A DNA stretch of 37,746 bases from a virus. Position numbers and translations under genes: made by a program. Positions within the stretch are counted from its first letter, which is position 1, and every line of letters starts with the position of its first letter. Below are positions 1 to 37,746 of the stretch, piece after piece. Below the pieces are notes generated by a model that was not told the DNA's origin, made no database searches, and worked only from the letters and a program-made list of their open reading frames with translations. Location of the stretch: positions 1 through 37,746 of the IMG/VR virus record IMGVR_UViG_3300003322_001034; one strand, written 5' to 3'.

Positions 1-1
1 G

Positions 2-1570
2 ACGCGGACGAAGGAGATCTTCACCCAGCTGAAGACGTGGGTCGTGGACCTGTGGAAGGGCATGTGGTCCAACGTCCGCTCCCGCTGGGACACCTTCTGG
101 ACGGGGCTGAAGGGCTCGGTGTCGGGGGCGTGGAGGTGGGTCCGCGACAGTGTGTCCGGGCTGCGCTCGTCGATCTCCAGCACCTGGAACGGGCTGTGGA
201 CTGGGGCCCGGGACAAGGTCACGTCGATCTTCTCCGTGATCCGGCAGAAGATCAGCGACTTCAGCTCGGGCATGAAGACCGCCTTCTCCAACCTGAAGAC
301 GTCGCTCGGCACGATCTGGGACGGCGTCAAGTCGAAGATCAGCGCGCCGGTGAAGTGGGTCATCAAGAACGTCTACGGCGGCATCAGGAACATGTGGAAC
401 ACGATCGCCGGAAAGATCTCCTCCAAGCTGACCCTGCCCGCGATCTCCCTGAACTTCAACAAGGGCGGCATCGTCCCCGGCTCGGGCAACACCGACACCG
501 TCCCAGCCATGCTCACCCCCGGCGAACGCATCCTCTCCAAGCAGCAGGTCGCCCAACTCGGCGGGCACCGCGGCATCGACGCCATGCTCGGCAAGGACCG
601 CCCCACCAAGACCGGCGGCAACCCATCCCGGCAGCAGGAACGCCAGCGCTACCAGGGCGGCACGCAGCACTTCGGAGACGGCGGCATCGTCGGCAAGGTC
701 ACCGGCGCCATCGGCAGCGCCGTCAGCGGCGCCTACGACTGGGCCAAGGACCTCGTCATCGGCGGCCTCCGCAAGGCAGCCGAAGCAGCCTTGAACTCGA
801 TGGTCCGCCCGCTCATCAACCAGATCCCCGGCTCCGGCATCGGCAACCTGATGCGCGGCCTGGCCAACAAGGCCGTCGACGGGATGCTCGGCTTCCTCGG
901 CAACGAGGACAAAAAGGCCACCGGCGGCCCCGCCGTACAGAAGGCGCTGGCCTGGGCGAAGACGCAGGACGGGAAAAAGTACCAGTGGGGTGGCAACGGC
1001 AACCCGTCCTGGGACTGCTCGGGGTTCATGAGCGCCATCGAGTCCGTCATCCGAGGCCAGAAGCCGCACCGTCGGTGGGCCACCGGCAGCTTCGTCGGCA
1101 ACTCCGGGCCGGCCGGATGGACACGGAACCTCAACAGCCCCTTCATGATCGGCGTCACGAACGCCGGCGTCGGTCACACCGCGGGGACGATCGCGGGCGT
1201 CAACGTCGAGTCCCGCGGCGGGGACGGCGTCATCGTCGGCAAGCGCGCCCGCTCCTACAAGGACTCCCTCTTCACCTCCCGTTGGGGCTTCGCCCCGGCC
1301 GCCAAGTACGACTCCGGCGGCCTGCTCCAGCCCGGAGCGACGATGGCCGTCAACGCGACCCGACGACCAGAGCGGATCCTCGACCCGCAGCAGACCGCCA
1401 TGTTCGAGCAGCTCGTCTCCAGCCAGGGCGGCGGCAGCATCGTGATCGAGAACATCACCGTGACCGGAGTCTTCGACTTCTCCAAGCCCTCTACGGCGAA
1501 GCAGGCCGCGCGTCAACTGAGGGTGGCGATGAAGGAAGAGCTGCGCAACTTCGATAGGGAGCGCGCCTGA
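2..1570 (+). CDS. Tape-measure protein, C-terminal part, with NlpC/P60-like peptidase domain (5' partial)
   Basis: The frame is open from the window edge, so the true start lies upstream; 522 codons are visible. The first part is rich in regularly spaced Trp and Phe within amphipathic helices, as in phage tape-measure proteins that set tail length. A Gly-rich linker follows (GGIVPGSGNTDTVPAML), a motif common near the end of actinophage tape measures. Codons at about 940-1310 encode a papain-like fold: WDCSGF supplies the probable catalytic Cys (codon 1016-1018) and GHTAG the probable His (codon 1175-1177). This fits an NlpC/P60-type cell-wall peptidase that could open peptidoglycan during DNA entry. 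The stop overlaps the next start (TGATG), so translation is probably coupled. The tape-measure call rests on composition, position and the linker; the peptidase subtype is inferred. Confidence 0.85.
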   Translation, partial: TRTKEIFTQLKTWVVDLWKGMWSNVRSRWDTFWTGLKGSVSGAWRWVRDSVSGLRSSISSTWNGLWTGARDKVTSIFSVIRQKISDFSSGMKTAFSNLKTSLGTIWDGVKSKISAPVKWVIKNVYGGIRNMWNTIAGKISSKLTLPAISLNFNKGGIVPGSGNTDTVPAMLTPGERILSKQQVAQLGGHRGIDAMLGKDRPTKTGGNPSRQQERQRYQGGTQHFGDGGIVGKVTGAIGSAVSGAYDWAKDLVIGGLRKAAEAALNSMVRPLINQIPGSGIGNLMRGLANKAVDGMLGFLGNEDKKATGGPAVQKALAWAKTQDGKKYQWGGNGNPSWDCSGFMSAIESVIRGQKPHRRWATGSFVGNSGPAGWTRNLNSPFMIGVTNAGVGHTAGTIAGVNVESRGGDGVIVGKRARSYKDSLFTSRWGFAPAAKYDSGGLLQPGATMAVNATRRPERILDPQQTAMFEQLVSSQGGGSIVIENITVTGVFDFSKPSTAKQAARQLRVAMKEELRNFDRERA

Positions 1571-2787
1571 TGGCCTCGTACGGATGGGGCGACGTCCAGC
1601 TCGGACGCATCCCCTTGCGGGAGACGTTCACGGTCTCCGAGTCCGGCGGCGACGGCCGCGGCCTCGACCTCGATGGGCAGGAGTCCTACCCGCCGCTCAC
1701 CCGCGCGCAGGTCATCGCCCGCCACGACGGCATCAACGCGATGGTGCCCGGCCAGTGCATTCCGGTGACGTTCACCGACAAGCCGGAACGCAACGGCTAC
1801 TACATGGTCAAGAGCGCGGGCGCGACGTACACCGAGTACCTGAACGAGATGGTCACCTCCACCTGGAAGGTGTCGCTGGACCGGATCGGCTCCGACGCCG
1901 AGACCGACCTCCAGTCCCGCCTCACCGGCGCCGTGAGATCGAACGACTTCTCCTTGACCGGGGAGCGCTGGCACGCACCGCCGCCCAGCCACTACGCCTA
2001 CCACGCAGGGACCACCAACCCGACCACCATGACCCGCACCGGAGCCGACGGGGCGATCACCGTCTACCGCGGCGTCCCCGCCAACGTGTCCCCCCGCTGG
2101 GGCTGCCTGCCCACCGCCTACCTGACCGGCCGGGTCAAGGCCACGACGACCGGCGGGCAAGAGGTGTACGGCGTCGACGTCCCCCTCGCTGCCACCGGCT
2201 GGTCGCTCACCAACGGCCTCGTCAACGTCACCTGGTCCGCGACATCCGGCGGACAGCTCGACGTGCAGTCCTACACGTCTGGCGCCTATCGCTCCAAGCT
2301 GTGGACGGTCTTCTCCACCTCCAGCACACAGGTCGGGTCGTGGGACGGCGCCACCCTGCTGCGCAACGACCCTGAACAGGTCATCCTGCGTCTGCTGAAG
2401 AACCTCGCGCCCGGACGGCTCACCCTTGACCTCGCCCTGCGCCGCGGCTCCCGCTTCGTCGAGGGCTACATGCAGCGCAACACCACCCCCGACCAGCTGA
2501 AGGTCCGGCTGAACACGGCCGAGACCAACAACACCAGCCTCGCCGCGTCCGGCTACGTGACCGCCACCAACAACGATGCCGACGGCAACAGGTTCGTCGC
2601 CGGGTCGGCGCGAACGTTCAACGGGCACGCCAACGGCGGCGTGGAGAAGAACTCGACGAGCAGCCTCGACTTCTTCCTCGGCGTCGTCGCAGGCGGCGGC
2701 TCCGCCGTGTCCGGGGACGCGGCCACCGACCTGAGAAACCACTACATCGCCTGTATGCCGGAAGCCGTCTACGGAGTCCGGAGGTAG
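1570..2787 (+). CDS. Minor tail protein (distal tail component)
   Basis: 405 aa. The ATG shares its A with the preceding TGA, so translation is probably coupled to the tape-measure gene. The protein is rich in beta-strand-like sequence, Thr, Ser and Gly, with no signal peptide or membrane segment. By order (tape measure, this gene, then a large FN3-containing protein) it should be the first minor tail protein, comparable to distal-tail proteins that join the tube to the tip complex. I recognise no catalytic motif. The role is assigned from position and composition, not from a domain match. Confidence 0.75.
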   Translation: MASYGWGDVQLGRIPLRETFTVSESGGDGRGLDLDGQESYPPLTRAQVIARHDGINAMVPGQCIPVTFTDKPERNGYYMVKSAGATYTEYLNEMVTSTWKVSLDRIGSDAETDLQSRLTGAVRSNDFSLTGERWHAPPPSHYAYHAGTTNPTTMTRTGADGAITVYRGVPANVSPRWGCLPTAYLTGRVKATTTGGQEVYGVDVPLAATGWSLTNGLVNVTWSATSGGQLDVQSYTSGAYRSKLWTVFSTSSTQVGSWDGATLLRNDPEQVILRLLKNLAPGRLTLDLALRRGSRFVEGYMQRNTTPDQLKVRLNTAETNNTSLAASGYVTATNNDADGNRFVAGSARTFNGHANGGVEKNSTSSLDFFLGVVAGGGSAVSGDAATDLRNHYIACMPEAVYGVRR

Positions 2788-2791
2788 CCGG

Positions 2792-5650
2792 GTGGCCGTT
2801 CAGGAAGTCCTCAAGTCGCTGGGCTCGTGGGAGATCAAGCTCCTCCCGGGAACACCCCGCGACGTCCTCGACGCCCTCGACTACTTCGGTCACGTCGCAA
2901 TCGTGCCCGGCCGGTTGGACCCGCTTCAGTACGGCGACAACCTCCTCACCGCAGCCCGCTACGTCGGCGTGCTCCGTACCCGCACCATCGGCGACGACGG
3001 CCGCACCAACACCCCCGCCGACGACCTCAGTGTTGGCGGCGTCGGCATGGCCTTCTGGCTCGGCGACGAGGACGGCAAGGGCGACGTCTACGAGAACGCC
3101 GTCGAACCCGCCAGCGCCTCCTTCGCCGCCACGATCACCATGCTGCTGCCCGCCTCCGGAGCCGTCACCGCAGGCACCCTCTACAGCGTCTCCGGCACCT
3201 ACACCGGACACCACCAGTACGAGACTCCCCGCAAAGCCATCGGTTACGTCTGCGACACCATGTCTACGTCCAGCGTGCCAGTGTCGTGGCGGGTCAATGG
3301 CAACGGCACATTGGACGCCGGCCCGGACTCCAGCCTGTTCGTCACCAACCCGACGTGCGTCATCACCACCAGAGACGCCGGCGAGGACATGAGCATGCGG
3401 GCCCTGCCCGGCAGCATCGACGTCACCCGGGACGTGGAGGACTACTCCACCCGCGTCGTGCTGCTCGCTGAGGGCGAGGGGTCGAGTATCGCGACGGGCG
3501 CGGCGGACATCTCGCCGGCCACCGGGTACAAGGACATCCATGGCAACAGCCTGAAGCTGACTCGGCTCGTCAGTGAGTCGGATACGGCGACGGCGAACGC
3601 GTCGACGCGGGCGCAGTTGGCGTTGTCGCAGTTCGTGTCGACACGGAATGCGTTGTCTCTGTCGACGGCCGACTACGACGTGCACGGCACCTTCCAGGTC
3701 GGCGACCGGGTGTGGGTGTACGACCCGGACTCGGGCCTGGTCGACACGTCCACGGAGATCACGTTCCGCGGGCAGCGCATCAACCCGATCAAGTTGCAGG
3801 TCACGGAGACGAACTGGGCCGTCACCAAGCAGTACACGGTTGCCTACCGCACCGCTGCCGGTGTGTGGGTCGACCTGACGCAGTACGTGGAGTGGGAGAC
3901 CGACGCAACCAGCACGGTGACCGTCGGCGACTTCTCCCGGCAGCTCGCCAATAGCAGCACGGAGCCAGTCGGGTCCCGGCCGAACGCGGACACCAGCGTG
4001 CCGGGCGTCCCTGTGCTGATCGAGCCGTTCACTGGGGTCGCCTACCTCGACAACCGTGGCTTCACCCGCGCCCGCGTCATCGTCTCCTGGAATGCACCGA
4101 ACAACACCGACGGCAGCACGGTGCTGGATGGGGATCACTACGAGATCCGGTACGCCGTCGACACGGACATGCTGTACCCGGCGACCTGGTCTCAGGTCTC
4201 GCAGGTGCGGTGGATGGACTTGCAGACGTGGGCGCAGCCGTTCGCCGCGCCGGACGGCGAGTGGCAGACCATGGTCGTCAACTGGGACACCACCACCGCC
4301 CAGCTGCAAGACCTCTCGCCGGGGGTGGGCTACGACATTCAGATCCGGGCGGTCGACAAGTCGGGCAACGTGGGTGCCTGGTCGGCGACGACGACGTTCG
4401 TGGCGTCGTCGGACAACCTGCCGCCGTCGACTCCTGCCGCGCCGTCGGTGGCGGGGTCGCGGATTGCGGTGCAGGTGACGCACACGCTCGGCAAGAGCAG
4501 CGGGGGCACGTTCAACCTGGAGTCGGACCTCGACCATCTGGAGATCCACGTCTCCTACGAGCCGACGTTCACCCCGACCGATGCCACGTTGGCAGGGAAG
4601 GCTGTCGCGAACGCGGGCATGATCCAGGCGCAGATCCCGGTCGTGTTCACCGCGTCGGTGGAGGAGACCTCGGCACGCTATGTGCGGGTTGTCGCTGTGG
4701 ACAAGACCGGCAACAAGTCCGGGCCCAGCGACGCGGCGACGGCGACCGCGCTCCTCATCGACGACGCCCACATCAGCGACCTCACCGTTTCCAAGGTCAC
4801 CGCCGGGAACATCGTGGCGGACTGGATCGTCGGCGCCCGCATCAAGACCGCCGACACCGGCGCCCGCGTCGAACTCAACTCCGGCGGCATCGGCGCCTGG
4901 AACGCATCCGGCACCCAAACGGTGGCGATCGCCGGGGCGGACGGCTCCGTCTCCATCATCGGCCAACTGCGGTCGGGCACCTCCGGCAAGAGGATCGAGA
5001 TCAACCCGACCGGCGCCCTCCTGCCCGAGATCCGCTGGTACCCCAACTCGGGCACCGACTACGGCTACATCAACGCCGTCTCCGCCGGCACCGACGTCAG
5101 CCTCGGCATGAACTCCTCCCCGTATGACGACAGCGGCGTGCAGGTCATCTCGCGGAACTACCTCACCCCTGCGCTGGCCGAGGTCGCCGTCGTCCGTGCC
5201 GACACCCAGGCCCGGCGCGGCGGCTATGTGTGGGCGCAGCCCGGTTCGCTGTACGCCGGCTTCAACCGGGGAGGGGTAGACGGCGGCCAGTTCTATGCCA
5301 GCGACACGGTGGCTGGGGTCGGCTGGGACAACGGCACCGACAGCTCGAAGAACTTCTTCCTGTTCCAGGAGAACCTGACCCGGCATCTCGGCCGCTGGCG
5401 TGACTACGTCGCCGCCGACTCCAACGAGGGCCTGTTCACCGGCTCCGTGGCTGGCGCGTCTGGGGCGAGCAGCTTCTCCACCACGTATGGGCCGACGATG
5501 CTCACCCAGTTGCTGCCGCTGGCGTCGGTCCGCGATGACATCGTCCACTCGTCGGCGATCACCGCGTCGGACACGAGCGGCTTCACCATCACCATCAGCC
5601 CGGCCGCCAATGGGGCGTGGTCGATCTACTTCTGGTGCTTCCGGATCTGA
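2792..5650 (+). CDS. Large tail-tip protein with fibronectin type III domains
   Basis: 952 aa, GTG start preceded by CGGAGG. The N-terminal ~370 residues resemble the Gp37/Tal-like tail-associated proteins of actinobacterial siphophages (inference from pattern). Two FN3-like modules follow at about residues 395-540 and 545-660, with VSWNAPNNTDGS, YEIRYAV and a YDIQIRAVDKSGN strand, the latter repeated as YVRVVAVDKTGN. Next comes a linker (DLTVSKVTAGNIVADWIV) typical of actinophage tip proteins, and a beta-rich C-terminus of about 270 residues that may bind the receptor. Probable role: baseplate hub and host-surface binding. Part of the tail operon; an 8-base gap separates it from the next gene. 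Confidence 0.8.
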   Translation: MAVQEVLKSLGSWEIKLLPGTPRDVLDALDYFGHVAIVPGRLDPLQYGDNLLTAARYVGVLRTRTIGDDGRTNTPADDLSVGGVGMAFWLGDEDGKGDVYENAVEPASASFAATITMLLPASGAVTAGTLYSVSGTYTGHHQYETPRKAIGYVCDTMSTSSVPVSWRVNGNGTLDAGPDSSLFVTNPTCVITTRDAGEDMSMRALPGSIDVTRDVEDYSTRVVLLAEGEGSSIATGAADISPATGYKDIHGNSLKLTRLVSESDTATANASTRAQLALSQFVSTRNALSLSTADYDVHGTFQVGDRVWVYDPDSGLVDTSTEITFRGQRINPIKLQVTETNWAVTKQYTVAYRTAAGVWVDLTQYVEWETDATSTVTVGDFSRQLANSSTEPVGSRPNADTSVPGVPVLIEPFTGVAYLDNRGFTRARVIVSWNAPNNTDGSTVLDGDHYEIRYAVDTDMLYPATWSQVSQVRWMDLQTWAQPFAAPDGEWQTMVVNWDTTTAQLQDLSPGVGYDIQIRAVDKSGNVGAWSATTTFVASSDNLPPSTPAAPSVAGSRIAVQVTHTLGKSSGGTFNLESDLDHLEIHVSYEPTFTPTDATLAGKAVANAGMIQAQIPVVFTASVEETSARYVRVVAVDKTGNKSGPSDAATATALLIDDAHISDLTVSKVTAGNIVADWIVGARIKTADTGARVELNSGGIGAWNASGTQTVAIAGADGSVSIIGQLRSGTSGKRIEINPTGALLPEIRWYPNSGTDYGYINAVSAGTDVSLGMNSSPYDDSGVQVISRNYLTPALAEVAVVRADTQARRGGYVWAQPGSLYAGFNRGGVDGGQFYASDTVAGVGWDNGTDSSKNFFLFQENLTRHLGRWRDYVAADSNEGLFTGSVAGASGASSFSTTYGPTMLTQLLPLASVRDDIVHSSAITASDTSGFTITISPAANGAWSIYFWCFRI

Positions 5651-5658
5651 GGAACAGC

Positions 5659-6243
5659 ATGGACACATACGAGGTACAGGCCGTCGAGATGACGACGAAC
5701 GGGCAGGGCATCCCGGTGTGGCTGGTGTCGATGCTGAAGCCGGACGGCACCCTGCACTGCCATGCGTTCCCGCCGTCGGCGATCGAGTGGCGGATGGCCG
5801 AGTACGGGCTCGACACCGTCGATGAGGCCCTCGACATCGTGCTGCACGAGCCGTTCGCGGTCAGCCCCCAGGACCACGCCCGGCGGCTTCCTGACCCGGC
5901 GGAGAAGGCGGGGATGGTGACACGCATGCCGGGCCGGGCCCGGGATGAGCCGATCCATCTGCACAATGCGCCGACGATCGCTGACGCGCGGGCCGCGCAC
6001 CGGTTGCGGATCACGGACGCCAAGACTCGCGTGCAGGTCAAGCCGCCCAAGGGGAAGAGTGATCCGCTCGACGTGATCCGGCAGCGCGGTGTCACGGAGC
6101 AGGGGGTGCGGATCAAGACGGCGCTGGTGACGGCGGCACGCTGTGGTGTGCGGGGTGAGCCGGTGCCTGAGGAGGCGCAGCGGGTTCTTGCGGAGATCAC
6201 CCCGGCGTTCGTGAAGGCCAAGAAGGAGGCTGCTCGTGCCTGA
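5659..6243 (+). CDS. Tail-operon protein of unknown function
   Basis: 194 aa. An upstream in-frame GTG exists inside the previous gene, but the ATG at 5659 sits just after the FN3 protein's stop with GAGGAA upstream and gives the natural N-terminus MDTYEVQAVEM. The protein is hydrophilic, with an alpha/beta first half and a basic Lys/Arg-rich C-terminus (VKAKKEAARA). I do not recognise the family. Genes of this size often sit between the tip protein and the fibre gene in Streptomyces phages, which suggests a tail accessory or assembly role. Its last 8 bases overlap the next gene. Confidence 0.65.
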   Translation: MDTYEVQAVEMTTNGQGIPVWLVSMLKPDGTLHCHAFPPSAIEWRMAEYGLDTVDEALDIVLHEPFAVSPQDHARRLPDPAEKAGMVTRMPGRARDEPIHLHNAPTIADARAAHRLRITDAKTRVQVKPPKGKSDPLDVIRQRGVTEQGVRIKTALVTAARCGVRGEPVPEEAQRVLAEITPAFVKAKKEAARA

Positions 6244-7162
6244 TCCGTCCACTACGCGGCTCGCGCTCTACAAGTCGAAGAGCGACGGGTCCGAGCTCGT
6301 CAACTACACCCAGGATCTGGGTCAGAACTGGGACAAGGTCGACGCGGCGGTCGGGTTCGCGTCGTGTACGTCGTCGACGCGGCCGTCGTCGCCGTACTCG
6401 GGCAAGGGCATCTTCGAGACCGACACGTCGTACCGGAGCTACTTCTCCAACGGGACTGCGCCGGCGTCGGCTTCGTGGGTGGAGATCCCGAACGGGTCTG
6501 CTGCGTTCAACAGCACGCTGCGGCTTGCGTCTGGCAAGCAGATCAACGTCAACTCCAGTGGCTCCGGCGCGACGCTCGCCGTCGTCAACGCGGCGGCGGG
6601 CACCGACCTCATCAGCGGCCGTGTCAGCGGCGACACCCAGGACCGGTTCCTCGTCGACACCGACGGCACCCTCAACTGGGGGCCGGGCAACGCCACTCCG
6701 GATGTCAACCTGTACCGCAGCGCCGCCAATACGCTGCGGACCGCTGACAACCTCGTCGTCGATCTCGCTCTGACGGTGACGGGCAATGCCACGATCACGG
6801 GCACTGCGTCTGCTCAGGTGGAGACTACGACCAGCGGTGCGACGGCGGCCACCAACTTCAGCGTGACCTCGTTCGCTGGGCGGCGTACCTGTGGTGTGGC
6901 GACTGTGGTTTTGACGCTGTCGTACTCCGGGTCGACGATCACCGCCGATGCGGCGGGGAACATCACCGACACGCTCTCTGTCACGTTGCCGTCGGGGTGG
7001 CGGCCGAACGCCACGATCATCGGGGCGTTCGACAAGAGCGGTACGGCGACGGGTGACGTCGTCATCCTGAACGACGGGACGTGCACGCTGAAGACGCTGT
7101 CGCCGACGGCGACGATCGCGTCGGGTGCGACGGTGACGTTCTCGGCGACCTACGTCCTCTGA
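6236..7162 (+). CDS. Tail fibre / minor tail protein
   Basis: 308 aa, GTG start overlapping the preceding gene by 8 bases, with AAGGAGG upstream inside that gene. The N-terminus (TRLALYKSKSDGSELVNYTQDLGQNWDKVD) resembles the start of many actinophage fibre proteins; the rest is low-complexity, Ser/Thr/Gly-rich and beta-strand-like, as in trimeric fibres. The last ~60 residues (LPSGWRPNATIIGAF onward) look like a compact beta-rich head. It probably contacts the host surface. Last large gene of the tail operon. Confidence 0.7.
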   Translation: MPDPSTTRLALYKSKSDGSELVNYTQDLGQNWDKVDAAVGFASCTSSTRPSSPYSGKGIFETDTSYRSYFSNGTAPASASWVEIPNGSAAFNSTLRLASGKQINVNSSGSGATLAVVNAAAGTDLISGRVSGDTQDRFLVDTDGTLNWGPGNATPDVNLYRSAANTLRTADNLVVDLALTVTGNATITGTASAQVETTTSGATAATNFSVTSFAGRRTCGVATVVLTLSYSGSTITADAAGNITDTLSVTLPSGWRPNATIIGAFDKSGTATGDVVILNDGTCTLKTLSPTATIASGATVTFSATYVL

Positions 7163-7187
7163 CCTTCACCACTGATTGGAGATCGCC

Positions 7188-7268
7188 ATGTCCACGTTCC
7201 AGGTCATCCTGCTCATCGAGGTCGGCATGATCGCGATCGGTTCGCTGCTGGGCTGGCGGCGGCCTTAG
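7188..7268 (+). CDS. 26-residue membrane peptide
   Basis: Encodes MSTFQVILLIEVGMIAIGS and a short tail ending in WRRP: a hydrophobic segment followed by two arginines, i.e. a single membrane-spanning peptide. The ATG has TTGGAGATC eight to fourteen bases upstream, a plausible ribosome binding site, and follows the fibre gene by 25 bases. Its TAG (7266-7268) overlaps the TAA (7265-7267) of the convergent leftward gene. Function unknown. Too short for composition statistics, so moderate confidence. Confidence 0.5.
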   Translation: MSTFQVILLIEVGMIAIGSLLGWRRP

Positions 7269-7528
7269 CGCGGCCCGTCGTAGGCCGATTCCTGCGGCTC
7301 CTCGGTGTCCGGGAAGGGCGGGGTTGCGGCGAGGTCCGGGCCGCCGACCGGGGGCCCGTCTTGTCCGGCGGCTTCCTTGAGGCGGGCGTTCTCCTCCTGC
7401 AAGGCGGCGATTCGCTTTTCGAGGACGTCGGCCTTGGCTTGGAGGAGCATGTTCGCTTCGAAGAGTTCGCGGGTCTTCTGCTGGAAGGTGGGGAAGGCCT
7501 CTTCCATGCTGATCTGCTGCTGGGTCAT
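7265..7528 (-). CDS. Coiled-coil protein, last gene of the leftward operon
   Basis: 87 aa, ATG with AAGGAGCA upstream. Residues about 10-55 form a clear coiled coil (LLQAKADVLEKRIAALQEEN), followed by a Pro/Gly-rich acidic tail. No recognised family. The start overlaps the stop of the upstream gene (ATGA), so it is read at the end of the long leftward operon. No terminator hairpin is evident beyond it. Confidence 0.65.
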   Translation of the reverse strand: MTQQQISMEEAFPTFQQKTRELFEANMLLQAKADVLEKRIAALQEENARLKEAAGQDGPPVGGPDLAATPPFPDTEEPQESAYDGPR

Positions 7529-7716
7529 GGGGTGTGCTCCTTGCTGATCTTGGGGTCGATCATGTCGGCGGCGAAGCGGGTGCCTGGGTCGGTGTCCATC
7601 TGTCGGATCTCCTCGGCGAGCTCGTGGGCGAAGTTGTCGATGAGCTCGTTGGCCTGGTCCGGATGCCAGCCGTGGAGCTGGACCAGGACGCCGAGCAGTT
7701 GGTCGCGGCTCCTCAT
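7525..7716 (-). CDS. Small hypothetical protein (63 aa)
   Basis: 63 aa, starting MRSRDQLLGVL, mostly helical and acidic. The start is set by ATGA overlap with the gene upstream; an in-frame open stretch further upstream lies inside that gene. No known motif. It keeps the strict 4-base coupling of the operon, which supports it as a real gene despite its size. Confidence 0.6.
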   Translation of the reverse strand: MRSRDQLLGVLVQLHGWHPDQANELIDNFAHELAEEIRQMDTDPGTRFAADMIDPKISKEHTP

Positions 7717-7919
7717 GTCTGCTCCGGGTTGATGGCCTGCTTCCAGGCGACGCTGTCGGGGTGGTGGGCGGTGGCGTGGCTGGCCGTCAGAGCGGCGAGG
7801 AAGTGGGCGTTCGCTTGGGTGGCGAGTACGTGGGCCTTGTCTGCGCTGAAGCTGACGGAGGTGGCCTCGGATTCGGTGAGGAGGCGTTCGCCTTCGCGGT
7901 AGTGGTCTGGGCCCGTCAT
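7713..7919 (-). CDS. Small helical hypothetical protein (68 aa)
   Basis: 68 aa, starting MTGPDHYREGERLL. Ala/His-rich helical sequence (ATQANAHFLAALTASHATAH) ending in a short acidic tail. Proteins with this N-terminus are common small accessory proteins of Streptomyces and its phages, of unknown function (recollection, not checked). Coupled by ATGA on both sides. Confidence 0.65.
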   Translation of the reverse strand: MTGPDHYREGERLLTESEATSVSFSADKAHVLATQANAHFLAALTASHATAHHPDSVAWKQAINPEQT

Positions 7920-8122
7920 CGCCGCATCCTTCGGTCCTGCCGGGCGAGCGAGACCGCCCACCAGATGGCGAAGGCACCCGGGATGGAGCACCCGACGACG
8001 GCGTTGATCGCTGTCGGGTTGCCGAGCGCCATCGACATGGCAGCGACGGCCACGATCGTCCAGATGACGGCGGCGAAGATGATGGTGCCGCGCGTCTCGG
8101 TGGAGAACTGAGACCACCTCAT
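7916..8122 (-). CDS. Small two-helix membrane protein (68 aa)
   Basis: 68 aa from the ATG at 8122, which overlaps the upstream stop (ATGA). A GTG three codons earlier (8131) is an alternative. Two hydrophobic segments are visible at about residues 13-33 (TIIFAAVIWTIVAVAAMSMA) and 42-61, followed by a basic end (RQDRRMRR). Likely an inner-membrane peptide; function unknown. Confidence 0.65.
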   Translation of the reverse strand: MRWSQFSTETRGTIIFAAVIWTIVAVAAMSMALGNPTAINAVVGCSIPGAFAIWWAVSLARQDRRMRR

Positions 8123-8538
8123 GGCCTCCACCCCTCGCGGTACTCCGGGTGCGAGGCATAAGGCAGCGCGAGCAGTCGGAGCGTCCGGCAGTTCGCCTCG
8201 TCGGCGAGGTCGTCCCAGGCTTGCGCTGTGGTGCAGGTCAAGCAGCCACGAGTCTGACGCGGCATGTATTGGGGTCTAGCCGGCTGGTGCTCGTCGATCT
8301 GCTGCCGCTTCGCCGAGACCTCGGCGAGGACCCGGGCCGGATCGTGGCGGGCGATGTGCTCAGCGACGAGCCAGTTCAACCCATCGGCCACAAGCCGAAC
8401 TCCGGGGAAAGTGTGCACGTGGCAGGGCTTCGTCGGGTCGACGGCGTTGCCGATGTGCCACGGCCCCGGCGGCGCCTCGCGGGCGATCTGCTCGTCTTCG
8501 TCCAGCCGTGCCCCCAGGAACTCCACCAGACCCGTCAT
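8119..8538 (-). CDS. DUF6221 family protein
   Basis: 139 aa, MTGLVEFLGARLDEDEQIAR. This N-terminus, the HIARHDPARVLAEV segment and the final PYASHPEYREGWRP are hallmarks of DUF6221, a family almost confined to Streptomyces and their phages. A CLTC pair at about residues 99-102 could bind zinc. Function unknown. Coupled by ATGA to the glycosyltransferase upstream and to the membrane peptide downstream. Two further related proteins lie in the same operon (9364-9777 and 13327-13758), suggesting lineage-specific duplication. Confidence 0.8.
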   Translation of the reverse strand: MTGLVEFLGARLDEDEQIAREAPPGPWHIGNAVDPTKPCHVHTFPGVRLVADGLNWLVAEHIARHDPARVLAEVSAKRQQIDEHQPARPQYMPRQTRGCLTCTTAQAWDDLADEANCRTLRLLALPYASHPEYREGWRP

Positions 8539-9164
8539 GTCCGCCTCGCTGCTGCGTCGCCGCGTCCGGGGATGCCGGAGCTGTTCGCGCCATGATGAAC
8601 CCAGGCCCACGTCCGTCGAGGCACGTGATAGAACCTCGCTCCGGCGTCCACGCAGCCGACCGTGAAGTGCCAGTCCTCCCCGCCCCGGTGGCCGCCGACG
8701 ACGCTGTCCTCGGGCGGCTCGTGGAAGCCGACGGCCTTGGCGAGGTCGGTCCGCACCAGCGTGGTGATCGTCGTCTGGTGCGGCTTCTGCGGGTTGAACT
8801 GCTTCCCGAAGTGGCCGAGGGGATCGTTCGCGGGCCACGGCTGTCCGTTGGGGAAGTGGACCATGTAGTAGCTGAAGACGTAAGAGGCGTTGAAGATCTT
8901 CGCCCCGGCCGCCAGGACCTTCAGGTGCTCCGGGTAGAGCCAGTCGTCCGAGTCGAGGAAGGCCACCCACTCGGTCTTGACCGCGTCCAGCGCCCGCTGC
9001 CGGGTCACCGCTGCGCCGTCGCCGTCCTCGTCGACCGCGATGCTGATGTCGGCGGCCGGGAGGAGCTGCGCCTTCACGCTGGCGACCGCGCGGTCGAGCA
9101 TGCCGTTCGCGACCCGGGCCGGGTGCGCTGGGATGCAGACGGTGATCTCTCCGAAGGTGCTCAC
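8535..9164 (-). CDS. Family 2 glycosyltransferase (GT-A fold)
   Basis: 209 aa, GTG start overlapping the upstream stop (GTGA), with GAGGAGG upstream. The N-terminus reads ITVCIPAHP, the usual first strand of a GT2 nucleotide-sugar domain; FLDSDDW at about residues 70-75 is the DXD-like metal and nucleotide site; the HRGGEDWHF segment resembles the acceptor-side ED motif. It should transfer a sugar from an NDP-sugar to an unknown acceptor. Short but complete in its conserved parts. One of three glycosyltransferases in the operon. Confidence 0.85.
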   Translation of the reverse strand: MSTFGEITVCIPAHPARVANGMLDRAVASVKAQLLPAADISIAVDEDGDGAAVTRQRALDAVKTEWVAFLDSDDWLYPEHLKVLAAGAKIFNASYVFSYYMVHFPNGQPWPANDPLGHFGKQFNPQKPHQTTITTLVRTDLAKAVGFHEPPEDSVVGGHRGGEDWHFTVGCVDAGARFYHVPRRTWAWVHHGANSSGIPGRGDAAARRT

Positions 9165-9367
9165 GATGCCTCCTCGCAGGCGCAGTTCTCGGAGTGGCAC
9201 CTGCCGTGCGTGTCGTCGCAGACCCCTCCGCAGTTCTCGTCCGAGCAGGGGCCGTAGATGCGCCCGTTGAGGCACATGTAGTAGCCGCTCAGGTCGTGGC
9301 CGCAGGGGCATCCACTCGAAGTCGCCTCGGGCGTCTTGTCGGCGTCGACGGGTTCCGGCTCGCTCAT
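9161..9367 (-). CDS. Small Cys-rich protein, putative zinc binder
   Basis: 68 aa with nine cysteines in the last 50 residues (CPCGHDL, MCLNGRIYGPCSDENC, CDDTHGRCH, ENCAC). The pattern suggests one or two structural zinc sites. The start is fixed by ATGA overlap with the upstream gene. It directly precedes a glycosyltransferase. No named family recognised. Confidence 0.65.
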   Translation of the reverse strand: MSEPEPVDADKTPEATSSGCPCGHDLSGYYMCLNGRIYGPCSDENCGGVCDDTHGRCHSENCACEEAS

Positions 9368-9777
9368 GGCCGCCACCTTTCGTCGTAGTCCGGGTGCGCG
9401 GCGAACGGCACCGCGAGATGCCGCAGCGTCCGGCACGGATACCGCTGCAGGCTACTGCCGCCGTGCGTGGGATAACCCCACCTGCCGTCGACGCAGGTGC
9501 CGCAGTCGCCGTCGTTGACGTCGGGGTGTTCGTCGAGGACGGCCAGCTTGGCGTCCAGGTCGGCGAGCACGGCCGGGTCCGGCGCGGGCTCCGTTGCGAT
9601 CTCGACGTACTTCTCCATCGGATACGGATGGCCATCGACGAGCAGCCGCTCACCCTCGGTGTCGCTGACGAGCTCGACGTCGTGGCCGTCGAAGACGCTC
9701 GGAATGCTGCGGCGCTTCGTCTGCTCCCGTTCGCGTGCCTCCGTATACAGGGCCCGCAGGAACTCGGCGGCGCTCAT
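9364..9777 (-). CDS. DUF6221-like protein, second copy
   Basis: 137 aa, MSAAEFLRALYTEARERE. The end (YPCRTLRHLAVPFAAHPDYDERWRP) matches the C-terminal signature of the DUF6221 protein at 8119-8538, and a CGTC pair sits at the same relative place; the middle is divergent. The start is set by ATGA overlap with the methyltransferase gene. Function unknown. Confidence 0.65.
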   Translation of the reverse strand: MSAAEFLRALYTEAREREQTKRRSIPSVFDGHDVELVSDTEGERLLVDGHPYPMEKYVEIATEPAPDPAVLADLDAKLAVLDEHPDVNDGDCGTCVDGRWGYPTHGGSSLQRYPCRTLRHLAVPFAAHPDYDERWRP

Positions 9778-10298
9778 CGCAGCACCCCCTGAGCCCACGC
9801 ATACGCGTCCCCCGGGTTCGCCCGATACTCCACATGCGAGTACCGGAACAACCCCGCCAGCGCCTCCCGCAGTTCGGCCGGAGACACGTTGCCGTACCAC
9901 TCACCCGGCAACGGACGCGGCCCGCCGCTGGCTCCGTGCTCCGGCCGCCCGGTCGACGCGCACGTCACGAACAACGCCTCCGGCCCGCCCGGCTCCAACG
10001 CCTGGGCTGCCGTCCGCAACACCGCCGCCCACCGCTCGACGTGCTCCAGCACCTCCGTACACACCACCAGGTCGAACCGCTCGAAGCCGTCCGGCCACGG
10101 CAGCGTCGCATCGTGCACGAGGTCCACACCCGGGCCCGCCTCGATGTCCAGCCCGACCCACTGCGCCGCCGGGAGCAGGTCCCGGATCGACCCGTTGATG
10201 TCCCGGCCACCGAGGTCGAGGACCCGCCACGGCGCCGACAAGTCCAGGCAGGACGCGTCCAGTTGTCTCGCGAGCCCCTCGCGCGCTTCAGGATGCAT
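9774..10298 (-). CDS. Class I SAM-dependent methyltransferase
   Basis: 174 aa. Motif I is WRVLDLGGRDINGS (about residues 24-37), followed by an acidic strand end (VGLDIEAGPGVD) and the motif IV/post region FDLVVCTEVLEHVERW. This layout is that of small Methyltransf_11-type enzymes, with S-adenosylmethionine as donor. The acceptor is unknown; with neighbouring glycosyltransferases and an oxygenase, a glycan or modified protein is plausible. It follows the upstream gene by an 18-base gap, the only non-overlapping junction in the leftward operon. Confidence 0.8.
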   Translation of the reverse strand: MHPEAREGLARQLDASCLDLSAPWRVLDLGGRDINGSIRDLLPAAQWVGLDIEAGPGVDLVHDATLPWPDGFERFDLVVCTEVLEHVERWAAVLRTAAQALEPGGPEALFVTCASTGRPEHGASGGPRPLPGEWYGNVSPAELREALAGLFRYSHVEYRANPGDAYAWAQGVLR

Positions 10299-10316
10299 GC
10301 TTGCGCCGCCTCTCGT

Positions 10317-11000
10317 TCACCATGGCCGCACTCCCCACTTCGCCGCGAACATGTCCATGTCCCGGGCCGCCTGCGCCGACAGGACCGGGCTCGCGTTCGT
10401 CTGCACGTCTGGAGCCCGATGCTCGACCGGGATACCCGGTACGAGGAGCGCTCCGCCTGCGGCCTGCGCCCGGAGCCCGAGGTCGTCGTCACCCGCCCAC
10501 CAGACGAAGTCCTCGTCCGCCCGCAGGCCCGTCTCACCGCGAAGCATGAAGGCGTACCCGGTGATTCGCTGGCTGAGTGAGACGGGCGTCGAGCCGGTAT
10601 GGAGGATCTCCTGCTGGCCACCTGCTTGATCCGGATAGGCGAGCACGGCGCTCGTCGCCCGCATGCGGCTCGACAGGGTCTCGACGAAGCCTGGCGGGCA
10701 GACCACGTCGTCGTTCACGACGAGCACGTCCCACACGCTGTCGCCGAGCCAGCCAGCATGCTGCGCCACCGTGTCGAGGCCGAGGTTCCACCAGCGGGAG
10801 ATGTTCCGACCCTCCCGATATTCCTCCACCACGCACACGGGCAGCCCTGCCGACTCCAACAGGCTTGGACTCCCGTCGCGCTCCCAGGTGTTCGCCACGA
10901 CGATCACGTCGTACACCTGGCCGATGAGTGAGGCGATCAGGTCATCGAGGTAGCGGCGGCCGTTGGACGGCACGACCGCCCACGCCCGCGGCCCGCTCAC
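10317..11000 (-). CDS. Family 2-like glycosyltransferase
   Basis: 227 aa, GTG start in GTGA overlap. AWAVVPSNGRRYLDDLI begins a GT-A domain; LVVNDDVVCPPGF carries the DXD-type motif (here NDD, about residue 96) and WWAGDDDLGLRA is the acceptor-side motif with acidic base. Likely a nucleotide-sugar transferase of phage or host-surface glycan type. Differs in sequence from the GT2 at 8535-9164, so not a recent duplicate. Confidence 0.8.
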   Translation of the reverse strand: MSGPRAWAVVPSNGRRYLDDLIASLIGQVYDVIVVANTWERDGSPSLLESAGLPVCVVEEYREGRNISRWWNLGLDTVAQHAGWLGDSVWDVLVVNDDVVCPPGFVETLSSRMRATSAVLAYPDQAGGQQEILHTGSTPVSLSQRITGYAFMLRGETGLRADEDFVWWAGDDDLGLRAQAAGGALLVPGIPVEHRAPDVQTNASPVLSAQAARDMDMFAAKWGVRPW

Positions 11001-11647
11001 CGCTCGTTCCAGATCGTCGTGTGCGGAGCCACGGTCTCCTCACGCAACGGCGCGTACATGTAGATCGCGAGACTCTTCCGCCAGTGCTCGCCGACGATCG
11101 GATCCGGATGCCCATGCCACGACTCCGGCCCGCACTCGAAGAGGACGGTGCGGTTGAACAGCGGCAGCACCTCAACATCCCGCCCGGCGCCGAGGTACAG
11201 GACGCCGCCCCACTCCCGCTCCCACTCCTCATTCAGGAACACCAGCAGGTTCAGACGCCGCTCCAACGGCAACGTCGCGTGCCGGTTGAAGTCCTTGTGG
11301 AGCGCGAGCCGGCCGCCTTCGCCGGTCATGTGCATTCCGCCGCCGAGGTCGTCCGCGGTGAGCGGGCCGATCCCCGTCCACTCCTCCAGGCGATGGCAGA
11401 CCGCTTCCGAGCGGGCGAGGTCGAAGAACGCCTTGGTGGCCGGCCCCCACATGTTGGAGGCGCCGGCGCGCTTGCCGTACTCCTTGGGGTCGGGGTAGCT
11501 GATCCAGCGGGGGTCGTCGCCGGGTGGGAACTCGGCGGCGCATGCCCGGAGGTGGTGGGGGTCCCATAGGTCGTCGAGGACGGCGTGCGGGAACGGGGCC
11601 GCGGTCTGGAAGGCGGTACGGCCGGCGGCCGGGGTGGTGAGGTTCAT
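10997..11647 (-). CDS. 2-oxoglutarate/Fe(II) oxygenase, prolyl-hydroxylase-like
   Basis: 216 aa. It has the double-stranded beta-helix signature of 2OG-Fe(II) dioxygenases: LALHKDF gives the HxD iron ligands (His117, Asp119), SWHGHP gives the distal His (probably His178), and WRKSLAIYMY gives the RxS pair that binds 2-oxoglutarate (Arg190, Ser192). The order and the RRLNLLVFLN strand resemble prolyl 4-hydroxylase-type enzymes rather than TET-type base oxidases. Expected reaction: hydroxylation of a protein side chain or small molecule using O2 and 2-oxoglutarate. It is coupled directly to glycosyltransferases and is encoded by the same phage as a collagen-like protein (18994-19650). Confidence 0.85.
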   Translation of the reverse strand: MNLTTPAAGRTAFQTAAPFPHAVLDDLWDPHHLRACAAEFPPGDDPRWISYPDPKEYGKRAGASNMWGPATKAFFDLARSEAVCHRLEEWTGIGPLTADDLGGGMHMTGEGGRLALHKDFNRHATLPLERRLNLLVFLNEEWEREWGGVLYLGAGRDVEVLPLFNRTVLFECGPESWHGHPDPIVGEHWRKSLAIYMYAPLREETVAPHTTIWNER

Positions 11648-11763
11648 TCCGGCTTCTCCGTCCTGGTGGGGGCCCTGTGTCCGCAGGAGCAGCCCGGGTT
11701 GTTGCAGTGGGCGTCGGGTGGCAGGCCCTTGTCGGCGGCGTGGGCGCACTGGCGGCAGATCAT
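11644..11763 (-). CDS. 39-residue Cys-rich peptide
   Basis: Encodes MICRQCAHAADKGL, then AHCNNPGCSCGHRAP and a polar tail: Cys3, Cys6, Cys20, Cys25 and Cys27, a likely single zinc site. Start and stop are both in 4-base overlaps with neighbours, which is the main support for it being real. Between a GT-B transferase and the oxygenase. Function unknown. Confidence 0.6.
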   Translation of the reverse strand: MICRQCAHAADKGLPPDAHCNNPGCSCGHRAPTRTEKPE

Positions 11764-12836
11764 GTGGTGAGGGCTTTCTCCCAGAGGGGTGCGATGGCGC
11801 TGATCGTGTAGCGGCGGGCGTGTTGGCGGGCGGCGAGGCCCATCTCGGCGCGCATGTCGGGTTCGTGGGTGAGGGCGCGGAGGGAGGCGGCCCATTCGTG
11901 GTCGCGGCGGACGAGGTAGCCGGTGGTGCCGTCTTGGACGAAGTCTTCGTAGGGGCGGACGGCGGAGGCGACGACGGGGATGCCGAGGGCGGCCGCCTCG
12001 GTCGCTTTCACGGGCGATTTGCCGGTGTTGAAGACGTGCGGGAGGAGCGGCGTGACGGCGATGGTGTAGTCGATGACTCGGTAGTAGTCCTCGACGCTCT
12101 GCTGCCAGGGGGTGAACCGCCGGCGTGGTGCTCGGAGGTAGGCGCCGTAGTCGTTGCCGATGCAGTGCAGCTCGGTGGACGGTTCGCGTTGGAGGAAGCG
12201 GCGGATGTGTTGGCCGCTGTGGTCCCAGTCCATGTGGTGGGTGGCGCTGCCGCCCCAGCCGATGGTGATGGTGCCGTCTTCTCGCTGCGGCACCTGGTGG
12301 TTGAGGAGCCAGTCGGGGATGGCGTTGGGGATGATGTGGACGTTGGGGTTCCACTGTCGGACGATGTCGGCGAGGGGTTCGGTGGTGACGGTGACGGCGG
12401 CGGCGACTTGGATGTTGCGGATGATGTTGTCGCGGACGTCGGGGCGGCCGTAGTACTGGTGGGCGGCCGGTGAGCGGTGGTCGATGTTGAAGAGGTCGTC
12501 GTCGACTTCGTAGATGAGGTGGCGGCCCTCGGCTGCGAGGTGTTGCCAGAGGATGCTGGGGTTGGGGTCGCAGACGCGTTGGCCGATGATGATGGTGGTG
12601 GGGTGGTGGCGTACCGGGGCTGGGAGTCGGGTGGCGTAGTGGGTGCGGTGGCCGAGTGCGGCGAGGCCTTGCATGGGGAGTTGGGCGCGATAGAACCCGC
12701 AGCCTGCGTTGTCGGCGCCCCACGCGAAGACGTCGGGGATGGGGATGCCGTCGTAGGGGTCCCGCCAGTCGGGGCCTCGGAGGGTGGCGGGGATGGTGTA
12801 GGCGGGGTGGGCTGGTTCGACGGTCTGCTGGCTCAC
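11760..12836 (-). CDS. GT-B glycosyltransferase (family 4-like)
   Basis: 358 aa, GTG start in GTGA overlap. The C-terminal half has the Rossmann-like GT-B donor domain: TITIGWGGSATHHMD, then TGKSPVKATEAAALGIPVVAS, the EX7E-like motif that binds the nucleotide sugar, and YTISAIAPLWEKAL at the end. The N-terminal half is the acceptor domain (WGADNAGCGFYRAQLPMQGL). Predicted cytoplasmic enzyme adding a sugar to an unknown acceptor. Strongly biased codon use like its neighbours, no sign of decay. Confidence 0.85.
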   Translation of the reverse strand: MSQQTVEPAHPAYTIPATLRGPDWRDPYDGIPIPDVFAWGADNAGCGFYRAQLPMQGLAALGHRTHYATRLPAPVRHHPTTIIIGQRVCDPNPSILWQHLAAEGRHLIYEVDDDLFNIDHRSPAAHQYYGRPDVRDNIIRNIQVAAAVTVTTEPLADIVRQWNPNVHIIPNAIPDWLLNHQVPQREDGTITIGWGGSATHHMDWDHSGQHIRRFLQREPSTELHCIGNDYGAYLRAPRRRFTPWQQSVEDYYRVIDYTIAVTPLLPHVFNTGKSPVKATEAAALGIPVVASAVRPYEDFVQDGTTGYLVRRDHEWAASLRALTHEPDMRAEMGLAARQHARRYTISAIAPLWEKALTT

Positions 12837-13330
12837 GGCTGCTCCGGAGTGAGTTCATGCGGTGCCCACCGGCAGAGCGCGTCGTACCAAGACCAGCCTT
12901 CGATCGCGGGTAGTACGTCCTCGCCGACGTACTCGCGGGTCAGACGGATGGCCTGAGCCAGTTCCTGGACGGCTCCTTCGGCCTGCTGTCGCGCTTCGCC
13001 TACTCGCTTCAGCTCGCGTTCGCGCTGTTCTGCGATGGCCTGCCAGTCGACAGGCGCATTCTGTTCCTCATCGAGGTCTCCGTCAGCGGCGATGACGACC
13101 TTGCGGGCGACGAGGGTCAGGGTGACGGTGACCATGTCGTCGCCGAGTTGGATGTCGCTGACCTTGATGCGGTTGTCGCGGTCGGCGGTGTAGACGGGGG
13201 TGCCGTTGATGCGGACTTCGCGGGGGATGATGATGCTGCCGGGGCCGTCTTCGGTGGGCTGGTGGCCCTTGGCGATGATCTCGATGACGGAGGCGCGGGG
13301 GCGTTCTTGGGTCTGCTCGGGCTCGGTCAT
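12833..13330 (-). CDS. Hypothetical protein with beta-rich N-terminus and coiled coil
   Basis: 165 aa. The first ~80 residues look beta-stranded (SIIIPREVRINGTPVYTADRD) and resemble a recurrent Streptomyces-phage protein of unknown function; residues 90-135 form a coiled coil (QRERELKRVGEARQQAEG); the end contains WYDALCRWAPHEL. The start is set by ATGA overlap. I assign no function. Confidence 0.65.
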   Translation of the reverse strand: MTEPEQTQERPRASVIEIIAKGHQPTEDGPGSIIIPREVRINGTPVYTADRDNRIKVSDIQLGDDMVTVTLTLVARKVVIAADGDLDEEQNAPVDWQAIAEQRERELKRVGEARQQAEGAVQELAQAIRLTREYVGEDVLPAIEGWSWYDALCRWAPHELTPEQP

Positions 13331-13758
13331 GGCGTCGCCTTCCGATTGGGCCCGCGTAGCGCGGCTGGCACGTCGCTGGTGGTGATGGGGACGGTCAGGC
13401 GGGCGCGTTCACGGAGCCGCCGCTTCTGCGCTGGGGTCGGCTCGGGAGGCTGTGGCCTGTCGAGTCCGGCGAGGATCTCGTCCGTCAGCCCGTGCGCGTG
13501 GGCGAGGTCGAGCAGCTCGGGGCAGTCGTTGAGGTTGTCTGTGACGGGGTCGTCGCAGTCGCCAGAGGTGCCGCATCCGTGGCAGGCGGGGTCGCGCTGC
13601 CATGTCCACTCGGTGGCGAGCCGGTGCCGGGTGAGGATGCGCCGGTCTGCCTCACAGCGGCGGAGGATGGGCGCGGCTTCGTCGCTCGGGATGCAGTCGT
13701 CTTCGATCGACCGCTGGACTCTGTCGACTTGCTGGGTGATCCAGGCGTGGAGATCCAT
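13327..13758 (-). CDS. DUF6221-like protein, third member
   Basis: 143 aa from the ATG at 13758; an adjacent GTG (13761) gives one residue more. HAWITQQVDRVQRSI, RRCEADRRILTRH and DNLNDCPELLDLAHAHGL recall a divergent branch of DUF6221-type proteins; CHGCGTSGDC in the middle is a probable zinc site. Function unknown. The start overlaps the upstream stop. Confidence 0.65.
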   Translation of the reverse strand: MDLHAWITQQVDRVQRSIEDDCIPSDEAAPILRRCEADRRILTRHRLATEWTWQRDPACHGCGTSGDCDDPVTDNLNDCPELLDLAHAHGLTDEILAGLDRPQPPEPTPAQKRRLRERARLTVPITTSDVPAALRGPNRKATP

Positions 13759-13910
13759 CACGCCGCCTCCCTCGTGAGTGCGTGGATGGCTCGGTCGACG
13801 GCGGCCGTGAGGGCGTCAGGTGCGGCGTGGCGGATGGCTTCGGCGTCGCGGCAGGTGAGGCCGTCATGTTCGGGGTGGGCGCCGGTCGGGCAGGCGCGCA
13901 GGTCGGTCAC
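13758..13910 (-). CDS. 50-residue hypothetical peptide
   Basis: GTG start in GTGA overlap with the upstream zinc-ribbon gene; encodes MTDLRACPTGAHPEHDGLTC and a helical Ala-rich tail. Two Cys and two His could hold a metal. Support comes from the coupling at both ends and consistent codon use; longer open reading in this frame upstream overlaps another gene and is not needed. Confidence 0.5.
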   Translation of the reverse strand: MTDLRACPTGAHPEHDGLTCRDAEAIRHAAPDALTAAVDRAIHALTREAA

Positions 13911-14200
13911 GGCGCATCCCCTTCTGCGTCCACGGCTGGGGCTTCGTCGGAGGGCAGTCGGCGGCCGGAGTTCCGCTGTCCCCATCGGCGCGGAGTCCAG
14001 TCCGGCATGCACTCCGGGCACACGTCGGACGTCGATGATCCATAGCCCCCGTCCGCCTTGACCATGGGCGGGTAGCGCCAGCCGTCGAGGTAGGCGGCGA
14101 GACGGGCCTCGCGTGCGGAGTTGTGGCCGTTCGGTTCGCCGTGGCGCTTCTTGCAGCCGTCGCATTCGAGGAGGTAGCGGGTGAAGTTCAGTGCGCTCAC
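13907..14200 (-). CDS. Zinc-ribbon-like protein (97 aa)
   Basis: GTG start in GTGA overlap. CDGC at residues 13-16 and CPEC at 61-64 form a two-knuckle zinc ribbon, with the helix SAREARLAAYLDGWRY between them. Such small proteins occur in many actinophages; whether they bind DNA, RNA or protein is unknown. Confidence 0.65.
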   Translation of the reverse strand: MSALNFTRYLLECDGCKKRHGEPNGHNSAREARLAAYLDGWRYPPMVKADGGYGSSTSDVCPECMPDWTPRRWGQRNSGRRLPSDEAPAVDAEGDAP

Positions 14201-14898
14201 GGTGTCTCCCCGAGGTCGAGGATGTGGCCGCCCTCAACACAGTGCGAGGACACGCAGCGGCCGACCGGGGTGGCACCGAGCGCGGCGTTGACGGCCCGCC
14301 AGATGACGGCGTTGCGGTGCACGGGGTCGGGCGGCATGTACTCGCCGAGGCCGCGGATGTACTCGTACACGGCGTCGTAGGCGGGCTGCCGCGGGTCGGG
14401 CCGGACGGGGAGGGCCGCGTCCCCTTCTTCCTCGGTTGGCGTCTCCGGGCTCACCTTGTCGGCCTGTTCGTTGGGGCAGGGGATGACGTTGCCTTGGGCG
14501 TCTGTGTGGAGGGCCGCGCACGTCGCCCTGAATGGCCGCTCCGGGGTGTCTGCTCCTGCTGCGACAAGGGTGTGGGAGAGGACGCCCATGGCCTTCAACT
14601 CGTTGAGGCTGCGGACGCGCGGTTCGGGCGGCCGATGGGGTGTGGCGCCCGTGGCGGTGTCGTTCCAGATGTACCGGCCCATGTGCTCGTCGCGCTTGCT
14701 GGCGTGCCATGTGCCGTACTCGCCGCCGTCGTGCGCGGCGCGGAAGGTGCACGTGTAGAGGCCGCCGCCCTCGGGCTCAATACGTGCAGTGCACGGCGGC
14801 AGGTCGGCGTGCTCGCGGGCGACGTGTGTGTCGAGTTGGTTGGCAGGCGGCGCGGCGGCGCAGTGCGGGCACGCTTCGGGGATCTCGGGCCCGCTCAT
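14197..14898 (-). CDS. Protein with N-terminal C2H2-type zinc finger (233 aa)
   Basis: Starts MSGPEIPEACPHC at 14898, chosen for the ATGA overlap; an ATG four codons upstream (14910) is possible. CPHC followed 11 residues later by H-x4-H gives a C2H2-like finger, unusual in bacteria. A middle section with CTFRAAHDGGEYGTWH looks like a second Cys/His site, and the C-terminal 60 residues are helical (YDAVYEYIRGLGEYMP). No family name recognised. Probable nucleic-acid or protein binding, inferred from the finger only. Confidence 0.65.
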   Translation of the reverse strand: MSGPEIPEACPHCAAAPPANQLDTHVAREHADLPPCTARIEPEGGGLYTCTFRAAHDGGEYGTWHASKRDEHMGRYIWNDTATGATPHRPPEPRVRSLNELKAMGVLSHTLVAAGADTPERPFRATCAALHTDAQGNVIPCPNEQADKVSPETPTEEEGDAALPVRPDPRQPAYDAVYEYIRGLGEYMPPDPVHRNAVIWRAVNAALGATPVGRCVSSHCVEGGHILDLGETP

Positions 14899-15005
14899 CG
14901 GCTGCTCCATGCGGCGTGGATGTGAACGTCGTAGGTGACGGGCCCGTGCGGGGCGAGCATCAGGAACGCGAACAGCAACCCCAGGCCGTGGCAGATGACG
15001 GTCAC
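14895..15005 (-). CDS. 36-residue membrane peptide
   Basis: GTG start in GTGA overlap, ATGA overlap at the end. Encodes MTVICHGLGLLFAFLMLAPH and a polar C-terminus: a single short membrane segment. Both junctions keep the operon's 4-base overlap, which argues that the reading frame is real. Function unknown. Confidence 0.5.
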   Translation of the reverse strand: MTVICHGLGLLFAFLMLAPHGPVTYDVHIHAAWSSR

Positions 15006-15241
15006 GACGCGCCCTCGCTCTCGGCTCGGGTGAGCACGCGCTCCGGCTTGCCGCTGCGATTGATGCTGAGGGCCATGCGGGGCTGGAGCGTTCGGGTCGG
15101 CAGTGCCCGTCCTGACTTCTGCCAGCGGCGGAAGGCAAGCAGCATTCGCTGTCGGGGTTCCGGACAGTGGCACCACGGGGTGTGGCCGCGCCGGTAGTGG
15201 CGAGAGCGGAGCCGCATCTGCTTGCGGTAGCGGGCATTCAC
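15002..15241 (-). CDS. Small basic protein (79 aa)
   Basis: GTG start in GTGA overlap with the IS110-like gene. Very Arg-rich (ARYRKQMRLRSRHYRRGH) with a CHC pair at residues 24-26 and a second basic segment; predicted pI strongly basic. A nucleic-acid-binding role is plausible from charge alone. No known family. Confidence 0.55.
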   Translation of the reverse strand: MNARYRKQMRLRSRHYRRGHTPWCHCPEPRQRMLLAFRRWQKSGRALPTRTLQPRMALSINRSGKPERVLTRAESEGAS

Positions 15242-16398
15242 GAGCCCGCCTCGTGGATGCGCTTGGACTCGGCCCACAGGTCCCGGAGGATCTCTTTCAT
15301 GACGAGTCGCATGGCGCGGGCGTGCTGGTGCCCGGCGCTGAGCTGCGTACCGGTTTCGGCTGGCTTCCCGGCGGGGCCGCAGCGACGGCAGGGCGCGGCG
15401 TGTAGGGCACCGTCGTACTTCTTCCGGCCGTCGTCGTAGACCGCGCGGTACGGAGAGCGGGCCTGCTTAATGCAGGACTCAGCGATGAGGTAGGCGCGAG
15501 TCTTGGCCGTGGTGGACCAGTTGGCGCGTTGACCTCGGGCACGAGTGGGGGCGACCCCGGCGGCGCATGGCTGGGCTGCGGTAGTCGTTTGGCCGGGGTC
15601 GCCCTGCTTGCCCCCGCCGCCGCCTTCACCATGGGTATCGAGCGACGACTGGGCGGCGGGGAGTACGTGGAGGCCGCAGTACGCCCACAGTTCAGAGACG
15701 AGGCGCGGCCGATCGTGGAGCGTGTTCCAGTACGGGTCGCCGACCGCGGCGAGGAGTCGGGCGCCTTGCTTCTCGCCGACGCCGACGGTCCCCTTCACCC
15801 ACGGGCCGAGCGGGTGCTTACGGACGGCGCGCTGAAGGTTGAGCGTCGACTGGTGTTCCAGCTTGCCGAGCGCGTTTACGACGTCGGCGAGGGCGGCGAC
15901 TTGGGGCTGTTCGAGGGTGAGGCCGAAGCCGCGCTCTTCACCGTCAGAGTCAGCCTCGTCGCGGGTGAGCTGGCGGAGGCGATTCTCGTTGGCGATGCGG
16001 GTGCGCTCGATGTCATCGAGGGCGTCAGCGAGAAGGGCGAGGAGCGGGGCGTTGGAGTCGGTCCACGGATTGGACGCCAGCACCGGCGGCTCCGCCATGG
16101 GATTCGCTGTCATGATGGCCGGTGCTGGCGGGTTGTGCTCCCCGACGGCGAAGTCTGCCTGGATGCCGTCTTCATCATGGCCGTCGGGGAAATCTGGCCC
16201 AACCGACGCGGCTCGTGTGGGCGTCGAGGCAACTCTGGTCGGCTGGGAGTTCTGCTCCCCGACGGCAGGCAGGTCATGGGGACCGTCTTCCGTCTGGCCG
16301 TCGGGGAAGTCTGCGGCACCAGCAGCAGCGCAAGGCAGGTGGGCGCCGCGAATCGTATGGCCGCTGCCGGTGCCAGTCTTGAGGTCGGTGGGGGTCAC
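15238..16398 (-). CDS. IS110/IS116-transposase C-domain-like protein
   Basis: 386 aa, GTG start in GTGA overlap. Residues ~200-386 follow the pattern of the C-terminal domain of IS110-family transposases (Transposase_20): a helix-hairpin-helix (GVGEKQGARLLAAVGDP), SELWAYCGLHVLP, then after a Gly-rich insert AKTRAYLIAESCIKQA, SPYRAVYDDGRKKYDG and a final MKEILRDLWAE helix. The usual N-terminal RuvC-like DEDD domain is not apparent; in its place is a Pro/Asp-rich region with two copies of a 39-residue unit (FPDG..EDG..AVGE.N, DNA copies starting at 16136 and 16253) and a helical stretch. No IS ends or flanking repeats are seen, so it looks like a resident phage protein, not an insertion. It may bind DNA or RNA; activity uncertain. 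Confidence 0.65.
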   Translation of the reverse strand: MTPTDLKTGTGSGHTIRGAHLPCAAAGAADFPDGQTEDGPHDLPAVGEQNSQPTRVASTPTRAASVGPDFPDGHDEDGIQADFAVGEHNPPAPAIMTANPMAEPPVLASNPWTDSNAPLLALLADALDDIERTRIANENRLRQLTRDEADSDGEERGFGLTLEQPQVAALADVVNALGKLEHQSTLNLQRAVRKHPLGPWVKGTVGVGEKQGARLLAAVGDPYWNTLHDRPRLVSELWAYCGLHVLPAAQSSLDTHGEGGGGGKQGDPGQTTTAAQPCAAGVAPTRARGQRANWSTTAKTRAYLIAESCIKQARSPYRAVYDDGRKKYDGALHAAPCRRCGPAGKPAETGTQLSAGHQHARAMRLVMKEILRDLWAESKRIHEAGS

Positions 16399-17015
16399 GC
16401 CGCCGCACCCCCCACGGAAGCGAGTACGGCCTCCGGAAGATCACGAACCCTGTCCACGCCATGCGAGCGCACGAGTTCAGCCAGACCCTCCAGCCGCTCC
16501 GCAGCCGCCGAGGTGCGCGCCGCCTGCTCCCGCCGCTGCGTCGCCGCGAACATCAAGTCAGCGAACCCGCAGTCCCCGAGGAACTTCCAGTCGTCGTCCC
16601 CTGAGCCCACGCAATAGCGGTCCTCCAGCCACTTCGGAGCAGCAGCACGGATCGCCGCCACCTTCGCCGACCGCGCAGACTGGCGGGCCGGAGGAGGCAC
16701 GTGCTTGATCACAGGACGCGGGGCCGGGCCGGGCGTCTCGGCCATCACCTGCGGCTGCGAGTGAAGTGTGAGGCGGGGTGCAGACGCGACGGGCGGCGTA
16801 GTCAGTACAGCCGGTGAAGGCAGCGCCACTGCGTGCTTGTTGCGACGTTCGCGGATCTCCTCGCGGACCATGCTCGCCAGCACCTGGCCAAGCGCGGGGC
16901 GAAGGTCTTCGTCAGCGATCCGGGCAAGGATCTCGTCCGCCAAGGCGTGAGGGTCAGTCAATTCGCTTGATGCGAGGACGTCCCTGACGAGTCGGCGAAG
17001 GCTGAAGTCACTCAT
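16395..17015 (-). CDS. First gene of the leftward operon, hypothetical protein
   Basis: 206 aa. ATG at 17015 has AGGAGTAGGC just upstream, a good ribosome binding site, so the longer open frame reaching 17084 is not used. The N-terminal half is helical (FSLRRLVRDVLASSEL, DEILARIADEDLRPAL), then a Pro-rich linker, then a helical C-terminal part with WLEDRYCVGSGDDDWKFLGD. Similar two-part proteins occur in actinophages; function unknown. As promoter-proximal gene it may be the most expressed of the operon. Confidence 0.65.
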   Translation of the reverse strand: MSDFSLRRLVRDVLASSELTDPHALADEILARIADEDLRPALGQVLASMVREEIRERRNKHAVALPSPAVLTTPPVASAPRLTLHSQPQVMAETPGPAPRPVIKHVPPPARQSARSAKVAAIRAAAPKWLEDRYCVGSGDDDWKFLGDCGFADLMFAATQRREQAARTSAAAERLEGLAELVRSHGVDRVRDLPEAVLASVGGAAA

Positions 17016-17035
17016 GCCTACTCCTGTGCGAGTTG

Positions 17036-17179
17036 CCTGTGCGGATTGGTGAAGCTGCTCAGACGGCAGGGACCCAACCCGCACAGGTCAAAATGCCCCT
17101 GCCGTCAGCCTCTGAGCCAAGGCCGATCGAATCGTAGCCTACGAACTGAAGGCATCGAGGGGGTCTGAGGCTACGATTC
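17036..17179. promoter_or_regulatory. Divergent control region with nested inverted repeats
   Basis: The 195 bases between the leftward operon and the endolysin gene hold three inverted repeats: CCTGTGCGG (17036-17044) with CCGCACAGG (17079-17087); GACGGCAGGG (17062-17071) with CCCTGCCGTC (17097-17106); and GAATCGTAGCC (17129-17139) with GGCTACGATTC (17169-17179). In the third pair each arm contains TACGAT reading outward, so the two arms could be mirror-image -10 boxes for divergent promoters. No convincing -35 boxes are seen. Promoter and operator roles are inferred; the repeats themselves are exact. Confidence 0.5.
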
Positions 17180-17210
17180 AAAGGTAAGTGCTCGCCAGGG
17201 AGGAACCCGC

Positions 17211-18170
17211 ATGGCCACAGGACCCCAGCGTTACCCGGGCGCCAGCACAGGCGCCGCCTGGTATCAGGACACCTACGGCGGCACCGCGATGGAGGTCAAC
17301 GTCGTCGTCCTCCACACCACCGAGGGCCGGACCCTCCCCGACTACGACGGCGGCGCGCTGGCACCGAACCTCACCGCGGTACCAGACTTCGCGGCGAAGA
17401 AGCTCCGCTGGTTCCAGCACTTCGACATCGACCGCTCCAGCCGCGCCCTGGTGAACCTCGCGGGCGGGGTGGAGACGAACACCCTCAACGTCTGCCAGGT
17501 CGAGCTTGTTGGCACCTGCGACCCGGCCACCCACAAGAAGTGGACGGCGGCCGGGCAGCAGCACGTCTACTGGCCGGAGGCCCCGGACTGGGCGCTCGCT
17601 GGCGTGGCTGACTTCCTGCGTTGGCTGCATGCCGAGCACGGGGTGCCGCTGTCCGGGCCGGCGAAGTGGCCGGCGTATCCCGGCTCTTACGGCAAGAGCA
17701 ACGGGGCCCGGATGACGGCCGAGCAGTGGCTCGCCTTCAAGGGGGTCTGCGGTCACCTCCACGTGGTCGAGAACGAGCACGGCGATCCGGGCGCCATCGA
17801 TTTCCCCAAGTTGATCGCCCTCGCGAAGGGCTCGACTGTCCCCGAGGAGGACGACGTGGCGCTCACGGACGCCGACATCACGAAGATCGCAACACGGGTG
17901 TTGACGCTGGACGGCGTCATCGACAACCCCAACCCGGCGACCGCGCCGGGCAATCCGTTCATCTCGCTGGAGACCGCGGTCCGCAACATCGAGACCATCG
18001 GCCGGCGCACGGAGGCGACGCTCACGGCGCAGGTGGGTGCGCTGTCGGCGGCGTTGGCGAAGCTCGCGGAGGGCGGCGGGCTGGATGCCGGGGAGATTCA
18101 GGCTGCGGCGGAGGCCGGGGCTCAGGCTGCGCTCGACCGTCTCGGCGACGCACTCACGAAGGAGAACTGA
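17211..18170 (+). CDS. Endolysin: N-acetylmuramoyl-L-alanine amidase
   Basis: 319 aa, ATG with AGGGAGGA upstream. Residues ~25-215 form an Amidase_2 domain: VVVLHTTEG supplies the first zinc His (His35), and GHLHVVENEHGDPGAIDF the later His and acidic ligand region, with WLAFKGVCGH before it. It should cleave the bond between muramic acid and the stem peptide. The C-terminal ~100 residues (LTDADITKIATRVLTLDG, then helical Ala-rich sequence) lack a known wall-binding fold and may oligomerise or target the wall. No signal peptide, so release depends on the holin downstream. First gene of the rightward lysis cassette. Confidence 0.9.
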   Translation: MATGPQRYPGASTGAAWYQDTYGGTAMEVNVVVLHTTEGRTLPDYDGGALAPNLTAVPDFAAKKLRWFQHFDIDRSSRALVNLAGGVETNTLNVCQVELVGTCDPATHKKWTAAGQQHVYWPEAPDWALAGVADFLRWLHAEHGVPLSGPAKWPAYPGSYGKSNGARMTAEQWLAFKGVCGHLHVVENEHGDPGAIDFPKLIALAKGSTVPEEDDVALTDADITKIATRVLTLDGVIDNPNPATAPGNPFISLETAVRNIETIGRRTEATLTAQVGALSAALAKLAEGGGLDAGEIQAAAEAGAQAALDRLGDALTKEN

Positions 18171-18173
18171 CCC

Positions 18174-18398
18174 ATGGCCGAGCGGCACCCCGGGACCACC
18201 CACCTGCTGCGCTACTTCGAGTACGACCACCTGCCCGAGCGTCTCCAGTGGCACAGCATCCCGTTCCACGGTCTCGCCCACGAGATTGTGGATCACCTGC
18301 CTGACGGGCCCGAGCTGACTGCCGGACTCCGCAAGCTCCTTGAGGCCAAGGACTGCATCGTCCGGGCCGCCCTCGACACCATCCAGAAGGAGTCCTGA
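18174..18398 (+). CDS. Acb2/Tad1-like small helical protein (candidate cyclic-nucleotide sponge)
   Basis: 74 aa, starting 4 bases after the endolysin stop. The pattern FEYDHLPERLQ, PFHGLAHEIVDHLPDGPE, LTAGLRKLLEAKDCIVRAAL is two amphipathic helices joined by a Pro turn. It is like the family annotated Acb2/Tad1 hairpin domain in many tailed phages, whose studied members bind cyclic oligonucleotide signals and block CBASS or Thoeris immunity. Here similarity is judged by eye and binding residues are not verified. Its place in the lysis cassette is usual for actinophage members as I recall them. Alternative: unrelated small lysis accessory protein. Confidence 0.55.
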   Translation: MAERHPGTTHLLRYFEYDHLPERLQWHSIPFHGLAHEIVDHLPDGPELTAGLRKLLEAKDCIVRAALDTIQKES

Positions 18399-18400
18399 TC

Positions 18401-18727
18401 ATGACCGTGAATCTCGACAAGGCGTACTGGCTGGGCCTGCTCGTGTCCGTCGTCCTGCCGGTGCTGGTCGGGCTGGTGACGACGAGAGTGACGTCGCCGG
18501 GCGTGAAGGCCGTGCTGCTGCTCGCACTGTCCACGGCGAACGGGTTCCTCGTGGAGTACGCGGCGCCGGGCCCGGGCTACGACGTCGGCACCGCCGCGGT
18601 CCTCGCGCTCGTCGCGTTCGGTACCGGTGTGCTGAGCCACTTCGGGTTCTGGAAGCCGGTCGGCGTGTCCGGCAAGGCGCAGGACAGCTTGGTGACGTCG
18701 GGGACGCACGCCGCCACCGGCCAGTAG
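18401..18727 (+). CDS. Holin
   Basis: 108 aa, ATG with AAGGAG upstream, 2 bases after the preceding stop. Three hydrophobic segments at about residues 9-28 (YWLGLLVSVVLPVLVGLV), 35-55 (VKAVLLLALSTANGFLVEY) and 62-84 (VGTAAVLALVAFGTGVLSHF), then a polar tail. Size, topology and position behind the amidase fit a class I holin that forms membrane lesions at the end of infection. Confidence 0.8.
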   Translation: MTVNLDKAYWLGLLVSVVLPVLVGLVTTRVTSPGVKAVLLLALSTANGFLVEYAAPGPGYDVGTAAVLALVAFGTGVLSHFGFWKPVGVSGKAQDSLVTSGTHAATGQ

Positions 18728-18736
18728 GGAGGCCCG

Positions 18737-18997
18737 TTGGACTCCACCACCCTCGGCGCGGTCCTCGCGTGTGTCGGTGTTCTGTCCGGCTCGGTGGTGG
18801 CGTTCATCGGCAAGCGCGGCGAGTCGAAGAACTCGCTCACCGATCAGCTTCAGGAGGAGCTGACGTCGGAGCGGGCGGAGCGTAAGGCCGCGCAGGTTGA
18901 GGTCGAGGTGTTGCATCAGCGTCGGCGCGAGGATCTGGTTCGGATCACGCACCTTGAGATAGAGATCATTCGACTCGGAGGAACCCCACCCCCATGA
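18737..18997 (+). CDS. Single-span membrane protein with coiled coil (second holin or spanin-like)
   Basis: 86 aa, TTG start with AGGGAGG upstream. One N-terminal membrane segment (LGAVLACVGVLSGSVVAFIG) is followed by a basic turn and a long coiled coil (LQEELTSERAERKAAQVEVEV, then RITHLEIEIIRL). Similar proteins follow holins in many actinophages and are called holin-like or LysB-independent accessory factors; the exact job is unknown. Stop overlaps the next start (ATGA). Confidence 0.65.
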   Translation: MDSTTLGAVLACVGVLSGSVVAFIGKRGESKNSLTDQLQEELTSERAERKAAQVEVEVLHQRRREDLVRITHLEIEIIRLGGTPPP

Positions 18998-19650
18998 CCC
19001 GTGCGGAGCGGACGATCGTGCAGCACTGGCGCGGCCTCGCGACGGTGTGCGCGATCGTCGCTCTGTTTGGGATCGCGTTCATCCTGTGGCATCGGATCGA
19101 CACGTCGGACCGGAACTACAGGGATGCGGTGGCGGAGGCGGATCGGCGCGGGGATGCGGTGTCGACGCTGGCCGGTGATGTGCGGGCGTTGAGGGCGCAG
19201 GTGAAGGCGGCGGGGAAGACACCGGTCGCGCCTGACCCGTCGAAGGCGGTGGAGGGGTTGCCGGACCGGGCGCAGGTGCCGGTGCCGATCCCGGGCCAGC
19301 GCGGGGAGACAGGGCCCAAGGGTGAGCGTGGCGAGCCGGGCGCGTCCGGCGAACCGGGAGCGGACGGAAGCCCCGGGGCGAGCGGTGCGCCTGGCGTGCC
19401 GGGGGCTGATGGCGCACAGGGCCCGCAGGGTGTTCAGGGGGAGCGCGGCGAGAAGGGCGACACGGGGGAACAAGGCCCGAGGGGAGAGCCGGGCCCGGAC
19501 TGTCCGGATGGCTATCACCTGGAGGCTCCGTCGTGGGATCCGGACGCGTTGGTGTGCCGTCGGGATGGTGCGCCGCAGCCGGACGAGCCGGGCACCGGCG
19601 GGGCGCGGGCGGCTGGGGCGTTGGACCCTCGCCGCATCCAGTACGCGTAG
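18994..19650 (+). CDS. Membrane-anchored collagen-like protein
   Basis: 218 aa. Membrane segment at about residues 14-33 (GLATVCAIVALFGIAFILW), a coiled-coil-like stretch to residue 72, a Pro-rich linker, then 23 uninterrupted Gly-X-Y triplets (residues 101-169), followed by CPDGYHLEAPSW and a second Cys (170 and 188), and a Gly/Pro-rich tail. The repeats should form a collagen triple helix, held by the upstream coiled coil. Six triplets have Pro and two have Lys in the Y position, the position hydroxylated in collagen. Last gene of the lysis cassette, so it could be an outer-facing membrane or wall-spanning lysis factor; role unproven. Confidence 0.8.
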   Translation: MTRAERTIVQHWRGLATVCAIVALFGIAFILWHRIDTSDRNYRDAVAEADRRGDAVSTLAGDVRALRAQVKAAGKTPVAPDPSKAVEGLPDRAQVPVPIPGQRGETGPKGERGEPGASGEPGADGSPGASGAPGVPGADGAQGPQGVQGERGEKGDTGEQGPRGEPGPDCPDGYHLEAPSWDPDALVCRRDGAPQPDEPGTGGARAAGALDPRRIQYA

Positions 19651-19697
19651 GCTGGTGTGTGATGGAGCACCGCCTGCCCGATCAGCGGGTGGTCCAA

Positions 19698-19749
19698 GGG
19701 CGCCCGCGCGAACCCCGTGCTCCCGGGCTGGGTTGAACCCTGGGCGCCC
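19698..19749 (+). other. Long hairpin downstream of the lysis cassette
   Basis: GGGCGCCC occurs at 19698-19705 and 19742-19749 and is self-complementary, so the two copies pair; inside them AACCC (19711-19715) pairs with GGGTT (19730-19734). Together they make a two-tier hairpin just after the collagen-like gene and just before the terminator. It could protect the transcript end or be the first domain of the structured region that follows. Confidence 0.5.
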
Positions 19750-19758
19750 GCCAAACCC

Positions 19759-19781
19759 ACCCCGTCCCTTGTGGGCGGGGT
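19759..19781 (+). terminator. Terminator of the lysis operon
   Basis: ACCCCG and CCC (bulged T between) pair with GGG and CGGGGT around a TTGT loop; AAACCC before and TTTCTCT after give a factor-independent form in the rightward direction. It lies 109 bases past the last lysis gene. Confidence 0.65.
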
Positions 19782-19800
19782 TTCTCTATCTGGCATGCTG

Positions 19801-20269
19801 AGGACACGGCATCCGGGTGCGACGCCCGGTGCGGGACACCAGTCCTAGGTGCACTGTCCTGCGAAGAGCCCACCTTCCGGCCGGAGGACCGGGACTCTTG
19901 TGCCGCCCTTTGATGTCCCGGTCGGTCCTGCCGCTCTCCCGCAAAGTGGTGCACCCGGCAGAGTGCCCCGGGATGCGGTATCCGTGAGGACCGTGGCGGC
20001 CGGGCGGGGTACCCAACGCCCGGCCGATCAGCCCCCGGCTGTGGCATCCTGGTCGCGGCAACGCCCGTCTGCTTGCGGGAAACCCAGGCACCCGGTTGGC
20101 TCCGGTGGATAGCCGGGCGGGCCACTGGCAGTGCGGCGTCCCGGGGACGTCGTCCGATCGGCTGCCGCGCACCGGAGTCGCGACCCGGCGCATCGCCTTC
20201 CGCCCGTTCTCTTCGTTGAGGACGGGCGGTCGTGCGTGCGACGGCAGGAAACCTTGCGCGAGTCCGCAA
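19801..20269. ncRNA. Candidate large structured RNA, strand uncertain
   Basis: No convincing gene lies between 19651 and 20311. Instead there is a near-continuous set of exact stems: AGGACA/TGTCCT (19801-19806, 19855-19860) enclosing two hairpins; AAGAG/CTCTT (19864-19868, 19895-19899); TCCCGG/CCGGGA (19916-19921, 19968-19973) enclosing CTGCC/GGCAG; GGCCGGGCG/CGCCCGGCC (19998-20006, 20017-20025); CAGCC/GGCTG; CCTGG/CCAGG (20048-20052, 20084-20088); GGCAG/CTGCC (20127-20131, 20162-20166) enclosing CGTCC/GGACG; CCGCCCGT/ACGGGCGG (20200-20207, 20222-20229); TTGCG/CGCAA (20254-20258, 20265-20269). Nested stems around internal hairpins look like folded RNA. It does not match tRNA, tmRNA or RNase P landmarks that I know. 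Long leftward open frames here have unprotein-like composition. High GC inflates chance stems, so a covariation test is needed. Confidence 0.5.
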
Positions 20270-20311
20270 AGTAACGTCCTGACCTGGGTTTTCACGGGCC
20301 TCCGTAAGAAC

Positions 20312-20491
20312 CTACGCCGCCTCGACGATCTTGGCCCGTACCGCCGCCGCCCACTCCTCGATGAGCCGCTCGTACTCGGCCCGATCCTCCCCGTACAACC
20401 AGCCCCCGGCCCGGGTGACGAGCTGACGGATGTCCTCGTTCACGACCGCAGCAGAGCGCGGCAGGCCAGGGGCCGAAGAGGAGGGGGACAT
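20312..20491 (-). CDS. Small acidic helical protein (59 aa)
   Basis: ATG at 20491 with only a weak GGGGGC upstream. The N-terminus is Ser/Pro-rich, then VNEDIRQLVTRAGGWLYGED and RAEYERLIEEWAAAVRAKIV form a helical domain. Lies 34 bases after the flavoprotein gene in the same direction, probably in one operon with it and the XRE/TPR regulator. Similar small proteins occur beside regulators in Streptomyces chromosomes. Function unknown. Confidence 0.6.
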   Translation of the reverse strand: MSPSSSAPGLPRSAAVVNEDIRQLVTRAGGWLYGEDRAEYERLIEEWAAAVRAKIVEAA

Positions 20492-20525
20492 GCCCCCAAT
20501 TCTAGTGACCCAGACGCCCGACCAC

Positions 20526-21071
20526 TCACGCCGTACCAGCCACGATCCGCCGCACCCCCGCCAGCGCGTGCCCCCACGGATACGCCTTCGGGTCACCCTG
20601 CTTTGGCGGATGCGACTCATACCCGTCCGGCCCGTCGAGAACCAGGACGCCTTGCTCCCGCAGCGCCGCCACCGACCGGGCCACCGCGGGTTGCGCACCC
20701 TGCGCCCGGTTGAAGTACGGCATCGCCACCACCGGCACACCCATGTGCACAGCCTCCGACGGCAGACCGATCGCAAGCGTGTCACTGATGCCGGAGCCCC
20801 ACTTGTTCAGCGTCGTGCACGACATCGGCGCCACCAGCATCGCCGTCGCCTTCGGCAACTGGTCCTTCTCCCACGGCAGCTTGTACTGCGACCGCACCGG
20901 ATACCCGGTCAGGTCGACCAGCTCGCGCATGCGCGGCTCCCACCAACGCGCCGCCGACGGCGTCAAGATGAGGCACACCTCCCACCCGTCGGCCTGCGCG
21001 GCGCGCACGCCATCGTCGACGTACTGGGTGGGGCCCGCGGCGCAGGCGATGAGATACAGGACTCGAGTCAT
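20526..21071 (-). CDS. Flavoprotein (PPC decarboxylase-like fold)
   Basis: 181 aa, ATG in ATGA overlap with the upstream regulator. VLYLIACAAGPTQYVDDG opens a flavodoxin-like fold; ATAMLVAPMSCTTLNKWGSGI and GLPSEAVHMGVPVVAMPYFN match the flavin-binding and substrate segments of the flavoprotein family that includes phosphopantothenoylcysteine decarboxylase and lantibiotic decarboxylases. It lacks the synthetase half of CoaBC. Probable FMN protein; substrate unknown. Paired with an XRE/TPR regulator, an arrangement I recall from Streptomyces chromosomes and unusual for a phage. Confidence 0.75.
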   Translation of the reverse strand: MTRVLYLIACAAGPTQYVDDGVRAAQADGWEVCLILTPSAARWWEPRMRELVDLTGYPVRSQYKLPWEKDQLPKATAMLVAPMSCTTLNKWGSGISDTLAIGLPSEAVHMGVPVVAMPYFNRAQGAQPAVARSVAALREQGVLVLDGPDGYESHPPKQGDPKAYPWGHALAGVRRIVAGTA

Positions 21072-22282
21072 GCCTGGAGTCCACAACGCTCAGCCAGCGC
21101 ACGCAACTCACCTGAAGGCACAGGCGTCGCACCCACCACGTCCTTCACGAGATTCACCGTGTCCGGCCTGCCACACACATCCTCCGGCGCCAGCCGCTCG
21201 GCCTCCAACAACGCCGTCGCAGCATCGTCCTTACGCCGCGTCAAGAGCGAAGCGCGTGCCATCCCAACCAGATGCCCCGCTTGCCGCTCCCGCGACAAAC
21301 CGGCGAGCGCGTCCGCCTCGAGACTGTCCGCGGCCTCGAGCGCCGACCAGCCGTCCTCGAACCGGATCAGCATGTCCACCCGGTGCAGCACCACGTTCGT
21401 CGGCCCGAACTGGGTGTAGTCCTCGTCCATGTCCGCGCCCTGCCGGTCGGCGACCTCGCCGGCCTCGTCGACGTAGTTCGTCGCTGCGTGAACGCGGGCG
21501 GTGGTGCGCTCCTGCGACGACGCGGCCAGCGCGGCGGACAGGTACAGCATCCCCAGCGTGGACAACCCGAGCGGCCCCTGCTCGACGAGGCCATCCTCGA
21601 GGCGCCGCGCGGCGGTGGTCGCGAACTCGACAGCGGCTTCGGGGCGTTGCTGGTAGACGAGGCTCTTGGCGACCCGGCGTGCGGCGGCACCGATCTGGAC
21701 GGGGTCGCCGGAGCGTTCGGCGGCGACGAGGGCACGGTCCGCGGCGAGGGCGGCCTGGATCGCCGTGGCTGGCCCGTACTTGTGCAGGTACGAGGTGACG
21801 AGCTGGTACACGCGGGAGAGCAGGGCGTGCGCCTCGCACTCCGCGGTGGCCGGCGCGGCGTGTGCGGCCTGCCCGGCGCCGATGATGAGGGCGGGCAACT
21901 CGCGGGCGAGGGTGGTGTAGTGGCAGGCCTGGAACGCCTCGCAGCAGTAGGTGAGCCGTCTGCGCAGTATGGACAGGGCGGGCGGGTCGGTGTCGGGTGC
22001 CGGGCTGTAGAGGGCGTCGATGACGGCGAGGGCTTCGGCGGGGGGCCTGCTGCCCGCAGAGGGTGCGGGCGGGCTGTCGGTCAAGAGGTGCTCCAGGGGG
22101 ACGCGCAGTACGTCGGCCGCGCGCACGAGCACTGACAGGCGCGGGTCCTGTTGCCGCTTGCCGCCCTCGAGGTCCTGTACCCAGCGTTTCGTCTGCCCCA
22201 TGAGGCGGCCGAAGTCGGTCTGCGTGAGCGCCCGCCGGTCCCGCCAGTAGGCGATACGTCGGCCGATGCCTGAAGTGTCCAC
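21068..22282 (-). CDS. XRE-family regulator with TPR-like C-terminal domain
   Basis: 404 aa from the GTG at 22282; an ATG at 22351 is open but would place the palindrome at 22300-22318 inside the gene. Residues ~5-65 are an HTH_XRE domain (RRIAYWRDRRALTQTDFGRLMG, KRWVQDLEGGKRQ). The rest is helical repeat sequence (ARRVAKSLVYQQRPEAAVEF, ATNYVDEAGEVADRQGAD) typical of TPR-containing Streptomyces regulators, which may sense a peptide or small molecule. Stop overlaps the flavoprotein start, so regulator and enzyme are co-translated. Confidence 0.8.
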   Translation of the reverse strand: MDTSGIGRRIAYWRDRRALTQTDFGRLMGQTKRWVQDLEGGKRQQDPRLSVLVRAADVLRVPLEHLLTDSPPAPSAGSRPPAEALAVIDALYSPAPDTDPPALSILRRRLTYCCEAFQACHYTTLARELPALIIGAGQAAHAAPATAECEAHALLSRVYQLVTSYLHKYGPATAIQAALAADRALVAAERSGDPVQIGAAARRVAKSLVYQQRPEAAVEFATTAARRLEDGLVEQGPLGLSTLGMLYLSAALAASSQERTTARVHAATNYVDEAGEVADRQGADMDEDYTQFGPTNVVLHRVDMLIRFEDGWSALEAADSLEADALAGLSRERQAGHLVGMARASLLTRRKDDAATALLEAERLAPEDVCGRPDTVNLVKDVVGATPVPSGELRALAERCGLQA

Positions 22283-22299
22283 GTGCGCCCCCGGTACAA

Positions 22300-22318
22300 G
22301 GCACGCACTTTGCGTGCC
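22300..22318. promoter_or_regulatory. Palindromic operator upstream of XRE/TPR gene
   Basis: GGCACGCA-CTT-TGCGTGCC, a perfect 8-base inverted repeat 18 bases before the regulator's GTG and within the 98-base gap to the divergent gene at 22381. Position and symmetry fit an autoregulatory operator for the XRE protein controlling both directions; not proven. Confidence 0.5.
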
Positions 22319-22380
22319 CTCTTCTGTTGTACCGCGTTCTACGGTCCCCATGTGAGACGGATCACCACACGCGGGGAGGC

Positions 22381-22734
22381 ATGAGCATGCAGACGTGCAC
22401 CGACGAGGACGTCCAGCACGCACTCAGCCTGCTCGACGTCCCCGAACTCGACGGCCTCACCGACGACCAGACACGCGGCTCCTCATGCGTCTGGTGTCAC
22501 GAGGATCTGGATGCTGCGGCCGTGGACCTCGGCGAGCGCATGTCGGCACTGTCCGGCAGCAGCTCGCCGATGCGCTGGTTCCCGCGCGCCGACAGCGCCT
22601 GCGTCTACGTCCACGCCATGCGCGCCATGCACGATCACGTCCCCGGCTGCCGTCAATGCGCCCGCAGGGAGACGCTCGACCAGTGCGCGGCAGGCCGGGG
22701 ACTGCGACGCCTGATGCGGGACCACCGCTCATGA
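22381..22734 (+). CDS. Putative zinc-binding protein (117 aa), divergent from XRE/TPR gene
   Basis: ATG with GGGGAGGC upstream. SSCVWCHEDL near residues 38-47 and DHVPGCRQCARRE near 91-103 provide two Cys pairs with nearby His, a probable zinc site; the ends are helical. Such proteins accompany XRE-type regulators in Streptomyces genomes by my recollection. Stop overlaps the next start (ATGA). Confidence 0.65.
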   Translation: MSMQTCTDEDVQHALSLLDVPELDGLTDDQTRGSSCVWCHEDLDAAAVDLGERMSALSGSSSPMRWFPRADSACVYVHAMRAMHDHVPGCRQCARRETLDQCAAGRGLRRLMRDHRS

Positions 22735-22904
22735 TCTGCGTGCGCTGCGACAGGGGGATCCTGCCCGCCGAGAAGGCCGTGAAGGTCGACAAGTTCTCCA
22801 CCTCGGGCGCCGGGATCATCGGCCACGTGCACGAGCGATGCCCGCGGCCCGGACCGTATGGCGATCCGATACCCGCCGAAGCGCCCTCCTCGCCGCGACG
22901 GTGA
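22731..22904 (+). CDS. 57-residue zinc-ribbon-like peptide
   Basis: MICVRCDRGILPAEKAVKVD, then GIIGHVHERCPRP: Cys3, Cys6, with His and Cys further on. Starts in ATGA overlap with the preceding gene. It probably works with that protein. A terminator hairpin follows within 5 bases of the stop. Confidence 0.6.
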   Translation: MICVRCDRGILPAEKAVKVDKFSTSGAGIIGHVHERCPRPGPYGDPIPAEAPSSPRR

Positions 22905-22907
22905 GCG

Positions 22908-22939
22908 CCGCCGGTTGCCGTCCCCACGGACGGCGGCGG
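22908..22939. terminator. Bidirectional terminator between convergent genes
   Basis: CCGCCG (22908-22913) and CCGTCC (22918-22923) pair with GGACGG (22928-22933) and CGGCGG (22934-22939) around a CCAC loop, with a 4-base bulge. It separates the rightward zinc-peptide gene from the leftward XRE gene. No U-tract, as is common in Streptomyces. Confidence 0.6.
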
Positions 22940-22940
22940 G

Positions 22941-23159
22941 TCAGCGGACGAGGTCGGCGAGCGGGGTGTTGAGGGCGTCGGAGATGAGGAGGAGGTCGAC
23001 GAGGTCGGGCGGGGTCTGTGCGGTCTCGTACCGGTGGATGGTTTTGTGGTCGCGGCCGATGCGTTCGCCGAGCTGGATCTGGGAGAGGTGGCGTTCGCGG
23101 CGTTTGGCGCGGATGCGTTCTCCGATTTCCCGGCGGCGGGCTTGTACCCAGTCGGGCAT
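22941..23159 (-). CDS. Small XRE-family DNA-binding regulator
   Basis: 72 aa from the ATG at 23159 (MPDWVQARRREIGERIRAKR); a GTG at 23174 adds five residues, and neither has a good ribosome binding site, so a short-leader or leaderless transcript is possible. HLSQIQLGERIGRDHKTIHRYE is the helix-turn-helix, LVDLLLISDALNTPLADLV closes the domain. The near-perfect palindrome at 23208-23225 lies just upstream and is a likely autoregulatory operator. Could be a lysogeny regulator or a regulator of the adjacent cargo. Confidence 0.75.
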   Translation of the reverse strand: MPDWVQARRREIGERIRAKRRERHLSQIQLGERIGRDHKTIHRYETAQTPPDLVDLLLISDALNTPLADLVR

Positions 23160-23207
23160 CGGGTCGAGTGGCACTCGGCCACAGTGGAACGATCATGGTT
23201 CGGAGTC

Positions 23208-23225
23208 TTTACCAGCAGTGGTAAA
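23208..23225. promoter_or_regulatory. Palindromic operator TTTACCA-N4-TGGTAAA
   Basis: Exact 7-base inverted repeat with a 4-base spacer, AT-rich in a GC-rich genome, 34-50 bases before the small XRE gene. The 18-base size is typical for a dimeric XRE/lambda-repressor-type protein. No second copy seen nearby. Confidence 0.6.
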
Positions 23226-23660
23226 TCTTGGAATCTGGGGCACACGGTAGATATATGCATCTAGCATTGACCAGAACTGAACAGCGAGTCACCAGAGCAC
23301 ACCCCGTGTGACCGGAGTGCAGAAACGCACCCCGCACACGCACTCGCGCCCCCGCGCACGCTCGCCTGAGATGGAAGAGCCCACCCCCCTCAACAGCCCG
23401 GCCGCGCCCAGAACCCGCGCGCGCCGGACGGCCGCCCGCCTGCCGCAGGTTCACGCCCAGCGTGAGCACCCCCCTACGTGCAGGCGGGCGGTCCGAACAG
23501 ACTCCTCCACTCGGTGCGCAATTCATACACAAAGTCTTCAAATTCTCGAAAGCACCTGCCCGTGACATGTGCCAGATGCGATCGTTAGATCAGATGGCTA
23601 GGGCGGGGGTGGTCCTACCCTCCAGGTGGAGCCCCCGCCCTGGTCCGAAGCGCCGACACA
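23226..23660. other. Intergenic region without a supported gene
   Basis: No open frame has protein-like composition or a plausible start. It contains an AT-rich spot with TAGAT-N6-ATCTA (23248-23263), a Pro/Arg-coding-like GC-rich stretch that is probably non-coding, a short AT-rich segment near 23520-23560, and a stem AGGGCGGGGG/CCCCCGCCCT (23600-23609, 23632-23641). It may hold promoters and the left arm of attP. Confidence 0.5.
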
Positions 23661-23700
23661 CGAAAGGCCCCCGCGGACCTGAAGCCGCGGGGGCCTTTCG
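23661..23700. terminator. Strong bidirectional terminator
   Basis: CGAAAGGCCCCCGCGG (23661-23676) pairs perfectly with 23685-23700 over 16 bases around an 8-base loop. It lies beyond the integrase stop and the uppP-like segment, so it can end integrase transcripts and, after integration, may serve the host gene. Confidence 0.8.
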
Positions 23701-23710
23701 TTGCAACCAG

Positions 23711-24067
23711 GGTGGGAGAGTGGGAGACGAATGGGAGATGATCAAGTCCAGAGGGCTAGATCGACCTCTAGCATCCTCCAGAATTCTCTATCCTCCGATA
23801 GCGGAAACTGGAGGCCGGACCTTCCGGTCACCCCGCCGATTCGGCCGCGTGAGGGCTCAGTACACCCGCGCTGACCAGGGCAATAACCACTACCCCGAGC
23901 GCGATGCGGTACCAGACGAACGGCATGAAGCTCTTGGTCGAGATGAACTTCATGAACAACGTCACGACAGTGAAGCCATAGCCGCCTTGACCTGCGAACT
24001 CATCCACCCAGCAAGATCAACTGGGAGTTGAGTGGGAGATTGGGGCGGCTCCCACCCCTCTGGGAGC
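23711..24067. other. attP region with arm-type repeats
   Basis: Just after the integrase gene. TGGGAGA occurs at 23713, 23721 and 23732 as a near-tandem trio, and TGGGAG again at 24022 and 24033 on the other side of the uppP-like segment, plus GCTCCCA/TGGGAGC (24048-24054, 24061-24067). Repeats flanking a host-like core are the expected layout of integrase arm sites. Between them are a hairpin CCTCCAG/CTGGAGG (23775-23781, 23808-23814) enclosing CTATC/GATAG, and GCTAGA/TCTAGC. The core is probably within 23950-23990, where integrase and uppP-like frames overlap. Exact core not determinable without the host site. Confidence 0.6.
23828..23983 (-). pseudogene. uppP: 3' end of host-type uppP (undecaprenyl-diphosphatase), carried in attP
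   Basis: Read leftward in a frame different from the integrase, this segment encodes 51 codons and a TGA: FTVVTLFMKFISTKSFMPF, then VWYRIALG, a hydrophobic helix and VLSPHAAESAG. This is the usual C-terminus of actinobacterial UppP, which recycles the undecaprenyl carrier lipid in the membrane. No start or body is present. A phage that integrates into the 3' part of a host gene commonly carries such an end so that the gene is rebuilt after crossover. The integrase's last codons and stop lie inside this segment in another frame. Identification is by eye. Confidence 0.65.
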
Positions 24068-25338
24068 GTCACCACGAACCGCTGCCAACGACCCTGCAGC
24101 GACTCCATGATGCGCTCCTCCATCGCCGGTGTCACGTTCGCATACAGGCCCTCGACGCCAGCCAACTCATGCCCCATCCGCGTCTCCACCGCGATCCGGC
24201 TGTGCCCGTCCTCGTCGAGCCACTCCTTGTGTCCGTGCCGGGTGAGGTACTGCCGCTTGCCCGCCCACCCCGGCACCGCCGGGATCTCCGGCAGCGGCCG
24301 CCACGTCCCGCCACGGCCGCCGCCCTTCTGCCGCGGCACCGACGCCTCACGCCCGTCAGCGATCGGACGCCAGTAGTGGTAGGTGAAGTTCGCGTTGGCC
24401 AGTTCGCCGCCATTGATTGACGGAAACACCCACTCGGACTCGTGGCTCGCGAGCAGCATCTCCAGCAGCTCCGCCAGGAACGGCGGCACCACCAGCGTCC
24501 GCCTGCTCTCGTACTTCGGCGGGAACAGCTTCAACTTGCCGTCCTCCCGCTGGTGCTGCCACTCGACACGGAGGGCTGGCATCGGCTCGTCGCCGGCGTA
24601 CCGCTCGACGTCCTCCTCGTAGCGCACCTCTTCGTCCGGGTCGTGGCGTGGGTCGGAGGCGGGCCACAGGGGATGGCAGTACTCGCGTCGCAGAGCGTAG
24701 GCCTCCGCCGGACGCAGCCCGGTACACGCCATCGTCAGGACGTACACGTACCCGGGCAGCCCCCAGAAGGTGAGCGCGTTGCACGCGAGCTGGTGCACGT
24801 CCTCCATGCGCATGGGGCGTTTCCGCTCGCGCTTCTCCTTGGTGTATCTGCCGCGCTTGCGTTGCTTCGGCACGGGCGATGCCTGTCGCAAGCCGTCATC
24901 GACGGCGTCGTCCATCATCATCGAGAAGACAAGGAGGATCTCCCGCCGGTACCGGTCACCGATGTTCGGCTGGTCCTTCAGCCACAACTCCCAGGCCCGG
25001 TAGGCGGACGGCTTGATGTCAGCCACGGCGAGGTCACGCCAGCGGGGCTCGATGTAGAGGCGGATGTACGACTCGATGTTCCGCCGGCGGAGGTGGCCCA
25101 CGTCGAGGCTCTGTTGCCAGGTCCGGCAGTACTCGGTCATGAGGATCGCGCCGTCGCGGCGGCTGGTGTACCGGTCGTTGCGGATGTCGGACTCGCGGTC
25201 TAGGCCGTAGGCGACGGCGTCGTCGCGGCTGTCGAACCCGCCTTGGCTGTCGTAGAGCCAGCGTCCCGTTTCGGGATGCTTCTTCCCCGTGTTCCAGCGG
25301 ACCCGCCATTTGTTTCCCCGCTGTTCGGGGTAGGGCAT
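23962..25338 (-). CDS. int: Tyrosine integrase
   Basis: 458 aa, ATG with GGGGGATGA upstream. Residues 1-60: arm-binding-like domain (NKWRVRWNTGKKHPETGRWL); ~65-150: core-binding SAM-like domain; ~175-420: catalytic domain. Visible catalytic residues are Arg209 (CTGLRPAEAY), Lys275 (PPKYESRRT), Arg367 (LTRHGHKEWL), His390 (MGHELAG) and Tyr399 (EGLYANVTP). The His of the HxxR motif is replaced by Tyr364, a tolerated change in some members. It should mediate integration and, with an Xis, excision. Its stop lies within the uppP-like attP segment. Confidence 0.92.
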   Translation of the reverse strand: MPYPEQRGNKWRVRWNTGKKHPETGRWLYDSQGGFDSRDDAVAYGLDRESDIRNDRYTSRRDGAILMTEYCRTWQQSLDVGHLRRRNIESYIRLYIEPRWRDLAVADIKPSAYRAWELWLKDQPNIGDRYRREILLVFSMMMDDAVDDGLRQASPVPKQRKRGRYTKEKRERKRPMRMEDVHQLACNALTFWGLPGYVYVLTMACTGLRPAEAYALRREYCHPLWPASDPRHDPDEEVRYEEDVERYAGDEPMPALRVEWQHQREDGKLKLFPPKYESRRTLVVPPFLAELLEMLLASHESEWVFPSINGGELANANFTYHYWRPIADGREASVPRQKGGGRGGTWRPLPEIPAVPGWAGKRQYLTRHGHKEWLDEDGHSRIAVETRMGHELAGVEGLYANVTPAMEERIMESLQGRWQRFVVTLPEGWEPPQSPTQLPVDLAGWMSSQVKAAMASLS

Positions 25339-25421
25339 GCGTCATCCCCCCAGATGAATCACGTGAGTTGAGCGGATGCGCCGGCAGGCACCCCAGCCGC
25401 CGGCCTCCGCGTGCTGCCTGC

Positions 25422-25616
25422 CTACTGTGCCGTGCCGACCGGGCAGCCGCGGCACTTTCGGCAGTCAATCCCCTGACCGTGCATCAGTCTCCTTACCCGC
25501 TCCTGAATAGCGGGGTCGGTGGCCGCTGCTGGGGCCAGGATGCAGACGATCTCGTCGTTCTCTTCCAGGACATGTGCTTCGAAGCCTGGTCTGTCGAACT
25601 CCACAACCGTCGCCAT
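25422..25616 (-). CDS. Small protein upstream of integrase (64 aa)
   Basis: ATG with AAGGGGG upstream. MATVVEFDRPGFEAHVL and IVCILAPAAATDPAIQERVR suggest a small alpha/beta or helical fold; the end has CRKCRGCP, a possible metal site. Same direction as the integrase, 83 bases before it, so probably co-transcribed. Could affect recombination direction, but no excisionase fold is visible. Family not recognised. Confidence 0.6.
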   Translation of the reverse strand: MATVVEFDRPGFEAHVLEENDEIVCILAPAAATDPAIQERVRRLMHGQGIDCRKCRGCPVGTAQ

Positions 25617-25772
25617 ACAGGTCCCCCTTGTGTTGCGGCGGAGAACCCTCCAGGTGGACGGCCAGAGTTACATGGGGAACGCATGGGTGGGAGGGGGTTG
25701 TTGAAGGATTGTCAGTATCGGAAGGTCACGATCTGATTACGGCCGAATGGTTGTGCTGTATCCCTCGGTAAC
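25617..25772. other. Gap between repressor and integrase unit
   Basis: 156 bases, relatively AT-rich near 25700-25770. It should contain the promoter for the small Cys gene and integrase, but I see no convincing -10/-35 pair. TGGGAGG at 25689 resembles the attP arm repeats. Nothing else recognised. Confidence 0.4.
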
Positions 25773-26252
25773 TCACTTGGATTTCAGCACTCCGCGCTCC
25801 CGCAGCTCCCTGAACAGCTCTTCTTTCATGGCCCGAGCTTCACTCATCGTGAGATGCGGCATCGTCAGTTGCGCCGACTTGTCAAAGGCCCGGTCCATTT
25901 CCTCTTCCAGATGATCGGAATTGGCAACGTCGCGGATCTGCCCGCCCTCGATCAACTCGGTGCCGTCTTCGAGGATGATCGAATCGGCCTCTCCGGCGGC
26001 GACGGCCCGACAGGCGCCGGCCCGGATCTGGAAGCCGACCTCCACCTTGGCGTACGTCTGGTCGCTGACGCGCTGAGGGGCTACGCCTCGCGTGCCCTCG
26101 ATCTTCCGGTACGTCATGTGCGAGATCCCGCACGCCTCAGCCGCGGCTTCCTTGCTCGGGATGCCCAGAGCTACTCGCCGCTGGGTGATCAGTGCGGCGA
26201 GTTTTTGCAGGTGGCGGGCGGCGTCACCACTGGTGTTGGCCATGCGCCACAT
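25773..26252 (-). CDS. XRE-family repressor (candidate immunity repressor)
   Basis: 159 aa from the ATG at 26252, with GAGGTAG upstream; an internal ATG at 26243 is possible. HTH_XRE at residues ~10-65 (LAALITQRRVALGIPSKEAAAEACGI, then TYRKIEGTRG). The C-terminal half is acidic and helical (HLEEEMDRAFDKSAQL, EARAMKEELFRELRERG), without a RecA-dependent self-cleavage (S24) domain. Divergent from the early operon at 26418, with repeated CTAGAGG sites between them: the classical layout of a lysogeny switch, with this protein as repressor and 26418 as Cro-like. Confidence 0.75.
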   Translation of the reverse strand: MWRMANTSGDAARHLQKLAALITQRRVALGIPSKEAAAEACGISHMTYRKIEGTRGVAPQRVSDQTYAKVEVGFQIRAGACRAVAAGEADSIILEDGTELIEGGQIRDVANSDHLEEEMDRAFDKSAQLTMPHLTMSEARAMKEELFRELRERGVLKSK

Positions 26253-26263
26253 GATGACAGCTA

Positions 26264-26395
26264 CCTCTAGTTGCCGCTATGGCCAGCGGGTTGCATGACC
26301 CGTTCTTAACGCGACGCGCCCTGATCGCGACCACTCGACTAGAGGAAACTAGAGGAATCTCGAAGTTACTCAGTAGTACCTATAGAAACCTCTAG
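26264..26395. promoter_or_regulatory. Lysogeny-switch operators (CTAGAGG sites) and early promoter
   Basis: The 165-base divergent region has four copies of a 7-base site: CCTCTAG at 26264-26270, CTAGAGG at 26339-26345 and 26349-26355 (10-base spacing, one helix turn), CCTCTAG at 26389-26395. A -10-like TATAGA (26381-26386) would start a rightward transcript near 26393, over the last site, 25 bases before the Cro-like ATG. CGGGT/ACCCG (26287-26291, 26298-26302) is a further repeat. Likely repressor/Cro operators; a fifth CCTCTAG lies in attP at 23765-23771. Confidence 0.6.
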
Positions 26396-26417
26396 CGCAA
26401 GCCGCTACCTTCTTCTC

Positions 26418-26705
26418 ATGCAAGACGAACCCCCAGCCACCTACCAGGTGGACGGGGCGGAAATCCGCACCCGCCGCATCGAGCTCGGCCTCAGCCAAGC
26501 CGCCGTCGCCCGCACAGCCCGCATCAGCAGGCCGTACCTCAGCCAGCTCGAAGCAGGCGAACGGAACACGGTGCGGACCCCCACATACGCGCGGCTCTGC
26601 TTCGCCCTGCGCCTCCTCCTCGCCCCAACCGAGGAGCACCACAGAAAGGACCCCGATGCCCGCCACGAAGGCACCCCCCGCCCCCACCCAGAACACCCCG
26701 GCTGA
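26418..26705 (+). CDS. XRE-family Cro-like regulator, first early gene
   Basis: 95 aa. HTH_XRE at residues ~8-70: EIRTRRIELGLSQAAVARTA, then RPYLSQLEAGERNT. A Pro/His-rich tail follows, part of which overlaps the next gene by 50 bases. It sits directly downstream of the switch promoter and opposite the repressor, so a Cro-type role is likely. It lacks a strong GGAGG; the leader may be short. Confidence 0.75.
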   Translation: MQDEPPATYQVDGAEIRTRRIELGLSQAAVARTARISRPYLSQLEAGERNTVRTPTYARLCFALRLLLAPTEEHHRKDPDARHEGTPRPHPEHPG

Positions 26706-27006
26706 ACCCGTCCTCGGCAACTTCTACGACGTCTCCCAGGCCGCCATACGCCTCGGCCTCCGCGAGCCCGGAGACCCCTCGAAGAAGGGCGAGAAGTGGC
26801 TCCGCGACGGCTTCAACCGCCCCGCCGACGGCACCAAGGGCCGCCCCTTCCCCGGCCGCTACATGGCCGGACGCCTCAAGTTCACCGAGGCCGACCTCGC
26901 CGCGATCGCACAGATCGCGCTGGAGGAGAGCGCCGCCCGGCAGAAGCCGAAGCCGTCGACCGGCCGGCCGCGCCGCCGCAGGACGCCGGCCCTCGCCACC
27001 CCCTGA
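26656..27006 (+). CDS. Excisionase-like / MerR-type DNA-binding protein
   Basis: 116 aa, ATG with GAAAGGA upstream and starting 50 bases inside the preceding gene. FYDVSQAAIRLGLRE is a winged-helix-like recognition segment, followed by GEKWLRDGFNRP, a wing (RPFPGRYMAGRLKFTEADLAAI) and a very basic Pro-rich tail. This pattern suits small phage excisionases or helix-turn-helix regulators. It may direct excision at attP; not provable here. Confidence 0.6.
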   Translation: MPATKAPPAPTQNTPAEPVLGNFYDVSQAAIRLGLREPGDPSKKGEKWLRDGFNRPADGTKGRPFPGRYMAGRLKFTEADLAAIAQIALEESAARQKPKPSTGRPRRRRTPALATP

Positions 27007-27080
27007 TCGAAGAACGGGCCCGCCCCGGATGCCCCCGGTGACGAGCCCAAGCCCACTGAAGCACGAAGCAAGGAGTGGAC

Positions 27081-27485
27081 ATGAAGAATCCTACCGATCT
27101 CCCCGGGCGCAGCGTCCTCGTGATGACGCTGCCGAAGAAGCATCTGTCGTCCGCGGAGGCCGCGGTTGCGCGGCGCCGGAACGAGACGGCGTACGAGACG
27201 ACGGTCGCGGAGAAGGGGCTGCCCGAGGCGCACATCGCCTGGGAGGCGTTGCCGGATCGGGTGTTGGTGACGGCGACAGACATGAACGTTCTCGCGGACT
27301 GGCTGTTCGTGATGGGCGGTCCGGTGACGCTGACGGTTCTGCCGTGGGGTCAGACGGTGTGGACGCTGCACACGAAGACGTGGTCGGACTCGCCGAAGGT
27401 GCCGTCCGTGCCGGTGCATGTGTCGGTGACGGTGGGGTCGGACGAGCCGGTGATGGATGAGGTTCGTCTGGCGGTGCGGCGATGA
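27081..27485 (+). CDS. Early hypothetical protein (134 aa)
   Basis: ATG with AAGGAG seven bases upstream; a GTG two codons earlier overlaps that site and is less likely. Strand-rich sequence (RVLVTATDMNVLADWLFVMG, PVTLTVLPWGQTVWTL) with no catalytic motif I recognise. Stop overlaps the next start (ATGA). First gene of a tightly coupled early operon. Confidence 0.65.
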   Translation: MKNPTDLPGRSVLVMTLPKKHLSSAEAAVARRRNETAYETTVAEKGLPEAHIAWEALPDRVLVTATDMNVLADWLFVMGGPVTLTVLPWGQTVWTLHTKTWSDSPKVPSVPVHVSVTVGSDEPVMDEVRLAVRR

Positions 27486-27646
27486 GCGAGCCGATCACGA
27501 ACGTCGAGGACGCGGTCGCGGAGTTGGGTGCGCTGCCCGTACCGCAGGGCCCGGGCTTCGAGGTGCCGGATGGTGAGCACTACGCGGTGGTGCATCACGA
27601 CTACCGCCTCTCGCACGACCTGCCCGAGTCGGGCGGTGCCGGATGA
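27482..27646 (+). CDS. 54-residue acidic peptide
   Basis: Starts in ATGA overlap: MSEPITNVEDAVAELGALPV, ending HDYRLSHDLPESGGAG, with a second ATGA overlap at its stop. Acidic, no motif. Support is the coupling on both sides and good codon use. Confidence 0.5.
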   Translation: MSEPITNVEDAVAELGALPVPQGPGFEVPDGEHYAVVHHDYRLSHDLPESGGAG

Positions 27647-27978
27647 ACCACATCCACACGCACACGCTCGCGGAGTGGCTGGCGATGGTGTCCCTCGCCG
27701 TGTCGGGCGCCGCCTCCTTCTCTGTCCCGTACTTCGTGTTCGTTGACGCGGACCTCGCGGACTTCGACCCGCGACCGGCTGTACGCCGGATCGGTGCCGT
27801 CGCGGCCTCCGCCTCCTGTGCCGTGCGCTGCGTCGCGTGGGACGTGAGCCGGTCTGAGGCCGTGCACCTGCTGCTGCGCGAGTGGGACAACGCCCGCCAC
27901 GCATTCCGTGAAGCCGCCCGGGATGCGGCCGCTCTTCTCCTGCTCCTCACCACCCGCCCGAAGGGGGCACTCTCGTGA
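27643..27978 (+). CDS. Membrane protein with His-rich N-terminus (111 aa)
   Basis: MNHIHTHTLAEWLAMVSLAV continues into a hydrophobic stretch to about residue 33, then a polar middle with WDVSRSEAVHLLLREWDNAR and a second hydrophobic stretch (AALLLLLTTRP). Probably membrane-associated. Unknown function. ATGA in, GTGA out. Confidence 0.6.
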   Translation: MNHIHTHTLAEWLAMVSLAVSGAASFSVPYFVFVDADLADFDPRPAVRRIGAVAASASCAVRCVAWDVSRSEAVHLLLREWDNARHAFREAARDAAALLLLLTTRPKGALS

Positions 27979-28352
27979 ACCGCATCCGCCTCATCTGGCA
28001 CCGCCTGACCCGCCGCCCCGCCATCACCCACCCCATGCGGATCTACACCCGCCGCATCCCCGACGGCCTCAACCTCGACTTCGAGGACTACTTCACCTAC
28101 GTGATCGAGACGATCGCCGACGACGAGGAATGCCTCGGCCTCCTGCTGGAGATCGTCGACGACCGGGCCAACTCCCGTGAGCACGACGGATGGGAGCCGG
28201 ACAGGCTTCTCGTCGAGCAGCTCGCCGGGCGGGTCGGGCACGAGATCCCGTTCCGTGGGAAGGCGCTGGCTGCGCTGGCGGACCGGTTGCGGGCGGGGGT
28301 TCCGGCGGGGTCGGTGTCGGTTCCGGCGCAGCGCCAGGCGGGTGCGGCATGA
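27975..28352 (+). CDS. Early hypothetical protein (125 aa)
   Basis: GTG in GTGA overlap. Basic N-terminus (RIRLIWHRLTRRP), acidic middle (LDFEDYFTYVIETIADDEE), then helical. No known family. Stop coupled to the next gene. Confidence 0.55.
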   Translation: MNRIRLIWHRLTRRPAITHPMRIYTRRIPDGLNLDFEDYFTYVIETIADDEECLGLLLEIVDDRANSREHDGWEPDRLLVEQLAGRVGHEIPFRGKALAALADRLRAGVPAGSVSVPAQRQAGAA

Positions 28353-28636
28353 GCGAGATCGTCGTCCGTCCGGCGCGCGAGGCGCTCCTCGCCGCGCTCA
28401 CCGGTAACCCCGTCGACCAGGCGACCGCACTGCGCCTGCTCGCCGATTACGACGCACAGCAGGCGGCGGACACCGCGCAGCGTCTTCTCCGCGAGCGGAT
28501 GAGGGGCGAGTTCGCGGGGCGGGCGATCTTCCGCGACGGCATCACCTTCGCTGCCCGCCGGGTCTCCGAGTACGCCGCCGAGGCTCTCGCGTCCATCGCC
28601 CACCAGCCGAAGACCGGGTCGGGTGAGGGCCGGTGA
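28349..28636 (+). CDS. Small helical early protein (95 aa)
   Basis: ATG in ATGA overlap, MSEIVVRPAREALLAALTGN. Two to three amphipathic helices (ALRLLADYDAQQAADTAQRL, VSEYAAEALASIAHQ). No recognised domain. Confidence 0.6.
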   Translation: MSEIVVRPAREALLAALTGNPVDQATALRLLADYDAQQAADTAQRLLRERMRGEFAGRAIFRDGITFAARRVSEYAAEALASIAHQPKTGSGEGR

Positions 28637-28809
28637 GTTTGCGTCTCGCCGTGCACTGGACGGCCACCACCCTGACCGCCGCCATCACGTCCATCGCCGC
28701 CGCACTCCCCTTCACCGGGGGCGCCGCCTCCGCCGTCGGCACGGTCGCCGCGGCGGGGGTGTGCCTGATCGGCATCGCCTGCACCCCCACCCGGAAGGAC
28801 CGCCCGTGA
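28633..28809 (+). CDS. 58-residue membrane peptide
   Basis: GTG in GTGA overlap. Almost wholly hydrophobic: WTATTLTAAITSIAAALPF, then AVGTVAAAGVCLIGIACT, ending basic (RKDRP): two predicted membrane segments. Coupled by GTGA to the nuclease gene. Function unknown. Confidence 0.55.
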   Translation: MSLRLAVHWTATTLTAAITSIAAALPFTGGAASAVGTVAAAGVCLIGIACTPTRKDRP

Positions 28810-29636
28810 CCACCACCGCGCAGGCCGGGGCACAGGCCCCGGCCGCCGGCCCCACGGGGCTGAAGAAGCACACCAACGGCCGCGGCCACTGGTACACCCT
28901 CGACGGCCGCAAAGTCGACGGCGTCACCACTCTCCTCAAGGACGGCATCCCGAAGCCAGCGCTCGTCGGCTGGGCAGCGAAGTCCGTCGCCGAGTTCGTC
29001 GTCGACAACCGTCAAGGCGTCCTCGACATGTGGGACACCCTCGGCCGCGACGCCATGGTCTACGAGCTCAAGGGCACGCCCTACGCCCAGCGCGACGCGG
29101 CCGCCGCCCGCGGCACCGAGATCCACAAGTACGCCGAGCAACTCGCTGCTGGCGCCGAAGTCGAGGTCCCCGACGAGATCGCCCCATACGTCGAGGCAGC
29201 TGCCCGCTGGTTCGACGAATGGCAGCCGAAGACCCTGCTCGTCGAGCGACCCGTCGCCTCCCGCAGGTGGTGGTACGCGGGCACCTTCGACAACGTCTGC
29301 GAGACCCCTGACGGGGTGCGTTGGATGGTCGACTGGAAGTCCGGCCGCTCCGGGATCTGGGGCGAGGCCGCGTTGCAGGCCGCCGCGTACACGCACGCCG
29401 AGTTCTACGTCGACGCCGACGGCAACGAGCAGCCGATGGCCGGCCTGCACATCACCCGCGGACTCGGCATCCACCTGAAGGCCGACGGCACCTACGCCGC
29501 CCACGAACTCGACGTGTCGGCCGACGCATTCCAGCACTTCAATCGGGCCGCGTGGATGGCCCGCAACAACAAGGACCTGAAGGCGCGGCTCGTCTCCGAC
29601 GCCCTGCCTACGCCCGTCTGGGGGGACAACGCATGA
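28806..29636 (+). CDS. RecB/Cas4-like PD-(D/E)XK nuclease
   Basis: 276 aa, GTG in GTGA overlap. Core motifs in order: ARGTEIHKYAEQ (conserved His region, ~residue 101), VERPVA, YAGTFDNVC (motif with Asp), WMVDWKSGRSG (Asp and Lys of the D-x-K active site) and EAALQAAAYTHAEF (Gln/Tyr motif IV). This is the pattern of phage RecB-type exonucleases. It pairs with the RecT-like protein downstream as an exonuclease/annealing recombination system, probably for end repair and replication-linked recombination. Confidence 0.85.
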   Translation: MTTTAQAGAQAPAAGPTGLKKHTNGRGHWYTLDGRKVDGVTTLLKDGIPKPALVGWAAKSVAEFVVDNRQGVLDMWDTLGRDAMVYELKGTPYAQRDAAAARGTEIHKYAEQLAAGAEVEVPDEIAPYVEAAARWFDEWQPKTLLVERPVASRRWWYAGTFDNVCETPDGVRWMVDWKSGRSGIWGEAALQAAAYTHAEFYVDADGNEQPMAGLHITRGLGIHLKADGTYAAHELDVSADAFQHFNRAAWMARNNKDLKARLVSDALPTPVWGDNA

Positions 29637-30454
29637 CCGAGATCCAGCAGTACGAAGCACCCGCCGCCCCGGCCGTCGCCGAGCCCGCCATGGACGGCGC
29701 CGCCCGGCCGCGCACCCGGGACCTGGTGGCGTGGGCGGACGAGGCGCGCGCGGCGAACGCGATCGCCCAGTCGCTGGCGCAGACATCGTTCGTGCCGCAG
29801 CAGTTCCGCGGCAAGCCCGGCGAGGTGACCGCCGCGATCCTCACCGGCAACGAGATGGGCCTGTCCCCGATGGCGTCGCTGCGCGCCTTCGACCTGATCC
29901 AGGGCACGCCCGCGATGCGGGCGAACGCGATGCGCGGCGTCGTGCAGTCGCGCGGTCACGAGATCTGGGAGGAGAAGGTCACACCGACCGAGGCGGTCGT
30001 GTGCGGGCAGCGGCAGGGCTCGGACAAGGTGCACCGCTCGAAGTGGACGATCGAGCGGGCCCGCGGTCTGAACCTCCTCGGCAAGGACAACTGGAAGAAG
30101 CAGCCGCAGGCCATGCTCCTGGCGCGGGCCACGGCCGAGGTGTGCCGGATGACGGCGTCGGACGTGCTGTACGGCGTGCCGTACTCCTCGGAGGAGCTCA
30201 CCGACCTGGAACCCGAGAAGGGCACGGGGAAACGGAAGGTGCAGCGGCGCGTCCTGGAGTCGGTGCCTACGCCGGACCCTGACTTCCCTGAGCCCACCCC
30301 GGGGGAGGCTGCCTCTGGCGACGAGGCGGGCGCCGAAGACGAGGGGCAGTCGGAGGACGGCGGCGAGTCGGGCCAGCCTGAGAGCGACGCCTGGGGCGAG
30401 CAGGATGGCATGTGGCCGGCCGCCGCGCAGCCCGGAACGGGGGCCCGCGCATGA
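29633..30454 (+). CDS. RecT-like single-strand annealing protein
   Basis: 273 aa, ATGA overlap with the nuclease gene. Residues ~35-190 look like a RecT/Bet-type core: NAIAQSLAQTSFVPQQFRGK, TAAILTGNEMGLSPMASLRAF, QGTPAMRANAMRGVVQSRGH, KKQPQAMLLARATAEVCRM. The C-terminal ~80 residues are acidic and disordered. It should bind ssDNA and promote annealing with the partner exonuclease. Assignment rests on these motifs and the gene pair. Confidence 0.8.
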   Translation: MTEIQQYEAPAAPAVAEPAMDGAARPRTRDLVAWADEARAANAIAQSLAQTSFVPQQFRGKPGEVTAAILTGNEMGLSPMASLRAFDLIQGTPAMRANAMRGVVQSRGHEIWEEKVTPTEAVVCGQRQGSDKVHRSKWTIERARGLNLLGKDNWKKQPQAMLLARATAEVCRMTASDVLYGVPYSSEELTDLEPEKGTGKRKVQRRVLESVPTPDPDFPEPTPGEAASGDEAGAEDEGQSEDGGESGQPESDAWGEQDGMWPAAAQPGTGARA

Positions 30455-30837
30455 GGCTCCCGTTCGTCTCCCGCGCTGCTTTCGCTGACGTGTGCGCCGA
30501 GCATGACCGGCTCGTCAAGGACAACGCCCGACTCCGCGCGGAGCGGGACCAGTTCGCCGACGACCGGGACATCCACAAGGGCAACGCCATCCGGGCCACC
30601 CGCGAACTCGCCGAAGCCCGCGCCACGATCCGCCGCCTCACCGGCCGCATCGACGAACTCGTCCGCCGCGACGCCGAGGCCGCCGACACCGAGCAGGTCG
30701 CGGAACTGCGACGGCAACTCGCCCACGTCCAGGCCCGGCATGACGACGCGGTCGGCCTGAACGATCCCGCGATCGAACTGGCTGGGGCCCGCGCCAAGCA
30801 CGACCGGCTGAACGCGCCGAAGGAGGACGCGTCGTGA
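30451..30837 (+). CDS. Coiled-coil early protein (128 aa)
   Basis: ATG in ATGA overlap. Residues ~15-110 form heptad-rich helices (EHDRLVKDNARLRAERDQF, TRELAEARATIRRLTGRID, ELRRQLAHVQARHDD). No enzymatic motif. May be a structural or interaction partner. Confidence 0.6.
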   Translation: MRLPFVSRAAFADVCAEHDRLVKDNARLRAERDQFADDRDIHKGNAIRATRELAEARATIRRLTGRIDELVRRDAEAADTEQVAELRRQLAHVQARHDDAVGLNDPAIELAGARAKHDRLNAPKEDAS

Positions 30838-31154
30838 GCGACTACCTGACTGCCCTCACTGGTGCGGGCACGACCGTCGCGGTCGGCGTGACCTACATCG
30901 CCCGCACCTTCCGGGGGACACCGGTCGCCCCGGCCCGGCATCGGGCGTCGGGCCGGCTGCCGTCGGAGGTGGACCTGATCGGGCCGCCGTCCGTGTACAC
31001 GGCGGTGGACCCGGAGGCGGACACGCACGCGTTCGGGGTGCTGCGGACGGGGTTCGGCTGGTGTGAGTCGTGCCGGTCGACGACGGCTGGTGTGGTCACG
31101 CGGAACGGCTTCCGGTGCGGCGAGTTCGCCACCCACCCGGCAGGCGGTGCGTGA
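30834..31154 (+). CDS. Hypothetical protein with C-terminal Cys site (106 aa)
   Basis: GTG in GTGA overlap. A weakly hydrophobic N-terminus (TALTGAGTTVAVGVTYIA), a loop-rich middle and a WCESC pair plus a later Cys (GFRCGEFATHPAG): a partial zinc-knuckle pattern. Unknown function. Confidence 0.55.
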   Translation: MSDYLTALTGAGTTVAVGVTYIARTFRGTPVAPARHRASGRLPSEVDLIGPPSVYTAVDPEADTHAFGVLRTGFGWCESCRSTTAGVVTRNGFRCGEFATHPAGGA

Positions 31155-31444
31155 TGACGGACGCCATCCTCGCCCAGCGCGTCCTCATGGCAGGCGCCGG
31201 TCTCGCTCTCCTCTTCCTCGCCGGCCTGCTCATCTCCGCCGGATTCTTCGCGGTGATGTGGGTGGTCGACCGCTACCGGCGAGTGGACACCGACGACGCG
31301 CATGACGTCGGCCCGGACGCGCTGCTTCTGCTGCGCGACGTCGACGACCACCTCGACTGCCATGCCCTGTTCGCCCCTGACCTCGCGGACGTGTTCGGGC
31401 CTGGCGCTGTGAAGCCCGCTGCGGAACTGCTGGAGGAGAAGTGA
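31154..31444 (+). CDS. Single-span membrane protein (96 aa)
   Basis: ATG at 31154; the GTG one codon earlier in GTGA overlap is also possible. Membrane segment at about residues 10-37 (MAGAGLALLFLAGLLISAGF, then FAVMWVV), a basic RYRR stop, then an acidic cytoplasmic part. GTGA coupling to the RuvC-like gene. Function unknown. Confidence 0.6.
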   Translation: MTDAILAQRVLMAGAGLALLFLAGLLISAGFFAVMWVVDRYRRVDTDDAHDVGPDALLLLRDVDDHLDCHALFAPDLADVFGPGAVKPAAELLEEK

Positions 31445-32034
31445 CCACCCTGTTCCACCCCGAGACCCCGGCCGCCGCGGCGGCCGGGGTCCGGCCCCGC
31501 CTCTACCGCGTCGCCGGCCTCGACATCAGCCTCACCGGCACCGGCATCGCCACCCTCGGCGGCACCACCCGCGTCCCCACCAAAGGCCGCCGCAAAGACA
31601 CCATCCTCGAGCGCCACGCACGCATGCGGCACATCACCAACACCGTCCTCGAGGAAGTCGGCACCGTCGACCTCGCCTGCATCGAAGGCCCCGTCGGCTT
31701 CGCCACACCCGGCGGATCCACGTGGGACCGCGGCGGCCTGTGGTGGCGGATCGTCGGCGCCCTGCTCGAGCGTGACATCCCCGTCGCCGTCATCTCACCC
31801 ACTGCTCGAGCGAAGTACGCCACCGGCAACGGCGGCTCGAGGAAGACCGCGGTCCTCGAGGCTGCGCAGCGCCGGTACGGGGCGATCCTCGAGACCGACG
31901 ACGAAGCGGACGCTCTGGTGCTGCGGGCCATGGGTTTGCACTGGCTCGGCCAGCCGCTGGCGGAGGTTCCGGACGGGCATCGTGCGGCGCTGGCCGGCTG
32001 CCAGTGGCCCGACCGCGAGCAGGTGACCCGATGA
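31441..32034 (+). CDS. RuvC-like Holliday junction resolvase
   Basis: 197 aa, GTG in GTGA overlap. RVAGLDISLTGTGIA provides the first catalytic Asp of the RNase H-like fold, LACIEGP the Glu, and TDDEADALVLRAMGL the last two acidic residues: the DEDD set of RuvC-type enzymes. Likely resolves branched DNA before packaging or after recombination; fits the nearby RecB/RecT-like pair. Confidence 0.8.
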   Translation: MTTLFHPETPAAAAAGVRPRLYRVAGLDISLTGTGIATLGGTTRVPTKGRRKDTILERHARMRHITNTVLEEVGTVDLACIEGPVGFATPGGSTWDRGGLWWRIVGALLERDIPVAVISPTARAKYATGNGGSRKTAVLEAAQRRYGAILETDDEADALVLRAMGLHWLGQPLAEVPDGHRAALAGCQWPDREQVTR

Positions 32035-32477
32035 TGCCCGGACCCCGCGGCGTGTCCCGCGCCGAGATCATCGCCCTCCTCCAAGAGGGCCACTCCAACA
32101 AAGAGATCGCCCGTCGGCTCCACACCAACCCCAAGCGCGTCGCCACCCTCCGCACCGGCCTCGGCCTCCCTCGCACTTCGCGAGCGCAGGCCATCACCGT
32201 CGAACAGAAGTGGGCCACCTACACCCGGCCCACCGATGACGGGCACACCGAGTGGACCGGCTACCGGCGCGCCGGCATGACCCCGATGTTCATGCTGCAC
32301 GGCGTCAACTACTCCGCCCGCCGAGTCGCATTCGTGATGCGGCACGGGCGGGAGCCGGAGGGCCGGGTGCGGCCCGGCTGTGGCCGGTCGTGGTGTGTGG
32401 CGCCGGCGTGCGCCACGGACGCGAGGCTGCGCCGCGCGGACGCCGCGTTCCGGGCCATCTTCGGGCGGGCGGCGTGA
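32031..32477 (+). CDS. HTH plus HNH-like protein
   Basis: 148 aa, ATG in ATGA overlap (a second ATG follows at once). N-terminal HTH: SRAEIIALLQEGHSNKEIAR, then HTNPKRVATLR. The C-terminal half resembles the HNH fold seen in phage endonucleases (TEWTGYRRAGM, YSARRVAFVMRHGREPEG, then CGRSWCVAPAC), with the last HNH His missing. It may be a DNA-binding protein derived from a homing-type nuclease; activity doubtful. Confidence 0.6.
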   Translation: MMPGPRGVSRAEIIALLQEGHSNKEIARRLHTNPKRVATLRTGLGLPRTSRAQAITVEQKWATYTRPTDDGHTEWTGYRRAGMTPMFMLHGVNYSARRVAFVMRHGREPEGRVRPGCGRSWCVAPACATDARLRRADAAFRAIFGRAA

Positions 32478-32770
32478 GTGGCTACACGGGGCAGACCCCC
32501 GACACCCTCACCCGCGCCCACGACTGGGTGAAGCGGGCCGCCTGCAAGGGCCTGTCCGACCTCATGCACCCGGACAACGACGAGCGGGAGATCGCTGCTG
32601 CCAAGGCGATCTGCGCCCGCTGCTACGTGGCTCGCGAGTGCTTCTGGGACGCGGTCGCGACCGGCGATATGCAGCACGGGATCCGGGGCGGGCTGCGGCC
32701 GAATGAGCGGCGCAGTGTCGTCGAGGAGTTGGAGCGGCGGAGGACCGGACGGGCGGTGACCGCGTCGTGA
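32474..32770 (+). CDS. WhiB-family iron-sulfur regulator
   Basis: 98 aa, GTG in GTGA overlap. Four Cys in WhiB order: ACKGLSDLMHPD (first), then ICARCYVAREC (three), as needed for a [4Fe-4S] cluster. GIRGGLRPNERR stands for the G[VI]WGG turn, with Arg in place of Trp. Actinophage WhiB proteins can alter host sigma-factor-dependent transcription. Here it is in the early operon, so early action is likely. Confidence 0.88.
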   Translation: MSGYTGQTPDTLTRAHDWVKRAACKGLSDLMHPDNDEREIAAAKAICARCYVARECFWDAVATGDMQHGIRGGLRPNERRSVVEELERRRTGRAVTAS

Positions 32771-32946
32771 GCAGCCGCAGCCCGGAGCCGTGCCACGCGA
32801 CCCGCGGCGAGCACACGGGTGAGCTCCGCTTCTACGTCAGCGGCTGGGCGTGCGATGCGCATGCGCCGTGGGCGTTGCGGGGGTTGCCTGCGCCGGTTCC
32901 GGGGGCGGGGGTTCCGGCGTCCGCGGTGACCGGCAAGACCACCTGA
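32767..32946 (+). CDS. 59-residue peptide after whiB
   Basis: GTG in GTGA overlap: MSSRSPEPCHATRGEH, then ELRFYVSGWACDAHAPWALRG and a Pro-rich tail. CxxxxxxH and CDAH may bind metal. Last gene before a strong hairpin. Function unknown. Confidence 0.55.
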   Translation: MSSRSPEPCHATRGEHTGELRFYVSGWACDAHAPWALRGLPAPVPGAGVPASAVTGKTT

Positions 32947-32993
32947 CCTGACGGCCGCGCCTTCGGAGCCCCCACTCCGGCGGCCGCCACCCC

Positions 32994-33034
32994 GGCCCGG
33001 GCCGTGCACCTTCCCCCAGAGCACGGCCCGGGCC
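32994..33034 (+). terminator. Hairpin ending the early operon
   Basis: GGCCCGGGCCGTGC (32994-33007) pairs perfectly with 33021-33034 over 14 bases around a 13-base loop; no U-tract. It lies 47 bases after the last gene of the 27081-32946 operon. Could also be an RNA processing or stability element. Confidence 0.65.
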
Positions 33035-33067
33035 AACCCACCCAGCCACACCAGACAGGAGGACCCG

Positions 33068-33385
33068 ATGCCCGCACAACAACCCACCCTCGACGGCACG
33101 ATCCCCGACCTCGACTACCACGGCTGGATCGACACCATCCGCCCCGCCTTCGTCACCGCGGCCCGCACCGGCCAGGAGTTCACCACCTACGCCGTCGCCA
33201 AGGCCGCCGACCTCCCCGACCCCCCGAACAGCAGGTCCGATTGGGGCAACGCGATGCAGCTGTTCGTCCGCGACGGACTCATCGAGCACTGCGGCTGGGA
33301 CCGCTCCGGCCGTCCGACCGCCGAGAAGTCGGCCGTGGCGGTGTGGAGAGGGACACGCGCCGCGCAGGCCGGACGGATCGCCTAA
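33068..33385 (+). CDS. Winged-helix-like protein (105 aa)
   Basis: ATG with ACAGGAGGA upstream. TYAVAKAADLPDPPNSRSDW and NAMQLFVRDGLIEHCGWDRS look like a small winged helix, with a strand end AVAVWRGT. No named family; possible DNA binding. First gene after the terminator hairpin, 27 bases before the CoiA-like gene. Confidence 0.6.
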   Translation: MPAQQPTLDGTIPDLDYHGWIDTIRPAFVTAARTGQEFTTYAVAKAADLPDPPNSRSDWGNAMQLFVRDGLIEHCGWDRSGRPTAEKSAVAVWRGTRAAQAGRIA

Positions 33386-33412
33386 CCGGACGCAACGAAA
33401 GGAGGCAGGCCC

Positions 33413-34489
33413 ATGGCCAACCCCGTTCACGTCGTCGCCCTCGGCATCGACATTGACCTTGAGCTACCCGACCTCGGCCACCCCGCCCTCCCCGGCCTGT
33501 GGGATCGCCTCTACGCCGCTGGTCATGGCGTGCGCGTCGAAGACCGCGGACTCCAGTGCGCCGGCATCTGCCGGGACCAAGGCGTCGTGGCCTGGATGCA
33601 CCTCCGCAAGCGGGCCACCGGACGCCGCGAAGCAGTCCACCAGCACGAGGAGGACAAGGCCCGCCACGTCGTCCATGAGAGCGACGAGCACAAGGCGTAC
33701 AAGGAGCGCATCGTCCGCGTCGCCACCGCAGATGGCCACTGCGCCGACACCGAAGTCCGTGCGCCTGGCGGGCGCGTCATCACGGACGCACTCGTCGACG
33801 GGGCCGATGGGCTCCGCATCGGCTGGGAGATACAGCTCTCCTCGGCCGCCACCGACGGACCGCGGAGCGTCCGTGAGCGAGCCCGGAAGGCGGGGAACCG
33901 CGGCATCACTCCGGCCTGGCACACCGACCGCCGCGACTACGCGCAACGAAACGACACCGCATGGACCCGCAGCGACAAGCTCCCTGCCGAAGTCATCGCC
34001 AAGACCGGTGACCTCCGGGTGGTCAGCGGCTTCCGACTCCTCGACTTCTGGCGATGCGACACCACGGCCTTCCGCGCATGCCCGGTCAACGGGTGGGCAC
34101 GACGGTGCGGCGGCACGCATACGACCCCGCGACCGAGGGACGTTCTGTTCGACGACCTCGTGCGGAAGACAGCCGCTGGACTCGTCGTCCCGCTGGAGTA
34201 CCGCGACGGTTCGCGCACGCATCGCTTCTGGGTGCCGGTCGCGGACAGGGAGCGCTACCTCGATGTCACAGGCGGTCCGTTGGCGGCCGCCGATGCGGCT
34301 TCAGACTCGGTGCCCGGAGCCAGCGCGGCGGGCCCAACATGCCGGCCCCGAGTAGCTGCCGGATCGGGACTTGACGCTTCTGGTCGGCCGATCCCGCCGT
34401 GTCACATCTGCGGGGAGCCGGCCAGCCTGACGGGTCCGGAGGGCAAGCCAGAGCACTGGTCGTGCCGACGTGCCGAGGGGGCGGCGTGA
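33413..34489 (+). CDS. CoiA-like PD-(D/E)XK nuclease with zinc-ribbon tail
   Basis: 358 aa, ATG with AAAGGAGG upstream. HKAYKERIVRVATADGHCAD begins the nuclease-like domain; GRVITDALVDGADGLRIGWEIQLSS has the Asp and ExQ residues of a PD-(D/E)XK site, as in CoiA-type competence nucleases. Two Cys pairs lie further on (WRCDTTAFRAC and, at the end, PCHICGEPAS with WSC). The N-terminal ~90 residues read a conserved Streptomyces-phage domain. Probable DNA-processing enzyme; substrate unknown. Confidence 0.65.
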   Translation: MANPVHVVALGIDIDLELPDLGHPALPGLWDRLYAAGHGVRVEDRGLQCAGICRDQGVVAWMHLRKRATGRREAVHQHEEDKARHVVHESDEHKAYKERIVRVATADGHCADTEVRAPGGRVITDALVDGADGLRIGWEIQLSSAATDGPRSVRERARKAGNRGITPAWHTDRRDYAQRNDTAWTRSDKLPAEVIAKTGDLRVVSGFRLLDFWRCDTTAFRACPVNGWARRCGGTHTTPRPRDVLFDDLVRKTAAGLVVPLEYRDGSRTHRFWVPVADRERYLDVTGGPLAAADAASDSVPGASAAGPTCRPRVAAGSGLDASGRPIPPCHICGEPASLTGPEGKPEHWSCRRAEGAA

Positions 34490-34494
34490 GCGCG

Positions 34495-34689
34495 TCAGGA
34501 CTCGGCGGCGTGCTTGGAGGCGGCGATGTCTCGTTGCTCTTTCCGCCACTTCGTGACCTCGCGCTTGATGTACATCCGCAGGTCGTCCGACCGGGAGATG
34601 CCCTTCGCGTCGCATGCCTGTTGGTACGCGCTCCAGTCGTCGTCGGAGACACGCACTACTCGGTTCGGCATGGGGTCGCGGGCTGCCAT
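34495..34689 (-). CDS. Ribbon-helix-helix-like small protein
   Basis: 64 aa, opposite strand, stop 5 bases from the stop of the CoiA-like gene. RVVRVSDDDWSAYQQACDAK, then ISRSDDLRMYIKREVTKW is the strand-helix-helix pattern of RHH or MetJ/Arc-type regulators. No good ribosome binding site, so perhaps leaderless. It could bind the AT-rich promoter region just upstream of it (34690-34886), controlling itself and the replication operon. No partner toxin is seen. Confidence 0.65.
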   Translation of the reverse strand: MAARDPMPNRVVRVSDDDWSAYQQACDAKGISRSDDLRMYIKREVTKWRKEQRDIAASKHAAES

Positions 34690-34729
34690 GGCAAAAGGCT
34701 AGCCGATCACCAGCGGGTTCGTCGAGACG

Positions 34730-34798
34730 GCGCATTGCGTTACAAGTGCGCCACGGTGGCAGAACGCATATGCAATCCACTACCGTCGAGGGTAGGAT
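34730..34798 (+). promoter_or_regulatory. Promoter region of the replication operon
   Basis: A -10 box TAGGAT at 34793-34798 matches the main Streptomyces sigma (HrdB) consensus; no clear -35 at 17-18 bases. Upstream are GCGCA/TGCGC (34730-34734, 34747-34751) and the palindrome GCATATGC (34766-34773), possible operators, perhaps for the divergent RHH protein. About 90 bases of leader precede the initiator GTG. Confidence 0.5.
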
Positions 34799-34886
34799 CT
34801 TCTACGCAGGAAGTGATCGAAAGGCCGCCCTGAACACGGGGCTTCTTCGACATGCCCTGACCAGCACGACCGAGAGAAGAGACCAC

Positions 34887-35780
34887 GTGAGAATCCGGCG
34901 CAGCAGGCTGACAGGGGACTTCCTTCAAGTCCCCAACGCCACCGTGCGGGACGACCGGCTCAGCCACATGGCGCGCGGCATCCTCGCCGAACTCCTGAGC
35001 CGGCCCGACGGATGGGAAGCCACTGCCGACAGCATGTGGCAGGCCTCGGTCGCCAAGCACGGCAAGGACAGCCCCGGCCGTCGCGCCTTCCGTGCCGCCT
35101 TCGCCGAGCTCAAAGAGCACGGCTACCTCTCCGCCGGGAAAGACGCCCTCCCCGGCGGCCGGTACGGCACCGTCCTCACCCTCACCGACGTACCGCCCTG
35201 TGGTACGTCGGAGCGACCTGGGGAAACAGGCGAAACCGCAGGTCGCACCGACGTGCCACACGCTGGTACGTCGGAGGGCGGCTCCGACGTACCACCTGCC
35301 GGTACGTCGGCCCCACCAGGGGAAACAGCCGTTCCCGCAGGTCGCACCGACGTACCGCTTTCCGACGTACCACCGTGTGGCACGTCTAAAGAAGAAAACG
35401 GTGGGACGAACACGGGAAAGAAGAAGACTCTCTCTTCCGTCACTGGCGCCTCGCGAGACGACGCACACCTCACCGCCTTCGGCGCCTTCTGGTCCAACTA
35501 CCCGAAGAAACGCGACCGCGAGGAAGCCAAGAAGGCCTGGATCGCCGCCATCGAACGCGGCGTAGAGCCCAAGCGCATGGTCGACGCCGCCCAGGCCTAC
35601 GCCCGAGACCGCGCCGGCCAAGACCCCAAGTACACGAAGTACCCCGCCACTTGGCTCAACAAGGGCTGCTACGACGACGAACCCGACCCACAGCCCGGCC
35701 CCCAACTCCGAGCCGTCCCCGGCGGCTACCAGCCCTACCGCGACCCCGCCGACCAATCCATCTACGACAAGGACCTCTGA
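34887..35780 (+). CDS. Replication initiator / replisome organiser (lambda O-like layout)
   Basis: 297 aa, GTG with GAGAAGAG upstream; longer in-frame starts lack ribosome sites. Residues ~5-100 are a winged helix (RDDRLSHMARGILAELLSRP, then FAELKEHGYLS). Residues ~100-170 are a linker of DVPPxGTS repeats encoded by the iteron array (35185-35388). Residues ~190-270 are a C-terminal domain common in phage replication proteins (AFGAFWSNYPKKRDREEAKK, then TKYPATWLNKGCYDDE). Like lambda O, the origin seems to lie inside the gene, with N-terminal DNA binding and C-terminal recruitment of the loader/helicase encoded next. Stop overlaps the loader start (TGATG). Confidence 0.75.
   Translation: MRIRRSRLTGDFLQVPNATVRDDRLSHMARGILAELLSRPDGWEATADSMWQASVAKHGKDSPGRRAFRAAFAELKEHGYLSAGKDALPGGRYGTVLTLTDVPPCGTSERPGETGETAGRTDVPHAGTSEGGSDVPPAGTSAPPGETAVPAGRTDVPLSDVPPCGTSKEENGGTNTGKKKTLSSVTGASRDDAHLTAFGAFWSNYPKKRDREEAKKAWIAAIERGVEPKRMVDAAQAYARDRAGQDPKYTKYPATWLNKGCYDDEPDPQPGPQLRAVPGGYQPYRDPADQSIYDKDL
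35185..35388. repeat. Iteron array, candidate replication origin
   Basis: Nine copies of CCGACGTACC or its complement. They form four inverted pairs, each 10 bases-N7-10 bases: 35185-35211, 35248-35274, 35284-35310, 35362-35388, plus a single site at 35347-35356. Unit starts are spaced 63, 36, 63 and 15 bases, and the sequence between pairs 1-2 and 3-4 is itself repeated (GGGGAAACAG, GCAGGTCGCACCGACGT). Some copies have single changes (GTGCC, GGCACGTCT). Directly after comes an A-rich stretch (35386-35440), a likely unwinding element. Inside the initiator gene, as in lambda. Confidence 0.75.
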
Positions 35781-36490
35781 TGCAGTACATCCCCCCCGCC
35801 AACCTCCGCGGCCACAACATCGAACCCCTCCTCGAAAGCCGCGGCCTCACCCTCGACTGGTTCACCACCCACGACTTCGACCCCCACCACCCCGCGAACG
35901 TCGCCCGCGTCACCTACAGCGAAACCGCCGGCCTCGTCCCGTACCACTACCGCACCGCCATCTCCTCGCTGCCCCAACTCCGAGTGTGGATCGACGACCT
36001 CGTCTCCACCGCCAAAGAGACCCAAGCCGAACGCGGAGCGCCGATCGCCGCCGTCAACACCGGCCCATCCCTGCTGCTCCTCGGCGCCGTCGGAGTCGGC
36101 AAAACCCACGAGGCCTACGGCGCCATGCGCGAACTCGCCGTCACCGGAGTCTCCGCCCGCTGGGCCGCCACCACCGCAGCCGACATGTACGCCGCCCTCC
36201 GCCCCCGCCACGGCGTCGACTCCGAAGCCGAGTTCCGCCGCTACCGCGACGCCCGCCTCCTCCTCATCGACGACCTCGGCGCCGAACGCAAGCCCACCGA
36301 GTTCACCGAAGAGATCAACTTCCGGCTCATCAACCACCGGTACGAACACCACCTCCCCACCCTGTTCACCTCCAACATCGACGCCGAAGAACTCCGCGCC
36401 CGCCTCGGCGACCGCGTCACCAGCCGCCTCCGCGAGATGTGCCAACGCGTCGCCATCAAGGGCAACGACCGCCGCCGCAGGGCCGCGTGA
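35780..36490 (+). CDS. DnaC-like helicase loader ATPase
   Basis: 236 aa, ATG in TGATG overlap. P-loop GAVGVGKT (about residues 108-115), Walker B LLLIDDLGAER, sensor-like TLFTSNIDAEEL and arginine-finger-like DRVTSRLREM: an AAA+ protein of the DnaC/IstB type. The N-terminal ~85 residues probably bind the helicase. Expected to load the DnaB encoded next onto the origin opened by the initiator. Confidence 0.88.
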   Translation: MQYIPPANLRGHNIEPLLESRGLTLDWFTTHDFDPHHPANVARVTYSETAGLVPYHYRTAISSLPQLRVWIDDLVSTAKETQAERGAPIAAVNTGPSLLLLGAVGVGKTHEAYGAMRELAVTGVSARWAATTAADMYAALRPRHGVDSEAEFRRYRDARLLLIDDLGAERKPTEFTEEINFRLINHRYEHHLPTLFTSNIDAEELRARLGDRVTSRLREMCQRVAIKGNDRRRRAA

Positions 36491-36540
36491 CCACCACCGC
36501 ACCCAAGCCCCACCCCCAACCCGACCCAGGAGCACACCGC

Positions 36541-37746
36541 GTGACGACCGAGACCGAGATGTGGGCACCCAGCGGGACCGCCACAAACGCCGGCCCGCAC
36601 CTGCCCATGCGACCGTGCGACCTCGACGCCGAACGCATCCTCGTCGCCACCACGATCATGCGGCCCGCCACCGTCGACGAACTCGGCGCCGAAGGATTCG
36701 ACCCCGCAGACATCACCACCGACTGGCTCCGCTGGACCTGGTACGCCATCGAAGAACTCCGCACCGAATTCCGCGACGGCGAACTCAAACACCTCGCCGT
36801 CCACAGGCTGTTGGAAACCTGGCACGCCGACGGCCGCATGCCCACCCGCGTCCCACCCGCAGACCAACTCATGGAACTCTGCAACCACGCCCACCCCGGC
36901 GCCGCCCCCTGGTACGCCCGCCGCGTCACCAAAAAGGCCGTCGCCGCCAGACTCGTCGCCCTCGGCCACGACGCCATCCTCAAAGGCAACTCCCCAGCCT
37001 TCGACGAAGACACCGACATCGCCGCCCTCCAAGCCGACCTCGACGGAGTCATCCGCACCACCGACGACACCGACCTCTCCCCAATCGGCGACCTCATCGG
37101 TGACAGCCTCATCCGCGCCGTCACCCCACCCACCCGCGAAGACCGCATCCCCACCGGCTTCGTCGACCTCGACAGCCTCCTCTCCGGCGGCTTCGCCCCC
37201 GGCCAGTTCGTCGTTATCGGCGCACGCCCCGCCATGGGCAAGACCACACTCGCCCAAGACTTCGCCCGCGCCGCCGCCATCACCTCCAAGATCCCCACCC
37301 TGTTCGAGTCGCTGGAGATGGCCAAGCCGGAACTCTCCGACCGCATCCTGTGCGCCGAAGCCCGCATCCCCCACCACCACCTCAAGCAAGGCGTCGTCAA
37401 CGACACCGACATGGCCCGCGCCGCCCGGCGCGCTCCCTCCATCGCCGAAGCCCCGCTCTACATCAACGACGGCTCCCTGCTGTCACTGCCGCTGCTCCGC
37501 GGCCGAGTCCGCAACCTCGCCCGCACCGCCGGCCTCCGCCTCGTCATCGTCGACTACCTGCAACTCATGCAGGCCCCCCGCGCCGAGTCCCGGCAGCAGG
37601 CCGTCGCCGAACTCTCCCGCGGACTCAAGCTCCTGGCCCGCGACTTCAACATCACCGTCGTCGTCCTGTGCCAGCTCAACCGTGGCCCCGAACACCGCAC
37701 AGAGAAGAAGCCCATGGTGTCCGACCTGCGCGAGTCGGGTGCGATC
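36541..37746 (+). CDS. dnaB: DnaB-like replicative helicase (3' partial)
   Basis: 402 codons to the window end; the frame continues. GTG at 36541 has CAGGAG eight bases upstream; an in-frame GTG at 36487 (GTGA overlap with the loader) would add 18 residues. N-terminal domain residues ~15-150; then the RecA-like core: FVDLDSLLSGG, GARPAMGKTTLA (Walker A), TLFESLEMAK, LRLVIVDYLQLM (Walker B), VVVLCQLNRGPE and DLRESGAI at the edge. Ring helicase that unwinds phage DNA at the fork. Confidence 0.93.
   Translation, partial: MTTETEMWAPSGTATNAGPHLPMRPCDLDAERILVATTIMRPATVDELGAEGFDPADITTDWLRWTWYAIEELRTEFRDGELKHLAVHRLLETWHADGRMPTRVPPADQLMELCNHAHPGAAPWYARRVTKKAVAARLVALGHDAILKGNSPAFDEDTDIAALQADLDGVIRTTDDTDLSPIGDLIGDSLIRAVTPPTREDRIPTGFVDLDSLLSGGFAPGQFVVIGARPAMGKTTLAQDFARAAAITSKIPTLFESLEMAKPELSDRILCAEARIPHHHLKQGVVNDTDMARAARRAPSIAEAPLYINDGSLLSLPLLRGRVRNLARTAGLRLVIVDYLQLMQAPRAESRQQAVAELSRGLKLLARDFNITVVVLCQLNRGPEHRTEKKPMVSDLRESGAI

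Follow-up and report, generated by a model that had tools for sequence, protein, structure and literature searches.

What does a temperate phage carry in a stretch of DNA that is full of stems and seems to lack genes? The question is raised by positions 19651-20311 (661 bases) of a 37.7-kb IMG/VR virus record from a Streptomyces-type phage, analysed over its whole length of 37,746 nucleotides (the window), for which a preliminary description had suggested a single large RNA in the manner of GOLLD and ROOL. That the gap is gene-free and packed with stems, as was described at that time, was borne out in coordinates and in the stems themselves; none of its ORFs displays the codon-position GC (GC3) signature of the window's real genes or matches Pfam, and the protein-coding reading was rejected on these grounds. 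Folding of the entire region compared with dinucleotide shuffles gave z −3.0 for the + strand and −5.5 for the − strand (0 of 20 shuffles as good), the largest single contribution to this excess being made by the terminator hairpin closing the array (z −5.8). The shuffle comparison thus favours the region as a whole, while the general GC-richness leaves individual RNAs a margin of only about 1 s.d. over shuffles. Folding energy was therefore discarded as proof of individual RNAs, proof of structure being given by covariation, and comparison with relatives was required. This comparison splits the gap, which is real and non-coding, into separate predicted small RNA genes of the + strand (Table 1), and an array of such genes is very probably what the region is.

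Table 1. Predicted and annotated features of the RNA array and its flanks (window coordinates)
Feature	Position	Strand	Basis
Endolysin-like gene, late operon	17211-18170		Clusters with relatives
Holin gene, late operon	18401-18727		Matches holin PHROGs
Collagen-like phage protein, upstream flank, last late-operon gene	18994-19650	+	Pfam PF01391
Accessory cassette ("moron") with RNA array; absent in L213	19647-20309	+	blastn
Candidate −10 TAGGCT, overlapping the stop codon of the collagen-like gene	19648-19653	+	Sequence, same motif class; no homologue
Candidate hairpin RNA	19660-19728	+	Single-sequence fold; no homologue found
Terminator hairpin closing the late (lysis/collagen) operon	19753-19784	+	Fold; 94% identity over 33 nt to terminator-like stretch in L134
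Putative −10 element CATGCT of RNA A	19794-19799	+	Conserved promoter-like motif, similar distance
RNA A, four-way junction	19806-19908	+	P1 CGGCA/TGCCG; T-loop-like arm CCGGG-TGCGACG-CCCGG; two more hairpins
Hairpin element D	19911-19981	+	Single-sequence fold; one copy, no clear homologue
Perfect 10-bp hairpin, terminator-like without T run	19997-20026	+	Inverted repeat, fold
Putative −10 element CATCCT of B+C transcript	20045-20050	+	Promoter-like motif
RNA B, ~70-nt three-way junction (P1, GAAA-capped P2, P3)	20056-20125	+	Covariance model R1; 28 aligned copies
RNA C, hairpin GGCGTCC/GGACGTC within closing stem GGCAG/CTGCC	20126-20172	+	Compensating inner-stem changes
B+C terminator hairpin (CCGCCCGTTCTC/GAGGACGGGCGG)	20200-20229	+	z −5.8; aligned with hairpins in L127, L132
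~60-aa ORF, downstream flank, convergent	20312-20494	−	DNA conserved in L003, L005, L006, L210-L214
Flavoprotein, downstream flank	20526-21086	−	Pfam PF02441; 7 viral relatives

On seven IMG/VR contigs there is a gene for a related flavoprotein; two of these contigs have the window's block 20062-20123 (about 60 nt) and a third has the block 19789-19829. Pattern searches revealed further copies in viral contigs and in Kitasatospora mediocidica, Actinomadura sp. WMMA1423 and Streptomyces africanus, the remaining genome matches being dismissed as chance; most exact-pattern matches in genome contigs and most GGCATCCGGGTGCGA matches were fortuitous ones within coding DNA. The INPHARED phages contain no match to the window region or to two of the relative arrays, and relatives (L numbers) were therefore taken from IMG/VR, genome and plasmid collections. 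Among them RNA B turned out to be the best documented. Eight copies align as a P1 of about 10 bp, a GAAA-capped P2 hairpin and a short P3, with two-sided changes at 7 of 22 pairs (0 of 500 shuffles), and the covariance model R1 built from these eight, the window copy among them, returns RNA B in the window at 73.4 bits (E 1e-14), the next-best place scoring 16 bits. This model matched 11 of 393 Streptomyces genomes at E<=0.01, so that most hosts and phages live without RNA B; it also matched 2 of 150 genomes of the Kitasatospora family and 4 of 201 of Actinomadura's order. A class-wide set of 395 genomes gave 3 matches, of which two had been counted in the earlier sets. The weakest Streptomyces match (L136, E 0.0015) is probably due to chance and was left out. 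BLAST added plasmid pSLE1 of the S. leeuwenhoekii type strain, which is syntenic with plasmid-phage pZL12 (PMC4487206), and a K. papulosa plasmid. The established distribution of RNA B thus encompasses phages, prophages and phage-plasmids of Streptomyces, Kitasatospora and Actinomadura, from at least two actinobacterial orders, and in several relatives tail, endolysin, holin or integrase genes lie upstream of RNA B.

The covariation looked for since the preliminary description is present in RNA B on the + strand: in the alignment of 28 copies, fitted to the model and including some copies close to one another, pairing holds in 92% of cells, two-sided compensatory changes are found at 14 of 23 pairs, and the covariation score reaches 0.359 versus 0.141 in shuffled alignments, with 0 of 500 shuffles equalling it on any measure and with values far above slid controls. 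U-G and G-U pairs are common in P1 and P2 (18 of 28 copies at one P1 position), and since they would become A-C mismatches on the opposite strand, they fix the strand as +, the structure being established by the covariation. The window's own copy has the three outer P1 pairs of the model broken or non-standard. The defining features of the family, namely the three-way junction, the covarying P1 and P2, the GAAA-type loop and the conserved GUCUGCC..GGCACCCGG core, are borne out by the window's score of 73.4 bits and by the 28-copy alignment. As judged from alignment, RNA B is a predicted new RNA family within a known general kind, namely phage structured ncRNAs lacking known function. No account of these RNAs was found in Rfam or in the open-access literature searched. 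Rfam 15, applied to the window and its relatives at gathering score and in further searches at relaxed thresholds, returned no family except tRNA genes in relatives, in agreement with the initial statement that the region could not be matched to a named class.

Of RNA A three copies are known. L008 and L021 keep its P1 and T-loop-like arm (CCGGG-TGCGAnn-CCCGG) almost unchanged, and the remaining two arms, wholly different in sequence, still form hairpins; a search with the T-loop pattern in 393 Streptomyces genomes gave no additional copies. One long stem proposed earlier, AGGACA/TGTCCT enclosing two hairpins, has both its halves in place (19801 and 19855) but gained no support from homologues, according to which TGTCCT pairs with GGGACA inside RNA A, and it was rejected. 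Another proposed nesting, GGCAG 20127/CTGCC 20162 around CGTCC 20137/GGACG 20145, is present as described and corresponds to RNA C, known in four copies that follow RNA B (the window, L014, L127 and L132) and having inner stems that differ and still pair (GGCGTCC/GGACGTC, GGCACCC/GGGTGTC, GGCGCC/GGCGCC). The recurrent GAGGAC does exist in four copies (19800, 19884, 19986 and 20218), which fall in four unrelated structural contexts and do not make one motif; in the whole window this hexamer is mildly over-represented (53 versus 36 expected).

Further modules were met only in relatives: E (GGGCTGAACCCGCC..GGCGGGGTAGRCCC), F, G (a GNRA-capped hairpin with weak covariation) and H. Their order is A-D-B-C in the window, A-E in L008, tRNA-B-C in L014, tRNA-B-E in L006, F-B-C in L127, H-B-G in L137 and B-G in L016, and RNA B stands alone in L013 and L005. 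Modularity is thereby established and constitutes the unusual part of the finding, and the proposal of one large RNA does not hold: separate blocks (A; B; B+C), made of units of about 50-105 nt, occur in differing combinations and with promoter-like elements of their own. E modules of L006, L008 and L011 and H modules of L011, L137, L183 and L184 have in common the pattern CTGAAC...GTAGGC in the internal loop that separates two stems, which may be a shared motif of the protein-binding or loop-E-like sort.

Hexamers of the type YANNNT start 10-17 nt upstream of 18 of the 22 array-opening units, which are not fully independent, against a background of 7%; in L131 and L164 a TTGACT box with a TANNNT-type hexamer directly precedes RNA B. 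Terminators close several arrays. Elsewhere in the window, two back-to-back GC-rich hairpins at 23600-23700, the second followed by TTTCG, are probable terminators, and very strong repeats and palindromes at 35200-35380 (GGTACGTCGG / CCGACGTACC and two copies of CTGGGGAAACAG..GCAGGTCGCACCGACGT; fold z −9) precede a gene for an IstB/DnaC-like helicase loader by about 300 bp and form a candidate replication origin.

The array is situated between the end of the late operon and a convergent trio encoding the ~60-aa ORF, a flavoprotein and an HTH protein. By blastn, the window up to 19646 corresponds to L213 up to 9288 and resumes at 20310 with L213 from 9292; the flanking genes meet directly there, with the entire region missing, and the 660 bp may therefore be regarded as accessory moron cargo. 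Judging from the sequence, the whole gap is an insertion relative to L213 or else a deletion in L213. In L210, L211 and L214 the same slot is occupied by protein genes, with the same promoter-like motif used in L211 (GTCTGCCATCCTGAGGGC). The slot is thus established as variable, being empty, protein-filled or RNA-filled, which is the anatomy of moron cargo in a temperate phage, here with predicted RNA genes as its content. In L003 the slot upstream of the ~60-aa ORF contains promoter-like GGCTACCCTCTTCG and then unrelated GC-rich, probably structured sequence. A conserved ORF of about 75 aa without known family is found in divergent orientation some 90-160 bp upstream of the RNA array in L005, L006, L008, L014 and L147.

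A minority of RNA B copies have a tRNA neighbour. A tRNA-Met gene directly abuts RNA B on the 5′ side in L006 and L014, and in two Actinomadura prophages this place is taken by a tRNA-like gene (L153:10067-10138, −; L154:9928-9999, +) with full acceptor, D and T arms (Rfam tRNA, 38 bits) and an anticodon-arm loop of only 4 nt (GTTG), hence a tRNA-like RNA without anticodon. Anticodon-less tRNA-like genes also stand directly before RNA B in L015 and L209. In the window region, ARAGORN and Rfam gave no tRNA or tmRNA match. Such neighbourhood suggests a link of RNA B to tRNA or translation.

The explanation that we favour with moderate confidence is that a cargo cassette of small independent ncRNA genes fills a variable slot where the phage's late operon ends. 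Reading would proceed rightwards through several independently folded RNAs, namely RNA A and a B+C unit bounded by the promoter at 20045 and the terminator at 20229; as the putative promoters resemble host sigma-70-type ones, we infer that transcription probably takes place in the prophage state and also in the course of infection. The likeliest role of RNA B would then be that of a trans-acting decoy or scaffold which binds some protein or RNA machine of the host, with tRNA mimicry as a possible means. For this mode of action the chances appear about even, whereas tRNA or the translation machinery as target is speculative and rather unlikely. Among competing explanations the likeliest, though improbable, is that the prophage moron encodes regulatory sRNAs which, like AgvB and AsxR, base-pair with sRNAs or mRNAs of the host. 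Its genomic logic is the same, with genes for small RNAs occupying a temperate phage's moron slot, but AgvB needs Hfq and an exposed seed (PMC4104026), while RNA B has stems conserved as well as loops, almost no exposed single-stranded stretch and no obvious seed; because RNA B is closed, stem-conserved and lacks an exposed seed, we prefer protein binding or a decoy role to antisense pairing. It is very unlikely that the inverted repeats work as DNA, in a replication or transfer origin or a recombination or packaging site: they are GC-rich, several carriers are plasmid-like (pSLE1 for instance) and an integrase is sometimes near, but U-G pairs are retained in one orientation only, the structure is flanked by a promoter-like element and a terminator, and the cassette is missing from a relative. 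A mere chain of terminators and attenuators between convergent operons, as the two strong terminator-like hairpins (19753-19784 and 20200-20229) might suggest, is most unlikely, given that RNAs A and B are multi-branched, retain both sequence and structure among their copies (in the case of B across actinobacterial orders) and start at promoter-like elements. Finally, a single large and ornate RNA akin to GOLLD or ROOL over about 19800-20270 is extremely unlikely, being recommended by its total size, phage setting, whole-region fold and the tRNA-Met neighbours of some relatives (GOLLD env-38 lies downstream of a Met-tRNA; PMC12286853) and already disfavoured by blocks conserved separately and shuffled, promoter-like elements inside, RNA B standing alone and the lack of an Rfam match.

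Returning to the cargo cassette, its array design, in which genes for small RNAs are exchanged as cargo next to tRNA genes, suggests that phages gather RNA parts as they do accessory proteins, and bears on the open question of the role of phage RNAs without known function. RNA B is directly testable owing to its strong covariation, its presence in at least two orders and its location on a sequenced type-strain plasmid, pSLE1, where it is the only module. One might further conjecture, at long odds, that temperate phages and phage-plasmids of actinobacteria carry interchangeable cassettes of small structured RNAs (modules A-H), every module a gene of its own, as decoys or mimics directed against host RNA or translation machinery, for instance tRNA-directed defences; if true, these would be an RNA counterpart of shuffled accessory-protein islands.

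Several known systems offer points of comparison. Phage T4 produces stable RNAs C and D, small, of open function and transcribed together with phage tRNAs in the tRNA cluster; they come from a different phage group and are likened to this array by description only. The pRNA of phi29 is a small packaging RNA built around a three-way junction, and RNA B is also a small phage RNA of this shape, but it has no Rfam match, is accessory cargo absent from relatives of this phage, and belongs to siphovirus-type tail-gene phages. GOLLD and ROOL resemble the array as structured RNAs of open function that phages and prophages carry, in many cases close to tRNA genes (PMC12286853). The similarity of setting claimed initially is borne out in part: the window is phage DNA but has no tRNA of its own, and RNA B has a tRNA or tRNA-like neighbour in L006, L014, L153 and L154. 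In the size of its units the array differs, since GOLLD and ROOL are single RNAs of about 600-800 nt or more with their own Rfam models (PMC12286853), which gave no match in the window at gathering or relaxed E-value thresholds, and in place of one continuous RNA of about 600 nt or more there are units of about 50-105 nt in shuffled arrays, conserved separately. The closest working precedent, by analogy, is provided by the lambdoid moron anti-sRNAs AgvB and AsxR, likewise small RNA genes carried as cargo by temperate phages, which at 51-60 nt are Hfq-bound and expose a seed, while RNA B would act as a closed three-way junction without a comparable one (PMC4104026).
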